From contig CANKYF010000009.1 of NCBI GenBank assembly GCA_947487895.1, positions 62,001 to 126,000 of the forward strand: 64,000 nt of DNA. The letters are read 5' to 3'. The notes below the pieces were generated by a model. The model made no database searches. It was not told the origin of the DNA and worked only from the letters and a program-made list of their open reading frames with translations. Positions 1-64,000 of the stretch are shown here, one piece after another (the stretch's first letter is position 1; each line of letters starts with the position of its first letter). Source of the stretch: an uncultured Flavobacteriaceae bacterium. Lineage in GTDB: Bacteria > Bacteroidota > Bacteroidia > Flavobacteriales > Flavobacteriaceae. Made by a program: the position numbers and the translations under genes.

Positions 1-1336
1 CTTTTAAATAGTTCCAAACCCCAAAATGTTCATTTGGCGAATGAATAGCATCACTATCTAAACCAAATCCCATGAGTATGGTTTTACTTTTAAGTGCTTC
101 TTCAAATAAAGCTACAATAGGTATACTACCTCCACTACGTTGCGGAATTGGTGTTTTTCCAAACGTTTCTGTATATGCTTTTGATGCTGCTTGGTATCCA
201 ATACTATTTAAAGGCGTAACATATCCATTACCTCCATGATGAGGTGTTACTTTTACTTTAACACCTTTAGGCGCAATATTTTCAAAATGTGTTTTAAATA
301 AGTTTGTGATGTCTGTCCAGTCTTGATTTGGTACTAAACGCATGGAGATTTTAGCATAGGCTTTACTTGGAATAACAGTTTTAGCACCTTCGCCAATATA
401 ACCACCCCATATGCCATTAACATCTAACGTTGGTCTTACTGAATTGCGTTCATTGGTAGTATATCCTTTTTCTCCATAAACCGATTCTATATCTAGTGCA
501 TTTTGATAGGCTTCTAATGAAAATGGTGCTTTTGCCATTTCAGCTCTTTCTTCTTTTGATAATTCTTCAACATTGTCATAAAATCCGGGTATGGTTATAT
601 GATTATTGTCATCATGAAGAGATGCAATCATTTTTGTTAAAATGTTGATTGGGTTGGCTACTGCACCACCATATAGTCCAGAGTGTAAATCTCTATTAGG
701 TCCTGTAACTTCTACTTCTACATAGCTTAAGCCTCTAATGCCTGTAGTAATTGAAGGAATGTCATTAGCAATCATTCCTGTATCAGAAATTAGAATGACA
801 TCGTTTTTTAGTTTTTCTTGATTGTTTTTTACAAATGTGCCTAAGCTTTTACTACCAACTTCTTCTTCACCCTCTATCATAAATTTTATGTTACAGGGTA
901 GTTGGTTGGTAGATGTCATGAATTCTAAGGCTTTTACATGCATGTAAAGTTGCCCTTTATCATCACAAGCACCACGTGCAAAAATGGCACCTTCAGGATG
1001 TTTATCTGTTTTCTTTATAACAGGTTCAAAAGGAGGCGAATCCCATAAATCTAATGGATCAGGCGGTTGTACATCATAATGCCCATAAACCAATACTGTA
1101 GGTAGGTTTTTATCTATTATTTTTTCGCCATAAACAATAGGGTAACCTTCAGTTTTGCATACTTCTACTGTATCACAACCTGCTTTTTCTAGGCTTGTTT
1201 TAATAACTTCAGCATTTTTAATAACATCTTTTTCGTATTTAGAATCGGCACTAATTGATGGTATTTTAATTAGTTCAATTAACTCATCTAAAAAACGTTG
1301 CTTGTTTTCTTCTATGTATTGTTTAATGGAATTCAT
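1..1336 (-). CDS. M20 family dipeptidase (C-terminus cut by window edge)
   Basis: Reading the minus strand from the ATG at 1336 gives an open frame of about 445 residues that runs off position 1. It has the M20 metallopeptidase layout. A GHYDVQP metal motif (about residues 85-91, with His and Asp ligands) is followed by an ACDDKG motif near 123-128 supplying the bridging Asp. An EGEEEVGS motif near 155-162 carries the catalytic and metal-binding Glu residues. The stretch between about 200 and 320 fits the dimerisation (lid) domain. The family hydrolyses di- and tripeptides in the cytoplasm with two zinc ions. No signal peptide is seen. It is divergent from the NADH dehydrogenase gene and looks like core-genome flank. 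Only the last few residues are missing from view, so function is fairly secure and substrate range is not. Confidence 0.9.
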   Translation of the reverse strand, partial: MNSIKQYIEENKQRFLDELIELIKIPSISADSKYEKDVIKNAEVIKTSLEKAGCDTVEVCKTEGYPIVYGEKIIDKNLPTVLVYGHYDVQPPDPLDLWDSPPFEPVIKKTDKHPEGAIFARGACDDKGQLYMHVKALEFMTSTNQLPCNIKFMIEGEEEVGSKSLGTFVKNNQEKLKNDVILISDTGMIANDIPSITTGIRGLSYVEVEVTGPNRDLHSGLYGGAVANPINILTKMIASLHDDNNHITIPGFYDNVEELSKEERAEMAKAPFSLEAYQNALDIESVYGEKGYTTNERNSVRPTLDVNGIWGGYIGEGAKTVIPSKAYAKISMRLVPNQDWTDITNLFKTHFENIAPKGVKVKVTPHHGGNGYVTPLNSIGYQAASKAYTETFGKTPIPQRSGGSIPIVALFEEALKSKTILMGFGLDSDAIHSPNEHFGVWNYLK

Positions 1337-1509
1337 GCTTGCGGTTTATAAAAAGCTTATACTAAACAAATGTAACATTTAATATGATATTTTACTTTTT
1401 AGTAATTAGAGGTTTTTTTAAAGATATTACATGTGAAATAGTGCGTTTTTTAATATGTTTTTTTAAGATACTATTGTAGTTTTATGAACTCAATAAAATG
1501 TGATTAAAC

Positions 1510-2817
1510 ATGAATATTCCCAAATCAGATTTACCAAGAGTAGTAGTGGTTGGCGGTGGCTTTGCAGGGCTTAACTTGGTAAAAAAGTTAATGAAGTTAC
1601 CTATACAATTGGTAATGCTTAACAAACATAATTATCATGCATTTCAGCCTTTGTTGTATCAGGTGTCTACCAGTGGAATTGAACCAGATTCTATTGTATA
1701 TCCGTTACGTATGTTCATTAAAAGGCAAAAGAATTTTTATTTTAGATTAGCTGAAGTATCAAAAGTAGACCCTGAAAAGAAAATTTTGACAGCTGATATT
1801 GGTGAGTTGTCTTATGATTATTTAATTATAAATACCGGTACTAGAACGAATTTCTTTGGGAACGATCAAATAAAAAAATATGCAATGCCAATGAAAACTA
1901 TTCCACAGGCATTGAATTTACGTAGTTTGATTTTACAGAATTTTGAAAAGAGTACCATAGTCGTTCCACAGGAAGACAAAAAGTTTATTTTAAATTTTGT
2001 AATTGTTGGAGCTGGACCTACTGGGGTTGAATTAGCAGGAGCTATTGCAGAATTTAAGCATAGTGTATTACCATTAGATTTTCCTGATTTAGATCCAGAA
2101 TTGATGCAAATTCATATTTTAGAAGGAGCCGATAGGGTGTTGCCTCCTATGAGTATAAAATCATCAAAAAAGGCCGAAAAAGCATTAAAGGATTTGGGGG
2201 TACAAATACATACCAATACTATAGTGACAGATTATGATGGTCATTTGGTAAAAACAAAAGATGGTAAAGAGTTTAAAACCAGAACACTTATATGGTCAGC
2301 AGGTGTTACTGGTAATTTAATAGAAGGATTCCCAGAGTCTAGTTATAATTCAAGAAGTAATAGATACTATGTAAATGAACATAATAAAGTGAATGGTTAT
2401 GATGATGTTTTTGCATTAGGAGACATTGCTTTAATGAAAAGTGAAGCGTATCCTAATGGGCATCCGCAGGTGGCACAACCCGCTATACAACAAGCTAAAA
2501 CGCTTTCTGATAATTTTTCGAAAATTTTAAAAGGAAAATCAAATTTAAAACCTTTTAAGTATAAAGATAAAGGCTCTATGGCCACTATTGGAAGAAATAA
2601 GGCTGTTGCTGATATAGGGAAGCTTCAATTTAGTGGTTTTATGGCGTGGTTAATCTGGATGTTTATTCATCTTATGGCTTTAGTAGGTTTTAGAAATAGA
2701 CTGGTTGTATTCTTAAACTGGGTATATAATTATACAAATTATAATAAAGCTTCAAGGTTGATTATAAGAAGGTTTAGTGTTAGAGAAAGAAGGGTAAGAA
2801 CCAATTCAGAATTATAA
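1510..2817 (+). CDS. Type II NADH dehydrogenase (NAD(P)/FAD-dependent oxidoreductase)
   Basis: This 435-residue protein has an N-terminal FAD-binding Rossmann motif (VVVVGGGFAGLNL, about residues 11-23). A second nucleotide-binding motif for NADH, VIVGAGPTGVELAG, lies near 163-176. An ALGD motif around 302-305, with the downstream QPAIQQA stretch, is typical of NDH-2 enzymes. The C-terminal 70 residues include a hydrophobic region (about 375-405) that would attach the enzyme to the inner face of the cytoplasmic membrane. NDH-2 passes electrons from NADH to quinone without pumping protons. The length matches the family. It is a single gene with no obvious operon partner, upstream of tRNA-Leu. 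Exact acceptor and preference for NADH are inferred from family membership. Confidence 0.9.
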   Translation: MNIPKSDLPRVVVVGGGFAGLNLVKKLMKLPIQLVMLNKHNYHAFQPLLYQVSTSGIEPDSIVYPLRMFIKRQKNFYFRLAEVSKVDPEKKILTADIGELSYDYLIINTGTRTNFFGNDQIKKYAMPMKTIPQALNLRSLILQNFEKSTIVVPQEDKKFILNFVIVGAGPTGVELAGAIAEFKHSVLPLDFPDLDPELMQIHILEGADRVLPPMSIKSSKKAEKALKDLGVQIHTNTIVTDYDGHLVKTKDGKEFKTRTLIWSAGVTGNLIEGFPESSYNSRSNRYYVNEHNKVNGYDDVFALGDIALMKSEAYPNGHPQVAQPAIQQAKTLSDNFSKILKGKSNLKPFKYKDKGSMATIGRNKAVADIGKLQFSGFMAWLIWMFIHLMALVGFRNRLVVFLNWVYNYTNYNKASRLIIRRFSVRERRVRTNSEL

Positions 2818-2837
2818 AAGTTTTTATATAGCATATG

Positions 2838-2867
2838 TTTGCAATTTAAAAGTATTGATTATATTTG
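2838..2867 (+). promoter_or_regulatory. Bacteroidota-type promoter for tRNA-Leu
   Basis: A TTTG element at 2838-2841 is followed after 18 bases by TATATTTG (2860-2867), matching the Bacteroidota -33 TTTG and -7 TAnnTTTG consensus. Transcription would start about 20 bases upstream of the tRNA. Confidence 0.75.
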
Positions 2868-2895
2868 CATCCCAATAATTACGATTATTGATTTT

Positions 2896-2977
2896 GCAGG
2901 CGTGGTGGAATTGGTAGACACGCTAGACTTAGGATCTAGTGCCGCGAGGTGTGAGAGTTCGAGTCTCTCCGCCTGTA
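2896..2977 (+). tRNA. tRNA-Leu (anticodon UAG)
   Basis: An 82-base cloverleaf. The acceptor arms GCAGGCG and CGCCTGT pair with a terminal G-U. The D-arm carries TTGGTAGACA. The anticodon stem CTAGA/TCTAG encloses a loop with TAG. There is a short variable arm and a T-arm containing GTTCGAGTC. The 3' CCA is not encoded. It is followed by a strong hairpin terminator. The accessory PUL starts immediately downstream. Confidence 0.95.
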
Positions 2978-3002
2978 CTTTTTAAACTACATGTAAGTAG
3001 TC

Positions 3003-3034
3003 AATAGCCTCTCAATTTTGAGAGGCTATTTTAT
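3003..3034 (+). terminator. Rho-independent terminator after tRNA-Leu
   Basis: A perfect 13-base stem (3003-3015 with 3018-3030), with a tiny loop, is followed by a T-rich tail. It ends the tRNA transcript. Confidence 0.85.
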
Positions 3035-3274
3035 TTACAAATAATCTTAACCGTTTTAAGCATCTTCAATTATATTATTAGGTTTCTATCTAAATATGTC
3101 AATGCTTATTTTACCTGTTAGACTTTAACAAGATATTGAATGCTAAGTTTATAGCTTTATTCATTTTTTCGAATAAAAATCGTAATCTTACTCATAGAAC
3201 AAGGTCTTTCTATATAAAGTAATAATCCTAAATGGAAAGATCATTATTGATTTATAAACATAAAATTAAGAAAG

Positions 3275-3631
3275 ATGAAAAAGTTTGGAACAAGCAAAGA
3301 GTTTTTATTGGATGAATCTCAAAAGTGGGAAGTAGTAGGTAAGGGCGTGAAGCGTAAAATAATGGGTTATGATGACAAAATCATGCTTGTAAAAGTGTTC
3401 TTTGATGAAGGTGCCATAGGTTATGAGCATGAACATTACCATTCTCAAGTAACTTATTGTATAGATGGTGAGTGGGAATTTACAATAGGTGGTGTTACGC
3501 AAACAGTTAAAGATGGAGATTCTGTTTATATACCTCCTAATGTGCTTCATGGTGCTAAATGTATTAAGTCTGGTATATTAATTGACGTTTTTAGCCCCAT
3601 TCGAGAAGATTTTATGGATAAACTTGTTTAA
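3275..3631 (+). CDS. kdgF: KdgF-like cupin (unsaturated uronate linearisation)
   Basis: A 118-residue single-domain cupin without a signal peptide. The first cupin motif shows H52, H54 and H56 followed by Q58, and the second has H92 in the sequence PPNVLHGA. This is the metal-binding pattern of KdgF-type proteins. KdgF accelerates ring opening of the 4,5-unsaturated monouronates left by polysaccharide lyases, giving the linear keto sugar that enters the 2-keto-3-deoxygluconate route. Its place in front of SusC/SusD and near two uronate-catabolism genes (10610 and 11441) supports that role. It has its own 386-base downstream gap, so it is probably a separate transcript from SusC. Many small cupins look alike, and the assignment rests on motif plus context. 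Confidence 0.75.
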   Translation: MKKFGTSKEFLLDESQKWEVVGKGVKRKIMGYDDKIMLVKVFFDEGAIGYEHEHYHSQVTYCIDGEWEFTIGGVTQTVKDGDSVYIPPNVLHGAKCIKSGILIDVFSPIREDFMDKLV

Positions 3632-3889
3632 GTCTTATTATGCTTAGTAAAGAATCTAAAACTAGTTTTGATTTATTGTAAACCTGCCTAAATGTGTGAG
3701 GTTTATATATTTAGTTCTCCTATATTAATAATTATTCATAAATTTAAATAGTTATAATGTTTTGTGAACAATTTAGGTGTTCATCTTAATATATTCAATT
3801 GTATTTTATAAGCCTTTAACGCGAATTATAACTTTTTGACCTAATCTGTCGAAAATTGGGTTTAATTAGTATTAGATGTATTATTGAAG

Positions 3890-3901
3890 ACAAACGTTTG
3901 T
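3890..3901. promoter_or_regulatory. Upstream operator copy 1 (ACAAACGTTTGT)
   Basis: A perfect 12-base palindrome ACAAACGTTTGT with a central CG, typical of LacI-family operators. It is the first of two copies before SusC, 79 bases centre to centre from the second, which would allow repression by looping. Confidence 0.75.
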
Positions 3902-3929
3902 TTTTAAAGCTGGTATTTTTTACGGTTTA

Positions 3930-3960
3930 TTTGTGTAATATTAATATTTTTATATATTTG
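3930..3960 (+). promoter_or_regulatory. susC promoter (TTTG-N19-TATATTTG)
   Basis: A TTTG at 3930-3933 and TATATTTG at 3953-3960, 19 bases apart, match the Bacteroidota promoter consensus. The second operator begins 8 bases downstream of the -7 box, so a bound repressor would cover the transcription start. Confidence 0.8.
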
Positions 3961-3968
3961 CATGTAAG

Positions 3969-3980
3969 ACAAACGTTTGT
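3969..3980. promoter_or_regulatory. Upstream operator copy 2 (ACAAACGTTTGT), over the susC start site
   Basis: Identical to the copy at 3890-3901. It sits at about the transcription start of the susC promoter, 37 bases before the susC ATG. The same sequence, or 1-2 base variants, recurs at 30452, 30922, 32901, 39698, 45103 and 50813. Confidence 0.8.
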
Positions 3981-4017
3981 TTTAATACTGAACTAATAAC
4001 TAAATTTAAACTAAACT

Positions 4018-6945
4018 ATGAAAAATACGTACTTTTATGCGTTTATCTTTTTTTTGTGTTGCAATATGGCCTTTGCTCAATTGGCTATAACTGGAACTGT
4101 GAAAGATAGTAGTGGAGCTCCGTTACCGGGAGCCACAGTAATTATACAAAATACTAATAAAGGTGCTTCAACTGATTTTGATGGTCAGTATGAAGTAACA
4201 GTAGATTCTAAAGGTGTTATTTTAGAATTTAGCTATGTAGGGTATGTTAAGAAAACTATCAAAGTTACAGATCAAAATGTAATAGATGTTATTTTGCAAA
4301 TTGACGATAATACACTTGATGAAGTTGTTGTTGTTGGTTATGGAACCCAGAAAAAATCTGATGTAACAGGCTCTGTTGCTTCACTGGATACGGAGCGGTT
4401 AGAAAAGTTGCCACAAACAAATATACAGCAAGCGCTTCAAGGAGCTTTGCCTGGTGTGAATATATCTGTTAATTCTAATACGGCCTCTGGTGCAAGTAAT
4501 AGTATAAATATTAGAGGGCGTCGATCAATTACAGGGGGGTCAGATCCTTTAATAGTTTTAGATGGGATTGTTTTTTCAGGTTCTCTAACAGAAATTAATG
4601 TAAATGATATCGCAAATTTAGAAGTGTTGAAAGATGCTTCTTCTTCTGCTATTTATGGGGCAAGAGGTGCTAATGGGGTAATTCTTATAACTACAAAAAA
4701 AGGAAAAAAAGGAAAGGTAAGCTTAAATGTAAATACTTATTACGGTGTTGATCAGCCATATGATTTGCCAGATATGATGGATGCAGAGACATTTTACAGA
4801 AGAAAAGTAGAGCGATTTGGAGAAGCTGAACTTACCGATACAGAAAGAGAAGTTTGGGAAAGTGGTGAATTTGTAGATTGGGTTGATTTAATTTTAAGAA
4901 ATGGATCAAGAGCAGAGCATAATATTTCTTTATCTGGAGGAGGAGATAAAGTGAATTATTTTGTTTCAGGAAATTTTCAAGAAGTTAAAGGTGTTGCTAT
5001 AAATGATGATTTTTCTAAATCAAATTTTAGAATAAATTTAGAAGTGACTCCTGTAGATTGGTTGAAAATAGGAACAAACACTTTACTTGGTTTTAGTGAT
5101 GCAGATGGTTTTGGTGGAGAATTTGAAGAGGCTTTTTTGATAAACCCTTTAACCAGAGCTTTTAATGACGATGGATCATTAACAGAATTTCCTTGGCCAG
5201 AAGATACTTTTTTTAGAAATGCTTTAGAACCAACAAGGTATATAAATGAGAATGATGCGCACTCAATAGTTACAAATAATTACATTAACGTAGATTTGCC
5301 AATAGATGGTTTGTCATATAGATTTAATAGTGGTTTTACAAAAAGAGATATACTGCAGCAAACTTACAGAAGTACAGATACTAGAAGAGGCCGAGAAGTA
5401 GGAGGTTATGCAAACCAAGTAAATAATACATCAGAAGATTGGTTAATAGAGCATATTTTAAAATACCAAAAGTCTTTTGGGGATCATAATATACTTTTTA
5501 CGGGTTTATATAGTTCACAACAAGAAAAGTTTGAATCTTTATCATTAACAGGACAAGGTTTTCCAAATGATGTAAGAGGAGTGTATCAATTTAATAATGC
5601 AGAAATCTTAACATCAAGCCCTGAGTTTCTTCAAACTAACCATGTTTCGCAAATGCTTAGGTTATTTTATAATTACAAAAGTAAATATTTGCTAACGTTA
5701 ACAGGACGTAGAGATGGTTTTTCAGCTTTTGGTAACGATACTAAATATGGAACATTTCCTTCTGTGGGGCTTGGGTGGAATATTCATGAAGAAGACTTTC
5801 TAAAGGATAATAATACAATAAATGGGCTTAAATTGAGATTTTCTTATGGAGAGAATGGGAATGAGGCAATTTCAGCATATAGATCTTTAGCTCGACTTAG
5901 CGGTTCAAATTATACAGATGGATCTGGTAATACGCTATTTGGTTTTTTCCCTAATGGACTGTCAAATTCTAATTTAGGATGGGAAACTACAACGTCATAC
6001 AATTATGGGTTAGATTTTAAATTATTTAATTCTAGAATTACGGGCTCTATTGAATATTTTACTTCTAATACAACAGGATTGTTGTTAAATAAAAGTATTC
6101 CATCTATAAATGGAGCAACCTCTATTTTACAAAATATTGGAGAAACTAAAGGAAAAGGTGTTGAATTTTCATTGAATTCTCACAATATTGTAACTAATGA
6201 TTTCTCTTGGGATACGCAAATGGCTTTTACAAGTTCGGCCAATGAAATTGTAAATATTGGTCTAACAGATGATGATGGTAACTTTATTGATGATATAGGT
6301 AGTAGATGGTTTATTGGTCAAGAAGTAGATGTGAATTTTGGTTATGTCTACGATGGTGTTTGGCAACTTGATGAAGTAGATGGTGTTAATTTAGCTGATT
6401 ATGCAGTAGAGCAAGCTGGTGATGTGAAGTATAAAGATTTGAATGGAGATCAGAAAATCGATGAAGAAGATAGAACCGTAATTAGTAATAGACGACCAGA
6501 TTTTACTTTGGGTCTTACTAATACATTTACATATAAGAATTTTTCATTAAACGTATTTCTTCATTGGGTTGAAGGGATAACTAGAAACAACAGCTTGATT
6601 ACTACAAGTGACTTTAGATTAAGAAGGAGAACCTATAATGTAAATTACTGGTCACCAGATAACCCTACTAATGATTTTCCTGAGAACGCTGATAGAACTA
6701 CTAATCCTTTAGCAGCTTCGTTCTATGAAGATGCCAGTTTTATTAGACTTAAAGATGTTACTTTAAATTATGCTTTCCCTCAACAGGTTTTAGATAAGTT
6801 GTCATTAAGTAGATTGGAATTGTTTTTCAATGCAAAAAACCTTGCTACAATTACAGATTGGAGAGGTATTGATCCAGAAGCAAGTAATCAAAGAGACAGA
6901 CCCTTTTCAAGAACATTCTTGTTAGGATTAAGATTAGGAATTTAA
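4018..6945 (+). CDS. SusC-like TonB-dependent oligosaccharide transporter
   Basis: A 975-residue outer-membrane protein. A signal peptide (about 1-20, ending MAFAQ) is followed by a carboxypeptidase-regulatory-like domain (about 22-100, with the GTVKDSSGAPLPGATV motif). The DEVVVVGYGTQKK segment near 101-113 is characteristic of SusC proteins. Next come the plug domain (about 115-225, with INIRGRRSI and VLDGIVFSG) and a 22-strand-type barrel to the C-terminus (ending RTFLLGLRLGI). The family imports oligosaccharides into the periplasm with energy from TonB. The gene lies 18 bases upstream of its SusD partner and behind two palindromic operators. Length is normal and no frameshift is seen. The sugar it imports is not readable from the sequence. 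The neighbours point to a uronate-containing oligomer. Confidence 0.95.
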   Translation: MKNTYFYAFIFFLCCNMAFAQLAITGTVKDSSGAPLPGATVIIQNTNKGASTDFDGQYEVTVDSKGVILEFSYVGYVKKTIKVTDQNVIDVILQIDDNTLDEVVVVGYGTQKKSDVTGSVASLDTERLEKLPQTNIQQALQGALPGVNISVNSNTASGASNSINIRGRRSITGGSDPLIVLDGIVFSGSLTEINVNDIANLEVLKDASSSAIYGARGANGVILITTKKGKKGKVSLNVNTYYGVDQPYDLPDMMDAETFYRRKVERFGEAELTDTEREVWESGEFVDWVDLILRNGSRAEHNISLSGGGDKVNYFVSGNFQEVKGVAINDDFSKSNFRINLEVTPVDWLKIGTNTLLGFSDADGFGGEFEEAFLINPLTRAFNDDGSLTEFPWPEDTFFRNALEPTRYINENDAHSIVTNNYINVDLPIDGLSYRFNSGFTKRDILQQTYRSTDTRRGREVGGYANQVNNTSEDWLIEHILKYQKSFGDHNILFTGLYSSQQEKFESLSLTGQGFPNDVRGVYQFNNAEILTSSPEFLQTNHVSQMLRLFYNYKSKYLLTLTGRRDGFSAFGNDTKYGTFPSVGLGWNIHEEDFLKDNNTINGLKLRFSYGENGNEAISAYRSLARLSGSNYTDGSGNTLFGFFPNGLSNSNLGWETTTSYNYGLDFKLFNSRITGSIEYFTSNTTGLLLNKSIPSINGATSILQNIGETKGKGVEFSLNSHNIVTNDFSWDTQMAFTSSANEIVNIGLTDDDGNFIDDIGSRWFIGQEVDVNFGYVYDGVWQLDEVDGVNLADYAVEQAGDVKYKDLNGDQKIDEEDRTVISNRRPDFTLGLTNTFTYKNFSLNVFLHWVEGITRNNSLITTSDFRLRRRTYNVNYWSPDNPTNDFPENADRTTNPLAASFYEDASFIRLKDVTLNYAFPQQVLDKLSLSRLELFFNAKNLATITDWRGIDPEASNQRDRPFSRTFLLGLRLGI

Positions 6946-6963
6946 ATTTTAAAAAAAAGCAAA

Positions 6964-8559
6964 ATGAAAAAAATAATAATTTTAATGTTTTTTATTAGCA
7001 GCCTAACATTATTGATTGGTTGTAGTGAAGATTTTTTGATTGAAGAGCCTAAAGATGCTCTATTTGTTGATAATTTATATGTGAATAAAAGTGGTTTTGA
7101 CCAAGGAATAAATGCTATATATGCATTAATTAGATCTGAACGCACAGATAGAAATACATCTGTAGAGGCTTCATACATTTGGAAATCAGGTACAGATGTA
7201 GCTTGGGGTAATTACACATTTAGTACTCTAAGATCCTTTGATATTTATGGCGCCAACTTGAATCCAGCAAATCCAGTTATTAGGGATATGTTTAATTTGA
7301 TGTATGATATTGTAAATTCATCCAATTTAATCATATCTAGAGCAGAAAATCCAGGTGTAGATTGGGAAGGAACGTCAGATGCCGAAAATGAAAATAATAA
7401 GAATTTGATTCTTGCTCATGCTAGACTATTTAGAGCTTGGGCATACAGGCACTTAACCAATAGTTTTGGGGATGTTCCATTAAGCTTAGGTGAAATAGAT
7501 GGCTCTACATTTCAAACAGCATGGCCTCTAGAAGACGTGGCGGTTGTTAGAGGAGAAATGGAAAAAGATTTATTGTTTGCAGAAGAGCATTTAGCTGATG
7601 ATTATAGTAATCCATTGGTGTTAAGTAAAGCTGTAGCACAACATTTGTTAGCCGAGTTGTATTTAACAATGGATGATGCTGCTCGAGCAGAGTTAAAAGC
7701 AGAAGCAGTAATAAATAATCCAAATTTTAGCCTAATAACTTCCAGGTTTGGTGTTAATGCTAGCAGTGGCGGAACACCTTTTACTGATGTATTTCTTGAA
7801 GGTAATGCTCTACCAAGTGATGGTAATACAGAGACATTATGGGCGTTTTTAAACACGCTTGATGTGCCTGGTCAGGCAGCAATATCAATGAGACGTACTT
7901 GGAAAAACCGTTATTATAATATTACAAAAGATGATAATTGGGCGTTTAGCCAGTATGGAGGTAGAGGGATAGGAAGATTATGCCATACCTTATATGTTGA
8001 AAATCTATATGAAGATATGGATGATAGATACAGTGAGTATGCTTTTGATAAATTTTACCTTCTAGAGGAAGGAGGCGATACAGCTTTTACAGAGGTGCCT
8101 AGTTTTGATGATTGGAAAGTGAGTGATCGCTATTGGCCAACAACTAAAAAATGGGATGGTTTTGCAGATTTAGAACGTGTAAATAGTTCAGGAAGTTTTG
8201 CTAATATGGTTTACATGCGTCTAGCAGAAACATATTTATTATTGGCTGAAGCAGAAATGAAACTAAACAAGAATGATGAAGCAGCAGCACATATAAATGC
8301 GTTAAGAGAAAGATCTAATGCTACACCAATTACTGCCGGAGATGTAAATGTTGACTTAATTTTAGATGAGCGTGCTAGAGAATTGCACTCAGAAGAATAC
8401 AGAAGGTATACCTTAAATCGATTTGGACTTTTAGTACCTAGAACGCAACAATATAATAAGTTTACACAAATTACAGAAAGAGAGGTATTGTTTCCATACC
8501 CACAAAGTTTTATTGATTCTAATGAAGCTCCAATTCAGCAAAACCCAGGATGGGAATAA
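6964..8559 (+). CDS. SusD-like surface glycan-binding lipoprotein (RagB/SusD)
   Basis: A 531-residue lipoprotein. The N-terminus has a short hydrophobic segment and a lipobox with the acylated Cys at about residue 20 (LLIGC). The sequence shows SusD features. The start EDFLIEEPKDALF is the conserved SusD opening. TPR-like helices occur around 130-260 (RLFRAWAYRHLTNSFGDVPL). The C-terminal segment includes LAETYLLLAEAEMKL and the RARELHSEEYRRYTLNRFG motif near 460-490. SusD covers the SusC barrel and helps capture glycans at the cell surface. It starts 18 bases after susC and is surely co-transcribed. A nested hairpin structure follows the stop codon. Confidence 0.95.
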   Translation: MKKIIILMFFISSLTLLIGCSEDFLIEEPKDALFVDNLYVNKSGFDQGINAIYALIRSERTDRNTSVEASYIWKSGTDVAWGNYTFSTLRSFDIYGANLNPANPVIRDMFNLMYDIVNSSNLIISRAENPGVDWEGTSDAENENNKNLILAHARLFRAWAYRHLTNSFGDVPLSLGEIDGSTFQTAWPLEDVAVVRGEMEKDLLFAEEHLADDYSNPLVLSKAVAQHLLAELYLTMDDAARAELKAEAVINNPNFSLITSRFGVNASSGGTPFTDVFLEGNALPSDGNTETLWAFLNTLDVPGQAAISMRRTWKNRYYNITKDDNWAFSQYGGRGIGRLCHTLYVENLYEDMDDRYSEYAFDKFYLLEEGGDTAFTEVPSFDDWKVSDRYWPTTKKWDGFADLERVNSSGSFANMVYMRLAETYLLLAEAEMKLNKNDEAAAHINALRERSNATPITAGDVNVDLILDERARELHSEEYRRYTLNRFGLLVPRTQQYNKFTQITEREVLFPYPQSFIDSNEAPIQQNPGWE

Positions 8560-8610
8560 GTTTTTATAATTCTTATAAGTTAGTTTAAGTTATCTATTTT
8601 AATAGAGATT

Positions 8611-8716
8611 GAGAGAGTGAGTGTGGTTTAGTAATAGAATTTAGGGGTTGTTTGTTATATAATAACCCCTAAATTATTAAACTTTTCTCAATTAAATAAT
8701 AAGACTCTCACTCTCT
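8611..8716 (+). terminator. Nested inverted repeats downstream of susD
   Basis: An inner 12-base perfect stem (8638-8649 with 8664-8675; arm AATTTAGGGGTT) is enclosed by an outer 10-base stem (8612-8621 with 8707-8716; arm AGAGAGTGAG). The T-tail after the inner stem is weak. It may act as a partial terminator or an mRNA-protecting element that lowers expression of the downstream gene relative to susCD. Confidence 0.55.
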
Positions 8717-8755
8717 GTAATGATATTAAAAATTTTAATGTAAGAAATAAACAAT

Positions 8756-10258
8756 ATGAAATTAATGAGGTGTAAATTTTTCCTGTTGGCATTGATTATT
8801 CTAAACTCTTGTAATGATTCCAATCAAAAAAAAGAGGAGAATGTCTTTTACATTGAAAACCAAGCACAATTCGATCAATATTCAGGAACAGAATTTCCTT
8901 CAGGTTCAAAAGTTCTTTTTGCAAAAGGATCTAAATTTCAAGGACAATTCATAGTTAAAGGAGCCGGAAGAGAAGATCTGCCAAATATTATTACTGTATA
9001 TGACCCTGTAACTAAAGAGGTCATCAAAGATAACGTGCAAAATAAAGCTGTAATAAATGGTTTAGGCGAAGTTGAGGCACCACTCCATTTATATAATGCA
9101 CAGCACTGGGAAGTTAATAATTTAGAGGTTACAAATACAGATGGTACAACTAATGATCAAGGTAGGCTTAAAGGTATTTACGTAGTTGCTGAAGATGTTG
9201 GAATAGTAGAGAATATAACCATTAAAAATTGTTATATACATAATGTAAATGGTCATGTTGGAGGTAAGTGGCATGGAGGTATTCAGATACAAGTTATAGG
9301 TGACAGTATTAAAACGAAATTCCACAAATTATTAATTGAAGATAATGTGATAAAAGATGTGGGGGGAGTAGGCATAGGAAATCAATCTACATGGAGAAAT
9401 ATTGATACAGAGAAATACTATCCATGGACTGAATTTGTAGTTAGAGGAAATTTTATAGATAGAACTGGACGAAATAGCATTATACTAAGGAATGCAATTG
9501 ATCCACTAATAGAATATAATATCGCTGCAGCAAGTAGTCGTTATGATACTGGTCATAGTATAGTAAACTTCAATACCATTAATTGTATAGTCCAGTATAA
9601 CGAAGCTTATGGAAACACTGGTCCTATTGGCGAGAATGAAAGAGGAGGGTTTGATGCTGATTATAAATCAAGAGGTACTATCATCCAATATAATTACAGT
9701 CATGATAATGATTGGTTTTGTGGTATTATGAAACGAGGTATTAACTCAGATATCACAATTCGCTATAATATAAGTCAGAATGAATTACTTGGGTGTTATC
9801 TATATGGGTTTCCTACAGAGAAAGGTCTAAAAGATGTTAAAATATATAATAACGTACACTATTTAGGAAAAGGAAAAGGTAACAAAGTTTTTGTTGCAGG
9901 AGGAAAAAAATCACGATACCCAATTGAAACAACGTTTAAAAATAATATTTTCTATTTTGAGGATAAAGCTGAGTGGGGGTTTGAGCCAGACAATACCTGT
10001 ACCTTTGAAAACAATCTTTTTTACAATCTTTCGCCAAAAGGGAAGAATGCTTTAATTGCAAATCCAATGTTTATTGACCCTGGTAAAGGAAGAACAAATA
10101 TTGATATGAAGGATCCATTAATGCTTGCTGGCTATAAATTAGCCAGTGATTCGCCTGCTAAAAAATCTGGAATTGAAATTATTAATAATGGAGGAAGAGA
10201 TTTTGTTGGGAATAAATTATTACAAAAGACACCTAATATTGGAGCCTTTGAAAATTAA
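8756..10258 (+). CDS. Right-handed beta-helix lipoprotein, polysaccharide-lyase-like
   Basis: A 500-residue protein with a lipoprotein signal (LALIILNSC, Cys near residue 19). The mature part consists of repeating short strands with alternating Asn and hydrophobic residues (ITIKNCYIHNVNGH, LIEDNVIKDVGG, IIQYNYSHDND, TIRYNISQN), the pattern of a right-handed parallel beta-helix. The end, PNIGAFEN, is a common C-terminus in this group. Such proteins include PL6-like lyases and some glycoside hydrolases, acting on the cell surface or in the periplasm. It follows susD in the same direction and has the same fold as the minus-strand protein at 21852-24815, but carries no CBM-like or T9SS domain. 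Catalytic residues could not be assigned, so lyase activity is an inference from fold and context. Confidence 0.7.
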   Translation: MKLMRCKFFLLALIILNSCNDSNQKKEENVFYIENQAQFDQYSGTEFPSGSKVLFAKGSKFQGQFIVKGAGREDLPNIITVYDPVTKEVIKDNVQNKAVINGLGEVEAPLHLYNAQHWEVNNLEVTNTDGTTNDQGRLKGIYVVAEDVGIVENITIKNCYIHNVNGHVGGKWHGGIQIQVIGDSIKTKFHKLLIEDNVIKDVGGVGIGNQSTWRNIDTEKYYPWTEFVVRGNFIDRTGRNSIILRNAIDPLIEYNIAAASSRYDTGHSIVNFNTINCIVQYNEAYGNTGPIGENERGGFDADYKSRGTIIQYNYSHDNDWFCGIMKRGINSDITIRYNISQNELLGCYLYGFPTEKGLKDVKIYNNVHYLGKGKGNKVFVAGGKKSRYPIETTFKNNIFYFEDKAEWGFEPDNTCTFENNLFYNLSPKGKNALIANPMFIDPGKGRTNIDMKDPLMLAGYKLASDSPAKKSGIEIINNGGRDFVGNKLLQKTPNIGAFEN

Positions 10259-10303
10259 AGTAAAAGTCTAAAAACAAAATTGTATTATTTCCAAATAATT
10301 TCT

Positions 10304-10574
10304 AATAGTACAAGTATAGAAATAGCAGAGAGATATAAACTTGGTAATGCATGGGCTAAAGAAACAGCAACATATAATAGAAAAATAGATACCGGAGTTT
10401 TTATTGCTGAATTTAATATGTTGTCATTGGTTTAACCAATTTTGTACTATATGCAATACAATTTACGCTGTAGATATTACTTCATGTTTTAATGAGATTA
10501 TCCATTGTTCTAAATGTGGCCAATGCCAGTTTATAATAAATAAGGCATACCAGCTTCAGTGTTTAGGATATTAA
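10304..10574 (+). pseudogene. Possible relic of one or two small coding segments
   Basis: The 351-base gap between the beta-helix gene and the SDR gene holds two overlapping open segments without clear starts. The first (10304-10435) encodes a 43-residue tail containing ERYKLGNAWAKETATYN. The second (10425-10574, another frame) encodes a Cys-rich stretch with CTIC and CSKCGQC motifs like a zinc ribbon. Together they could be one frameshifted, 5'-truncated gene. I do not recognise the family. It may also be chance coding in non-genic DNA. Confidence 0.3.
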
Positions 10575-10609
10575 TAAAATAAAAACGAATGAAAATAATT
10601 TGAGAATTT

Positions 10610-11425
10610 ATGATGAATATGTATGATATTAAAGGAAAAATAGCCATTGTTACAGGCGGTGGAGGTGTGCTAGGAGGTAGTATATCTAAAAGTTTAATTC
10701 AGGCTGGAGCAAAGGTTGTAGTTTTGGATATTCGCCAAGAAAATGTTGATAGAAAAGTGGATGAATTAATAAAAATGGGAGGGGAAGCTATTGGCTTTGT
10801 GTCTAATGTTTTAGATGTTGAAGAAATGAAAATTACCCGTGATAAAATTACGAATAGTTGGGGTAAAATTGATATACTAATAAATGCAGCAGGGGGTAAT
10901 TTACCAGGTGCAACTCTTAGAGAAGATCAGGATGTTTTTGATATGAAAATTGAAGATTTTGAGAAAGTAACAAACCTTAATCTAAATGGTACAGTTTATC
11001 CTTGTTTGGTATTTGGAGAAGTAATGGCGAAACAAGGAGAAGGAAGTATTATAAATGTTTCTTCTATGGCTACGCTTTCTGCAATTACAAGAGTGCCTGG
11101 GTATTCTGTTGCAAAAAGTGGTATTGACATATTTACCAAATGGATGGCGATGGAATTGGGTACAAAGTTTGGTGAAAAAGTAAGAGTAAATGCCATTGCT
11201 CCAGGATTTTTTATAGGAGATCAAAATAGAAAAGTTTTGATTAATGAAGATGGGTCTTATACAGAAAGAAGTAAAAAGGTATTAGCACGAACACCAATGA
11301 AACGTTTTGGAGATATAACAGAATTAAATGGAATAGTACAGTTTTTATGTTCTGGCGCTTCAAGTTTTATAACTGGTACAGTGATACCTGTAGACGGTGG
11401 ATTCAGTTCTTTTAGTGGTGTTTAA
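10610..11425 (+). CDS. SDR oxidoreductase, probable D-mannonate oxidoreductase (fructuronate reductase)
   Basis: A 271-residue short-chain dehydrogenase. It has the TGGGGVLGGS cofactor loop (about 16-25), an NAAGG motif near 92-96, a catalytic Ser in INVSSMATLS (about 148-152), YSVAK (about 165-169), and a C-terminal GTVIPVDGGF. No signal peptide is present, so it is cytoplasmic. The gene sits 15 bases upstream of mannonate dehydratase. SDR-type D-mannonate oxidoreductases paired with UxuA are common in Bacteroidota, and here the enzyme would reduce D-fructuronate to D-mannonate with NAD(P)H. The start could be either of the tandem Met codons at 10610 or 10613, or the Met at 10619. The family is broad, so the substrate rests on its UxuA neighbour. 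A different uronate or sugar reductase is possible. Confidence 0.8.
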   Translation: MMNMYDIKGKIAIVTGGGGVLGGSISKSLIQAGAKVVVLDIRQENVDRKVDELIKMGGEAIGFVSNVLDVEEMKITRDKITNSWGKIDILINAAGGNLPGATLREDQDVFDMKIEDFEKVTNLNLNGTVYPCLVFGEVMAKQGEGSIINVSSMATLSAITRVPGYSVAKSGIDIFTKWMAMELGTKFGEKVRVNAIAPGFFIGDQNRKVLINEDGSYTERSKKVLARTPMKRFGDITELNGIVQFLCSGASSFITGTVIPVDGGFSSFSGV

Positions 11426-11440
11426 TTTTAAAAAGCAAGT

Positions 11441-12643
11441 ATGAATCTAACAAAAACACTTAGGTGGTTTGGTGATAATGATGCTATTACCTTAACAGAT
11501 ATTCGTCAAACAGGAGCAACAGGTATAGTTACAGCTTTACACCACATTCCTAATGGAGAAGTTTGGTCTGTTGAGGAAATATTAAAAATAAAAAGTAATA
11601 TAGAAACTAATGGACTTTCTTGGGAAGTTGTTGAAAGTCTACCCGTAACAGAAGAAATAAAGAAAGCTTCGCATTTGCGAGAAGCACATATTACAAATTA
11701 TAAACAAAGTATAAAAAATTTAGCAGCGTGTGGGATAAAAACTATTTGCTATAATTTTATGCCTGTACTAGATTGGGCGCGAACAAATCTTCAGTATGCT
11801 ATTGAAAATGGTGCTGAAGCAATGTATTTCAGTACCAATCAATTTACAACTTTCGATATATTTATACTAAAGAGACCTAATGCTGAATTAAGTTATACCG
11901 TAAAACAGATCGAGAAAGCAAAAGAGCTTTTTGATACAATGACTGAGGAAGAAAAAGAAAGATTAGGGTATAACATCATAGTAAAAACGCAATCATTTAT
12001 TGACGGAGCGATAAAAGAAGGAGAGAGAAATTATTTAAATGTTTTTAATAATTTATTGAGTGAGTATGATGATATAGATAAAAATAAATTAAGAGAGAAT
12101 TTTTCTTATTTCTTAAATGAAGTTATTCCTGTTTGTGAAGAATATGGAGTGAATATGGCTGTACATCCAGATGATCCACCCTTTCCTTTACTAGGATTAC
12201 CAAGAATAATGAGTTCTGAAGAGGATTTTGAATGGTTGTCTAAGGCTTGCCCATCATTAAATAATGGAATTACTTTTTGTTCAGGATCACTGGGAGCAAG
12301 AAAAGACAATAAGTTATCAGAGCTATTTAAAAAATATGCTGAGCGTGTGCATTTTCTTCATTTGAGAAGTACAAAAATATTGGATAATGGAGACTTTTTT
12401 GAAACCGAACATTTAGATGAAAGTGTTGATATGGTAGGTCTAATGAAAGTTATTATTGAAGAATTAAAAAGAAGGAAGAAAACAGGAAGATTAGATTTCA
12501 ATATTCCAATGCGTCCAGATCATGGGCATAAAATATTAGATGACTTTAAACGGAAAGCAAACCCTGGATATCCTCTTTTAGGTCGCTTAAAAGGATTGGC
12601 GGAACTAGCAGGCCTAGAAAGGGGTATTAGGGACTTTGTTTAA
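11441..12643 (+). CDS. uxuA: Mannonate dehydratase
   Basis: A 400-residue cytoplasmic enzyme that dehydrates D-mannonate to 2-keto-3-deoxy-D-gluconate. Family signatures are clear: LRWFGDNDAITLTDIRQTGA at the N-terminus, YNFMPVLDWARTNL near 104-117, and the metal-ligand region VHPDDPPFPLLGLPRI (about 241-256). FCSGSLGA follows near 280-287 with a ligand Cys, then FLHLRS (about 308-313) and MRPDHGHKI (about 363-371). The length matches UxuA. It is co-transcribed with the preceding SDR gene (15-base gap) and ends at a strong terminator. With KdgF at 3275 it shows that the PUL yields glucuronate- or iduronate-type products. Confidence 0.95.
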   Translation: MNLTKTLRWFGDNDAITLTDIRQTGATGIVTALHHIPNGEVWSVEEILKIKSNIETNGLSWEVVESLPVTEEIKKASHLREAHITNYKQSIKNLAACGIKTICYNFMPVLDWARTNLQYAIENGAEAMYFSTNQFTTFDIFILKRPNAELSYTVKQIEKAKELFDTMTEEEKERLGYNIIVKTQSFIDGAIKEGERNYLNVFNNLLSEYDDIDKNKLRENFSYFLNEVIPVCEEYGVNMAVHPDDPPFPLLGLPRIMSSEEDFEWLSKACPSLNNGITFCSGSLGARKDNKLSELFKKYAERVHFLHLRSTKILDNGDFFETEHLDESVDMVGLMKVIIEELKRRKKTGRLDFNIPMRPDHGHKILDDFKRKANPGYPLLGRLKGLAELAGLERGIRDFV

Positions 12644-12668
12644 AGAAGCTTGAGATTTCTTATAAAAT

Positions 12669-12704
12669 AAAATAGCCTGTAAACATAGTTTTACGGGCTA
12701 TTTT
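12669..12704. terminator. Bidirectional terminator between uxuA and the regulator gene
   Basis: A 15-base stem (12669-12683 with 12690-12704) with one G-T pair and a 6-base loop. The stem ends in A-runs and T-runs, so it works in both directions for the converging genes. Confidence 0.85.
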
Positions 12705-12809
12705 AATAATATATGATCAAAATAATAACATAGTCATCACAAATAAAAGGTAGCAAACTAATATTTTGAGAAACTTAGAAAATTATACGCGCAATTTTAG
12801 TTGCTAGAA

Positions 12810-14009
12810 TTAGTTAAATTTTAACTCTCCTAAATGTATAATCTTTGAACTTAATTCCATCCTATCAACGCCACTCACCTTAAAAAACACTTCAAAGTAA
12901 TCAGGTATTTTTCCTAGTTCATCAACCATTTTTTGTTCAAGTTTTTTGACCAGTTTTTCATCAGTAAAATTCTTAAAACTTTGTGATGCTCCAGTATCCC
13001 AAATTCCTGCAAAAATATAAATGTTATTACCACTAGGCCCAGGTGTTTTCATCATTAGTGCATAATCGGTATGATGGTTTTCCGGCTCACCAGAAGGGCC
13101 AAAAAGCTCTTTTTTTTCACTATCTTTTATTTTGAGTAGAAAATCTCCAGATTTAGAATCATATTCAATTGTTGATTTTTTTATGTAATCACGAAAAATA
13201 CCTAATGTTTTTACCATACCAACAACCAAAATATCGTTTTCAGGTAGCTCTTTAGCATTAAATCTAGATACAGTTCGAACTGTAAAATTCTTGTTTTTGC
13301 CATATAATACATTGCTTAGATCCTTAACCCAAGACATGCTATTTCTAATTAAGTGCGAGTATGATAGGGGTTCATAGTTAATACTAGTTGAATTCATGGT
13401 ATTCTGTAAATTCAATAAATCTTCATTAGAATTTACTATCGGATTTCGTATTATCTTTTGCGTCTGCTGTATAGTATCAATCTCTTGATACAAATAGAGG
13501 TCGCCAACCAACAACATCATGTTTTTTTTCGATTTAAAAATCTCAGACCACAGTGCAGAATCATTAAAAGAGCTGTTGAAATTTGCTTTAGAATAAAGAA
13601 ACCCATTAACCATCAATGAACCAACAAATAACATCAAAACTATTGGTAAAATCTTTTGTTTAAAAAAAACTTTTTTAGAAAAAGGAATACTTTCTTTTCT
13701 TTCAAATGAGACTCCATACCTCCCCTTAGGGATACGCAATATAATCTTATCTTTAGCACCTTCATTTTGATAATATATCTTAAGCTTCTTTCTAAGATTA
13801 TATACATTAACCCGTATTAGTGTGCTTTCTGAAGGGTCAAATTCCTTTTTTCCAAAAATTTGAGATGCAATCTCAGCTTCTTTTGGAATATCATTTTCCA
13901 TGGTGCATTTCACCAAATAGCGCAATAAATTAGAATAAGTTGGTGAATTGCCGAACGAATTACTTGTTATTATCTTATCAAGATATTTTTGGTATTCCTG
14001 ATTATTCAT
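12810..14009 (-). CDS. Membrane-anchored winged-helix transcriptional regulator (ToxR-like layout)
   Basis: A 399-residue protein. Residues 1-100 form a winged-helix DNA-binding domain with a characteristic C-terminal part (RVNVYNLRKKLKIYY near 66-80 and ILRIPKGRYGVSF near 90-102). One transmembrane helix lies at about 118-140. The remaining 260 residues would sit in the periplasm and have no domain I recognise. This one-component layout, DNA-binding domain inside and sensor outside, resembles ToxR/CadC. Winged-helix domains of this kind are frequent in Acidobacteria and Planctomycetes. The gene is divergent from the cytochrome/DUF1501 operon with only 108 bases between, and two palindromes lie in that gap, so it very likely controls that operon. 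The ligand is unknown. Confidence 0.75.
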   Translation of the reverse strand: MNNQEYQKYLDKIITSNSFGNSPTYSNLLRYLVKCTMENDIPKEAEIASQIFGKKEFDPSESTLIRVNVYNLRKKLKIYYQNEGAKDKIILRIPKGRYGVSFERKESIPFSKKVFFKQKILPIVLMLFVGSLMVNGFLYSKANFNSSFNDSALWSEIFKSKKNMMLLVGDLYLYQEIDTIQQTQKIIRNPIVNSNEDLLNLQNTMNSTSINYEPLSYSHLIRNSMSWVKDLSNVLYGKNKNFTVRTVSRFNAKELPENDILVVGMVKTLGIFRDYIKKSTIEYDSKSGDFLLKIKDSEKKELFGPSGEPENHHTDYALMMKTPGPSGNNIYIFAGIWDTGASQSFKNFTDEKLVKKLEQKMVDELGKIPDYFEVFFKVSGVDRMELSSKIIHLGELKFN

Positions 14010-14040
14010 AAATGATATATTTAACCTTTAATGGTGTTTT

Positions 14041-14082
14041 TTAACAGTTAAAAACACAGTTTTTTAACGCTTTAACTGTTAA
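14041..14082. promoter_or_regulatory. Paired palindromes TTAACnGTTAA in the divergent gap
   Basis: TTAACAGTTAA (14041-14051) and TTAACTGTTAA (14072-14082) are each palindromic around one base and are 31 bases apart, three helical turns. They form a larger inverted repeat. The second covers the expected -33 zone of the promoter at 14093. This is the likely binding site for the divergently encoded winged-helix regulator. Confidence 0.65.
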
Positions 14083-14092
14083 TATATTGAAT

Positions 14093-14100
14093 TATTTTTG
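14093..14100 (+). promoter_or_regulatory. -7 box TATTTTTG of the cytochrome/DUF1501 operon
   Basis: An exact TAnnTTTG match 17 bases before the ATG at 14118, implying a very short leader. No TTTG is present at the -33 position. The palindrome at 14072-14082 lies there instead, which suggests activator dependence. Confidence 0.6.
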
Positions 14101-14117
14101 AAAAAAGCTTCGAAACT

Positions 14118-17100
14118 ATGAAATTCTTTTTAAATACTTTATGTTCTATTTTAGCCTTACTTTTTTTTGGTTGTGGGTTTAACGCTCCTGAAGAGATTTT
14201 GACTGTAATGGAAGATATTCCAGAAAAAATTGATTTCAATTACCATGTGAAACCAATTTTATCTGATAAGTGTTTTGCCTGTCATGGACCAGATATGGCA
14301 AATCAAAAAGCAGGCCTTCGATTAGATATTGCTAAAAATGCTTATGAAGCTTTAGAGGGGTCAGGAAAACATCCTATTGTAGCTGGTAAACCTGGGCAAA
14401 GTGAAGTTGTTAATAGAATATTTTCAGATGACCCTGAATTACTAATGCCTCCTCCATCTTTTAATGTTAGCTTAACCAATAGGGAAAAAGCTATAATAAC
14501 TAAATGGATTGATCAAGGGGCTGAATATAAAGAACATTGGTCTTTTATTAAACCCAAGAAGGAGCCGCTCCCAGAATTGGATAACAATTTAAAAGCTTGG
14601 GTGAAAAATGAAATTGATCATTTTGTTGCTGGTAAACTAGAAAATGAAAAATTGCAACCTACTAAAAGAGCATCTAAAGAATTATTAATACGCAGATTAA
14701 GTTTTGGTTTAACAGGACTTCCCCCAACTTTGCAGGAAATAGAGAATTTTGTTAATGACACCTCTAATAATGCTTATGAAAAGTTAGTAGATAGACTTTT
14801 AAGCTCTACTAGCTATGGAGAACGTATGGCTGCTGATTGGATGGATGTAGCCAGATACGCAGATAGTGATGGGTATCTCGATGATAAACACCGTGACTTT
14901 AGTCCTTACAGAGATTGGGTTATAGATACTTTTAATGAAAATATGCCCTATGATCAGTTTGTTACTTTACAAATAGCGGGCGATCTTATTGAGAAACCCA
15001 CGCAAGAAAGTGTTTTGGCAACAGCTTTTAACCGTTTGCACAGGAAAAATTCTGAAGCAGGGATCATATATGAAGAGTATCGTGTAGAGTATGTGGCAGA
15101 CAGAACACTTACTGTAGGTAAAGCTTTTTTAGGTCTTAGTGTGGAATGCGCACGTTGTCATGATCATAAGTATGACCCAATTAGTCAAAAAGATCATTAC
15201 GAGCTTTTTGCTTTTTTTAATAGCACCAATGAATTGGGAACTGCTGTTTATGGCCCAGGGCAAGTTGCAGGTCCGTCTTTATTGCTTGCAAATGATGAGC
15301 AAGAGAAAGTTTTAGAATATGTTGATAATATAATTAATGAAACAAAAAATGAATTAATCTCAGTACAAAATAAGAGTTTAGATGAGCTAGAACTATCAAA
15401 ATCTTTTTATGATAATCTTCAAATAGAATTAAATGAAGGGCTTAAAAAAGGAAAAGTTGCAGATTTTAATTTTAATCAATATAAATTAATAGGAAAGAAA
15501 AAGTACAATACACCCAATATAACAGGCAATAGAAAACCAGCACTTGTTAATGAACCTAAAGTTGTTAATGTAGAAAGTGGTAAGGCGTTATTTTTTGATG
15601 ATTATACTACGGTTACATTGCCAAAAAAGCTTGGGTGGTTTGATCAATCCGATCCTTTTACATTCTCCCTATCTCTATATCCTGAGACTATTTATGAAGA
15701 TGCTGCTGTTTTTACACACTGTGAGGAAAAACGTCTGGGGCTAAAAGGGTATTCCCTTTATTTAGAAGATAACCATTTAAAATTTGTTCTATCTAGATCA
15801 TGGCCTACCAATGCTATTCAAGTTAAAACAAAAGAACCTATTGCTACAAAGAAATGGAATAATGTGACCGTTTCTTACGATGGGCTTGCAAAAGCATCTG
15901 GTTTAAAAATTTATGTTGATGGTAAAGAGGTGCCTTTAACGGTTGAAATAGACAACCTTTATAAATCCATACTATATAAGAAAAACATACATACTTATGG
16001 TTTTAAGGGATTTACTATGGGGATACGTGATAAATTCAAAACCTTTAAAGATGGAGGCGTTGATAATCTTAAAATATATAACAGAGAATTATCTGCTTTA
16101 GAAGTGCTTTATGACAACTTACCTAAAAAAGCTCTAGAATTAGCTGTTTTAGAAAAAAACAAGAACCTGTTAATAGATTTTTACTATAAAAGTATTGATG
16201 AAAACTCAGAACAAAAACGCAAAAAAATACAAGAACTACGAAAGCAAAAAATCGAGGAAATAGAACCTATTAAAGAGATTATGGTTTTGGGTGATTTACC
16301 AGAACCAAGACCTACTTTTATACTAGATAGAGGGATGTATGACGCTCCTTCTGAAGAGGTGCAACCAGATGTTCCTGAAGCTATAATGCCATTTAATGAT
16401 GACTTACCAAGAAATAGACTAGGTCTTTCTAAATGGTTATTTGATAAAAAAAATCCAATTACAGCAAGAGTGTTTGTAAATAGAATATGGCAACAACATT
16501 TTGGTAAAGGATTAGTAGCTTCATCTGATGATTTTGGGAACCAAGGAGATTTACCTTCACACCCTAAGTTATTGGATTGGTTAGCTGTTGAATTTATGGA
16601 ATCTGGTTGGGACATTAAGAAAATGCACAAATTGATAGTAATGTCTGCAACATATCAACAGAGCTCAGAAATTAATTCCAAACTATTAGATATCGATATA
16701 GATAACACTTTGTTAGCCCGAGGCCCTAGCACACGAATGTCAGCAGAAATGGTAAGAGATAATGCGTTGACTATAAGTGGTCTATTGTCAAGAAAAATTG
16801 GAGGTTCAAGCGTATACCCGTATCAACCTGATGGATTATGGGAAGAAATCAGTAATAAATGGTGGCGTTACAAATATAAACAAGAACCTGGTGAAGGTCT
16901 TTATCGTAGAAGTTTGTATACCATTTGGAAACGTACCTCTGCACCACCTTCAATGCAGATTTTCGATGTGGGTGATCGCAGTGTATGTACAGTAAAACGG
17001 AGACAGACCAGTACACCATTGCAAGCATTAGTACTGCTCAATGATCCACAATTTGTTGAAGCATCATATGTTTTGGCGGAAAATATAATGAATAATTATA

Positions 17101-17360
17101 GTAGTAGTAATCAAAAACAATTACAAACAGCATTTCAATTGAGTACAGGACGAAAACCTTCAACAAAGGAAATGGAACTATTAAGTAATTTTTACAATGA
17201 TGAGCTAAAGCGGTTTTCTACAAATAAAGAAGATGCTATTTCTTATCTAAGTATGGGTGAGACCAGAATAAAAGATACTTCTAATCCAATAAAAGTGGCC
17301 GCTTTGGCTACAGTTGTTAATGGAATTATGAACACCTCAGAAGCTTATACTATTAGGTAG
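14118..17360 (+). CDS. PSCyt1-DUF1549-LamG-DUF1553 c-type cytochrome lipoprotein
   Basis: A 1080-residue lipoprotein (FFGC lipobox, Cys near 19). In order it shows a planctomycete-type cytochrome domain with heme motif CFACH (52-56), then DUF1549/PSCyt2 (about 155-365) with the hallmark FGLTGLPPT and WMDVARYADSDGY. A second heme-like CARCH follows at 344-348. A concanavalin/LamG-like segment (about 440-680) comes next, then DUF1553/PSD1 (about 760-1050) with ARVFVNRIWQQHFGKGLV. These families are abundant in Planctomycetes and Verrucomicrobia, usually beside DUF1501 genes, as here. No biochemical role is firmly established. A periplasmic or surface redox function is inferred from the heme motifs, and the LamG-like part suggests carbohydrate binding. 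It is the first gene of a four-gene operon. Confidence 0.85.
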   Translation: MKFFLNTLCSILALLFFGCGFNAPEEILTVMEDIPEKIDFNYHVKPILSDKCFACHGPDMANQKAGLRLDIAKNAYEALEGSGKHPIVAGKPGQSEVVNRIFSDDPELLMPPPSFNVSLTNREKAIITKWIDQGAEYKEHWSFIKPKKEPLPELDNNLKAWVKNEIDHFVAGKLENEKLQPTKRASKELLIRRLSFGLTGLPPTLQEIENFVNDTSNNAYEKLVDRLLSSTSYGERMAADWMDVARYADSDGYLDDKHRDFSPYRDWVIDTFNENMPYDQFVTLQIAGDLIEKPTQESVLATAFNRLHRKNSEAGIIYEEYRVEYVADRTLTVGKAFLGLSVECARCHDHKYDPISQKDHYELFAFFNSTNELGTAVYGPGQVAGPSLLLANDEQEKVLEYVDNIINETKNELISVQNKSLDELELSKSFYDNLQIELNEGLKKGKVADFNFNQYKLIGKKKYNTPNITGNRKPALVNEPKVVNVESGKALFFDDYTTVTLPKKLGWFDQSDPFTFSLSLYPETIYEDAAVFTHCEEKRLGLKGYSLYLEDNHLKFVLSRSWPTNAIQVKTKEPIATKKWNNVTVSYDGLAKASGLKIYVDGKEVPLTVEIDNLYKSILYKKNIHTYGFKGFTMGIRDKFKTFKDGGVDNLKIYNRELSALEVLYDNLPKKALELAVLEKNKNLLIDFYYKSIDENSEQKRKKIQELRKQKIEEIEPIKEIMVLGDLPEPRPTFILDRGMYDAPSEEVQPDVPEAIMPFNDDLPRNRLGLSKWLFDKKNPITARVFVNRIWQQHFGKGLVASSDDFGNQGDLPSHPKLLDWLAVEFMESGWDIKKMHKLIVMSATYQQSSEINSKLLDIDIDNTLLARGPSTRMSAEMVRDNALTISGLLSRKIGGSSVYPYQPDGLWEEISNKWWRYKYKQEPGEGLYRRSLYTIWKRTSAPPSMQIFDVGDRSVCTVKRRQTSTPLQALVLLNDPQFVEASYVLAENIMNNYSSSNQKQLQTAFQLSTGRKPSTKEMELLSNFYNDELKRFSTNKEDAISYLSMGETRIKDTSNPIKVAALATVVNGIMNTSEAYTIR

Positions 17361-17411
17361 TTGGTTCTCATGACCATTTAACAATAAAGGACTAAAACAA
17401 TTTTAAAGAAA

Positions 17412-18890
17412 ATGGACGAATTTTTAAAAAAGCAATTATTTCAGCAGACTCGTAGAGGGTTTCTAAAAAAGGCATCACTTGGTTTTGGCTCTATTGCATT
17501 ATCAAGCATGTTGGGACCAACAAATTCCTTTGCTAATTCATTGATTTCTGGTAACCCATCTAACAATGGCATAAATAATATTTTAAAGGGTACGCATTTT
17601 CCAGCAAAGGCAAAACGTGTTATTTATCTCTTTCAAAGCGGTGGTCCTTCACAATTAGAAACTTTTGATTATAAGCCAGCACTTTCTAAATGGCACGCAC
17701 AAGAGATTCCAGATTCCGTTAGGGGTATGCAACGAAACTCTGGTATGGTAACAGATCAATCAACTTTTCCTTTGGTAAAGTCTATTTATGATTTTAAACA
17801 ATATGGACAGTCTGGTGCTTGGGTGAGTGAACTTTTTCCTCATACGGCAAAAGTTGTTGATGACCTATGTATCATCAAATCTATGCATACCGATGCTATT
17901 AATCATGAACCAGCCGTTATGTTTGTACAAAGTGGATCGCAAATTAGCGGACGACCTTCCATAGGTTCATGGCTTAGTTATGGTCTTGGTAGCGATAATG
18001 AAAATTTGCCCAATTTTGTTGTCATGTTATCTAAAGGTAGTTCTGGAGGTGCGCAACCCTTAAGTTCTGCTGCATGGGGAAACGGTTTTTTACCTTCTCA
18101 TCACCAAGGCGTACAGTTTCGTTCAGGAAAAGATCCTGTGTTATACTTGAACAATCCTCATGGAGTTCATGATCACGACCGTAGAAGAGCACTCAATTAT
18201 ATTAAGGATTTTAATAATGAACAATATAATTTATGGAACGATCCTGAAATTCAATCAAAAATTAATCAGTACGAAATGGCATACCGGATGCAAAATTCAG
18301 TTCCCGATGCAGTAGATGTTTCCGATGAACCAGAACATATTTACAAGCTTTATGGAGAAGATGCTAGAAAGCCTGGTACATATGCTGCTAACTGTCTTCA
18401 AGCTCGTCGTTTGGCAGAAAAAGATGTGAAGTTTATACAGCTCTATCATACAGGATGGGATCAGCATGGTAATCTGCCTGGAGCAATTAAGTCGCAAGCC
18501 ATGGATACAGATCAGGCTACAGCTGGACTCATAACAGACTTAAAACAACGCGGATTATTAGAAGATACCTTGGTTATTTGGGGAGGCGAATTTGGTCGTA
18601 CTAGTTTTTCTCAAGGAAGATTAACAGCAACTAATTATGGTAGAGACCATCACCCAGGCTGCTTTACTATGTGGATGGCAGGAGCAGGAGTTAAACCTGG
18701 TATGGTGTATGGTGAAACTGATGATTTTAGCTATAATGTGGTTCGAAATGGGGTGCATATTCATGACTTTCAGGCCACCTTGTTACACCTTTTAGGGATG
18801 GACCATGAAAGACTAACGTTTAAACATCAAGGCCGTCGTTATCGTTTAACAGATGTGCATGGTCATGTAATAAAAGATATTTTAGCATAA
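17412..18890 (+). CDS. DUF1501 protein, Tat-exported, alkaline-phosphatase/sulfatase-like fold
   Basis: A 492-residue protein with an N-terminal twin-arginine signal (RRGFLKKAS, residues 14-22), so it is exported folded. The body is DUF1501, with FQSGGPSQLETFDYKP near 75-90, MHTDAINHEPAVMFVQSG near 158-175, WDQHGN near 354-359, and WGGEFGRTSFSQG plus GRDHHPGCFTMWMAGAG near 395-435. The last two contain the Glu, His and Asp residues typical of the alkaline-phosphatase superfamily. It always accompanies DUF1549/DUF1553 proteins in the genomes where that family is common, and here it starts 52 bases after one. The reaction is unknown. A hydrolase or metal-dependent enzyme acting with the cytochrome partner is inferred. 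Confidence 0.85.
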   Translation: MDEFLKKQLFQQTRRGFLKKASLGFGSIALSSMLGPTNSFANSLISGNPSNNGINNILKGTHFPAKAKRVIYLFQSGGPSQLETFDYKPALSKWHAQEIPDSVRGMQRNSGMVTDQSTFPLVKSIYDFKQYGQSGAWVSELFPHTAKVVDDLCIIKSMHTDAINHEPAVMFVQSGSQISGRPSIGSWLSYGLGSDNENLPNFVVMLSKGSSGGAQPLSSAAWGNGFLPSHHQGVQFRSGKDPVLYLNNPHGVHDHDRRRALNYIKDFNNEQYNLWNDPEIQSKINQYEMAYRMQNSVPDAVDVSDEPEHIYKLYGEDARKPGTYAANCLQARRLAEKDVKFIQLYHTGWDQHGNLPGAIKSQAMDTDQATAGLITDLKQRGLLEDTLVIWGGEFGRTSFSQGRLTATNYGRDHHPGCFTMWMAGAGVKPGMVYGETDDFSYNVVRNGVHIHDFQATLLHLLGMDHERLTFKHQGRRYRLTDVHGHVIKDILA

Positions 18891-18895
18891 ATAGT

Positions 18896-19966
18896 ATGGG
18901 AAATAGAAGACAATTTGTAAAAAAAGCTTCATTAGGCATTGGTGGCTTAATGGCATCTCCAAGTGTTCCTTTTTATATTCAACACTCTAAGACGACACTT
19001 GACAATGAAATAATAGGACATGGCGATTTTACATATCGAGTAGAAAGGGATTGGGGAAATCTTAATCCTGAAAAATATCCAGTTAAGAATTGTCATGAAA
19101 TGGTTATGGATAGCAAAGGAAGATTGATTATGCTTACAGACCATGTAAAAAACAATGTTATAATTTATGATACTTCAGGAAAATTACTGGATAGCTGGAC
19201 ACTAAATCTATCTCAAGCCCATGGTCTGAACATACATGATGAAGGAGGAGAAGAAGTTCTTTACATCACAGATCCAGGTTCGGGTAAAGTAGTAAAAACG
19301 ACCTTAAATGGAAAAATTCTTGGAGAACTTGAGCACCCAGCAAAAATTGGAACTTACAGTAAAAATATGCCCTTTAAGCCTACAGAAACAGCTATTGGTC
19401 CAAATGGAGATATTTATGTTGCAGATGGGTACGGATCACAGTATATCTTGCAATATGACTTAAAAGGGAACTTTATTAGAAAATTTGGAGGTGATAGCTT
19501 CCTTAATGAAAAAAAATTCAAACAAGTTCACGGTGTTGCCTTAGATACTAGAGACCCAGAAAAGCCTACGCTACTCTGTTCTGCACGAATTAAAAATTCT
19601 TTTAAGCGTTTTTCTTTAGATGGCGAATTTTTGGAAGACTACTACATGCCTGGTCTTTTCATTAGTCGACCAGTGATAGACGAAGAAAATGTCTATTCTG
19701 GTGTTTGTTTTGGAATGGATAAAGGGAACTATAACATGCAACTAAATAAAGGTTTTGTAACTATTTTAGATAAAGAGAATAAAGTGATATCTAATCCTGG
19801 AGGTACAGCTCCTCAGTATGATGAAAATGATAAATTAAAATTGATGCTGCAAGACAAACCCATTTTTAAACATTGTCATGATGTGTGTATTGATAACGAT
19901 AAAAATTTATATGTCTGCCAATGGAAAGCAGGAGGAACGTACCCTTATAAACTACATAGAATTTAA
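18896..19966 (+). CDS. Tat-exported six-bladed beta-propeller (NHL-type) protein
   Basis: A 356-residue protein that starts 6 bases after the DUF1501 stop. Its N-terminus has a Tat motif (RRQFVKKAS) and a hydrophobic stretch. The body shows repeated propeller blades such as GRLIMLTDHVKNNVIIYDTSGK, PNGDIYVADGYGSQYILQYDLKG and HGVALDTRDPEKPTLLCSAR. These repeats match NHL/SMP-30-like or peptidylglycine-lyase-like six-bladed propellers. Conserved HG and HCHD segments may bind metal. Such proteins bind or cleave small molecules in the periplasm, and the role here is unknown. Its tight spacing says it works with the DUF1501 and cytochrome proteins. Confidence 0.75.
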   Translation: MGNRRQFVKKASLGIGGLMASPSVPFYIQHSKTTLDNEIIGHGDFTYRVERDWGNLNPEKYPVKNCHEMVMDSKGRLIMLTDHVKNNVIIYDTSGKLLDSWTLNLSQAHGLNIHDEGGEEVLYITDPGSGKVVKTTLNGKILGELEHPAKIGTYSKNMPFKPTETAIGPNGDIYVADGYGSQYILQYDLKGNFIRKFGGDSFLNEKKFKQVHGVALDTRDPEKPTLLCSARIKNSFKRFSLDGEFLEDYYMPGLFISRPVIDEENVYSGVCFGMDKGNYNMQLNKGFVTILDKENKVISNPGGTAPQYDENDKLKLMLQDKPIFKHCHDVCIDNDKNLYVCQWKAGGTYPYKLHRI

Positions 19967-20001
19967 CCCTCAATTTCAATGAAAAATTAATTGAAAATTA
20001 T

Positions 20002-21375
20002 ATGATTGCATTAGATTTTAGTACATTTTTAGGTCGTTTTCATCCGCTATTTGTTCACATGCCAATTGGTTTTGTTTTTCTAGCAATATTGTTGGAGTGG
20101 TGGCAATCTTTCAAAAAATTGGAGAAAATAAGTTCACTTATTTCTATAGCTTGGTTTTTAAGCGGGTTAAGCGCAATAATGGCAGCACTTTGTGGTTGGT
20201 ATTTAGGAGAAACTGGGCTCTATGAAGAAGAACAACTTTTTCTTCATCGTTGGTTGGGTATTGTTTTAGTGCCAATTTTCTTTGCAGGGTGGTGGTTAAA
20301 AAAGAATTATTATAACTACTCTAAAATAATACAACATGGATTTAATTTGCTGATTATTGTTTTACTTTCTATTGAAGGTCATCAGGGAGGAAATCTTACT
20401 CATGGAGATACTTATTTAACCGAGTTTGCTCCAGAGCCTTTGCAAAATCTAATGGGTGCTAAAAATGAAGTTGCTCAGGAAAAGCAGTTAATCAATCCAG
20501 ATTCGGTAAAGGTTTATGAAGATTTAATATATCCTATTTTTGAGAATAGTTGTATAAATTGTCATGGTGATGAAGTTAAACGAGGTGGTTTGAATATGGC
20601 ATATGCAGATTCATTGATGTTGGGTGGCAGCAATAATAATATGATAATTGAGGGGAATGCTGAAGGTAGTGAGCTTTTTAGGAGAATTACATTACCTCAA
20701 AAAAGTATCAAGTTCATGCCTCCAACAAAAAAAGTGTTAACCTATGATCAAATCAAGACTATTGAATGGTGGATAAATCAGGGAGCTTCTTTTGAAGCTA
20801 CTCTAACAGATGTAGAAATAAGTAAAAATATGAAACCTGTTTTATTAAGACAATATGGGCTTAATACAGAACCAAAGCCTTGGTATGAAAAAGTGAAAGT
20901 TTCTCCTTTAGATAGTACCAAAATTTCTGCAATTCAGAAACAAGGCTTTAAAGTAAAAGTTTTAGGGGAGAAGATACCATTACTTGATATAAGTTATACT
21001 GGTAAAGATTTGACGCTAGAGAAAATGAAAACCCTTGAGATGGCAAGTAGTCATATTACTTGGTTGGTACTTTCTGGGACAAATGTAAAAGATGAATATT
21101 TATCAGGCTTGATAAAATTTTCAAATCTTACACGTTTAGAATTAGATAATACTCAAATATCTGACAACGGAGTTTTTCACCTTAAGAATGCATCACATTT
21201 AGAAATACTTAATCTTTATAACACATTAGTAAGCAAGGTGTCTTTACCTGTTATTAAAGAACTTCCAGGTCTTAAAAGAGTTTATTTGTCTGAAACTAAA
21301 GTTTTGCCAGAAGATGTGAAAAGTTTTAATGAAGATGATTCAAAATTGTCTGTTATTATTACTTCTAAAGATTAA
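20002..21375 (+). CDS. DUF2231-type membrane protein with c-type cytochrome and leucine-rich repeats
   Basis: A 457-residue protein with three parts. Residues 1-130 contain about four transmembrane helices and the HPLFVHMPIGFVFLAILLEW motif of the DUF2231 family. Residues 165-270 are a PSCyt1 domain with heme motif CINCH (about 186-190) and the FMPPTKKVL motif where a distal Met ligand is expected. Residues 310-457 are leucine-rich-repeat-like (LTRLELDNTQISDNG, LEILNLYNTLVS). As the last gene of the operon it could feed electrons from the exported cytochrome protein into the membrane. This is an inference from topology. No terminator is visible after it. Confidence 0.8.
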   Translation: MIALDFSTFLGRFHPLFVHMPIGFVFLAILLEWWQSFKKLEKISSLISIAWFLSGLSAIMAALCGWYLGETGLYEEEQLFLHRWLGIVLVPIFFAGWWLKKNYYNYSKIIQHGFNLLIIVLLSIEGHQGGNLTHGDTYLTEFAPEPLQNLMGAKNEVAQEKQLINPDSVKVYEDLIYPIFENSCINCHGDEVKRGGLNMAYADSLMLGGSNNNMIIEGNAEGSELFRRITLPQKSIKFMPPTKKVLTYDQIKTIEWWINQGASFEATLTDVEISKNMKPVLLRQYGLNTEPKPWYEKVKVSPLDSTKISAIQKQGFKVKVLGEKIPLLDISYTGKDLTLEKMKTLEMASSHITWLVLSGTNVKDEYLSGLIKFSNLTRLELDNTQISDNGVFHLKNASHLEILNLYNTLVSKVSLPVIKELPGLKRVYLSETKVLPEDVKSFNEDDSKLSVIITSKD

Positions 21376-21761
21376 CGTCAATAAATAAACTGATTTAACA
21401 TAAAGTGATAAAGTAGTTTAAAACGATATTTTACTATCTTATAAGAACAAAAAACTCTATTGGAATTTTAGTTTAAAACTTTTTACATCTTTCTTTTTTA
21501 TCAAACCTTGTAGCAATTGAATTGTAACTATTTTGTGAAAATGTGAATACGATCTCTCTTGCCATAGAATATCAAAGTACTCTTATAATTACAGGAATAG
21601 TGGCCACAAAGAGATATTTTACTATTTTCTACCACCGTTGCACACTACTGCTGCAAAATGTTTCCAAATATTTCCTCCTCCTACAACACTAGTAACATTA
21701 CTATTTATATTGAGATGTTGTTTATTTAATTTTTTACATTATCATTTATTATAAACGTTAT
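21376..21761. other. Convergent intergenic stretch, nothing clear
   Basis: About 385 AT-rich bases between converging genes. A minus-strand reading near 21640-21700 contains a short VVGGGNIWKHFAAVV-like stretch, which may be a decayed gene end, but stops follow in every frame. Confidence 0.4.
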
Positions 21762-21810
21762 TATAAAAAAAGGGTTGCATAATCAACATTTAATATTGAT
21801 TTGCAACCCT
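21762..21810 (-). terminator. Terminator of the minus-strand beta-helix/GH2 operon
   Basis: The arms AGGGTTGCA (21771-21779) and TGCAACCCT (21802-21810), with an inner AATCAA/TTGATT stem, form a long hairpin. On the minus strand it is followed by a run of T residues (21764-21770). It lies 42 bases after the stop of the 21852 gene. Confidence 0.85.
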
Positions 21811-21851
21811 ACTATTAATAATTTATTTGTTATTACTATGTCATGTCGTCA

Positions 21852-24815
21852 TTAATAGACTAATATTTTCGAAGAAAATTGACCAGATTTCTCACTAGTG
21901 AGTTTTATTGTGTAAATACCACGAGACAATTTTAAATCACTTCTGTTAAAGTTTTTGCTCCACAGACCTGCTTCAACTTTTTCTGCTGAAGTAGTGATTA
22001 ATTTACCAGTAATACTGTAAATTGAAACCTCAATATTGTCACTTGTAGTAAAGGTTTTCTCTATGTTAAAATCATGTTGAACAGGATTTGGGTAGATAGA
22101 AAACGCTTGGTTTACATCTTCTGAATTAGTAACTAACGAAAGGGCTTTAACCGATTTATTAGTACTAGCATTATTACTTTCTACTTCTAAAAAAGCTGCC
22201 ATTTCTGGGTCACCTTCTTTTGAAGTAATTCTTGATAAAAATGTACTTCCATTGGTATCTTCTATGGCAAACGACACCCTAGACCAGCCATTGTCCTTCT
22301 GCTCTTGTACCCAGTCAGTTACGTCTATACTGTACCATTTTCCTGCTTGACTATCAAAAGTTACTGAAGCTAATACTTGTCCTGGCGCAGGCCTACTATT
22401 CTCTGTAATGTTACTCTCAAACCAGTTATTGCCATACGCCCTGATGTTCTGCGTAAAGCTGTTGCCTGTGTTTGTAGAAGCAAAGAAATTTAGCGTTGCA
22501 GAAACAATGTTATCATCATATTGTGTACTATCAAACTTAAGGAGCCCAAACCTATTGAACTCGGGCGAGCTGGTTTTACAATCTACGGTTGCAGCTGTTC
22601 CAAAATTAGTATCTGAAAAACTACCAGCTCTAGTGTAAGCATCTTCCCTAACGGGGACCAAGGTATCGTCTGATTCAATGATAATATGGCTTATAAAGTC
22701 ACTATTCCCTTCTTTTGAAGTAATTCTTGTTAAATGTGTTGATGAATTTCTATCTGTAATTAAAAGCGATACTATCCCATCACCTTGAGCTTGGGATTGT
22801 ACATAGGAGGTAAGGTCAATATCATACCATCTACCATTGGCACTTTCTATGGAAAACCCTCTTAAAGGGGCATTACTGCCAACTGTTGGGGCATTGTTAA
22901 AGGTGACGGTGGCTTCAGACCAATTGTCATCAACTCCATAAATGAAGTTCTGGTAAGTCTCGGCAGAATTTGAAGTGGCAAAGACCCTAAGTGTTGCAGA
23001 AGAAATGTTTCTATTGCCCACATTAAACTTTAACAATCCTCTTCTTGTAACGTTTGCAGATGCTTTCTTTACACCAACCGTCGTAGCACTGCCATAATTG
23101 GTATTTACAAAATTACCATCCCTAATTTGGGCATCTTCTGAAACGTAAACCACACCAGGACCAGCTGGAGGTGCAGGTGGAGTTGGGCCTCCTGCTATTG
23201 GTGTTCCTTGGTAAATACCAATGTTCAAGGGACCGTTACCAATGGAATTACCGTAATAATCAATTGATGGTTGTGGTACACTAGCTCCAGCGCCAATAGC
23301 AGGAGAATTTTCAAATAAAGCATAATCCATAACTCCATTTACCATACCTCTGAACAATGGGTCTTGCAACGAAAAATTACTGTCTTTTGAAGTCACCTGC
23401 GGTATGGATTCCGGGTTTGAGGCTATGGGAAGCTTATCAGCCGTGGGACCAAAATAAATATTGTTGGTAAAACGGATATTCATAGCTCCAAAGCCGTTTC
23501 CGTCTTGAAAATTATAGCTAGGATTATCCCCTTCAAACTGAAATACGTTATTGGTAAAGTTAAAATCACGTGGGAACACATTTCCCCAGCGTCTAAAATT
23601 AGCAATGACCACATTATCAAACCGATCATCAGCATAAAAGATATTGTTGTATACTTCACAACCGATCAGATTCCCAGAAAAGTGCATGCCTTGTCTTGCA
23701 TTGTTCTCAATAATATTATATCTGATAACGGTATTCAAATTAAATCTTGTAGGTATTGACCCTACTTCATTACCACCAGTGGCTACAACACCGCCTAGAC
23801 CATTATCATGCAGATAATTATACTGTATGATAGTATTTTTAGTACGAAAATCACTATCAATTCCTCTAGCATCCGAATCACCTTGATTGTATACGGTTCT
23901 TTGTGCCTCATTAAATTGAAAAACAGTTCCGTCTGTATTAAAGTTAAAGGCAGCGTTACCAGAAATCCCATCACCACAAAGGTCAAAAAAGTTACCTTCT
24001 ACCAAAGCATCGTCGGTAACCCTTACAATAAGTCCGTTACCTCGTATTCTTTGAAAAACATTGTCCCTTATGACCACATTGGTGCTTGGGAACCAGTTAT
24101 CGGTACGGCCGTCGCCCAAATCCTCACCAAAAGAAGAATCCGGATTACGCAACCACCATTCTGAGCGTGTGCTCAAACCTGTTCTACCAAGGTCTTCAAA
24201 AGTACAATTTTCAAAAAGCACATCGTTGAAATTACTGGGTACGGTTTCACCTCTTGCATACAGAATGGCGCCTCCAAAAAAGCGGGTGTTACTTACACTT
24301 TTAATAGAGGCACTATTTACCCTAAATATTGTTATATTATCAAAATGTAAGTGGTCAACGGTACCAAAATCCACACTTTCAATAAGCATTCCCAAGAAGA
24401 GATCGTCGGCGGTTATTGTACCTTCCCTAAAGTTGGTGATCTTAAAGTTTTTAAACTCTAAATATTCTTTGTTCAAAATGTGTACGGCAAGGTCTGCACC
24501 TTCACCATCAATAATCGGCAGGTCGCCAGGACCGTATTTATCATACGTAATAGGATTCCCAGATGCTCCGCTAGAGCTTATGATCAATGTACCAGGAAAA
24601 GTAAACCCCGCTCTAAACCTGATAATGTCACCAGGGTTAAAGTTGGTCGTACTTACCTTGTTCAACGTTCGCCAAGGCTGCTCCGGTGAGGTTCCGCTAG
24701 AACTATCGTTACCTACTCCGGGGTGTACATAGTAAGTAGTTTGCGCAGTAACAAAAGCTCCGAACAAACCTACAACCATGAATGTCATAAAAAATTTAAT
24801 GTTTAGATGTTTCAT
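21852..24815 (-). CDS. Secreted right-handed beta-helix protein with two DNRLRE/CBM96-like domains and T9SS tail
   Basis: A 987-residue protein. A signal peptide (ends FVTAQ, about 24) is followed by a right-handed parallel beta-helix (about 26-545). Its turns, such as LEFKNFKITNF, VVIRDNVFQRI and TIIQYNYLHDNG, resemble the lipoprotein at 8756. A proline-rich linker (about 545-552) leads to two DNRLRE/CBM96-like modules (about 553-710 and 716-875). The C-terminal type A T9SS domain spans about 905-987 (SIYPNPVQHDFN). The layout is that of a secreted or surface-bound polysaccharide lyase with accessory binding modules. CBM96 members are known to bind alginate. Catalytic residues are not assigned. 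It is the last gene of a three-gene minus-strand operon with two GH2 enzymes. Confidence 0.8.
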   Translation of the reverse strand: MKHLNIKFFMTFMVVGLFGAFVTAQTTYYVHPGVGNDSSSGTSPEQPWRTLNKVSTTNFNPGDIIRFRAGFTFPGTLIISSSGASGNPITYDKYGPGDLPIIDGEGADLAVHILNKEYLEFKNFKITNFREGTITADDLFLGMLIESVDFGTVDHLHFDNITIFRVNSASIKSVSNTRFFGGAILYARGETVPSNFNDVLFENCTFEDLGRTGLSTRSEWWLRNPDSSFGEDLGDGRTDNWFPSTNVVIRDNVFQRIRGNGLIVRVTDDALVEGNFFDLCGDGISGNAAFNFNTDGTVFQFNEAQRTVYNQGDSDARGIDSDFRTKNTIIQYNYLHDNGLGGVVATGGNEVGSIPTRFNLNTVIRYNIIENNARQGMHFSGNLIGCEVYNNIFYADDRFDNVVIANFRRWGNVFPRDFNFTNNVFQFEGDNPSYNFQDGNGFGAMNIRFTNNIYFGPTADKLPIASNPESIPQVTSKDSNFSLQDPLFRGMVNGVMDYALFENSPAIGAGASVPQPSIDYYGNSIGNGPLNIGIYQGTPIAGGPTPPAPPAGPGVVYVSEDAQIRDGNFVNTNYGSATTVGVKKASANVTRRGLLKFNVGNRNISSATLRVFATSNSAETYQNFIYGVDDNWSEATVTFNNAPTVGSNAPLRGFSIESANGRWYDIDLTSYVQSQAQGDGIVSLLITDRNSSTHLTRITSKEGNSDFISHIIIESDDTLVPVREDAYTRAGSFSDTNFGTAATVDCKTSSPEFNRFGLLKFDSTQYDDNIVSATLNFFASTNTGNSFTQNIRAYGNNWFESNITENSRPAPGQVLASVTFDSQAGKWYSIDVTDWVQEQKDNGWSRVSFAIEDTNGSTFLSRITSKEGDPEMAAFLEVESNNASTNKSVKALSLVTNSEDVNQAFSIYPNPVQHDFNIEKTFTTSDNIEVSIYSITGKLITTSAEKVEAGLWSKNFNRSDLKLSRGIYTIKLTSEKSGQFSSKILVY

Positions 24816-24839
24816 AAAAATTTAATATTTAGTTAATAA

Positions 24840-27716
24840 TTAATTGAATTCTGTTTCCAAAAAAACAATACGTCTATCAGCCTCGAGTACTACTTTGTTT
24901 ATATCTTTGGACTTAAAGGGATTTGTTATCCATATTTTTTGATCTGGTTGAACACTTTTTTCTACCCTACTTCCATTAATGGTACAATGGACAGTAAGGT
25001 TTTCATCTGCAGGGTTCCAAACCAATGTTTTCATCTGTTTTACATTTTTTTCAACTGCGCAATAAAACTCCGCTCTACCAAGGGAACCATAATCATACGC
25101 TTCTGGAACGCCCCCAAAGCCCCTATGGAAATACGGACCAAAAGCCCTCCTACCATAAGGTACATATTGTAGTCCTGGGTTGGTATTCCACCCACCATAC
25201 CGTTCTGCATACATGTGGCCCTCTGGTTTTAAAACCAAGGGTTTGTCTTTATAGCTACCAGTGAGTAAGGGTTTGGAATTTAGCATAAAGCCACTGTTTA
25301 TACCTGTTAAAAGCCCCTTCTCTGTTTCGTATTGTCCCCATGAAATAGTGTCTTCGACCAAAGGATGTGCATCATGCTCTTTATCATTTGCCATATAGGC
25401 AATACTATTCTGCAGTAATCTATCTGCTAATGGGTCTTTGTCTACTCTTTTTAGCAACTGAAAGGCGTTGATCATGTAGCTGCCGTTACCTTGGAAAACT
25501 TCTGCTACGGCAATGGCCTCTAATCCTACACTATAATTACCCAAAACTGCAATATTTTCAAAGGATGCTCCTTTATCAAAAGAGAATCCGTTTTCAACAG
25601 GATAAATTTTTGGGAAGCCTGGTTTAGACTCATCCCAAGCTGTGTAGTCTGAGAAAATTTTTAAGTCTTCCCGTTGTATTCCTCTATAAAGAGGGTGGTC
25701 TGGTCTTTCTGGATTTATATTAAAGCCATTTTTTGACGGTCGCAATGGTGGAGGGTAGGTCCCGTTATCAATATCCATACTACCTTCCTTTATGGTAATA
25801 CCGCAGAGTTCACTAATTTTGGGATACAAACCTTCCAGTTCTCCTGTTATTAGCACTCTACCTCCCTTAGAGACAAACTTTTTGATAGACTTTTGGGTGT
25901 CTTTTGCCAAAACCCCTTCACGCCCTAGAATCAACAAACCAGATTCTGTAAGCTCCTTTGGTCTTGAAACGATTTGATAATCAGAAATTTTCAAAGCGTC
26001 AAGGGCATTTATAACTTTAGTATCCCGATCAAGAACGAAAATGTCACGTGATGGATTTATGTTACGTTTGTTGCCTACATACAACTTGGTGCTATTTGAG
26101 CCTATGACCTTATCTCCTTTTTGGAGTTCTCCAACCACTTTATATTTTCCAGATTGCATTACCGCTGGCAGACTTAAGGTTAGTTGACCGCTTTGGGTGC
26201 CGTAATACGGAACTGTTGGTAAGACCACCTTGCCAGAATCATAAACCTTTCCAGATTCGTCGATTACTTTATATACCAATTGGGCATCTGTCACATCCAT
26301 AAAATCATCCGCATCGTTTACAATATGATATCGGATAGGGAAATTTTGACCTGCATACACATTTTGCGTCCATAATTCCCAACTCAACAGCACGGGGGCA
26401 TAGGAAATCTTAGCTTGAAAAGCAGCTTTTTTAGGCTCCATTTCTGAAAAACAGCCTATCGTATGCCAATTCTTAAATAAGATGGTAAAAGGAAAAACAC
26501 CTGAGAGTTCCTTGTTGTGCACTCTTAACCTTCGGTTAAGTTCCAATACTTGTTTTATAGTAAAGACTTGATGATCACTTGCTAATTTGGCCTGCATTTT
26601 GGTTGCGGCATGCCCTGTCCAACATAACTGTGAAACGGGGTTTTTGTGGTTTGGTGATAGATTGTATCTACCGTCAGGACCGGTATAATTACCAACGCAT
26701 TCAGTAAATGTTATTGGCTGAACAGGTTTATCAAATGGTACGATGTTCTTGTTGTTCCGTGTATTCAAAAAGGTGAAAGGTGAGGAATAATACCAGCCCC
26801 AATATCTGTGAAGGTCACAAATATCACCAGATTGCCCATAACCATAACCTGCATTACCAATATATAAACGGGTACTATCCCAATCTTTCTGGAGTTTCTT
26901 AAAAGCGTATTTTAGAAAATTTTGCCACTGTTTAAAATTATCTCCTCTATAGGGTGTCTCATTAGTTATGGCGTAGACCATCAATGAAGGGTGGTGCGCT
27001 ATTTTATTGAATTTTTTAGTACGGTACCAACTAATGGAAGATTCATAGTCCTCTGGTTTGGGAGCTTTCATATAACCGCCGTTAGCAACACTACCGCTAT
27101 AATTACCACCAAATACCATCATGCCCAATTCATCACAGACGTCATACCAGTCTTCATTATCTGGTATTCTAATAATGTTCACGTTCATATTTTTCATGAA
27201 CTGAACATACTCTAATGCAAATTCCCTACTTTTCTCAAGATCGGATGGAATTCCCCTTCCAGGTGGGTTTATGGCAATTCCCCTAAGAAAAATGGGGCTT
27301 CCGTTTAAAAATAGCTGTCCATCTTTTGATTCAAAAGACCTAAAGCCTATTCTTTCTTGTGTTGAAGCAATTACGGAATCGTTTGCGTAAAGTTCAATAA
27401 AAAAAGTGTACAGATTGGGCTGTAAAGGTGTCCATAGTACAGGTGATAGGTTCTTAAGTAAGGCCCCAACGTATTGTTTACCATCTCTTTCAAACTTTTT
27501 CCCTGATATATTTCCCTGCCAAAGTACGCCATTGGTATTGGAAGATATCACACCTTTGACCACTATTGGCTGATTAGGAAGCCCTTCTACTTCTAGTAAT
27601 AAATCAAGAAAATTAGTTCCAGTAAAAGTTGTAACCCCTTTAACCCGCGCTTGGGAAAACACCCCAAGGCTAACCATAAGGAGCATAACTAATGGTATTG
27701 TACGTCGTAAATTCAT
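24840..27716 (-). CDS. GH2-like glycoside hydrolase with extra amidotransferase-like and C-terminal domains
   Basis: A 958-residue exported protein (signal peptide about 1-22, ending VFSQA). The N-terminal jelly-roll of GH2 is shortened. An immunoglobulin-like part (about 40-125) is followed by the barrel (about 130-420). The acid/base candidate is E253 in ITNETPYRGD and the nucleophile candidate is E339 in TFTECVGNY. Residues 420-560 are again immunoglobulin-like. A Rossmann-like segment (about 565-690, LLILGREGVLAKDTQKSI) resembles the amidotransferase-like or trimerisation domain of other galactosidases. The last 200 residues are unassigned. Substrate could be a beta-galactoside or beta-glucuronide, and the sequence does not decide. 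It lies 19 bases after the next GH2 gene in the same operon. Confidence 0.75.
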   Translation of the reverse strand: MNLRRTIPLVMLLMVSLGVFSQARVKGVTTFTGTNFLDLLLEVEGLPNQPIVVKGVISSNTNGVLWQGNISGKKFERDGKQYVGALLKNLSPVLWTPLQPNLYTFFIELYANDSVIASTQERIGFRSFESKDGQLFLNGSPIFLRGIAINPPGRGIPSDLEKSREFALEYVQFMKNMNVNIIRIPDNEDWYDVCDELGMMVFGGNYSGSVANGGYMKAPKPEDYESSISWYRTKKFNKIAHHPSLMVYAITNETPYRGDNFKQWQNFLKYAFKKLQKDWDSTRLYIGNAGYGYGQSGDICDLHRYWGWYYSSPFTFLNTRNNKNIVPFDKPVQPITFTECVGNYTGPDGRYNLSPNHKNPVSQLCWTGHAATKMQAKLASDHQVFTIKQVLELNRRLRVHNKELSGVFPFTILFKNWHTIGCFSEMEPKKAAFQAKISYAPVLLSWELWTQNVYAGQNFPIRYHIVNDADDFMDVTDAQLVYKVIDESGKVYDSGKVVLPTVPYYGTQSGQLTLSLPAVMQSGKYKVVGELQKGDKVIGSNSTKLYVGNKRNINPSRDIFVLDRDTKVINALDALKISDYQIVSRPKELTESGLLILGREGVLAKDTQKSIKKFVSKGGRVLITGELEGLYPKISELCGITIKEGSMDIDNGTYPPPLRPSKNGFNINPERPDHPLYRGIQREDLKIFSDYTAWDESKPGFPKIYPVENGFSFDKGASFENIAVLGNYSVGLEAIAVAEVFQGNGSYMINAFQLLKRVDKDPLADRLLQNSIAYMANDKEHDAHPLVEDTISWGQYETEKGLLTGINSGFMLNSKPLLTGSYKDKPLVLKPEGHMYAERYGGWNTNPGLQYVPYGRRAFGPYFHRGFGGVPEAYDYGSLGRAEFYCAVEKNVKQMKTLVWNPADENLTVHCTINGSRVEKSVQPDQKIWITNPFKSKDINKVVLEADRRIVFLETEFN

Positions 27717-27734
27717 AGTATAATATCCCTATTA

Positions 27735-30335
27735 TTACTCTATTTTGGTAACTTCTAATCCACTAAGTACAGCCTTACCTTGTTCTGCCTTAAAATCAAT
27801 AGAGATTTTATTGTCTGAGACATTTACTTCAACTGTTTTTTCAATACCATAGCAAAAACCTACCTCTTTCATAATATCCAAATTATCCATGTATAATTTC
27901 CCATTTAAAGAGACATCAAATATTCTTTGCCCCACTTTAGCTTCTTTATCATTCTCTATGAAATACATAGTAACTGCATAAACTCCATTTTCTAAATTAA
28001 GTGTGTAATTTTTAACACCATCTAAAAAAGTATAATACATAGGATCATGCTTTGAATTCCTGATAATATGCTTTCTGTTAAGTAAGGTTTGTCTAGTATT
28101 GTTTGATCTATAACCATAAAGATTATTAAAGGGTTGATCCTGAATCCAAACTTTATTAGCATTGTCTAAATATTGGGCATTTGAACCCACATTTATAGCA
28201 AAATTATCTCCCATTTTATTGGTTTCATTGGTATAATTAACCATTTCAATAGTGGTGAAATTCTCTATAAGCTGACCACCATTTTTACCTACAGCTCTAA
28301 AATTATTGATCCCTTCTTTTAGTTTAACTTTCCAAACTATTTTATTTAAACCTATAGGCGATTTTTTACCTAGCTTTTTACCATTTTGATAGAGTTCAAT
28401 ACTTGATAAGTTTGTATAGATAGTAATATCATAAGTTTCTGATTTGCCTGTCATAGCACGTTTTGGCCAATCTCTTTCTGCTATATAAACCATAGGTTCT
28501 TTGTTCCAATTAGCTTTATACATGTAGTATACATCCTTTGGTTTTCTATCCCAAGTAAACATGCCTTTTTGATTCAAATGTGGGATGGGACCACCAACGT
28601 GGGGTTGAGAGAAATCAAACTCGTTCCAAATTGAGGTGCCAATAAAATAGTCCCGTTCATTTATTTGTTTTAAATGCGCTTCATGGAACATTCGTTGGTA
28701 TTGCCCTGTGAAATCAAATCGTATTGGTTTGTCCGAATTTAAACGCAAATCACCACCAGCACCATACTCACTTACAAATATTTTTTGTTTTGGTTTTTTC
28801 TTGTGTAAGTTGTCAAAAAACCTGCCAAATCCATCAAATGTACCTCCATACCAACCGGCATAGATATTATAGGAACTTACTTGCGGCGTGTCCTCAATGC
28901 CAACTGCATCATAATCTTTGCTACCTCCATGCATGGCAATGGTGGACAAACGTGTTGGGTCTTCCTTTTCGATCAAATTGTTCAACTCCTTGGCAAATTT
29001 GGCCACATTGCGCATATAGACGGAATCTGTTTGTCTTCTTATACGGGCTTCATTGTTACCCCAAAGAAAAATCTCGTTCATGCTACCCCAAAGTACGATA
29101 GCAGGTTGATTGTAATGTTGATGAATCATTTCAAGAAGCATGTTTTTTGAATTGTCTAAAAACTCTTCATCTATGGTCATATAGTCTACTAAAGGAATTT
29201 CTTCCCATGCAATCAATCCCAATTCATTGGCTGCTCTTAGTACTTCTGGATCTTGCGGATAATGTGAGATTCTAATAAAGTTACAGCCCATATTCTTTAT
29301 AATCTGCATATCTCGTCTATGATCTTCATTAGACAGTGCAGAACCTTTATCGAGCATATCTTGGTGTCGTGTAGTGCCTCGAAGATTTATGTGTTTTCCA
29401 TTAAGAAAAAAGCCTTTGTTCTCATCAACCGAGAACCATCTGCAACCCAATGGATTTATTAGTTTGTCTATTGTAACACCATTTTTCTTTATTATGGAAT
29501 GTACTTTATATAGATAAGGATTATCAGGACTCCATAGTTTAGGTTTATTAATTTCTAAGTTATGAGTGTAATCTCCTTTTGATTCAGCTAATACATTAAG
29601 TTCAGTAGTAGTTTTTGCTATTACATTGTCTTGTGCATCTAAAATTATAGACTCAACTTGGACAGAATCGGTATCTAATGATTGGTTTACAATGTTACCA
29701 TTAATACTAACTGTAGCCTTTTCTTCGGATACTTCGGGTGTTTTTATAAATATGCCCTCTGAACCATAATCAGATAAATCAAAATGTGTCTCATTTGTTG
29801 TAATTAACCAGACATCCCTATAAATTCCACCATAAAGCGTGTAACCAATAGCCAAAGGAGCAATCATAGCGTCATGAGCGTTATTAACCATTACCGCTAT
29901 GAGTTGAGTATCGTCTTCAGAGTCTATGGCTTTGGTGATTTCAAAAGTAAAACCAGTATATCCTCCTTTATGCCTACCAACTTGAATACCATTAACATAA
30001 ACATCTGCTACTTGGTTTGCTGCTTCAAAGTGTAAAAAGGCTCTTTTTCCCTTAAGTTCCTCCTTAGATAGTTTAATTTTTTTTCGATACCAACTTATTC
30101 CTCTTCGATAACTTTTTTTATCGTCATAAGGATCAAAAGCATTCCAAGTATGAGGGATGTTTACTTTTTCCCAAGCATTATCATCAACTAAAGTTTTATT
30201 TTGACCAAAAGCAGTACCTTCAGGTAAAAAGCGCCATCCTTCATTGAGAGATACCTTTTCTCGAGTTTGTTGAGCTACTAGTATATTAATACATAATATA
30301 AAAGAAGTTGTCAAAAAGAAAATGTTTTTTTTCAT
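27735..30335 (-). CDS. GH2 beta-galactosidase-like enzyme with C-terminal malectin domain
   Basis: An 866-residue exported enzyme (signal peptide about 1-21, ending VAQQ). It has the full GH2 order: sugar-binding jelly roll (about 24-185), immunoglobulin-like domain (about 190-300), and TIM barrel (about 302-600). The acid/base is E421 in WGSMNEIFLWG and the nucleophile E523 in FVSEYGAGGD. A DUF4982-like part (about 610-690) and a malectin-type carbohydrate-binding domain (about 690-866) follow. This arrangement is typical of PUL exo-acting beta-galactosidases, although GH2 beta-glucuronidases cannot be excluded. It is the first gene of the minus-strand operon. A palindromic operator and a -7-like box lie 115-141 bases upstream, so it is expected to be co-regulated with susC. 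Confidence 0.85.
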   Translation of the reverse strand: MKKNIFFLTTSFILCINILVAQQTREKVSLNEGWRFLPEGTAFGQNKTLVDDNAWEKVNIPHTWNAFDPYDDKKSYRRGISWYRKKIKLSKEELKGKRAFLHFEAANQVADVYVNGIQVGRHKGGYTGFTFEITKAIDSEDDTQLIAVMVNNAHDAMIAPLAIGYTLYGGIYRDVWLITTNETHFDLSDYGSEGIFIKTPEVSEEKATVSINGNIVNQSLDTDSVQVESIILDAQDNVIAKTTTELNVLAESKGDYTHNLEINKPKLWSPDNPYLYKVHSIIKKNGVTIDKLINPLGCRWFSVDENKGFFLNGKHINLRGTTRHQDMLDKGSALSNEDHRRDMQIIKNMGCNFIRISHYPQDPEVLRAANELGLIAWEEIPLVDYMTIDEEFLDNSKNMLLEMIHQHYNQPAIVLWGSMNEIFLWGNNEARIRRQTDSVYMRNVAKFAKELNNLIEKEDPTRLSTIAMHGGSKDYDAVGIEDTPQVSSYNIYAGWYGGTFDGFGRFFDNLHKKKPKQKIFVSEYGAGGDLRLNSDKPIRFDFTGQYQRMFHEAHLKQINERDYFIGTSIWNEFDFSQPHVGGPIPHLNQKGMFTWDRKPKDVYYMYKANWNKEPMVYIAERDWPKRAMTGKSETYDITIYTNLSSIELYQNGKKLGKKSPIGLNKIVWKVKLKEGINNFRAVGKNGGQLIENFTTIEMVNYTNETNKMGDNFAINVGSNAQYLDNANKVWIQDQPFNNLYGYRSNNTRQTLLNRKHIIRNSKHDPMYYTFLDGVKNYTLNLENGVYAVTMYFIENDKEAKVGQRIFDVSLNGKLYMDNLDIMKEVGFCYGIEKTVEVNVSDNKISIDFKAEQGKAVLSGLEVTKIE

Positions 30336-30449
30336 GTTAAAATTTTATTTGTAAATATTTATTTGAAAACCAAGAGATAAAGTCTACTTGGAGATTATGT
30401 TAAACGGTGTTTTAATTAATTTGAATCTCATATTATGATTAAAAAATTA

Positions 30450-30476
30450 AAACAAACGTTTGTTTAGCGCAATATA
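30450..30476 (-). promoter_or_regulatory. Promoter and operator of the GH2/beta-helix operon
   Basis: The 16-base palindrome AAACAAACGTTTGTTT (30450-30465) lies just downstream, in the minus direction, of TATATTG (complement of 30470-30476). The box-to-operator spacing is almost the same as at the susC promoter. The shared geometry argues for one repressor acting on both. Confidence 0.7.
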
Positions 30477-30870
30477 TTAATAAAATCTTATTTAATTTTA
30501 AATTTTAAAATGTTTTTAAAGAATTTATGTATTCTATTGTTTTATTTAATTTGAAAGATATTTGCTTAAGAGCTTTATCATGTATATTGTTAATTTTTAA
30601 TAATTTTCTTAATTAGATTTACATCCTAAAGGAGAAATTTTAGCGAAACTATTCTTAAAACATTACATGAACCCTAAAGAGCTTTAGCATTGAAGGGGAA
30701 CAAGTTTTTCTAGAATTATTTATTTGAATACCATGACATTATACTCGTTAAGGTATTATTATTTTAACATGTTATTCGTCTGTTTTTTTAAGCTTTTTTA
30801 TACTGAAAATAGTAATTTGCATTTTACCTCTTTTTTTTTGACGAAAATTTATTATTTTATTAATTACTTA
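30477..30870. other. AT-rich gap, nothing clear
   Basis: About 390 very AT-rich bases without a convincing gene or RNA, between the GH2 operon promoter and a ghost promoter. Confidence 0.4.
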
Positions 30871-30933
30871 TTGCAAATAAGTACTATGATTCATATGTTT
30901 GCTAAACTATTAATTACAGAAACAATCGATTGC
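30871..30933 (+). promoter_or_regulatory. Orphan promoter with degenerate operator (dead gene)
   Basis: TTG (30871-30873), N20, TATGTTTG (30894-30901) is a full Bacteroidota promoter. It is followed by ACAATCGATTGC (30922-30933), which matches 10 of 12 bases of the operator variant at 50813. It drives only a nonsense-riddled relic at 30949. Confidence 0.5.
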
Positions 30934-30948
30934 TTAGGTGGTGTTTTT

Positions 30949-31068
30949 ATGAAAAAACTAGAATTTAAACGAATTATTTTGTTTTTGTAGATTATCATGT
31001 TGGCTACTAATTTGTGGGCTATAGACTATTGTTAAGATCATGAGAAGTATGGAATGGCTAATTACTGA
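30949..31068 (+). pseudogene. Relic of a secreted-protein gene (signal peptide with stops)
   Basis: From the ATG at 30949 the frame gives MKKLEFKRIILFL, then a stop, then IIMLATNLWA and further stops. This is a typical flavobacterial signal peptide (positive start, hydrophobic core, LWA cleavage region) broken by nonsense codons. The rest of the gene is gone. It sits behind a complete promoter and operator, so it was probably another secreted member of the PUL. Family unknown. Confidence 0.5.
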
Positions 31069-31276
31069 TCAATAACTCTGGAACAAATGAGAATCTTATG
31101 ATTAAGGATAAATACGGTACTGTAATAAACCAATAATTAGTGGGAATGGATTGTGACCGACAATAATTATTAAAAAATTGAAATAGGAATAACGTTATTC
31201 TACAACATCATCCTAATGCATAACTAACAAGGTCAGCAAAGTTCAACATTTTTGTTGTACCAACATACATACTACA

Positions 31277-32716
31277 ATGAAATATAATAAACTTTTAATC
31301 GCAATAATTACGGTGTTTTTGGTCTTAGGTTGTACCACTAAAACCAAATTAGAAAAACCCAACATTCTACTTATTATAGCCGATGATTTAGGCTGGGGAG
31401 ATATTGGATATAACAACCCCAATGCGGTATACACCCCAAACCTAGATCGTCTTGCAGAGTCAGGAGCGCTTTTTGAACAACATTATACCATGCCACAATG
31501 CACTCCCACACGTGTAGCATGTATTACAGGACGTTACCCCAGTAGATTTGGATACTCTGGCAACATTGCGACCAATGAAAAATGTTTTGATGTGGGTACT
31601 CCTACATTGGCAACCATGTTAAAATTAGAAGGATATCGCACACATATTGCGGGTAAATGGCATATGGGTTCAGATACCATTAATGGTCCTAATCATCACG
31701 GTTTTGATGAAAGTTATGGTTCTATGGCTGGTGCCGTAGGGATGTACGACCATCGTTATAGGTTATCAACTAAATGGGCCAATGCTTGGCATCGTAACCA
31801 TAAGTCTATTGTAGGGAATGAAGATGGGATCCACGTGACTGAATTAATGACTAAAGAAACACAACGGGTCATCAAACAAAAATCAGAACAACCATTTTTT
31901 ATGTTTCTAACCTATCACGCTCCCCATACGCCACTTGATGAAAGAGGTAGTTTTACAGACCTTCCAACCCAACTTGACCCTAAAGACCCCAGCCGATGGT
32001 TGAATGAAAACAAAATAAAGTGGTTTAACGATCCTCAAGGTAAGATTCAAAAAGAACCCGATCCAGAAAAGCGATTGTTTTTAGCTGCAGTTTATCATTT
32101 AGATAATGCTATTGGACGCATTGTAGACACACTTGAGGAAGAAGGCAAATTAGATAATACGCTTATTTTGTTTTCTTCGGATAATGGTCCTCAAGTATCA
32201 TGGGCAGGTAACTCATATCCAGATGACCTCTATCTAACAGACTTTAATCAAGAAATTCCCATGCGTGGGTCAAAGCTGGATGTTTGGGAAGGAGGCATTC
32301 ATGTGCCTGCATTTATGTATTGGAAAGGAAAGATCAAGCCCAAAAAAATAGCTATGCCAGTACACATAATAGATTGGTTTCCAACATTGACGGAAATTAC
32401 AAAGCACCAACAAAACAAGGAATACAACTTAGACGGATTAAACCTTGCACCAGTTTTATTTGCAAATGAAGACCTTCCTGATCGTGATTTATATTGGACA
32501 TGGAACAACAGTTTTAACCGTTGGGCTTTGCGATACAAGGATTGGAAAATCGTAAAGTATGGTAAGGGAGACCCAAAACTTGCTGATTGGGAATTATACA
32601 ATCTAAAAGATGATCCTAAAGAGATAACGAATTTGAGCAAAGAATTCCCTGAAAAGCTAAAAGAACTACATAAACGCTTTTTGGTACAGCGATCCAAAGA
32701 TCATATTTCTAAATAA
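31277..32716 (+). CDS. S1-family (formylglycine-dependent) sulfatase, lipoprotein
   Basis: A 479-residue sulfatase with a lipoprotein signal (LVLGC, Cys near 19). Near the N-terminus, ADDLGWGD supplies calcium-binding Asp residues. The active-site motif CTPTR (75-79) has Cys75 as the residue converted to formylglycine, followed by ACITGRYPSRFG. Later motifs include GKWHMG (about 125-130) and FSSDNGPQ (about 297-304), contributing the usual Lys, His, Asp and Asn ligands. Length is normal. It would remove sulfate from an algal glycan at the surface or in the periplasm. The maturase for the Cys is not in the window. The subfamily was not determined. A second, partial copy of its 3' end appears at 39471. 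Confidence 0.92.
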   Translation: MKYNKLLIAIITVFLVLGCTTKTKLEKPNILLIIADDLGWGDIGYNNPNAVYTPNLDRLAESGALFEQHYTMPQCTPTRVACITGRYPSRFGYSGNIATNEKCFDVGTPTLATMLKLEGYRTHIAGKWHMGSDTINGPNHHGFDESYGSMAGAVGMYDHRYRLSTKWANAWHRNHKSIVGNEDGIHVTELMTKETQRVIKQKSEQPFFMFLTYHAPHTPLDERGSFTDLPTQLDPKDPSRWLNENKIKWFNDPQGKIQKEPDPEKRLFLAAVYHLDNAIGRIVDTLEEEGKLDNTLILFSSDNGPQVSWAGNSYPDDLYLTDFNQEIPMRGSKLDVWEGGIHVPAFMYWKGKIKPKKIAMPVHIIDWFPTLTEITKHQQNKEYNLDGLNLAPVLFANEDLPDRDLYWTWNNSFNRWALRYKDWKIVKYGKGDPKLADWELYNLKDDPKEITNLSKEFPEKLKELHKRFLVQRSKDHISK

Positions 32717-32891
32717 TTTTGTTCTTAACAAGAATAGACTTTAAGTCTATATAGATAAGGACTCATGACAACAACCAAAGCAGACTTTTTCAACTGTCCA
32801 ATAAAAGAATAAGCAGACATTAAGTATTTCTCATCTTTTTTTAGAAAAAGGCAGTATTTGATAAATTATTTTTACATGACTAAAAGATCAT

Positions 32892-32912
32892 TATTTTTGA
32901 ACAAACGTTTGT
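32892..32912 (+). promoter_or_regulatory. Promoter and operator in front of a dead gene
   Basis: TATTTTTG (32892-32899) is immediately followed by ACAAACGTTTGT (32901-32912). The sequence from here to the ATG at 32930 closely resembles that before the beta-helix gene at 39726, which indicates a duplicated promoter. Confidence 0.7.
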
Positions 32913-32929
32913 GTTAAATATTACTTCCT

Positions 32930-33269
32930 ATGAAAAAAATATCCTCCGGGAATCTATCAACAAAGAATCTTTTATGATTCCGTTCCAATATATGGTGAAG
33001 ATAATCCAGATGAGATCATCAAACAGAATGCCCAAAGGATGCAATTAAATGAGCATAAAATAATCAGGGCTCAAAAAGGGGTCTATATTATTAAATTTGA
33101 AAAAGCTTTACAGTTCAGTTATTACCCTTTAGAAGAGGTAAAAGAGCAAGTAAAGTACTATTATGAGACCGAAAACTATAACAATCTCATAGAAAAAGAA
33201 CGAAATACTGCAGTGATTACCATTAACGAAGAAGCTTACCAAGCTATTTCTGCCAAGATGTTCAACTAA
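32930..33269 (+). pseudogene. Chimeric relic: lyase-gene start fused to a PPIase-like C-terminus
   Basis: The ATG at 32930 and its first codons (MKKI) resemble the start of the 39726 gene, but the frame stops after 15 codons. In the next frame a segment open to 33269 encodes about 110 residues (for example YPLEEVKEQVKYYYE and NNLIEKERN). It looks like the C-terminus of a SurA/PpiC-type peptidyl-prolyl isomerase. The two pieces were probably joined by a deletion. An IS remnant follows about 100 bases later. It is most likely not functional. Confidence 0.55.
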
Positions 33270-33372
33270 TTAGTTGAACACATTACCTACAATAAAAAAC
33301 ACATAGATTTAAATTAAATGGAATAACAAAGATGAAATACTTTCAGGTTAGTTTGTATATCGCATTATTAAT

Positions 33373-33871
33373 AACTTGAGTTCGATTCTTAAAATAGGCA
33401 AATTTGGTTAGTATTTTGTGTTTGAAATTTGATTTGTGGTTTTTTAGGTAAGAAACTGTATGCTATGAGTCCTGATATGATATTGCTAAGGAAATTTCCA
33501 AAACTTCTGTGTCTTGAGTGTTCTACTTGACAGATATTTTTGAGTTCATCATTTACTGTTTCGATTACCGAACGTTTTCTAAGAAGTATTTTGTCGGATA
33601 TAGTCATCAAACAATTTCTCATATTATTTTTAATATGTGTAATCATCTGTATTCCATCTATAAAAAGTAACTTGACTAAGTCCTTTCCCACTTACCCTTT
33701 ATCGGCAAATAGTTTTCCAAATATCTTGTCTAAAAATATTTCAGTAATTTTAGAGTAGAATATTACAGACAGGTTTTTAGGTTAATGAATTGGAATTTAA
33801 TACTTTAATTTACTAAAAATCTGTCTTTTTTGCAATAAAAAACTTCCCTAATTATTAATCGAACTCAGGTT
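33373..33871 (-). mobile_element. Internally deleted IS982-like insertion sequence
   Basis: Terminal inverted repeats AACTTGAGTTCGATT (33373-33387) and AATCGAACTCAGGTT (33857-33871) match at 14 of 15 positions. The roughly 500-base interior, about half of a normal IS982-family element, carries a broken transposase on the minus strand. No clear target duplication is visible. Confidence 0.75.
33389..33760 (-). pseudogene. IS982-family transposase fragment
   Basis: On the minus strand the segment FGKLFADKG, then an in-frame stop in place of the usual Tyr, then VGKDLVKLLFIDGIQMITHI and LLRKRSVIETVNDELKN, RHRSFGNFLSNIISGLIAYSF matches the C-terminal half of IS982-type DDE transposases. The N-terminal half is missing. 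The protein cannot be active. Confidence 0.8.
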
Positions 33872-33929
33872 AATAAATGTATTGTTCCTTGGGGCACAGA
33901 CTAGAGATAATGATAATACGGGACTTCAA

Positions 33930-35172
33930 AATATAGATGGTCGTAATTCTGAAAGTTCGGACGGACTCTGGCAGATTTTGGTTGATCTGTTGGAAACAGG
34001 AATAGACAGTTGCCCAGGACAAAAAAAGGATTCTTCACCAGTAAAAAGATGAAATCACTCTCTGATCTAATAGAATACGACTTTGACACGGCCTACCAGA
34101 TAAACGTTCCAAGAGATTGGAATAGGCAAATGGAAAAACTGTATTACTATGAGGGAACCGTTTGGTATAAGAAATCGTTTGACTATGCTAAAGATGAAAA
34201 AGAAATTGTACGACTATCCTTAGGAGCTGTAAACTATGAAGCCATGTCTATTTGAATGGTGAAAAACTTGGTTCTCATGTTGGTGGGTACACTCCTTTTC
34301 AATTTGATGTTACGGATAAACTTAAGGAGAAAAACAATTTTCTAATCGTAAAAGTCGATAATAAAAGAAAACGGGACGCTATTCCTACAGTGAATATGGA
34401 TTGGAGGAACTACGGTGGTATTATAAGTTCTGTAAAGCTTATTAAATTACCTAAAATCATATGTTGATTACGCATTTAACTTAGAAAAAGGAAGTCTAAG
34501 GGGAATCTCTGGATTGGTAAAAACAAGCAACACAGATAATCAAGATGTTGTTACGGTAAAAACACCAGAACTAAAAAAGAGTTTCACGGTCCAGGTTAAA
34601 GAAGGCATAGCATACTTTTCCGTTAAAGCCAAGCCGCAATTATGGTCACCGATATGGTCAAGGATAACATAGGTTTTCGTACGATAGAAACAAAAGGGAC
34701 AAAAATTCTGTTGAACGGTAAACCAACCTTTCTTAAAGGAATAAGTATACATGAAGAAGCACCTTTTAAGACCGGAAGGGTTACCACAAAAGAAGAATGT
34801 AAAATATTGCTTTGGGCCAAGGAATTGGGATGCAACTTTATACGATTGACGCACTATCCCCATAACAAAAACATGGTTAAAGAAACCGAGAAATTGGGGC
34901 TCGTGGTATGGTCTGAAATCCCCGTATACTGGACGGTTTTGTTTGATAATGAAGCTACATATAAAAACGCAGAGAAGCAACTGGAAGATATGGCCAGGGA
35001 CAAGAACAGAGCAGCTATAGTTCTATGGAGCATCGTCAATGAGACTCCAGAAGGTGAATCAAGGCTGCAGTTTTTACCAATTTGACCAAGAAAGTAAAGG
35101 GTTTGGATGATTCACGTTTGGTTACCGCCGCTTTAGATACCCAATCTGGGAGCGCAAATATTATTAGATAGA
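33930..35172 (+). pseudogene. Broken GH2 beta-glucuronidase gene
   Basis: Homologous segments of one GH2 enzyme occur in several frames. These are a start-proximal piece (SSDGLWQILVD), then TKKGFFTSKKMKSLSDLIEYD to GTVWYKKSFDY (34010-34255), then NGEKLGSHVGGYTPF to MDWRNYGGI (34252-34467). Last comes the barrel part NIGFRTIETKGTKILLNGKP to VLWSIVNETPEGES (34642-35085) with its acid/base Glu, plus a shifted tail to 35172. The wording of these blocks is that of Bacteroidota beta-glucuronidases. The 5' end was lost at the IS remnant, the gene has at least three frame breaks, and the C-terminal nucleophile region is missing. Its presence suggests the ancestral locus released glucuronate, in agreement with uxuA. 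Confidence 0.75.
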
Positions 35173-35181
35173 CCTATTAGG

Positions 35182-35224
35182 AAGTTTGATTATATGACCC
35201 TAAAGTTTAATTATATGCCCCCTA
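35182..35224 (+). repeat. Two-copy tandem repeat of about 21 bases
   Basis: AAGTTTGATTATATGACCCTA (35182-35202) is followed directly by a near copy (35203-35224) with one substitution and one extra C. It lies between the GH2 relic and the heparinase-like gene. No role is evident. Confidence 0.7.
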
Positions 35225-35325
35225 TTGAAGACCTAAAAAATAAGTAAGTTGCACTTATCCGCTGTACACAACAATCAAAAAATAACAAAATTCAATTTAA
35301 TACTAACCTTTTAAAATTCCTTAAC

Positions 35326-38300
35326 ATGAAACATACACACAATGTGCCTTTTATTATGCTTCTATTCCTGTCGGTTTCGCTCTTCGCTCAGGGTAATTCC
35401 CAAACACATCCATTCCTTATAGTTACAGAGGACATGTATCCTGAGTTGCGTCAAAAATTTGCAGGAAACAGAGAGCCCTTTACATCTATTAAAGATGCCG
35501 CATTCGATATGTGGGATAGTAATGTAACCGATGCGGATTGGGGATCTTTTGCCGAAACTATTCATTACAACACTTTGGCATATATTCTTGAAGAAAATAC
35601 TGGTCTTCGAGCACAATACAAAAACAAGCTGTTGTCTATAATTGATCGTTTGCCTGATCAAGTTCAATATTTAGACAATCGTGTGCATAGAAATTATGTG
35701 TTTTCTTCCAATGTATTATTTAATAGCATTATTGCGTTAGATATTATTTACAATGATTTGACCAATAATCAATTATTAGCTGCAGAAGCAGATATTGCTG
35801 CGATGGCGGAATTCTATGAAAACAATACAGCGCCTTGGAAGTTGGCCCACATTGGTATCAACCTACTACACGCTATTTATAGAAACGATTCAAATGATAT
35901 CGCAACATGGAAAAATCGATATGATAATGACCTGTTCGGAAGACAATTAGGTAATGATGGCTCATGGCAACAATCACCAGGTTATATCCATGCAAGAATG
36001 CTAGATACTAGAATGCCAAAAGCTCATATCATTAATGTCATGGAATTTGCAAATATTGGTAGCTATTATAATGATTCGAGAATACAAGGCATTTTTGAGT
36101 GGGCCACAACTTTTGCATTCACTCCTTTTGGCGGATTTACTAAATTTGGTGATACAGGTCATTCAACAAATATACTTCATAGGTCTTCCCCTTTATTTTA
36201 TGCAGAAAAATATGGCTCTCGTGCAGGTAGTTTAGCAAAATGGCATACGGGTTCCATTCAGCCTTCTAGTTCTAACCATACAAACTCTTTTATTTATATA
36301 TTAAAAAGTATTAATGAGTCTACTCCGATTATGCCAACCTCTATGCTAAAAGAAAAATCTGGCGCAGCATTATGGGATAAGACTGATACAAAGGAAGCTT
36401 TGCAAGGTGTCCTCTATAGTCTTAAAAGAGACAATCCAAATGTAGACGAAATTGGTCATGATGCTGAAGACGTCAATTCATTTGATATTTGTGCGTATGG
36501 TCAGCATATGATTGCCAATGCAGGTGTGAGATATACGCGAGCCAGTGGTACTGGATTTAACTATCCTGGTTTTGCTCCAGATGGCGGACGATGGTTCAGA
36601 GCTCGACTTCAAAACACGGTACTCATTGGAAATAGAATGAGTCATTCAAGACGATATGGTAATGGTTTGGTTGATGGTATTGTTGGGAATTCAATCGAAT
36701 TTGGAACCACAGATGCAGGGCGAGCCTTAGGAAACGGTAGCCACGAAAGAACCTTACACTTTATACATCCTATACCAGGCCAATCTAATGGTTACTTCGT
36801 AGTATTTGATGAAATTCAACCTGATGTAGCTTCAGAAAGTGTCAAAATCAATTTTCAAACAAACGCGCTACGTGGGCAGACCAATACTATTTCGAATAAT
36901 AAAGAATATAGAGCTCCAGCAACAGCATTCGTGAATAAAGACGGTAGTGATGGTAGTGAGCGTGTCAATTTATTTTTTCCGTCGCAACCTACAGAAGTTA
37001 ATGTGATTGAATCCTTTAAGGCTGATTTTATTCTTGGTTCACTTGAGACAGACAATGTTCAAGCAACATACCAAACAGAATCAGATGGTTATGTGCGAGC
37101 AACAACAGTTATCTTTCCCGAAGATGCTACGCATCGCAAGCCCAATTTTACTGAAATTTCAGGTTCAGGATTTAAAGGTGTAGAAATCTCGCATAATTCC
37201 AACCTTGTTGATACTTATATAGGTGCATCTAATGGTACAGACAACACCTATAATGGTACAATTGAATTCAAAGCGAACTCTACTTTTTTCCGTAAGCTTT
37301 CAGGTGTTACAACGGCATATACGTCAACTAATGGAACCTCATTTTTAGATACGCAAAATGGCACATATGGGTTTTTATCAAGTAATCCAATTAGTGTGGT
37401 CATGGAAGATACCTCCGGGAATATCAATGCCTTTGCAAATGCAAATGTGACCTTCTTTAAATCTAACATCCATGGGGTTAGAATTGATGGAGTTTTAGCA
37501 GCTCCTTTGGCTGTGACTGGGTCTTCCGTTCAAGTTGCTATACCATCAGGAAAACATAGTGTGGAGCTAGTCTTGGATGAGCCCGATTATGGTACTGTCA
37601 TTGAAGGTGCAATCGATTCGTATGTTAGGGATGGAGAACATTCAGGGACAAATTATTCGAACCAGAACTATCTGGAAAACAAAAGCCAGACGAATTTAGG
37701 ATTTCAGCGTCAGGCTTTTATTAGATACGATATATCCAATTTAAGCGCTAGTGTATTGCATGCAAGTGCTAGGTTTACGGTACGGTTTAAGGATAAACCA
37801 GGGTCTATTGCCAGTTTGCATTTGGTAAATAACAATACGTGGACGGACACTAGTTTGACCTTTGATAATAAACCGAACACCAATGACTTTATCGCATCAA
37901 GGAGCATACCAGATGCTGGACAGAGCATCGGTTTTGATATTACGGATGAGGTTAATCAAGCTATTTTAAATGGCCAAGAGACCATTAACTTCCGTTTAAG
38001 TAGCGATGACAGTAGTGGTAATGATGCCTATGTAACCTACCATTCTTTAGAAGCTAGTAACACTGCAGATAGACCAAGAATAGGCATAATTCCTATGAAC
38101 AACAATAACATCGATTCCTATGTTAGGGACGGTGTCCATTCCGGAACCAATTACGCCAATGATAACTTTCTGGCGACCAAAAGCCAGAGTTCTGAAGGAT
38201 TTAATCGTTTTTCATACATAAGGTTCAATCTGTCTGAATTTGGTAATAGCGTAGCTACGGCAAATGTTAGGTTCACCGTAAGAAGCAGAAATATTCCTGG

Positions 38301-39372
38301 ATCCCGGGCCACACTACACTTGGTAAATGACAATATTTGGAGCGATACCAGCTTGAACTATGACAATATGCCTGGTACCAACGGCTATATCATATCATCA
38401 AGCGTGCCCACACCAGGAGGAACGGTCAGTTTTGATGTTACAGATCAAGTAAATCAAGCACTTTCACAAGGTCAGCAGACCATCAATTTTCGTTTAGGGA
38501 GTGCTGTTAGCAATGGTAACGATGCCTACGTGACTTACCATTCATTTGAAGCTGCGAATGCTTCCGATAGACCTATAATAAATGCAACAGGAATTACCCA
38601 ATCTATTAACATGGATTCTTATGTGAGAGATGGATCTCATTCTGGGACTAATTATTCCAATCAGAATTTTCTAGAGACCAAAAGCCAGACCAACTCAGGG
38701 TTTATGCGTCAAGCGTTTATACGTTTCGATATATCCAGATTCGGTAACAGAGTTACTAGAGCAAATGTTGGTTTTACGGTAAGTATTAGAGATAAAGAAG
38801 GATCAAGGGCTGTACTTCATTTGGTAAATGACAACACTTGGAAAGATACTAGCTTGACCTATGGGAATATGCCCGGCTCTAACGGCTATATCATATCATC
38901 AAGCGTGCCCGCAGCAGGAGGACGCGTCACCTTTGATGTTACAGACGAAGTGAATCAAGCACTATCTAGAGGTCAACGAACCATTAATTTTCGTTTAGGG
39001 AGTGCTGTTGGCAATGGTAACGATGCCTATGTGAGGTATCATTCGCTAGAGGCAACGAATGCTTCTTACAGGCCACAGTTAACAACAAATAACGGTACCA
39101 GTGTAAAGAGAAGTACTCTTGCTAAAGAAAAAGAGCCACAACAGGAGACCACTATTGTTGTTGCTTACCCGAACCCAGTAAGTGATGTATTGCATTTGAC
39201 TAATCTGCCTAATGGAGCTAGTATTGAAATCTACAATACCGTAGGTATTATGATAAACAGTCAAAAAGGAAATTCTGATATTGATGTTTCATCATTGCAA
39301 ACGGGGGTTTACTTTTTGCGTATTTCCATTCCGGGCAAGGAAAAACAGGTTATTAGTTTAATAAAACGATAA
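35326..39372 (+). CDS. Secreted heparinase II/III-like polysaccharide lyase with three DNRLRE/CBM96-like repeats and T9SS tail
   Basis: A 1348-residue protein with a signal peptide (about 1-22, ending LFAQG). A helical toroid typical of uronate lyases spans about 30-340. A heparinase II/III-like beta-sandwich part (about 360-745) contains GFNYPGFAPDGGRWFRARLQN and HFIHPIPGQSNGYFVVFDEI. Three DNRLRE/CBM96-like modules follow (about 762-915, 927-1085, 1095-1250), each opening with DSYVRDG.HSGTNY. A type A T9SS domain ends the protein (about 1278-1348, AYPNPVSD). Such lyases cleave uronic-acid-containing polysaccharides by beta-elimination, feeding KdgF. The exact PL family was not determined. 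Repeat two shares a 104-base identical DNA stretch with the 39726 gene. The operator seen before the other genes is missing here. Confidence 0.8.
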   Translation: MKHTHNVPFIMLLFLSVSLFAQGNSQTHPFLIVTEDMYPELRQKFAGNREPFTSIKDAAFDMWDSNVTDADWGSFAETIHYNTLAYILEENTGLRAQYKNKLLSIIDRLPDQVQYLDNRVHRNYVFSSNVLFNSIIALDIIYNDLTNNQLLAAEADIAAMAEFYENNTAPWKLAHIGINLLHAIYRNDSNDIATWKNRYDNDLFGRQLGNDGSWQQSPGYIHARMLDTRMPKAHIINVMEFANIGSYYNDSRIQGIFEWATTFAFTPFGGFTKFGDTGHSTNILHRSSPLFYAEKYGSRAGSLAKWHTGSIQPSSSNHTNSFIYILKSINESTPIMPTSMLKEKSGAALWDKTDTKEALQGVLYSLKRDNPNVDEIGHDAEDVNSFDICAYGQHMIANAGVRYTRASGTGFNYPGFAPDGGRWFRARLQNTVLIGNRMSHSRRYGNGLVDGIVGNSIEFGTTDAGRALGNGSHERTLHFIHPIPGQSNGYFVVFDEIQPDVASESVKINFQTNALRGQTNTISNNKEYRAPATAFVNKDGSDGSERVNLFFPSQPTEVNVIESFKADFILGSLETDNVQATYQTESDGYVRATTVIFPEDATHRKPNFTEISGSGFKGVEISHNSNLVDTYIGASNGTDNTYNGTIEFKANSTFFRKLSGVTTAYTSTNGTSFLDTQNGTYGFLSSNPISVVMEDTSGNINAFANANVTFFKSNIHGVRIDGVLAAPLAVTGSSVQVAIPSGKHSVELVLDEPDYGTVIEGAIDSYVRDGEHSGTNYSNQNYLENKSQTNLGFQRQAFIRYDISNLSASVLHASARFTVRFKDKPGSIASLHLVNNNTWTDTSLTFDNKPNTNDFIASRSIPDAGQSIGFDITDEVNQAILNGQETINFRLSSDDSSGNDAYVTYHSLEASNTADRPRIGIIPMNNNNIDSYVRDGVHSGTNYANDNFLATKSQSSEGFNRFSYIRFNLSEFGNSVATANVRFTVRSRNIPGSRATLHLVNDNIWSDTSLNYDNMPGTNGYIISSSVPTPGGTVSFDVTDQVNQALSQGQQTINFRLGSAVSNGNDAYVTYHSFEAANASDRPIINATGITQSINMDSYVRDGSHSGTNYSNQNFLETKSQTNSGFMRQAFIRFDISRFGNRVTRANVGFTVSIRDKEGSRAVLHLVNDNTWKDTSLTYGNMPGSNGYIISSSVPAAGGRVTFDVTDEVNQALSRGQRTINFRLGSAVGNGNDAYVRYHSLEATNASYRPQLTTNNGTSVKRSTLAKEKEPQQETTIVVAYPNPVSDVLHLTNLPNGASIEIYNTVGIMINSQKGNSDIDVSSLQTGVYFLRISIPGKEKQVISLIKR
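38265..38368 (+). repeat. 104-base exact repeat, copy A (in DNRLRE module)
   Basis: Base-for-base identical, by eye, to 41558-41661 in the neighbouring beta-helix gene. It lies in the second DNRLRE module, and flanking sequence differs by scattered changes, which points to recent gene conversion or recombination. Confidence 0.8.
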
Positions 39373-39430
39373 TGTTGGATTGGTATAGCTGAGTCGTCCT
39401 AAAATAGATTGATAGTTATTAAATAAATTA

Positions 39431-39461
39431 AACCTTTGAAGTTAGCTTCAAAGGTTTTTTT
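39431..39461 (+). terminator. Rho-independent terminator after the heparinase-like gene
   Basis: An 11-base perfect stem (39431-39441 with 39446-39456) with a 4-base loop is followed by a run of T residues. Confidence 0.9.
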
Positions 39462-39470
39462 AAGTGGAAA

Positions 39471-39540
39471 AATAATCCTGAGAAGCTCCAAGAACTGCAT
39501 AAACGTTTTTTAGAGCAGTGAGCTAAGGATTCTTTTAAAT
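39471..39540 (+). pseudogene. Relic of a sulfatase 3' end
   Basis: The reading NNPEKLQELHKRFLEQ, stop, AKDSFK corresponds to the last residues of the sulfatase at 31277-32716 (FPEKLKELHKRFLVQRSKD). About 70 bases are recognisable. With the similar promoters downstream it marks a duplicated sulfatase-plus-lyase block. Confidence 0.7.
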
Positions 39541-39686
39541 TATTTTACGCACCCATAGAGAACTCCTTACAAACACATCAATCTTTTCAAATGAATAATA
39601 AGGGAGTATACGAGCTTTTAGTTTAAATATTCCTACATAAAAATATAATTTTTATGCTATTTTCTTTGATTATCCTTAAATTAAGA

Positions 39687-39709
39687 TATATTTTTACACA
39701 AACGTTTGC
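39687..39709 (+). promoter_or_regulatory. Promoter and operator of the beta-helix/DNRLRE gene
   Basis: TATATTTT (39687-39694) is one base off TAnnTTTG. It is followed by ACAAACGTTTGC (39698-39709), one base off the operator. The arrangement, box then operator, repeats that at susC and at 32892. Confidence 0.65.
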
Positions 39710-39725
39710 TTAAAAATTATTTCCT

Positions 39726-42677
39726 ATGAAAAAAAATATCCTTCTATTGTTTTTAATGTTTTTTGTTACATCGATTACGCTTTCTGCTCAGGAAAGTTCT
39801 TTGGTATCTATTGGCAGTGATGGCCGTTTGGATTATACTACTTTTGCTATGCAAGGCCAATCCAATGAGGTTAATATTATTCCTGATTATTCCCATGCAG
39901 GATACATGGGTGGAGGCGTGGCATTGCCTAATGTTTCGGTAGTACGTACTCTTTCCCCTGCATCTGGCGATAGGCTTGCGGACATCCAACAGGCCATAGA
40001 CGAGGTAAGTGCACTCCCTAGCGACAGCAACGGTTTTAGGGGCGCCATCCTACTTACCGCCGGGCTCTATGAAGTGAGTAATTCCCTGTTGATCAACACT
40101 AGTGGTGTGGTTCTTCGTGGAGAAGGACAAGGTTTGGATGGTACCGTACTGCGGGCCACAAGAACCTCCCGTCATGATTTTATACGATTGCGGGGGAATA
40201 CTGAAAACGCATCAGATCCCATAATCGAGGATGCCTCCACCACACAGCGCATCACCACCTCTTATGTGCCCCTAGGGTCCACTAGTTTCAACATTGCCAA
40301 TGCCTCTGCTTTTTCAGTGGGTGATGTGATATCCGTCAAAAGAACGCCCAACCAACTTTGGATCAACGATATAGGTATGGACCAGAGTTCGCTTTGCGAT
40401 TCTGCCCCGTCAGGTCGTACCTGTGAGGGTTGGACGCCCGAGGAATATATTATGAAGCACGAGCGTATCATTACCGCCATTAGTAACAATACCATCACCA
40501 TAGACATTCCCATAATGGATGTCATGGAGAACCTTTACGGTGGTGGAGAAGTATCTAAAGTTACGGAAACAGGAAGGATTACCAACTGTGGTGTTGAGAA
40601 TCTAAGGGTAGAATCTGTATTTTCTTCAAATACAGATGAAAATCACGCATGGACGGCTGTAAACCTTACCAATGTGGAGAACAGTTGGGTAAGGCAGGTT
40701 ACCGCGCAGTACATCGCTTATGGATGCGTTGGTTTAAGCGGTTTTTCAAAGTTCAATACCATTGAAGAGTGCGCGGCCATCGGCCATAAATCTAGAATCA
40801 CTGGAGGGCGCAGGTATTCCTTTTGGATAAATAGGGCGCTTGGCACCCTCTTTCAAAGATGCTATACTAGGGCGGGGAGGCATGATTTTGTGACCAACAG
40901 TAGGACCACGGGGCCTAATGTTTGGTTGGACTCCTATGCAGAAGAAACAAATTCAGATATAGGCCCCCATCACCGTTGGGCCGTAGGTTCCCTTTATGAC
41001 AACATACAGGGAGGTGAGATTAATGTGCGCAACCGAGGCTGGTTGGGTACCGGCCATGGTTGGGTAGGTAATTCGCAGATGTTATGGAACAATGTTTCAT
41101 CCGCTGCGAACGTTAGCACGGGCAGTGGAGCACGTTACATTGTAGCGAGCCCCCAAGGTGGCAGGAACTGGGCCATTGGTGTCGTAGGTCCCCGTAGAAG
41201 TGGGAACGGTCTTTATGAATCTTTTGGCACTCCAGTAATGCCCCGCAGCCTATACCTACAACAACTTGAAGATAGATTAGGACCCGCGGCCGTGAATAAT
41301 ATAGCCACTCAAGAGCAACAGAACGGTACCATTTACGATGATTTAGTAGCATGGCAGGGAGAGGGTAGTTTAAATTCTACCCCTGCTGTAGTATCTAATA
41401 ACATCGACTCCTATGTTAGGGACGGTGTCCACTCAGGGACCAATTACGCCAACGAGAACTTTTTGGCCACTAAGAGCCAGAGTTCTGCGGGATTCAATCG
41501 TTTTTCATACATAAGGTTCAACCTGTCTGAGTTTGGTAATAGCGTAGCTACGGCAAGTGTTAGGTTCACCGTAAGAAGCAGAAATATTCCTGGATCCCGG
41601 GCCACACTACACTTGGTAAATGACAATATTTGGAGCGATACCAGCTTGAACTATGACAATAAGCCCGACACCAACGGCTTTATCACCTCATCAAGCGTAC
41701 CCAGCCCAGGCGGAACGGTTAGCTTTGATATCACAGACGAGGTCAATCAAGCGCTCTCAAACGGTCAACAAACCATCAACTTCCGCTTGGGCAGTGGAAT
41801 AAGCAGTGGCAACGATGCCTTTGTAAGCTATCATTCTTTTGAGGCGACAAATGCTTCCGATAGACCGGTAATAAATGCAACAGGGATCTCTGGTTCCACT
41901 AATACTAATATTGATTCCTATGTTAGGGACGGTGTTCATTCCGGGACCAACTATTCCGACGAGAACTTTTTGGCAACCAAAAGCCAAAGTTCTACAGGAT
42001 TTAATCGTTTTTCATATATAAGGTTTAACCTATCCGGGCTCGGTAATAGCGTATCTACAGCAAGTGTTAGGTTCACCGTAAGAAGCAGAAATATTCCAGG
42101 ATCGCGGGCCACATTACACTTGGTAAATGACAATACTTGGAGCGATACCAGCTTGAACTATGACAATAAGCCCGACACTAACGGCTTTATCACCTCATCA
42201 AGCGTACCCAACCCAGGGGGAACGGTCAGTTTTAACGTCACGGACGAGGTCAACCAAGCACTTTCAAACGGTCAACAGACCATTAATTTTCGTTTGGGTA
42301 GTGGAATAAGCAGTGGTAATAACGCTTTTGTGAGCTACCATTCGTTTGAAGCTGCGAACGCATCGGATAGGCCACAGTTAACTGGGAATACGGGAACCAG
42401 TTTAACAAGTCGACTTCTTAATCTTACCGTTACCGAAGAGGAGCGGCCTCAGGATGCCTCTATTTTTGTGTACCCTAACCCTGCAAGTGAGGTATTGCAT
42501 TTGGGCAATATACCGAATGGAGCAATCATAGAAGTTTACAATATAGCAGGTATTTTGATGGACAGTCTAAAAGGCAGTTCAGATATTGATGTTTCATCAC
42601 TAGAGACAGGGGTTTACTTTTTGAATGTTTTTATTTCGGGCAAGGAGAAACAGAGCATTAGTTTTATAAAGCGCTAA
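39726..42677 (+). CDS. Secreted beta-helix polysaccharide-lyase candidate with two DNRLRE/CBM96-like repeats and T9SS tail
   Basis: A 983-residue protein with a signal peptide (about 1-22, ending TLSAQ). A pectate-lyase-superfamily-like right-handed beta-helix (about 50-550) opens with RLADIQQAIDEVSALP and ILLTAGLYEVSNSLLI, the usual start of such helices. Later it has GRHDFVTNSRTTGPNVWLDSYAE and PHHRWAVGSLYDNI. Two DNRLRE/CBM96-like modules (about 558-715 and 727-885) and a type A T9SS domain (about 911-983, VYPNPASE) follow. Its family number is not recognised. The charged Arg/His/Asp cluster in the last helix turns is a plausible active site. The helix-encoding part (39900-41350) is visibly richer in G and C than neighbouring genes, which suggests separate acquisition. 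A palindromic operator precedes it. Confidence 0.75.
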   Translation: MKKNILLLFLMFFVTSITLSAQESSLVSIGSDGRLDYTTFAMQGQSNEVNIIPDYSHAGYMGGGVALPNVSVVRTLSPASGDRLADIQQAIDEVSALPSDSNGFRGAILLTAGLYEVSNSLLINTSGVVLRGEGQGLDGTVLRATRTSRHDFIRLRGNTENASDPIIEDASTTQRITTSYVPLGSTSFNIANASAFSVGDVISVKRTPNQLWINDIGMDQSSLCDSAPSGRTCEGWTPEEYIMKHERIITAISNNTITIDIPIMDVMENLYGGGEVSKVTETGRITNCGVENLRVESVFSSNTDENHAWTAVNLTNVENSWVRQVTAQYIAYGCVGLSGFSKFNTIEECAAIGHKSRITGGRRYSFWINRALGTLFQRCYTRAGRHDFVTNSRTTGPNVWLDSYAEETNSDIGPHHRWAVGSLYDNIQGGEINVRNRGWLGTGHGWVGNSQMLWNNVSSAANVSTGSGARYIVASPQGGRNWAIGVVGPRRSGNGLYESFGTPVMPRSLYLQQLEDRLGPAAVNNIATQEQQNGTIYDDLVAWQGEGSLNSTPAVVSNNIDSYVRDGVHSGTNYANENFLATKSQSSAGFNRFSYIRFNLSEFGNSVATASVRFTVRSRNIPGSRATLHLVNDNIWSDTSLNYDNKPDTNGFITSSSVPSPGGTVSFDITDEVNQALSNGQQTINFRLGSGISSGNDAFVSYHSFEATNASDRPVINATGISGSTNTNIDSYVRDGVHSGTNYSDENFLATKSQSSTGFNRFSYIRFNLSGLGNSVSTASVRFTVRSRNIPGSRATLHLVNDNTWSDTSLNYDNKPDTNGFITSSSVPNPGGTVSFNVTDEVNQALSNGQQTINFRLGSGISSGNNAFVSYHSFEAANASDRPQLTGNTGTSLTSRLLNLTVTEEERPQDASIFVYPNPASEVLHLGNIPNGAIIEVYNIAGILMDSLKGSSDIDVSSLETGVYFLNVFISGKEKQSISFIKR
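41558..41661 (+). repeat. 104-base exact repeat, copy B (in DNRLRE module)
   Basis: Copy of 38265-38368, inside the first DNRLRE module of the beta-helix gene. A third, slightly diverged version lies in the next module of the same gene at about 42065-42168. Confidence 0.8.
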
Positions 42678-42725
42678 TACGATTTGTGTCAATATTGTTC
42701 AACATATTTAGAACTAATTAAGCAA

Positions 42726-42749
42726 TTTTAGCTAATTTTGTTTAGCTAA
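42726..42749 (+). promoter_or_regulatory. -7 box flanked by TTAGCTAA repeats before the GH36-like gene
   Basis: TAATTTTG (42733-42740) is an exact TAnnTTTG box 25 bases before the ATG. It is flanked by two palindromic TTAGCTAA copies (42728-42735 and 42742-42749), which may bind a regulator different from the one recognising ACAAACGTTTGT. Confidence 0.5.
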
Positions 42750-42764
42750 ATAAGATTTCCTTCT

Positions 42765-44819
42765 ATGACAAAAAAAAAATTACCCTTACTAATCTGCATG
42801 CTCTTTTTTATTACCTGTTTTACTCAGAACAGTGGGGTAATAGATGTACTGAACAATGAAAAAAACAAAGTTAGAAACTGTTATTCCAAGTTGTATAATG
42901 ACACCTTGGTGATAGGTAATAAGTTCATTGAACGAAAATTTAAGTGGAATAAGGGAAACATAATCAGTCTTAACATTTTAAATAAAAAAACGGGGCAAAA
43001 AACATCAATATTTAATGGCGAGCATCCTGATTTTAGTATTGATGGTCTTCAGTCAATATCAGATCAAAATCATTACAAAAGTACAGTGATTAAAGCTACG
43101 CCAATAATACCATCCCACCTAAGTACTGAGATTGTTACCAAGTATCAAGGTTTGGAAGTAAAACAAGTTTTCAAAATTTTCCCATCGTCTATGGGTATTT
43201 CATGTGTGTACTACCTGAAGAAAACAGATGACCAACTCAGCTTTAAAATAGATGATTTAAGTGTAGAAAGATTAAATATAGCTGATAGACATTGGGAAAT
43301 GGAGGCAATAGCGTTTTTAGACAATACAGACCACAATAATACCCTTGTAAAAATAGATAAACAGCTTCCCTTTAAGAAAAACACCTATATAGGCAACATC
43401 CTTTTCATGTCCAGTTTACAGCATAATAAAGGACTATTCTTTTTAAAAGAAGCTCCTTGCTCAAATATACAGCTAAACTATCCTGGGTATGATTTTATCT
43501 CAGAGCTTAAATCTGCTTTAACTACGGTAAAATCAGTTGGACTGGGAGTGACACCAAAAGATTTGAACTTAAATGAGTGGGTAAAAACATTCAGCTTCGT
43601 GCTGGGAGTGCACAACAACCAAGAGTCTGGAAAAAAAATAGCCCTGCGAAGTTACCAATACAACACAAGAATTTCAGACCCCATTAGGGATGAAATGATG
43701 TTGGTTAACACTTGGGGAGACAGAAACAGGGATACAAAATTATGTGAACAATTTATTCTTGATGAGCTCAAAGAAACCCACAAACTTGGTTTTACCCATT
43801 ATCAAATAGATGATGGGTGGCAACAAGGTTTATCCATGAATTCTGGTGTTGCAGGTGAGCGATTGTGGGACCAATGGTCTATGGAGGATTGGTTGCCAAA
43901 TAAAAAAAGATTTCCAAATGAGTTCAAGAACATTCTCAAACTGGCTGATTCACTAGATATTAAAATAGGTTTATGGTTTCATCCAAGCAACGAAAATGAA
44001 TATGCAAACTGGGAACAGGATGCTACTATTGTATTGAATCTCTACCGTAAATTTGGAATGAAAAATATAAAGGTCGATGGGATTAAACTACCTACAAAAA
44101 AAGCAGACCTAAACTTGGAACGCTTTTTTAATAAAATTCTTAAAGAATCCAATTATGAAGTTGTTTTTAATGTGGATGCAACCGCAGATAATAGGTATGG
44201 CTACCATTACAATAACCATTTGGGAAATATCTTTCTTGAAAATAGGTATACAGATTGGAAAAACTACTATCCTTACCAAACATTGCGAAATATATGGATG
44301 CTTTCCAATTATGTTCCTTCGCAAAAAATACAGTTAGAATTCTTAAATAAATGGAGAAATCAAAGCAAGTATGCAGATGATCCGTTTGCCCCAGGAAAGT
44401 ACTCTTTTGACTATTTATTTGCCATTACAATGCCAAGTCAACCTCTTGCTTTTTTTGAAACCACGGGGTTACCAAAAGAAGCTAATAAATCAATAGAATT
44501 ATTTAAAAAATTCAAATCTATTCGTTCCAAATTACATAGTGCACAAATCTTTCCTATCGGAAATGAACCAAATGGAACCACATTTACAGGTTTCCAGTTT
44601 CTAATCTCTGATAATGAAGGTTATTTATTGGTGTTTAGAGAACTAAACAACCAAGACCAATTTAATCTGGCAACGTTGTTTGGTCCAAACCAAAAAGTAA
44701 ACTTCACAAAGGTTTATGGTAATGGTTCAGATTTTAAGGGAAATACAGATGAGAATGGAAATATACAGATAAGAATCGATGAAGCAAATTCATTTTGTCT
44801 ATATACGTATAAGTTATAA
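42765..44819 (+). CDS. GH36/clan GH-D-like exported glycoside hydrolase
   Basis: A 684-residue exported protein (signal peptide about 1-20). Residues 30-290 form a beta-rich N-terminal domain and about 300-600 a TIM barrel. Clan GH-D signatures are clear: MLVNTWGDRN near 314-323, YQIDDGWQQG near 345-354, and IGLWFHPS near 400-407. The nucleophile motif is NIKVDGIKL with D438. A second Asp in NRYTDWKNYYP (D497) is the acid/base candidate. The family contains alpha-galactosidases and related retaining enzymes. The sequence is divergent, so an alpha-galactosidase label is tentative, and other alpha-glycosides of algal glycans are possible. Length fits GH36. It has its own promoter, without the ACAAACGTTTGT operator. 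Confidence 0.75.
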   Translation: MTKKKLPLLICMLFFITCFTQNSGVIDVLNNEKNKVRNCYSKLYNDTLVIGNKFIERKFKWNKGNIISLNILNKKTGQKTSIFNGEHPDFSIDGLQSISDQNHYKSTVIKATPIIPSHLSTEIVTKYQGLEVKQVFKIFPSSMGISCVYYLKKTDDQLSFKIDDLSVERLNIADRHWEMEAIAFLDNTDHNNTLVKIDKQLPFKKNTYIGNILFMSSLQHNKGLFFLKEAPCSNIQLNYPGYDFISELKSALTTVKSVGLGVTPKDLNLNEWVKTFSFVLGVHNNQESGKKIALRSYQYNTRISDPIRDEMMLVNTWGDRNRDTKLCEQFILDELKETHKLGFTHYQIDDGWQQGLSMNSGVAGERLWDQWSMEDWLPNKKRFPNEFKNILKLADSLDIKIGLWFHPSNENEYANWEQDATIVLNLYRKFGMKNIKVDGIKLPTKKADLNLERFFNKILKESNYEVVFNVDATADNRYGYHYNNHLGNIFLENRYTDWKNYYPYQTLRNIWMLSNYVPSQKIQLEFLNKWRNQSKYADDPFAPGKYSFDYLFAITMPSQPLAFFETTGLPKEANKSIELFKKFKSIRSKLHSAQIFPIGNEPNGTTFTGFQFLISDNEGYLLVFRELNNQDQFNLATLFGPNQKVNFTKVYGNGSDFKGNTDENGNIQIRIDEANSFCLYTYKL

Positions 44820-44922
44820 CGTTACACCTAGAGACATTCGTAACAGTGTCATTTTTAAACGATTGATTTCGTAAAAGTTCCGCCATTCTTAGGCTTTCAT
44901 AGCAAAAGTTTGTAAAACAATA

Positions 44923-45054
44923 ATGTGCTATCAAGTAATTGACAGAAAAGTTGGAAAACCTGCGATCGAACCACAATGTTTCGAGCAGAATTTGAAAATA
45001 GTTTACATAAATGGCGGCATGGCAAGGGTAGCTGTTGTACAAATCGATTTTTAA
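44923..45054 (+). pseudogene. Short reading frame, probable 3' relic of a lost gene
   Basis: The 380-base gap after the GH36-like gene holds a 43-codon frame encoding segments such as VIDRKVGKPAIEPQ and VYINGGMARVAVVQIDF. It looks like a genuine protein end, but the family is not recognised and no 5' part remains. Nothing else clear is seen between 44820 and 45098. Confidence 0.3.
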
Positions 45055-45098
45055 TATGAAACTAAATTTTTTTAGTAACTTATCAATTTTTGGTAAAG

Positions 45099-45118
45099 TA
45101 AAACAAACGTTTGTTTTA
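45099..45118. promoter_or_regulatory. 20-base perfect palindromic operator before the broken sulfatase
   Basis: TAAAACAAACGTTTGTTTTA is the longest perfect version of the palindrome in this window. It lies 82 bases before the most likely sulfatase start (45200). No exact TAnnTTTG box is next to it. Confidence 0.75.
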
Positions 45119-45199
45119 TTCTTTAATAACACTTGACCATGGCTCAAATAAATATGGATATATTCTTTGTGAATTATGGTCACCGTAAGAATTAGTAAT

Positions 45200-46709
45200 A
45201 TGAAACGAAAACTGATAGTCATACTTCTAGCCTGTACTGCCTTATTGAGATGTTCGGATGCAGAGAATGTTGCTCCTCCTAATATTGTACTCATTATCAT
45301 AGATGATATGGGTTGGAAAGATGTTGGATATGCGGGGAGTATTTTCTATGATACTCCCAATATTGATAAATTAGCTTCTGAAGGCATGCGTTTTACAAAT
45401 GCATATTCTACAGCTCCCTTATGTACGCCATCTAGAGGAGGGATTTTGTCCGGTAAATTTCCGGCGCGCACCAAGTTGACCAATGTTTTTGCTGGTCCAG
45501 CCGGACCTGATGATAGACTTCATACAAAGAGTAAATACCGTGGCGAAAATGATCAATATTTTGAAGCCTTACATAGGCACGCTTTACCAAAGTCAGAAGT
45601 CATCATACCTCAAGTGCTTGCTAAAAGTGGCTATAAGACCGGTTATTTTGGCAAATGGCATATTGGAGAATGTCCAGGTTATTATCCAGATGAGCGTGGT
45701 TTTCAGGTTGCTAAAGGCTATAGACGTGTACATGGGGTAAAATATGGCCATTTTGGAGATCGTTGGATATCTGGGAATTTTGCAAACCTACCAGATCCGG
45801 AGGATTCGGAGTTTATTCCAGAAAGATTAACCGAGGAAACCATTCAATTTATTAAAGAAAATAAAGACGAACCATATTTTACCGTCTTGTCGCACTATAT
45901 TGTTCATACGCCTATTACTCCACGTAAAGAAAAGGTACCAAAATATGAAAATCGAAAAACAACGGATCAGACGGATGCCGATTACGCAGCACTTGTAGAA
46001 AGTGTTGATGAAAGTGTGGGACAGGTTCTTGATGCCATTAAAGAATCTGGGCAGGAGCAAAATACGATAGTAATATTTACCTCAGACAATGGAGGATTGA
46101 CCTTAAGAAATATTACATCTAACTATCCCTTAATGGGCGGGAAAAGTTTTGCTTTTGAAGGGCGGGGTACGCGTTCCGATGATTATTAAATGGCTCGAAA
46201 AAATTGCACCTGGCTTAAGTGCTGAACGGGTGATTGGGACAGATTTTTATCCTACACTTCTAAGTGCTGCGGGATTGGACTTAATGCCAGAACAACATAT
46301 GGACGGTGTTGATCTAATGCCTTTATTGACAAAAAAAGAAAAGCTGAATCCGCGTCCGCTATTATTTCATTATCCTCATTATACTGGTTTTTCTGGACCT
46401 TATTCCGCTATCGTCGAGGACAATTGGAAACTCATCAGGTTTTATAATGATGAAGAAGGAGCTTATCTGCTTTACGATTTATTGAATGACCCAGGAGAGG
46501 TTAACGATCTAGCGGAAAGCAATCCTCAAAAAAGGGATTTCTTGGCGAATCGGCTTAATGTTTTATTGAAAGATATGGATGCCGAAATGCTAATAAAAAA
46601 CCCTGACTTTAAATATTCAGAATCAAAAAAAGGATTGTATAACTTAAAGTTTACCAAGGAGCTTGCTGAGCAGCAGCGACTTCATTATAAAGAACTTCTA
46701 GAAAAGTAG
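45200..46709 (+). pseudogene. S1-family sulfatase interrupted by a single-base frameshift
   Basis: Two frames join into one sulfatase of about 500 residues. The first (from the Met at 45200) has IIDDMGWKD, the active-site motif CTPSR (Cys near 75) with GGILSGKFPART, FGKWHIGE, and FTSDNGG. It then breaks after KSFAFEG. The second continues as GGVRVPMIIKWLEKIAPG and runs to 46709. One extra base in the G/C-rich run at 46160-46167 (for example C46163) explains the break. The N-terminus carries a lipoprotein-like signal (ILLAC). The rest is undamaged, so this is either a very recent mutation or a sequencing error. If intact it would be a second glycan sulfatase under operator control. An upstream Met at 45176 is less likely, because the signal peptide starts at 45200. 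Confidence 0.85.
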
Positions 46710-46726
46710 AAATTGTTTAGTTAACC

Positions 46727-48427
46727 ATGGATTATTTGGCTATATTTCAAGGGAAATATTATAATTGGATTATGTACTGTAATACTTATGAGAAAAATAG
46801 AAAACAAAGGGTGGTTCTGTTTGATGTGTTTAAAAAGAGCCTAATACGGTTGATACCTATTCTATGTCTTTTTTTTGTCGTAAATGTTGGTTTTGCCCAA
46901 CATGATGCGTCTAGGAATGCCGTACGCACTTTGGCGAGTGGTCAGATCAAGAATGTTTTTGAAGTATTGGAAATACCAAACCACAGAAAAAACAGTCCAA
47001 TTAGCCAAGCAGAAAAGGCTTATGTTAAAATGTTGGTCTACAGCCAACAAAATAAATTGGAACTTGCTTTTGCATCTGCAATAGAGGCCTTTGAAAATGG
47101 CTTTCCCCTAGAACGTTTTTTTGTAGAACCACGTAACCTGCTGTCTAAATTACATGCATATAAACCCTTTAAAAAATTTATCAAACGAAAAAAGATTGGT
47201 ATTGTCCATGGCCCTTTGTTGGGATCGGTTACGGATCGTTCTGCCAGTTTTTGGGTGCGTACTGCCAAAGAGGTGAAGGTTAAGGTAGTTTTGAGACCAA
47301 CCGATAGTGTTACCTTTCCCAAACAAGAAATTTTTGTCAAGTCTAAGACATTGGCTGAAAATGATTATACGGCTGCGCTAAAGGTATCGGGGTTGTTACC
47401 AAATACAAGCTATGATTACCAAATTTACAGCAATGGAAAACGACAATCAAAGCTTTATCGGTTTGTAACCTTTCCAGAAGAAAAAGGTACTTCAAAATTT
47501 CAAATTGCCTTTGGCGGGGGTGCTGGTTTTACAGAGCAAAACGAAAGAATGTGGGATACCATGAACACTTTTGACCCCATTGCCACATTACTTTTAGGTG
47601 ACAACGTATACATTGATGACCCAGAACATACCCTTACTGACCGTTATTGTTATTATCGTAGACAATCACGACCAGAGTTCAAGCAATATGTAGCCACTAA
47701 CAGTATCTATGCGATATATGACGATCACGATTTTGGCGATGACGACTGCATCCCTGGGCCGGAAATTGAAAACCCAAAATGGAAGCGTGACGTATGGAAC
47801 GTTTTCAAAAACAATTGGAATAACCCGTCCTATGGAGGAGGTGAAGACCACCCAGGATGTTGGTATGATTTTTATATTGGGAATGTACATTTCATTCTTT
47901 TAGATACGAGATACTATAGAGATTTAGACAACCAGAATATGCTTGGTAATTTTCAAAAAGAATGGCTGCTTAAAACATTAAAAACTTCCAAAGGTAAGAT
48001 TAAAGTCCTTATTTCATCAGTGCCATGGGCGCCAGGGGTAAAGCCTGGTTCTAAAGACACTTGGGATGGATTTAACAATGGCCGTGAAGAAATATTCACC
48101 TATATTGAAGACAATAACATAGAGGGAGTGGTACTTATGTCTGCTGATAGGCACCGTACTGACTTGCGAAAAATACCTCGTCCAAAAGGATATGACCTAT
48201 ATGAAATGATGAGTTCAAGACTTACCAATATCCATACTCATGATCTTTTGGAAAACTCAATAGGTTCAAAATTTATTATGGGATATAATGAAGAATGTTC
48301 TTTTGGTTTAGTGGAGTTTAATACGGTGATTAATGAACCAGAAATAGTTTTTAAGATAATCAATATAGAAGGTAAGACGGTTGGGGAACATACCATTAAG
48401 AGCAATGCCTTAACATTTAAAAAATAG
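46727..48427 (+). CDS. PhoD-like alkaline phosphatase/phosphodiesterase
   Basis: An exported metallophosphatase of up to 566 residues. After a signal-like segment (LIRLIPILCLFFVVNVGFAQ) comes an immunoglobulin-like PhoD N-terminal domain (about 155-245, with SVTDRSASFWVRT). The catalytic domain (about 255-540) contains LLGDNVYID, YAIYDDHDFGDDDC, FILLDTRYYRD and MSADRHRTD, which supply the metal ligands. The annotated Met puts more than 30 residues before the signal peptide. A GTG at 46826, shortly before the hydrophobic core, is a plausible true start, as is the Met at 46772. PhoD enzymes cleave phosphate esters and some act on unusual sugar phosphates. The gene follows the broken sulfatase by 17 bases and probably shares its transcript. 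Confidence 0.85.
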   Translation: MDYLAIFQGKYYNWIMYCNTYEKNRKQRVVLFDVFKKSLIRLIPILCLFFVVNVGFAQHDASRNAVRTLASGQIKNVFEVLEIPNHRKNSPISQAEKAYVKMLVYSQQNKLELAFASAIEAFENGFPLERFFVEPRNLLSKLHAYKPFKKFIKRKKIGIVHGPLLGSVTDRSASFWVRTAKEVKVKVVLRPTDSVTFPKQEIFVKSKTLAENDYTAALKVSGLLPNTSYDYQIYSNGKRQSKLYRFVTFPEEKGTSKFQIAFGGGAGFTEQNERMWDTMNTFDPIATLLLGDNVYIDDPEHTLTDRYCYYRRQSRPEFKQYVATNSIYAIYDDHDFGDDDCIPGPEIENPKWKRDVWNVFKNNWNNPSYGGGEDHPGCWYDFYIGNVHFILLDTRYYRDLDNQNMLGNFQKEWLLKTLKTSKGKIKVLISSVPWAPGVKPGSKDTWDGFNNGREEIFTYIEDNNIEGVVLMSADRHRTDLRKIPRPKGYDLYEMMSSRLTNIHTHDLLENSIGSKFIMGYNEECSFGLVEFNTVINEPEIVFKIINIEGKTVGEHTIKSNALTFKK

Positions 48428-48605
48428 AGTAAACGAGAAAACAATAGATAAAGATTAGCACTTGGTATGAAACTATATTGACTATATATTTTAACAGGTT
48501 GTAGATCCATCAAGTAAACCTAGCTAAATGAAACCAGAAGTGTAATCCTACGATGTTCAAATAGGTTAGATGTAGCTAGAAATATGTATTACAAGCAGTA
48601 TTTAG

Positions 48606-49025
48606 ATGTTTAAACTTATTGATAATAATAGTAAGACGAAGATTGATTTTTTTAAGTGCGTAGAATTGCTTTTGAGAATAGCGGTTTTTTTAACTTTTTT
48701 AGGTCATGGCATAGTTGCCCTAATTGGTAATCAACAATGGTCAATCTATTTGAAAACTGTTGGTTTGCCTGGAAGGTTTGCAATAGATATGATGTTTTAC
48801 ATTGGCATTTTGGATGTTGTAGTTGCCACAATAATTGCATTTAAACCTTATAAATATGTGGTGTTATGGGCATTTATTTGGGCTTTTTCAACCGCTTTGA
48901 TACGACCCATTTCGGGGGAATCCATTTGGGCATTTGTAGAAAGAGGATCAAACTGGATGGTGCCATTTGTATTGTATATTATGATTACTAAAAAAGAGGA
49001 ATACCATAAACGTTCAAACTTATAA
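48606..49025 (+). CDS. DoxX-family small membrane protein
   Basis: A 139-residue protein with four predicted membrane helices (about 20-42, 60-80, 84-103, 112-132). It has the FLTFLGHGIVALIG motif near the first helix, as in DoxX/DoxD-like proteins. These are membrane proteins of poorly defined role, in some cases linked to quinone or thiol redox reactions. It ends 13 bases before the acetylesterase gene and is likely co-transcribed with it. No more specific function can be read from it. Confidence 0.7.
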   Translation: MFKLIDNNSKTKIDFFKCVELLLRIAVFLTFLGHGIVALIGNQQWSIYLKTVGLPGRFAIDMMFYIGILDVVVATIIAFKPYKYVVLWAFIWAFSTALIRPISGESIWAFVERGSNWMVPFVLYIMITKKEEYHKRSNL

Positions 49026-49038
49026 TAAAGAATAAATA

Positions 49039-50490
49039 ATGAAAAAAATAGTCTTTAAAGTCTTGCTTTTAATCCTTAATGTCCTTTGTATTTCAACAAT
49101 ACAAGCAAAGGTTAAGCTACCTGCAATTGTATCGTCAAATATGGTACTACAGCGTAATACTACTGTAAAATTATGGGGATGGGCCAGTGCTAACGAAAAA
49201 ATTGTTATTAAAACCACTTGGTTAAAAAAAGAAATTAGTGTAACAGCAGATAGGGAAGGGAATTGGGATACGGAAGTAGAGACAACTTTGAGTACAACCC
49301 CTCAAACTATTACAATTAGTAGTAAGGAATCATATATTGAACTCGATAACGTTGTCTTTGGCGAGGTTTGGTTGTGTTCTGGCCAATCTAATATGTTTCA
49401 ATCATTAAAGGGGTATCCTGGGCAACCAACCTTTGGTTCCAATAGAACAATAGCTACATCTGCCAATCCAAATCTACGTTTATTTACCGTTCATAATAAA
49501 GGTTCCAAACTACCCATAAGTAATGTTGATCTGTATACGGGATGGGATCAGGCAAACCCCAATAATGTGAGTAACTTCAGCGCGGTCGCCTATTTTTTTG
49601 GAAAACAGCTACAAGAAATTTTAGATGTACCCGTGGGATTGATACATACTTCATGGGGAGGGAGCGTGGTTCAAGCATGGATGAGTAAAGATGTTTTACA
49701 GGACTTTGAGCAAATAGCTATAGAAGAGCTTGATATTTCTAAAAAGACAAACCATATTCCCACTGCATTGTTCAATGCAATGATCTATCCTTTAATCCCA
49801 TATACGATCAAAGGAGTATTATGGTACCAAGGTGAAAGCAATCGTTTTGAACCGGCATATTACAAAAAACTATTTCCAGCAATGGTTAAAGATTGGCGTG
49901 CAAGATGGGGCATTGGCGATTTTCCGTTTTACTATGTACAGATAGCACCATATCTCTATGGCGATAACAATGTATTTCAAGAAGTTAAAAATACCGCTTT
50001 TTTAAGGGAAGCACAGTTGGGTTGTTTGGATATCATACCTAATTCTGGAATGGTTGTTACCTTAGATATTGGGGACCGTAAAAGTATACATCCGCCAAAA
50101 AAAGAAGAAGTAGCCAATAGATTGCTATATAATGCGCTAAACCAAACTTATGAGTATAGCGCCATTGATCATGTCGGACCAATTTTAGAGTCAGAGGAAG
50201 TAAGGGATAATGGAATATTTTTAAAATTTAAGAATGCAGAAAACGGACTTTATTGCTTTGATACTCTGGAAGGATTTGAAATTGCAGGTGATGATAAAGT
50301 GTTTTATCCGGCTAAGGCCAAAATTATCAAAGGCAAAAAAGTCTTTGTACAGAGTGATAAGGTAGTTAATCCGGTAGCGGTAAGGTATGCTTGGCGCAAT
50401 TGGGTAGTTGGGACACTCTATGATACTAATCTGTTACCAGCTTCATCTTTTAGAACGGATAATTGGAACGATGCCACCAAAGCGGAATGA
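49039..50490 (+). CDS. Sialate O-acetylesterase-like (SGNH) exported esterase
   Basis: A 483-residue exported protein (signal peptide about 1-23, ending STIQA). An N-terminal beta-rich part (about 26-105, with MVLQRNTTVKLWGWAS) is typical of this family. Then comes the SGNH esterase core: GEVWLCSGQSNM with nucleophile S117, IHTSWGGS near 195-202, VLWYQGES near 255-262, and a late block SIHPPKKEEVANRL with the catalytic His. The family removes acetyl groups from acetylated sugars. In PULs such enzymes unmask acetylated polysaccharides. Substrate is not specified by the sequence. Confidence 0.9.
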   Translation: MKKIVFKVLLLILNVLCISTIQAKVKLPAIVSSNMVLQRNTTVKLWGWASANEKIVIKTTWLKKEISVTADREGNWDTEVETTLSTTPQTITISSKESYIELDNVVFGEVWLCSGQSNMFQSLKGYPGQPTFGSNRTIATSANPNLRLFTVHNKGSKLPISNVDLYTGWDQANPNNVSNFSAVAYFFGKQLQEILDVPVGLIHTSWGGSVVQAWMSKDVLQDFEQIAIEELDISKKTNHIPTALFNAMIYPLIPYTIKGVLWYQGESNRFEPAYYKKLFPAMVKDWRARWGIGDFPFYYVQIAPYLYGDNNVFQEVKNTAFLREAQLGCLDIIPNSGMVVTLDIGDRKSIHPPKKEEVANRLLYNALNQTYEYSAIDHVGPILESEEVRDNGIFLKFKNAENGLYCFDTLEGFEIAGDDKVFYPAKAKIIKGKKVFVQSDKVVNPVAVRYAWRNWVVGTLYDTNLLPASSFRTDNWNDATKAE

Positions 50491-50594
50491 GTTAGAAAAG
50501 TAAATACAAGTTATCTATAGAAGATGGATTTTGGATTGTAGTTGACCTAAAGGGTTGAATAGAGTTAGCAATATATAATGCAAGTAGTACCTAG

Positions 50595-50705
50595 ATGCGT
50601 GAAACCTTTGATAATCATGCCAAGACCAAAACTACAGAATCCAGGTCGGCGTCTTTGATAGGGGAAGGAACTTTCGATATCCTTCCAATATTCTTTCGTA
50701 ATTAG
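50595..50705 (+). other. Intergenic region with a 36-codon reading frame
   Basis: The 382-base gap before the T9SS orphan holds an ATG-initiated frame of 36 residues (with segments such as NHAKTKTTESRSASLIGEG). It may be the relic of a lost gene end. No Shine-Dalgarno-like site or homology is recognised. The promoter and operator of the next gene occupy 50811-50843. Confidence 0.25.
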
Positions 50706-50810
50706 TATTTAAGTTGTTCAATTTTATAATGATTTTTTCTTCATTAGAAATTAATTCGGTTATAAAAAATCATAGCTATAAAGTTTCATTATTAAAAATA
50801 ATTTAAATTA

Positions 50811-50843
50811 AAACAATCGTTTGTTTAAATGTTTTGTACATTG
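50811..50843 (+). promoter_or_regulatory. Operator variant and -7 box before the T9SS orphan gene
   Basis: ACAATCGTTTGT (50813-50824), one base off the common palindrome, is followed by TACATTG (50837-50843), close to TAnnTTTG. Here the operator lies upstream of the -7 box, inside the promoter spacer, rather than downstream as at susC. Confidence 0.6.
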
Positions 50844-50872
50844 CATACATATAACATACAAAAGAATAAATC

Positions 50873-52027
50873 ATGAATACTAAAATTACTATTTATTTAA
50901 AAAGCTTAGTGTTAGTACTAGTTTTTTGTTTGGAAAGTTCTTCACTGTTTGCGCAAACAAGAAATCCTGCGCCAGAAAGCTATAATCCCTATGCTACCAT
51001 CACCAACGGTAGAAGAGAACAGGTGCGATTAGGTACCGGACGTAGAAATGAGATTTTACGGAATTCAACAATTTATGATGGTCGTGGTCGTAGACTTGGA
51101 GTTGCAAGAGCTGGTCTACTTGGAGATAATAGTGATGGGCGCTCAAGGGGAGGATACAATGCAGGAGCCATGATTCAAATCAAAATTAACGGGACTCCAA
51201 GAAATGCAGTATTGTGCTGGAATATACCCACAACCGATGGAGGAAGGAGAACAGGTTTTGTATTGACTCGAGATCTTAGGCATCGCTCAATAATTGAGAG
51301 TAGAATGAGGGAAGTTAAAAGAAACCTAGCGCGTGTTCGTCCAAATGACAGGAATAAAAGATCTACCACTTATTTGATTAGGACTGTGCGCTCACCATTT
51401 CCAGATGATTCCTATACGTTTCCTAACCAAACTACTGCTCAAAACCGAATCAGATTTTATTATTTGAACAATGGTACCATTAATTTATTAGTAGACTTAC
51501 CTTATAGAGGTGGTAGTGGATTGCGTGTTGGAAAAGCAATTGATATGGCATCTCCAGGAAGAACGTTTCGCAGACTGGATGATGTTGCCCCTGCAACACG
51601 TAAAGTTTTTGCAAGAGGGTCACGTCGAGTTATAGGGGAGGTACAGTTCGTTTATGGTTTTGTATTCACAGATACTGGAGAAAGAGTGTATTGTTGGATC
51701 AATAGAGACTGTATAAGTCTACCAGGTTCGTTTAGTAAAGCATCTATTAAAGAAGAAAATACTTCAGTGTTAAATATAGATACAGAGGAAGAAACAATAA
51801 GAGATTTTGTTTATCCTAACCCAACAAACAATGGTCAAGTTAGCTTAAAAACTAATTCTAATATTGAATCTATTATGGTGTATGATGAAACTGGACGTAA
51901 TTTGAGTTCAGAATATAAAATTACTGAAAATGAGGTGACTATTTATAGTAATCATAAAGGAATGACTTTTGTTCATGTTTCCTATTCCGATAAGGAAAGT
52001 ACTGTACATAAAGTAATTTGGAATTAA
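50873..52027 (+). CDS. Secreted T9SS protein of unknown function, Arg-rich
   Basis: A 384-residue protein with a signal peptide (about 1-28, ending LFAQ) and a C-terminal type A T9SS domain (about 310-384, FVYPNPTNNGQ), so it is secreted or surface-attached. The 280-residue middle part is rich in Arg and Gly (GRREQVRLGTGRRNEIL, DGRGRRLGVARAG) and contains two CW segments (VLCWNIPT, VYCWINRDC). It matches no enzyme or binding family I recognise. The basic surface could bind a sulfated or acidic polysaccharide. It has its own promoter with the shared operator and a strong terminator, so it appears to be a regulated member of the PUL. The shared operator is the only functional clue. Confidence 0.75.
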   Translation: MNTKITIYLKSLVLVLVFCLESSSLFAQTRNPAPESYNPYATITNGRREQVRLGTGRRNEILRNSTIYDGRGRRLGVARAGLLGDNSDGRSRGGYNAGAMIQIKINGTPRNAVLCWNIPTTDGGRRTGFVLTRDLRHRSIIESRMREVKRNLARVRPNDRNKRSTTYLIRTVRSPFPDDSYTFPNQTTAQNRIRFYYLNNGTINLLVDLPYRGGSGLRVGKAIDMASPGRTFRRLDDVAPATRKVFARGSRRVIGEVQFVYGFVFTDTGERVYCWINRDCISLPGSFSKASIKEENTSVLNIDTEEETIRDFVYPNPTNNGQVSLKTNSNIESIMVYDETGRNLSSEYKITENEVTIYSNHKGMTFVHVSYSDKESTVHKVIWN

Positions 52028-52123
52028 GTTTTTTGTATATAATAAAATAAGAGATGTAGAAACTAAAAAAAGATTACATATTATGCGATAATAATTTTTA
52101 AAATAGATTTACAACTCATTCTT

Positions 52124-52158
52124 AGTCCTATTATTGGTTTACAATAATAGGGCTTTTT
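52124..52158 (+). terminator. Rho-independent terminator after the T9SS orphan gene
   Basis: A 12-base stem with one G-T pair (52124-52135 with 52143-52154) and a 7-base loop, followed by five T residues. Confidence 0.9.
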
Positions 52159-52235
52159 ACATAATAATTCTTCCATAGTTTTTCAGTTTTTATATTGTTT
52201 TGGTAGAATATATGTGTTTAGAAATAGTACAGTCA

Positions 52236-52330
52236 ATAATATATAGCTGGGAATAATAAAATTGACCTATTAAAATGAATAAAACAGGAAAGGTGAAAAT
52301 AGAGAAATAAATCTCCAATCCTGATTGCAA
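52236..52330 (+). pseudogene. Relic fragment of a DUF5703-type gene
   Basis: A 24-base stretch (52281-52304) is identical to 62586-62609 inside the DUF5703 gene, and similarity continues for some tens of bases on both sides. The encoded TGKVKIE matches the intact gene. It is a remnant of a second copy. Confidence 0.6.
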
Positions 52331-52359
52331 TATAAGGGTTGCATTCCATCTGTAAATCC

Positions 52360-52572
52360 TTAGACTAAAGTAAATCGATTTAACCAGATAGTTAAGTTAT
52401 AGTTTTGATTATCATCAAGGCGAACCAAGTATATAGCATCAATCTTACCTAGATTTCCATGAAAAAAAGTTTTATGTACTGTACGACCATTATCGATGTG
52501 TATTCAAGAAAGAGTAATGGGTAGGGTATTCTTTTTCTCAATTTTCAAATGTAAATTGCACCACTCAAATTC
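52360..52572 (-). pseudogene. Minus-strand 3' relic of an unidentified gene
   Basis: A reading frame of about 70 codons with one internal TGA ends at the stop complement 52360-52362. It contains HIDNGRTVHKTFFHGNLGKI and DAIYLVRLDDNQNYNLTIWL, which read like a genuine beta-rich protein end. No start or 5' part remains. Family unknown. Confidence 0.4.
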
Positions 52573-52647
52573 AACTTAATTACTAGTTAAAATTTATCAC
52601 CTAACATAATTTTAAACATCACATTTTTATGGCAGTCTGAATAGGAT

Positions 52648-53304
52648 TTAAAACTTTCCATATTTCAAATAAGCTTCTTGCGGGTCAACACCATCCATAA
52701 TTGCTTTTCTTACCAAGTTTTCGGTTTTTAATACCTCTTCTGCTTTTTCTAAAACTTCTTTTGAAATATGTTCTGGTATTATGACCACTCCATCTCTGTC
52801 GGCTATAACGTAATCTCCCGTATTTATTTTTACACTACCAATAATAATGGGTTCCTCAAAGCTATCGGCTACCCATCTTCCTACAATGTCAACAGGAGTG
52901 TAGTATTTGCAAAATACTTTAAATCCAATTTTATTGATAAAATTGGAATCTCTACAACCTCCATCAACAATATAACCTCTAATACCTCTTAATTGAAGTG
53001 TCTCTGAAGACAACTCTCCCATATGCGACAGCGTATCATCATTTGGTTGGCAAATGACCACACTTCCTTTTGGCGCTTTTGATAATAGTGCAGTCCATTG
53101 TAATAATGTCTCATGGGGATCTAAGGTGTCGTCATAGCGCCCACTAACCGTAAAAACCTTACCTGCCAATTTTTTATCAATATCTAAGGGGCGAATGGTA
53201 TTGGGTAATGTTTGATTTGGATAGCCCATGGCTCTAAGCACATCATATACTGCACCAGAATAACAACACTCTAATCTGTCTGAAAAATTTATAGCTTCAC
53301 TCAT
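52648..53304 (-). CDS. RraA-like / 4-hydroxy-4-methyl-2-oxoglutarate aldolase family protein
   Basis: A 218-residue cytoplasmic protein with the RraA/HMG-aldolase fold. It has a GELSSETLQLRGIRGYIVDGGCRDS motif (about 96-119), in which the Arg and Asp of GGCRDS bind substrate and the metal. A late GDYVIADRDGVVIIP motif lies near 163-177. Members include aldolases that split 4-hydroxy-2-oxo acids to pyruvate, and the RNase E regulator RraA. In a catabolic operon the aldolase or decarboxylase activity is much more likely. It is the last gene of the nine-gene minus-strand operon and would fit a final C-C cleavage. Substrate not identified. Confidence 0.8.
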   Translation of the reverse strand: MSEAINFSDRLECCYSGAVYDVLRAMGYPNQTLPNTIRPLDIDKKLAGKVFTVSGRYDDTLDPHETLLQWTALLSKAPKGSVVICQPNDDTLSHMGELSSETLQLRGIRGYIVDGGCRDSNFINKIGFKVFCKYYTPVDIVGRWVADSFEEPIIIGSVKINTGDYVIADRDGVVIIPEHISKEVLEKAEEVLKTENLVRKAIMDGVDPQEAYLKYGKF

Positions 53305-53344
53305 AATATTTTCTTATTGTATCTATTTTAAATTTATTGTATTA

Positions 53345-53794
53345 CTAGGAATGGCTCTTTTTTTCTACTAATAAAATATGGTCACAGACCAAAACCAATT
53401 CATTTTTTTGATTGAGGATTTCCACGTGTTCATTTACTTGACCTAAATGGACATGTTTGGATTCTTTTTTTTTACTTATGGTTACTATCACTCTAATAGT
53501 ATCTCCAATATGCACTGGTTTAACAAAGCGCAACCTATCATAACCTTTAGAAAATGCTACGGGATTGATTTCAGTTGCTGTCATTCCAATACCAACAGAA
53601 AAGGTTAACGTACCATGTGCAATACGTTGTTTAAAGGGTTGTGTACTGCACCATTCTGTGTCCATATGATGAGGGAAAAAATCACCTGTATGGCCTGCAT
53701 GAACCACAAAATCTGTTTCTGTGATCGTGCGACCTAAAGTTTCCCTTTTGTCCCCCATTTTATAATCTTCAAAATATCTTGATTTGATATGCAT
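53345..53794 (-). CDS. MaoC-like hot-dog hydratase (copy 1)
   Basis: A 149-residue single hot-dog-fold protein of the MaoC/R-hydratase family. The hydratase motif region is present: [17 protein letters not shown] (about 32-48) with the catalytic Asp/His pair, followed by [16 protein letters not shown]. Such enzymes hydrate 2-enoyl-CoA thioesters or the reverse. It resembles the second MaoC gene at 57470 in the same operon. With CoA-transferases upstream, a CoA-thioester substrate is plausible. It follows a deletion scar and lies 40 bases before the RraA-like gene. Confidence 0.85.
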
Positions 53795-53804
53795 AGCTTT
53801 TATT

Positions 53805-53940
53805 TTAATTCGTTGTTACCTGCCCATCCAACCAACCACTGTCTACCAATACTATAGTTTCATTCATATAAGCTACAGCTTCAGAAGCTAGAAATATTCC
53901 TATTTCTATTCTTACTTTACTCAGTTGTCGGGCTTTCGAT
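53805..53940 (-). pseudogene. 3' relic of an SDR dehydrogenase gene
   Basis: In the gap between the two blocks of the operon, the minus strand encodes RIEIGIFLASEAVAYMNETI then [15 protein letters not shown] and a stop. This is the standard C-terminus of short-chain dehydrogenases (LAS...S/AY.TG...VDGGW). The catalytic part is missing. It overlaps the start of the alcohol-dehydrogenase relic, so both came from one deletion. Confidence 0.7.
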
Positions 53941-53994
53941 TTTCTTTTCTACAACGGAAAATGTTTTGTTCCCGTGGTATTGTGTTACTATCAT
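53917..53994 (-). pseudogene. 5' relic of a zinc alcohol-dehydrogenase-like gene
   Basis: An ATG at 53994 (minus) starts MIVTQYHGNKTFSVVEKK, the typical first strand pair of MDR/zinc-type alcohol dehydrogenases, then stops after 25 codons. The rest of the gene, and the 5' part of a following SDR gene, appear to have been deleted together. It starts 16 bases after the Gfo/Idh/MocA stop, as expected for the next operon gene. Confidence 0.5.
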
Positions 53995-54009
53995 ATGTGC
54001 ATACGTTTT

Positions 54010-55080
54010 TTAAATATCATAGTTTGGTGGTACCCCGCCAGTATTGTTGGATTCATATGCGGCTTCAACAATTGCCATAGAATGTGCGACGTCTTCAACA
54101 CTAGTTGGAAGTACTTTTGAAGAACCTTCTGCGTGCCGCATTAATGAAGCCATACTGCCTACAAAAGCATCGGGAAACCATGAACCTTCCAGTGCTACTT
54201 CTTTCCATTTTGGTTCTTTTCCATCTTTTAAGATACAATATTGAAACAAGTCTGGTTTACCATGCGGATAGTCAAGCAAAAGACCTATTCTTGCTTTAAT
54301 GGCACCTTTTGTACCTTCCCATTTTACAAAACTCTCTTGATTTTTTTCTCCAAAATTATGATCATGATTGGTATTGATAATAGATCTTATGCTATCACCA
54401 TAATCCATTATCGTAGTTGTGCGTGTAGATGACATTGATTTTGCTGGATTTGCCAAGGTTTTAGAATACACTTTTTTTGGATTACCTAAAAATGATCTGA
54501 TCAAATCAATGTAATGAATACTGTGCTGTTGGATTTCTAAACGGGGGTGGTTCATTACATTAGGAAAGTACTCCCAAGGGGTGTGGATTGTTAACCGTAC
54601 CTCAAAATCATATAATTCTCCAATTAGACCTTGGTTTATGAGGTGTTTTGCGGCCATAACATATGGGGCAAAGCGCATTTGGCAATTGATGGCTGCTTTC
54701 AATTTTTTACGACGACACACTTCTAAAATAGCTAATGTCTGTTCGTAATTATTACCCATGGGTTTTTGGATTAGTACCACAGCTTCATTTGGTAACAATT
54801 CTAAAGTTTTTACAAATTGACCGGGCATTAAAGTTAAATCGAATACCGCATTTTTTGGTGCAGCTTCAACCATTTCTTCAACCGTATCAAACACTTTGGG
54901 AATATTGAAAAATTCAGCCAGATCTGTTGCACGTTTTTTCGTTCGGTTGGTAATACCTGCTACGTTAAACCCTATATTCCTGTAAGCTGGTAAATGCGCG
55001 TCTTTAACTATTCCACCAGCTCCAATGATGTATATTGGTCTGTTTTCTATGGGTAATTTAGGTTTGTATATTATTTTCAC
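54010..55080 (-). CDS. Gfo/Idh/MocA family oxidoreductase
   Basis: A 356-residue cytoplasmic protein. The N-terminal Rossmann domain (about 15-135) has the GAGGIVKDAHLPAY motif. The family EKP motif appears as QKP (IQKPMGNNYE, about 106-115). The C-terminal alpha/beta domain carries QQHSIHYIDLIRSF near 182-195 with the likely catalytic His. These enzymes oxidise or reduce sugars, sugar acids or inositols with NAD(P). The start is 2 bases after the stop of the solute-binding-like gene, so it is translationally coupled. It implies that the operon processes a sugar or sugar acid. The Glu-to-Gln change in EKP is unusual but not unique. Confidence 0.85.
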   Translation of the reverse strand: MKIIYKPKLPIENRPIYIIGAGGIVKDAHLPAYRNIGFNVAGITNRTKKRATDLAEFFNIPKVFDTVEEMVEAAPKNAVFDLTLMPGQFVKTLELLPNEAVVLIQKPMGNNYEQTLAILEVCRRKKLKAAINCQMRFAPYVMAAKHLINQGLIGELYDFEVRLTIHTPWEYFPNVMNHPRLEIQQHSIHYIDLIRSFLGNPKKVYSKTLANPAKSMSSTRTTTIMDYGDSIRSIINTNHDHNFGEKNQESFVKWEGTKGAIKARIGLLLDYPHGKPDLFQYCILKDGKEPKWKEVALEGSWFPDAFVGSMASLMRHAEGSSKVLPTSVEDVAHSMAIVEAAYESNNTGGVPPNYDI

Positions 55081-55082
55081 GA

Positions 55083-56315
55083 TTAACCTTTTTCTATAAG
55101 ATTTATTTCTTTTTGGGCTGCGGTCAAAATATGTTCAATGTCTTCTGACGTATTAATTACTTTTAACACAAGTTGGTCTATTATATCACCTATTTCGGAC
55201 CAATTGCTCTTTCTGGGAAGAGATTTCGTGTTTTTGTGTAATTCTTCCAATTTGTAATAGTAAGGTACTTTACTATTTACTTCTTTATCATGCCATGTAG
55301 ATTTTCTAGAACCTATTCCCCCGTTAAGGGTTAATAACTTATCATTTTCTGTATTTATCGCAAAACGAATAAAATCGTAGGCAATGTTTTTATGTTGGCT
55401 TCCAGTACCAATAGCGTACATCCAATAAGCATTTAAAGAAACACCTTCTCCGTTAGGTCCAGAGGGGACTATGGCAATATCTACTTTGCCCTTTACCTTT
55501 GATTGTGGGATTACTTCGCACATAGATGCGAAACCAAACCAATTCACCATTGTAGCCAATTCGCCATTGGCAAATGCCATTCCTGATTTTACTGAGTCAA
55601 AATTTCTAGAATCTGGATGTAACGCCTTAGTGTTTTTTAAGGCAGCTCTGTAGAATTCCATACCCTCTTTAGCGGCATTTGAATTTACCATAACCTTGCC
55701 GTTTTCATGTACTAATTCCCCACCTCTTGTCCATAATTGTAAGCAAAAATCAAAAACAGTATTATGTCCGTCTGGATACGCAGCAAAGGTGGTGCCATAC
55801 AGATTGTCTTTTGGGCGATTAAAGAATTCTGCAACCTCAAGAAGTTCATCCCATGTTTTTGGAGGATTCAAAGCCTTACCATATTTTTTTTGAAAGGCCT
55901 TTTGTTCTATGGAAGATTCCATCAAGTCTTTCCTGTAGATCAAACATTCAGGGCCATTGTGAAAGGGGAGACCAACAACCTTTTCTCCAAATTCCTGTTT
56001 TTCTAAGAGGGATGTTGACCAACCATCAGGAAAGTCATCGGGTGGGTTCTTGGTAATATATGGCGCTAAATTGACCAATGCATTTTTAGAATTGGCTTCT
56101 GTGATCCAATCTGTGTTGATCAGTGATACATCCCAAGTTCCGTTTGCCAACCCATTGTCTTTTATAATGGTATCGTAGAGCGGGTGCAAGTCCAATGAAA
56201 CGGCATCCAATTCTAGTGTACATGTTGTTTCCTTACAAAAGGCATCCCAAATGTCGTCTATTGTTTTTTCAAAAGCATCAAACTTACGAACTGCAATCCT
56301 AAATTTATTCTTCAT
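55083..56315 (-). CDS. Solute-binding-protein-like protein without signal peptide (copy 1)
   Basis: A 410-residue protein with the fold signature of ABC sugar-binding proteins (family 1). Visible elements are the first strand KFRIAVRKFDAFEK, DVSLINTDWITEANSKNALVNL, VVGLPFHNGPECLIYRKDL, LNPPKTWDELLEVAEFF, LWTRGGELV and MYAIGTGSQHKNIAYDFIRF. It starts directly with the first strand of the mature fold. There is no signal peptide and no lipobox, so it should stay in the cytoplasm. No ABC permease or ATPase is nearby. It lies 4 bases after the CoA-transferase stop and 2 bases before Gfo/Idh/MocA, fully embedded in the catabolic operon. An intracellular substrate carrier, sensor or enzyme role is inferred. 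Confidence 0.75.
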   Translation of the reverse strand: MKNKFRIAVRKFDAFEKTIDDIWDAFCKETTCTLELDAVSLDLHPLYDTIIKDNGLANGTWDVSLINTDWITEANSKNALVNLAPYITKNPPDDFPDGWSTSLLEKQEFGEKVVGLPFHNGPECLIYRKDLMESSIEQKAFQKKYGKALNPPKTWDELLEVAEFFNRPKDNLYGTTFAAYPDGHNTVFDFCLQLWTRGGELVHENGKVMVNSNAAKEGMEFYRAALKNTKALHPDSRNFDSVKSGMAFANGELATMVNWFGFASMCEVIPQSKVKGKVDIAIVPSGPNGEGVSLNAYWMYAIGTGSQHKNIAYDFIRFAINTENDKLLTLNGGIGSRKSTWHDKEVNSKVPYYYKLEELHKNTKSLPRKSNWSEIGDIIDQLVLKVINTSEDIEHILTAAQKEINLIEKG

Positions 56316-56319
56316 ATCC

Positions 56320-57459
56320 TTAAGTTAGTTCATTTATGATAGCCTCGGTATGTTCCCCCAACGCTGGCGAACCTAGGGCAGAGGTTAACAATTTGCCATC
56401 AATTTTAATTGGGCATCGGGTGGTCTTATATTCAAAACCATCACCCATGACCACTTTTTGGATCATGTCTAATACTTTGAATCCTTCATGATCAAACAAG
56501 GTATTCCAGTTAAGTACATTGGCGCACCAAATATCAGCGGGTTCCAATACGGATAACCATTTTTCTGTGGTTTCGGTTTTTAAATGGTCTGCTAGAATTT
56601 TTTTTATCTCGTCTCTTTGGGTAAACCAGCTTTCAGGTTCTGGGTAGTTTTTGAGTTGTTCGCACTCTAAAAGCTCTCCAAGAAATGGTATAGCCCCCAT
56701 AGCCAAGGACAAATGACCATTCTTGGTTTTATAAATACCATACGGAGCACCTAAATAAGCATGGGCATTGTTTTCTGTAGAACGTTCCGTAGGTTGCCCG
56801 CCATCATGATAAAACGTTGTGATTGTCTCAAATTGAAAATCCAAAATGGATTCCAGCATACTTACGGAAACTTTCATTCCCTTTCCAGTTTTGGACTTTT
56901 TGACCAAAGCTGCTAAAATTCCTTGTGCTAAATGGGAACCTGATAAGATATCAACAATTGCCAAACCCATTGGTACGGGACCATCATGACCATTACCGCT
57001 TAACCAAGTCAGTCCTGATAAAGATTGTAGCAACAGGTCTTGGCCTGGTTTTGATTTCCAGGGACCTTCTTCTCCGTATCCAGAAATACTACCATAAATA
57101 ATACTTGGATTTATTTTTTTTATGGTTCCATAATCCAAACCTAGACGTTCTATTACTCCTGGTCTAAAATTATGGATTAAGACATCTGCTTTTTCAATAA
57201 GTTTTAAAACAAGTGTCTTGTCAGTTTTATTCTTCAAATCTGCCTGAAAACTCTCTTTATTTCTATTAATTGCCCTAAAAACAGAAGACTCGCCATTAAG
57301 AATAACATTTGAAATATAAAGTTGTCTGCATAAATCTCCAGTCTCGGGTCGTTCTACTTTAATGACACGAGCACCTAGATCTGCCAGTCGCAATGTGGCC
57401 GATGGGGCAGATAAGAATTGACTTAGGTCTATAATCAGTATATCATCTAAAGGCTTCAT
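56320..57459 (-). CDS. CaiB/BaiF family CoA-transferase (copy 1)
   Basis: A 379-residue type III CoA-transferase. It has the N-terminal [28 protein letters not shown] motif, [14 protein letters not shown] (about 97-110), and [24 protein letters not shown]. Asp141 in the last motif is the probable site of the acyl-anhydride intermediate. Its C-terminal part (with TTRCPIK) is similar to the second copy at 57977, to which it is clearly related by duplication. The enzymes move CoA between carboxylic acids. At about 380 residues both copies are a little shorter than the usual 400-440. It is 11 bases after the MaoC gene in the operon. Confidence 0.85.
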
Positions 57460-57469
57460 TTGCGAACTG

Positions 57470-57973
57470 TTATTTTAAGAAATTTTCAGGGTTTCTATAC
57501 TTTACTGTTTGTAAATGTTCGCAGTAAAGTACCAATTCTCCAGGATGCTTGTACACTTCGTAACTTACAGTAATCAAGCCCATATTTTCATACTTTGGTT
57601 CTTTGCTTAAATGCGTGCGAACCGTATAGATGGTGTCATTTATGAATACAGGTTTAATGAACCTAAGTTTATTATAACCATAACTAAAGGTGTTTACATT
57701 ATTATTGGCCATTAGACCCAGACCTAAACTGAAGACCATTGCACCGGCTACTAAACGTTTTTCAAAGAGACCTTCATTCTCGGCAAACACCTGATCTCCT
57801 ACGTAGGGGTGCATATCCAATACCAATCCATTGAAAAGCATCGCTTCTCCTTCTGATATAGTTCTTCTTATAGAACGGTCTTTTTGTCCAATTATAAAGT
57901 CTTCATATAGCCACGTTTCCGTATTATATACTGGTATACTGTCATGTTTTTCTAAAGGTGTGTTTTCTGGCAT
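57470..57973 (-). CDS. MaoC-like hot-dog hydratase (copy 2)
   Basis: A 167-residue hot-dog-fold protein related to the copy at 53345. The motif region is altered: [21 protein letters not shown], with the Asp and His shifted from the GDxxPxHxD pattern. Then come [19 protein letters not shown] and [16 protein letters not shown]. It is placed between the two CoA-transferase genes (10 and 3 bases from them), so it most likely hydrates or dehydrates the CoA thioester they make. The two MaoC copies may pair as a heterodimer. The different active-site spacing could mean a different substrate. Confidence 0.8.
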
Positions 57974-57976
57974 TAC

Positions 57977-59119
57977 TTATAGTTTAAATTCTTCTATTAT
58001 CGCCTTATTGTGTTGACCAACTCTGGGAGCTCCTTTTGAAGCGAATATTTTTTTGTCATTAAATTGGATGGGACATCGAGTAGTATGTATCTTTTTCTTT
58101 GAATCTAATAGTATTTTTTGATCCATCTGCAGCACACTGTAAGCTGGATGTTGCAGTAACTTCGTATAGGTGAGAACATCAGAACACCAAATATCTTTTG
58201 CTTCTAAACGGTCCAACCAATATGACGTAGTTTCCTTAACAAGAACGGTTCTTAAGAGATCCATAATTTCGTCACGTTCTGTAAACCATGATTTTGGGTC
58301 ATCATACTGGAACAATTCTGGACTCTTGAGTACTTCACCAAGCTCATGTAGTGACCCCATTGCTAATGAGATGTATCCATTCTTGGTTTTGTAGATTCCG
58401 TAGGGAGCAGATAAATAAGCATGCGAAGAACCTTCTTTGGCACGTTGGGGAAGTTTATTACCATTATTTAAGTAGGTGGTAATGACCTCAAATTGGAAAT
58501 CCAGTATTGACTCAAGCAGACTAACCTCTACTAGTGCTCCCTTGCTTGTCTTGCCCCTTTTAATTAAGGCAGCTAAAATTCCATGAACTAAATGTGTTCC
58601 GGTCAAAATGTCCACGGCAGCCAAACCCATAGGTACTGGCTCGTCATTTTTGTTTCCAGTCAAATGTGTGAGTCCAGATAGGCTTTGTACCAAAAGATCT
58701 TGTCCTGGTTTTTTTGCCCAAGGACCTTTAGTACCATAACCTGTTATGGAAGCGTATATCAATTTTGGGTTAATTTCCCTTGCCTTATCATAATCTAATC
58801 CTATTTTTTCCATAACTCCAGGTCTAAAGTTATGCGTCATCACATCTGCTAAGGCTATAAGTTTTTTTACTTTTTTAAGATCATCAGGGTCTTTTAGATT
58901 TGCAGTATATGATTCTTTATCCCTATTTACGGTATGAAAAACTAAACTGTTTCCATCGATAAAAAGATTTTTGATAGCAATTTGTCTGCACCCTTCTCCA
59001 TGGATTGGTCGCTCAATTTTTATAACCCTAGCCCCAAAATCCGCTAAACGAAGTCCAGCGGAAGGCCCAGCCATATACTGGCTAAATTCTAAAACTAAAA
59101 TGCCTTCTAATGGTCTCAT
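57977..59119 (-). CDS. CaiB/BaiF family CoA-transferase (copy 2)
   Basis: A 380-residue type III CoA-transferase, collinear with the copy at 56320. It has EFSQYMAGPSAGLRLADFGA at the start, NFRPGVMEKIGLDYDKA near 97-113, GYGTKGPWAKKPGQ followed by DLLVQSLSGL (Asp141 as probable catalytic residue), and HTTRCPIQF near the end. Its first 4 bases overlap the stop of the upstream solute-binding-like gene, so translation is coupled. Two related CoA-transferases in one operon may form a heterodimer, or act on substrate and product. Confidence 0.85.
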   Translation of the reverse strand: MRPLEGILVLEFSQYMAGPSAGLRLADFGARVIKIERPIHGEGCRQIAIKNLFIDGNSLVFHTVNRDKESYTANLKDPDDLKKVKKLIALADVMTHNFRPGVMEKIGLDYDKAREINPKLIYASITGYGTKGPWAKKPGQDLLVQSLSGLTHLTGNKNDEPVPMGLAAVDILTGTHLVHGILAALIKRGKTSKGALVEVSLLESILDFQFEVITTYLNNGNKLPQRAKEGSSHAYLSAPYGIYKTKNGYISLAMGSLHELGEVLKSPELFQYDDPKSWFTERDEIMDLLRTVLVKETTSYWLDRLEAKDIWCSDVLTYTKLLQHPAYSVLQMDQKILLDSKKKIHTTRCPIQFNDKKIFASKGAPRVGQHNKAIIEEFKL

Positions 59120-60273
59120 TCTATTTCTAATGATTTTTTATACAGTGTATTCAATTTATCCAATACCATTTTTTCATCACCTCCTGTCATCATATAGTCT
59201 CTGATTGGCGCACCAGCTCTATCTTGAAAATACATATGACCATTGTAACGCGGACGTAAAAATGCCCTATCTAAACTAGGCAGGGTGTTTTTAAAGAAAT
59301 CTGCCGATATGCGGTTGGTATGTTTGTCTGTCCAAGCTTTTCTATGCCCAGGTTGTCCTCCGTTATCAAAGTATACGGTTTTTTGACAGGTTTCTGAACC
59401 CACATAAGCTACATACTTTATGGCAGTTTCAGTTTCTTTGGTACTGGCTGAGACTGCTAAACCCGTTCCGCCCAAGGTGGAAATGCCTTTTCCAAACCCT
59501 TTTATATCTACCATATCATGAAAATGCAACAATTTACGAGCATAGCCATTTCTACTATAATTGGTGTAACCATACGCCCATGGGCAGTAGGCATAGTTAT
59601 CGGTTTGTGTCATTGCTTCGAATACCTGAATAGGATTCCAATTGAACATCTGGGGATCCATTTCAACGGCCAATTCCCGTAGCATCTTTAATGCTTGTAT
59701 CCCAATTTCTTGAGTGACCACATAATCTGGATGTAAACAAACATCTTCCCCAAGGGTACAGCACATCATATAGAAATTCATTAGGGTATCTTGGGGGATG
59801 CCTGGCATAAGTACCAACCCTTGTTTGGCAAGAGCCAATACATCATCATAGGTTTTGGGTAATGCTAATTTCTTTTCTTGTAAAATATCTGGCCTGCTTG
59901 CAGCTACTGGCGTTGCGGCATCTATTGCCAATGCCCATTGATGCCCGTTTGATGAATAACTCTCATGGGAACGGCCAACTGTGTTGCTCTCTAAATCTTG
60001 CATAAAAGCTTTGGAAAGGTGTTTGTTCAAAGGCAAAATGATATTGTGTTTTGCTGCAAAACCAGCCCAAGGATGATCTATTACTAATAAATCATATCGC
60101 TTTGCCAATTCATTAATAGGTTCGTCCGCAAATGCCTGCAACGATCTTTTCTCCCATGTAATAGTAACATTTGGATGCAATTCTGAAAACCGTTGGGCGG
60201 TGGCTACCATAGAGGTAAATCCCCTACTGTGGTTCCAAGTGATTCCTTTTAAAAGTATACTTTTTGCGCTCAT
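59116..60273 (-). CDS. Solute-binding-protein-like protein without signal peptide (copy 2)
   Basis: A 385-residue protein with the fold of family-1 extracellular solute-binding proteins, only distantly related to the copy at 55083. The start SILLKGITWNHSRGFTSMVA corresponds to the first strand of mature binding proteins, without any signal peptide or lipobox. Later it has YDLLVIDHPWAGFAAKHNIILPL, WALAIDAATPVAASRPDIL, FGKGISTLGGTGLAVSA and KYVAYVGSETCQKTVYF. It should be cytoplasmic. No ABC transporter genes are present, and the adjacent transporter is of RhaT type. It sits between the transporter and the CoA-transferases, overlapping the latter by 4 bases. Its function cannot be ordinary uptake. 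Confidence 0.75.
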   Translation of the reverse strand: MSAKSILLKGITWNHSRGFTSMVATAQRFSELHPNVTITWEKRSLQAFADEPINELAKRYDLLVIDHPWAGFAAKHNIILPLNKHLSKAFMQDLESNTVGRSHESYSSNGHQWALAIDAATPVAASRPDILQEKKLALPKTYDDVLALAKQGLVLMPGIPQDTLMNFYMMCCTLGEDVCLHPDYVVTQEIGIQALKMLRELAVEMDPQMFNWNPIQVFEAMTQTDNYAYCPWAYGYTNYSRNGYARKLLHFHDMVDIKGFGKGISTLGGTGLAVSASTKETETAIKYVAYVGSETCQKTVYFDNGGQPGHRKAWTDKHTNRISADFFKNTLPSLDRAFLRPRYNGHMYFQDRAGAPIRDYMMTGGDEKMVLDKLNTLYKKSLEIE

Positions 60274-60285
60274 GATAGTCTATTG

Positions 60286-61356
60286 TTAGTGGTTCGTAGT
60301 TATAGTTGTACCCATATTGCTACCGTATGCCATGATAATAAACGAAACAACAAGCACTACCAATGCTAGCAGTAAGGTAGAGTACGTTTTTTTAGATACC
60401 TGTTTCCATTCTTTCATCACAATTCCTACTATGTAACTAAAGAAAATAAGCATGGACATATGAAGAACCCAACTGGCAAATTTATAGGTTCCCATTTGCA
60501 CATGGCCAATACCATAAAAAAAGAACTGTCCGTACCATAATCCACCGCTTAAAACGGACATCCCTAAATTCAAAGAATAGTTCTTTGGTCCAATGGCTTT
60601 TACATCCACTATTTCTTTTAAGGTCTTATTTTTTAAGCCTACAATGGTAAACCATATAAAATTGGTAATAAATGCACCCCCAGTAGACAATATCAAATTT
60701 GCATTTCCTTGAAAGTTGCCACCACCGTATTCCCCAGCAATTTTTGCTATAGGTGCTCCAACTTCTAAAGAGATTCCAAATACGGCAGATAAAATACCTG
60801 CAATAATTGTTAAGCCTAAACCCTTCTTCATATTGAATGACAAAGCCACTCCACCAGAACCAACATTGCTTTTCAGGTCTTTTTCCTTTCTATATCCAGC
60901 AACACCGCAAATGATGATTCCAATGAGAGCCAATATCATTCCTGAAAAAATGGTGTAGCCGCCTGGGGCATTAAATTTTTGAAGTAATTGCCCGTTCATG
61001 CTCAATGGAACTATTGTTCCAAGAATCGCAGAAATACCTATAGAGATGGTATAAGTTAATGAATAGCCTATATGTTTAATGGCAAAACCAAAGCTCATCC
61101 CGCCAAAACCATAAACAGCTCCTAAAAGAGTTGCATTAAACAGTACTGTGCCTGGGGCGTCACTAAAAACATCCATCAAATTCGGGACGGTTAGGAATCC
61201 AATAAGAAAAGGAAAAACAAACCACGCAAAAAATGCTTGGACAATCCAATACGAATCCCATGACCATTTTTTTACTTTCTGGAACGGGACATAACACGTA
61301 GAAGCGGCTACTCCTCCCACTGCATGTATCAATGTGCCTATCAATGGATTGCTCAT
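60286..61356 (-). CDS. RhaT-like (L-rhamnose/proton symporter family) sugar transporter
   Basis: A 356-residue inner-membrane protein with about ten hydrophobic helices. The N-terminus IGTLIHAVGGVAASTCYVPF, the WVLHMSMLIFFSYIVGI segment and the spacing of helices match the RhaT family, which is part of the DMT superfamily. Such transporters bring L-rhamnose or related deoxy sugars and sugar acids into the cell with protons. It is the first gene of the operon, under a promoter in the 104-base gap to the IclR gene. No rhamnose isomerase, kinase or aldolase is present, so the substrate need not be rhamnose. Confidence 0.85.
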   Translation of the reverse strand: MSNPLIGTLIHAVGGVAASTCYVPFQKVKKWSWDSYWIVQAFFAWFVFPFLIGFLTVPNLMDVFSDAPGTVLFNATLLGAVYGFGGMSFGFAIKHIGYSLTYTISIGISAILGTIVPLSMNGQLLQKFNAPGGYTIFSGMILALIGIIICGVAGYRKEKDLKSNVGSGGVALSFNMKKGLGLTIIAGILSAVFGISLEVGAPIAKIAGEYGGGNFQGNANLILSTGGAFITNFIWFTIVGLKNKTLKEIVDVKAIGPKNYSLNLGMSVLSGGLWYGQFFFYGIGHVQMGTYKFASWVLHMSMLIFFSYIVGIVMKEWKQVSKKTYSTLLLALVVLVVSFIIMAYGSNMGTTITTNH

Positions 61357-61373
61357 ATTATTTTAAATTATTG

Positions 61374-61411
61374 AAAATTTATATGCGAAAATAAAATTTA
61401 TATGTAAATTT
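61374..61411. promoter_or_regulatory. Likely IclR operator in the divergent gap
   Basis: A palindrome AAATTTA-TATG-TAAATTT (61394-61411), plus two direct copies of AAAATTTATATG 19 bases apart (61374-61385, 61393-61404). It lies between the divergent rhaT-like and iclR-like genes, where an autoregulated IclR protein would bind. Confidence 0.55.
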
Positions 61412-61460
61412 ACAAAAATTAAAATAATATTTCTAATATTGATTTTGAGTAACAAAAACG

Positions 61461-62231
61461 ATGTCTAAAAAGAATACTACAAAATATAGTGCCCCTGCCT
61501 TGGATAAAGGTTTGGATATTCTTGAATACCTAGCTGATCAAGGTATTCCATTAGCACAATTAGAAATAGCTCAAGGCATTAACAAGACACCCAGTGAGCT
61601 ATACCGTATGCTTATGCGCTTAGAGGAACGGGGTTACATAATTAGAAGTTCAAACTCAGGAAAATATAGGTTATCATTAAAAATGTATAACTTATCTCAT
61701 AGACATACACCTTTTGATGAATTGAAAAGAGTTGCCCGTTATCCAATGCAATTATTAGCAGAAAAGACTAGGCAATCTTGTCATCTAAGTATAATGGACA
61801 AAGAACAACTTTTGGTTGTTTTACAGGCACATAGTCCTAACCCGGTTTCATTATCAATTAGTGAGGGGACCCATTTCCCTTTATCAATGACCACTTCTGG
61901 TAAAGTGCTTTTGTCTCGTTTTTCTGAAGAGAAACGGAACAACATACTAGCTAGAGACAGCCATTATAAAAAATGGAATCGCGAAAAAAAAGAAGAGATA
62001 CGTGAGGTTGTCCATGAAGCACAAGAAAAGGGGTTTTTGTTTTTAAATAGTGAATTAACTAAAGGAATAAACGATCTTGCCATACCCATTGGGTTATATG
62101 ATTCTGAATTGAATGCTGTTCTGGGAGTTTCTATTTTCTCTTCTCATCTTGAAAGAGAAAATAATCTTGAAGATATCATCTTAGCTCTCAAGAAAACACA
62201 AAAAGATATTAACACATTAATTGGATGTTGA
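61461..62231 (+). CDS. IclR-family transcriptional regulator
   Basis: A 256-residue regulator. It has an N-terminal winged helix (about 10-68, with ALDKGLDILEYLADQGIPL and the recognition helix region KTPSELYRMLMRLEERGYI). An IclR effector domain (about 85-250) follows, with SISEGTHFPLSMTTSGKVLLS and GINDLAIPIGLYDSELNAVLGVSIF. IclR proteins often control catabolism of aromatic or sugar acids and bind small carboxylates. It is divergent from the nine-gene operon and most likely controls it. A palindrome lies in the intervening region. Confidence 0.9.
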   Translation: MSKKNTTKYSAPALDKGLDILEYLADQGIPLAQLEIAQGINKTPSELYRMLMRLEERGYIIRSSNSGKYRLSLKMYNLSHRHTPFDELKRVARYPMQLLAEKTRQSCHLSIMDKEQLLVVLQAHSPNPVSLSISEGTHFPLSMTTSGKVLLSRFSEEKRNNILARDSHYKKWNREKKEEIREVVHEAQEKGFLFLNSELTKGINDLAIPIGLYDSELNAVLGVSIFSSHLERENNLEDIILALKKTQKDINTLIGC

Positions 62232-62339
62232 TCATACCCCATTACAATATTATGTTGAAAGATTTGTTTACAACGAAACCCCTTAAATTAAAGAAATATT
62301 CCCATAATTATATAAAGACAATAAAACCGATATATTAAA

Positions 62340-64000
62340 ATGAAGAGAATCGCTTTTTACTTACTGGTACTTGTTTCAGCTATACAGCTAAGCTGTAAGG
62401 ATTTTGAAACGAAGGAAATAGATGATCCCTATAATGTGGTGTGGAATAGCCCTTCAGCTGATGAAACTGGGCAAATGCCTCTTGGGAACGGTGATATAGC
62501 AGCTGGAGTTTATGCTATTGAAAATGACGCTTTGTACTTATTACTTTCAAAGAATGATGCGTTTACCTATAATGGAGATATTTTTAAAACAGGAAAGGTG
62601 AAAATAGAGCTGAGCCCCAATCCTTTTTCTTTAGGAAAAGCCTATCAGCAAACTCTTGATCTTAATACTGGATCTATTCAGATTACTGCGGATGAAGTAG
62701 AAATACGTGTTTGGGCAGATGCCAACAATCCTATATATCATGTAGAGGTGAATTCGCCCGAACAAATTTCTGTAAAGGCAAATGTTGAAACGTGGGAACG
62801 TTTTGATAATGCCAGCTACAATCGTTCAGGAGAGCCCTTGGATCATCCCACACAAGATGTTGTTATAAAGAAAGATAATCAAATCATAACCTACTATGCT
62901 GTAGGTGATAGAAGTGTATACGATACTGAACTGAAATATTATGAGGTTGAACATATGGCATCAGAATATCCAGACCCTTATCGTTTCAACACTTTTGGAA
63001 ACCTGATTGAAAGTCCTTCACTTAAATTGAAAGAAGGTGCTTTAACAGGCAATGGCAAATCATTTGATATACGCATCCATGCCCGTGGTGAACAAGAAGA
63101 AAATATCAATAAATGGCTTGCGAAACTCAAACAACAGCATGAGCGAGCTATAGATGTTGCCAAGGATTGGGCTTCCCATAAAGCTTGGTGGAAAACATTC
63201 TGGAGTCAAAGCTGGATTAGGGTAACAGATAATACCATTCTCCCAGAACAACGTAACCAATTAGATCATGAAGCCTATAAAACCCTTAGGGAGGTAGGTG
63301 ATGATGGTGCATTGGTTGGTCAAAGTTATACGATGTTTCGTTATTTAATGGCCTGCCAGAGTAGAGGGCGTATTCAAACTAAGTTTAACGGTGGAATTTT
63401 TACCCAACCGCTTAGATACTCAAAAAAACCACGTAGGCTTAGAGTAAAACAAGTTAGTGATAGTTTATACTTTAGTCATGTAGATGATAGACTCTGGGGG
63501 AGACGTTTTACCTTTCAAAATCAAAGGTTATTGTACTGGCCTATGCTAATGAGCGGTGATAAAGAACTTGTAAAACCGTTTTTTGATTATTATATAAATA
63601 TGCTTCCTGTTAGAAAAGAAATCAATAAGGTTTGGTTTGGACATGATGGCGCTTATTTTCGTGAAAATATAGAGCCGACTGGAGGTGAAAGGGATTGTGG
63701 CCCTTCTGCTATTTTTGGAGATCATATTGATGAAAAACCTAGAAAAACATTACCTGGTAAAAATACTGGTCTATGGCATCATGCACATTATTTTACATCT
63801 GGTTTGGAAACGGTAACAATGATGATTGCGTATACTAAATACTTTGAAGATGCTAATTTTAGTAAGAAAGTTTTGGTTCCTTTTGCTCGTGAGATATTAA
63901 CTTGGTATGACCAACATTATAAAAGAGATGAAAAAGGAAAACTAAGATTAGATCCAGCACAGGCAGCAGAGACATGGTGGACCACAGTAAATCCTACCAC
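62340..64000 (+). CDS. DUF5703-type glycoside-hydrolase-like lipoprotein (3' end beyond window)
   Basis: The open frame starts at the ATG at 62340 and runs off the window after about 553 residues. The N-terminus has a lipoprotein signal (SAIQLSC, Cys near 19). The first 240 residues form a beta-sandwich with WNSPSADETGQMPLGNGDIAAG, as in DUF5703 and GH95-like proteins. After about 280 a helical barrel begins (MFRYLMACQSRGRIQTKFNGGIFT, NQRLLYWPMLMSGD). Clan GH-L-like enzymes with this layout cleave glycosidic bonds in the periplasm or at the surface. Activity is not known for DUF5703. It may start the next part of the PUL. A fragment of a second copy lies at 52236-52330. Confidence 0.75.
   Translation, partial: MKRIAFYLLVLVSAIQLSCKDFETKEIDDPYNVVWNSPSADETGQMPLGNGDIAAGVYAIENDALYLLLSKNDAFTYNGDIFKTGKVKIELSPNPFSLGKAYQQTLDLNTGSIQITADEVEIRVWADANNPIYHVEVNSPEQISVKANVETWERFDNASYNRSGEPLDHPTQDVVIKKDNQIITYYAVGDRSVYDTELKYYEVEHMASEYPDPYRFNTFGNLIESPSLKLKEGALTGNGKSFDIRIHARGEQEENINKWLAKLKQQHERAIDVAKDWASHKAWWKTFWSQSWIRVTDNTILPEQRNQLDHEAYKTLREVGDDGALVGQSYTMFRYLMACQSRGRIQTKFNGGIFTQPLRYSKKPRRLRVKQVSDSLYFSHVDDRLWGRRFTFQNQRLLYWPMLMSGDKELVKPFFDYYINMLPVRKEINKVWFGHDGAYFRENIEPTGGERDCGPSAIFGDHIDEKPRKTLPGKNTGLWHHAHYFTSGLETVTMMIAYTKYFEDANFSKKVLVPFAREILTWYDQHYKRDEKGKLRLDPAQAAETWWTTVNPT

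Follow-up and report, generated by a model that had tools for sequence, protein, structure and literature searches.

The operon described here exemplifies a widely distributed module in which a solute-binding-protein (SBP) homologue without a signal peptide is encoded beside a type III CoA-transferase. It lies in a window of 64,000 nucleotides, the whole stretch of DNA analysed, from an uncultured Flavobacteriaceae bacterium. As the best reading of the sequences, the genomic context of the window's operon type narrows the probable substrate to L-fucose or a close relative.

An earlier note, made from the sequence alone, listed nine minus-strand open reading frames and a divergent IclR-family regulator. 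All of these were found, and every family name it had assigned (RhaT, SBP_bac_1 twice, CoA_transf_3 twice, MaoC twice, Gfo/Idh/MocA, RraA and IclR) is backed by a Pfam match above the gathering score. The regulator (61461..62231, plus strand; PF01614 and PF09339) is divergent from a series that starts with a RhaT-like sugar:H+ symporter (60286..61356, minus strand, as are all the following genes; PF06379, 178 bits, under the cut-offs of the NCBIfam RhaT models). This is followed by the SBP homologue SBP_A (59116..60273; PF01547), the CoA-transferase CaiB_A (57977..59119), the MaoC-fold protein MaoC2 (57470..57973; PF01575), a second CoA-transferase, CaiB_B (56320..57459), and a second SBP homologue, SBP_B (55083..56315; PF01547, 92 bits). 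The series ends with a Gfo/Idh/MocA oxidoreductase with a GTG start, a presumed sugar dehydrogenase (Gfo, 54010..55080; PF01408 and PF02894), the hydratase MaoC1 (53345..53794; PF01575, 79 bits) and an RraA-like protein, a presumed pyruvate aldolase (52648..53304; PF03737, 98 bits). The description of the genes as tightly spaced holds for all junctions but one. The gaps are 12 bases (RhaT-SBP_A), 3 (CaiB_A-MaoC2), 10 (MaoC2-CaiB_B), 4 (CaiB_B-SBP_B), 2 (SBP_B-Gfo) and 40 (MaoC1-RraA), and SBP_A and CaiB_A overlap by 4 bases, whereas 215 bases separate Gfo from MaoC1. Within the window operon there are no genes for an ABC permease or ATPase and none for a lactonase, and Pfam identified no thiolase, CoA-ester lyase or acyl-CoA dehydrogenase there. 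None of the operon proteins attains the cut-off of any NCBIfam model.

The same gene set was sought in 80 relatives' loci fetched by SBP_A similarity; SBP_A relatives are encoded in at least 478 stretches of the species collection. CaiB and Gfo are joined in 59 of the 80, and the set is therefore not a chance cluster. These 59 type I loci also contain SBP_B (57/59), MaoC1 (56/59) and a symporter (58/59; FucP-like in 49, RhaT-like in 9). MaoC2 and RraA each occur in a single type I operon and are additions to the window's operon type. In eighteen other loci, several of them from named agar degraders, the CaiB/SBP core is accompanied by genes for a crotonase and for an aldehyde dehydrogenase (crotonase type). 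The core is found with three partner sets, namely Gfo with MaoC, aldehyde dehydrogenase with crotonase, and SDR with crotonase, and each set includes an oxidoreductase and a hydratase. This recurrence supports the sugar-acid context, the activation to CoA and the (de)hydration that the earlier note had proposed. The splitting of the acid that it added is the weaker part, as it depends on RraA, which besides its one type I occurrence is present in five of the seven loci of a distant subfamily (34-37%).

The pairing of the two core genes is close. With repeats removed, a same-strand CaiB directly adjoins SBP_A in 99 of 109 distinct loci (89 of 92 in the first count). Seven of the ten loci without an adjoining CaiB form the distant subfamily, where a CaiB lies inside the fetched stretch in only three of the seven loci and never adjoins SBP_A. 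With gene starts assigned by script, SBP_A and CaiB_A overlap in 50/75 cases and CaiB_B and SBP_B in 47/58, against 17/75 for CaiB_A and CaiB_B, 20/57 for SBP_B and Gfo, and 0/54 for Gfo and MaoC1. SBP-CaiB pairs overlap far more than other neighbours. In seven of ten annotated proteobacterial or actinobacterial loci the order is inverted, CaiB preceding SBP, and a 4-base overlap is still present.

Both CoA-transferases carry the CoA_transf_3 domain (PF02515) over their full length (326 bits for CaiB_A and 321 for CaiB_B, against a cut-off of 23.3) and are 55% identical to each other. The catalytic Asp170, which we take to be equivalent to Asp169 of formyl-CoA transferase, is retained in 86/86 rows of the CaiB_A alignment and 90/90 rows of the CaiB_B alignment, with the same ten outgroup rows in each. 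The Asp-x4-His motif is the catalytic dyad of MaoC/hydratase 2 enzymes. In the alignment MaoC1, whose closest solved chain is 4ffu (204 bits), retains this dyad as Asp38-x4-His43. Where hydratases usually carry this His, MaoC2 has Val in the window and in loci L028, L033 and L114, and the His is present in the more distant L030. For RraA, LigK and other aldolase models were matched under their cut-offs.

Taken together, a route is tentatively proposed, with slightly less than even confidence, in which the operon serves the uptake and oxidation of L-fucose or a similar sugar (another L-galacto or 6-deoxy sugar) through CoA-ester dehydration with CoA recycling. The sugar would be imported by RhaT and converted by Gfo to the lactone or acid. 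CaiB_A and CaiB_B, working with cytosolic SBP_A and SBP_B, which would hold the polar sugar acid, would then form the CoA ester. MaoC1 may remove water between C2 and C3 to give the CoA ester of the 2-keto-3-deoxy acid in its enol form. By analogy with the carnitine enzymes CaiB and CaiD, the CaiB enzymes would hand the CoA to the next sugar acid, so that it is recycled, and RraA would cleave the 2-keto-3-deoxy acid, with pyruvate and lactaldehyde as products. The missing lactonase gene in the window operon, the rarity of RraA in type I loci and the lack of an adjoining CaiB in the distant subfamily count against this route.

The probable cytosolic placement of the binding-protein homologues is suggested by their N-termini. 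Neither the signal peptide nor the lipobox looked for in ABC-transporter SBPs was found in SBP_A or SBP_B, and in the window an in-frame stop lies two codons upstream of the SBP_A ATG. Upstream of the conserved N-terminal motif, the reading frame is open for no more than 20 residues in 64 of 109 distinct SBP_A loci, and likewise in 54 of the 64 motif-bearing SBP_B loci (of 67 distinct); the longer stretches of the remaining loci were assessed by eye rather than with a signal-peptide program. The AlphaFold2 model of SBP_A (pLDDT 94.6, pTM 0.91) is a complete sugar-SBP fold by Foldseek, with a TM of about 0.8 to proteins of the MalE3, SmoF and LpqY type. A broader possibility, of which we are less confident, is that an SBP left the periplasm for the cytosol, where it came to serve as the subunit that binds the sugar acid in a two-part type III CoA-transferase, a widespread class. 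Dehydration of sugar acids as CoA esters with CoA recycling would then be a third aldonate dehydration chemistry beside the enolase-type and IlvD/Edd-type.

The SBP homologues may instead have catalytic activity of their own (an SBP fold acting as a lactonase or an epimerase, for example), act as partners of Gfo or sense ligands inside the cell, an explanation that is rather unlikely but carries some weight. Across 21 sequences from Bacteroidota, Proteobacteria and Actinomycetota, SBP_A has 41 invariant columns, among them T12 W13 H15 R17, D66 H67 P68, D118 and R340 P341 R342, a number that is unusual for a binding protein in our judgement. Scanning the fetched loci for fusions among the operon families yielded one natural SBP_B-Gfo fusion, in relative L151, and no SBP-CaiB fusion; if the SBPs are subunits of a two-part CoA-transferase, this fusion would suggest that they are general helpers of sugar enzymes. 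The absence of a CaiB near SBP_A in four of the seven distant loci also favours this alternative. Against it stands the SBP-CaiB overlap, which is commoner than at all other neighbours and persists when the gene order changes. A read-through AlphaFold2 model of linked SBP_A and CaiB_A (pTM 0.64) yields no confident interface and speaks neither for nor against one.

The link to L-fucose, which the earlier note did not draw, comes from the neighbourhoods of the relatives. In four of the eight alpha- and betaproteobacterial loci viewed, the module sits with annotated L-fucose pathway genes. Proteobacterial operons with the module include an annotated L-fuconate dehydratase (FucD) and an SDR, and a protein that matches a solved L-fucose mutarotase (172 bits over 108 residues in the one tested). 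The dehydratase accompanies the module in the Roseibium, Shinella, Pararhizobium and Roseateles loci, which excludes simple replacement there. In Sinorhizobium meliloti, for whose module operon fitness data presumably exist, it lies 20 kb from the module. It is absent from the stretches viewed in four of the eight loci, three of which (L029, L030 and L032) showed no fucose context at all, a point against the proposed route. As to the symporters, the FucP reference itself passes the TIGR00885 cut-off of 280 with 367 bits but stays under that of NF007524 (339 bits against 427). FucI, the enzyme of the isomerase-type L-fucose pathway, is absent from the window's own genome, in line with the proposed route; of the 17 type I genomes tested, 5 have a FucI above the cut-off, which counts against it. 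There is no convincing FucD in the own genome, where the best match is 31% over part of the protein, and FucD was found at E<=1e-30 in 1 of 32 relatives. As a general rule, replacement of FucD by the module was rejected on the four proteobacterial loci that hold both, a rejection that does not extend to Bacteroidota.

The module could also be an accessory branch beside FucD or a cycloisomerase, handling modified sugar acids beyond the reach of the enolase-type dehydratases (e.g., 2-O-methyl-fuconate or O-methyl anhydrogalactonate) by elimination from the CoA ester. This is unlikely, although the coexistence with FucD in those four loci agrees with it, as do cycloisomerase-like proteins in all 18 crotonase-type genomes; in 11 of these the gene shares a contig with SBP_A, at distances of about 10-58 kb. 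The window genome has its own such protein, L122, which matches a solved 3,6-anhydro-alpha-L-galactonate cycloisomerase with 620 bits and is 69-86% identical to L154-L158 and 58% to L153, all from crotonase-type genomes. On these occurrences, the idea was rejected that in agar degraders the module stands in for the anhydrogalactonate cycloisomerase. GH141 enzymes, which may act on the 2-O-methyl-fucose of pectin RG-II, are encoded next to the module in Flavobacterium loci and also favour an accessory branch. However, no methyl- or derivative-specific gene was seen conserved in the operon. Moreover, in four Flavobacterium genomes (L089, L091, L096 and L110), where the module has lactonase-like, SDR and FAH genes as neighbours, neither a FucD match at E<=1e-30 nor a cycloisomerase-like match better than 5e-21 was obtained. 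This speaks for plain replacement in these four.

It is comparably improbable that CoA is not recycled and that the module works downstream of the 2-keto-3-deoxy acid, or on some shorter acid, its acyl-CoA entering central metabolism. MaoC and crotonase enzymes can hydrate as well as dehydrate. Relatives in Jannaschia and Methylobacterium lie with genes for a TRAP transporter, a four-carbon acid sugar kinase or AMP-binding proteins. In the Roseibium locus, genes for a thiolase and an AMP-binding protein follow at a distance of a few genes, and the module may therefore serve other acids and other CoA routes. Against this, the window operon contains no thiolase, lyase or acyl-CoA dehydrogenase gene, and none appeared among those recurrent neighbour clusters that were run through Pfam. 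Separate action of the genes, with their order a historical accident, is scarcely credible: no supporting point was found, and most of the 80 fetched loci retain the core order. They come chiefly from Bacteroidota but also from Gammaproteobacteria and one planctomycete, and a Chloroflexi bin has the module genes in a different order.

The earlier note held that a conserved assignment of the set to a known pathway would refute its reading. This applies only in part: the set is tied to L-fucose genes, but in the literature collection searched no paper giving the set a reaction was found, and no description of the module was returned. The two mentions of fucose in PMC9007349 do not bear on it.

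If the proposed route is correct, the breakdown of fucose- and agar-type sugars gains a CoA-dependent branch, which to our knowledge is absent from pathway databases, and solute-binding proteins have a role beyond transport. The annotated SBP_A relatives inspected are mostly named extracellular or ABC-transporter substrate-binding proteins, and would have been assigned on paper to the wrong compartment.

Dehydration with CoA recycling is performed by carnitine CaiB/CaiD and phenyllactate FldA/FldBC. These systems resemble the module in combining a type III CoA-transferase with a (de)hydratase in an operon without a CoA ligase or CoA-ester lyase; the module differs in its MaoC1 (a crotonase elsewhere), its sugar context, its two CoA-transferases and its cytosolic SBP partners. 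Itaconate degradation consists of the Ict CoA-transferase, the MaoC protein Ich/RipB and the Ccl lyase, and shares CaiB and MaoC with the module, whose operon has sugar transporters and no CoA-ester lyase. An itaconate-type pathway was rejected, as the RipB model was matched at 53 bits against a cut-off of 340. The oxidative L-fucose pathway (mutarotase, dehydrogenase, L-fuconolactonase, FucD, SDR and FAH) shares fucose symporters and the mutarotase, while the window genome is without a convincing FucD; we know of no CoA-transferase, SBP or MaoC gene that forms part of it. The pathway's gene set is annotated in full in S. meliloti, Roseibium and Pararhizobium; Shinella and Roseateles lack FAH and the amidohydrolase adjacent to it in the annotated set. 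In each, CaiB-SBP lies within the cluster or close to it. The sugar-binding proteins of ABC transporters (MalE3, SmoF, LpqY) have the same complete fold, whereas the SBP of the module lacks a signal peptide, belongs to an operon without an ABC permease and is encoded by a gene coupled to that of a CoA-transferase.

The earlier note placed ten genes in the window, nine in the operon and one divergent, and every position is borne out by an open reading frame (ORF); the families found also match the names it gave. In the order of the operon they are referred to as RhaT, SBP_A, CaiB_A, MaoC2, CaiB_B, SBP_B, Gfo, MaoC1 and RraA, with IclR as the divergent gene. No operon protein reaches the cut-off of an NCBIfam model and the function, therefore, is not readable from names. 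The same genome holds one further CaiB-like match on another contig; by the genome search it is 43% identical over residues 3-205, by a full-frame comparison 27% over residues 3-380. Both type III CoA-transferases, CaiB_A and CaiB_B, keep Asp170 in all alignment rows. Asp38/His43 are kept in the MaoC-fold protein MaoC1. In its companion MaoC2 (57470-57973) a valine replaces the usual hydratase histidine, and it is unlikely to act as a normal hydratase. Its closest counterparts, two from Proteobacteria and one from a Chloroflexi bin, share 65-74% identity with it; two of the three are encoded directly before a CaiB gene, and no other Bacteroidota locus in the L023-L152 set yielded one.

The two solute-binding-protein homologues, SBP_A and SBP_B, are not exported, judging by their reading frames. 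In the window, an in-frame stop lies two codons 5′ of the SBP_A ATG and a conserved start motif follows directly. No more than 20 stop-free residues precede this motif in 64 of 109 distinct SBP_A frames, nor in 54 of the 64 motif-bearing SBP_B frames (67 in all). Counts with repeats retained are similar. The remaining frames have a longer stop-free stretch, with hydrophobic residues in some Flavobacterium, but a likely ATG sits just 5′ of the motif. The confident AlphaFold2 model of SBP_A (pLDDT 94.6, pTM 0.91) is a complete sugar-binding-protein fold, resembling MalE3 (6dtq) and SmoF (7yzs) at a TM of about 0.8, and 41 columns are invariant across 21 sequences from three phyla. A natural fusion is found at L151:9852-12131, where SBP_B and the Gfo/Idh/MocA oxidoreductase (Gfo) are joined in one 760-residue frame (Pfam: SBP at 18-324, Gfo at 421-537 and beyond). 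Such a union with an NAD-dependent enzyme would be odd in a transporter component and indicates that SBP_B, at least, works beside a cytosolic enzyme. SBP_B may thus be as much a helper of Gfo as of CaiB_B.

SBP_A is present in 19 of 296 genomes of the Bacteroidota sample, three of them weak, and in 24 of 299 of the family sample. Plasmid records include 152 with SBP_A, 90 of them Sinorhizobium, and the species collection yields at least 478 relatives, the best 80 being retrieved with their loci. A same-strand CaiB gene adjoins SBP_A in 89 of 92 loci (L023-L115, L030 left out of 93). Two of the three exceptions, L029 and L114, carry CaiB elsewhere in the locus, and none was found in that of L109. 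With all loci pooled and repeats removed, the count is 99 of 109, the misses being these three and seven of a distant subfamily at 34-37% identity. With gene starts assigned by script, overlap is commonest between SBP and CaiB neighbours (50/75 and 47/58), against 17/75 for CaiB-CaiB, 20/57 for SBP_B-Gfo and 0/54 for Gfo-MaoC1. The CaiB-then-SBP order with a 4-base overlap recurs in seven of ten annotated proteobacterial or actinobacterial loci. An obligate pair is counted against by the distant subfamily, where CaiB lies inside the fetched stretch in three of seven loci and is adjacent in none. A single-chain model of SBP_A linked to CaiB_A has an overall pTM of 0.64 and shows no confident interface between the two.

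Among the best 80 of at least 478 loci, 59 pair CaiB with Gfo (type I), 18 pair it with a crotonase and an aldehyde dehydrogenase (type II) and three are other. Named agar degraders are the source of several type II loci, and the neighbours scanned include one agarase-type, one GH16, one GH2 and one sulfatase protein. A third setting, in Streptomyces and Sinorhizobium C101, combines aldose epimerase, SDR, CaiB, SBP and crotonase. The distant Flavobacteriaceae subfamily has SDR-like and propeller-lactonase-like genes in 7/7 loci, crotonase in 5/7 and RraA in 5/7, as found by BLAST with one locus Pfam-checked. The L149 type I operon holds an amidohydrolase. Thus, the core keeps company in unrelated gene sets with an oxidoreductase and, in most of them, a CoA-ester hydratase, and this recurrence is the main argument for activation of an acid followed by elimination. 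On a Methylobacterium nodulans plasmid (L030), the neighbours of MaoC-CaiB-SBP include four-carbon acid sugar kinase and PdxA genes, a hint of further sugar acids.

The sugar of the type I loci is well supported as L-fucose or a close relative because of the symporters and the proteobacterial gene context. Within the best 80 of at least 478 loci, symporters are FucP-like in 49 of 59 type I loci and RhaT-like in nine; the 18 type II loci have neither in the stretch fetched. Against TIGR00885 (cut-off 280) the FucP reference reaches 367 bits, against NF007524 (cut-off 427) it reaches 339; other FucP-like proteins were assigned by BLAST to this reference. Eight alpha/beta-proteobacterial plasmid loci were viewed besides S. 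meliloti. In Roseibium, Shinella, Pararhizobium and Roseateles, CaiB-SBP is joined to a sugar ABC transporter, mutarotase, Gfo, MaoC1, SDR and an annotated L-fuconate dehydratase (FucD), with FAH and an adjacent amidohydrolase also in Roseibium and Pararhizobium. The Roseibium mutarotase, the sole one compared, is annotated as L-rhamnose mutarotase and scores 172 bits to the solved L-fucose mutarotase. The Thalassospira stretch viewed holds mutarotase, Gfo, MaoC1, amidohydrolase and CaiB-SBP and no FucD; in Jannaschia, Methylobacterium and Sinorhizobium C101 none lies within 8 kb. S. meliloti has such a cluster too, its amidohydrolase about 9 kb and its L-fuconate dehydratase 20 kb away from the CaiB-SBP pair. 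The amidohydrolase falls below the cut-off of the L-fuconolactonase model (105 vs 400).

The dehydration step itself may be performed by CaiB, SBP and MaoC1. The best sign of this is given by four Flavobacterium genomes in which the module is flanked by lactonase-like, SDR and FAH genes: no FucD was found in them, none has a cycloisomerase-like match better than 5e-21, and the isomerase FucI is absent from the single one examined. The window genome has no FucI and no convincing FucD. Among relatives, FucD at E<=1e-30 occurs in one of 32 (L056, with a stop inside) and FucI passes the cut-off in five of 27, all type I, with two more below it. Against this role, four proteobacterial loci have FucD alongside the module, and a cycloisomerase-like protein was found in 19/19 genomes searched, of which 18 are type II; in 11 of these 18 it is encoded on the contig of the module, about 10-58 kb away. 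Among type I genomes, eight of 22 also show such a match (E<=1e-69). Where these enzymes coexist with it, the module may run in parallel to them, perhaps serving acids unusable by enolase-type enzymes. The window genome encodes a close relative (L122:1312-2400, contig C18) with 620 bits to the solved 3,6-anhydro-L-galactonate cycloisomerase, from which the organism probably also uses agar sugars.

Other genes in the window and in related loci were also noted. The region 21852-46189 looks like an algal polysaccharide locus, with sulfatases (31277-32716 and 45176-46189), GH2-like proteins, a melibiase-like protein and two CBM96 proteins with secretion tails. A DUF5703_N protein (62340-63998, running off the window) adjoins the IclR gene; since relatives from this family also flank the operon in L024, L073 and L150, it may be a glycosidase belonging to this locus. 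In Flavobacterium loci, a GH141 glycosidase frame adjoins the operon (L091:303-2843), and its C-terminal part has a match to the L-rhamnose mutarotase family. A DUF1501 protein (17412-18890, 533 bits), of a family which we take to be associated with Planctomycetes, lies in a genome grouped with Bacteroidota relatives.

The open-access literature searched, which leaves most subscription papers outside it, yielded no description of a CoA-transferase coupled to a cytosolic binding protein, nor of sugar-acid CoA esters in such a route. The oxidative L-fucose pathway is itself known, and carnitine metabolism already provides a CaiB and a hydratase working with recycled CoA.
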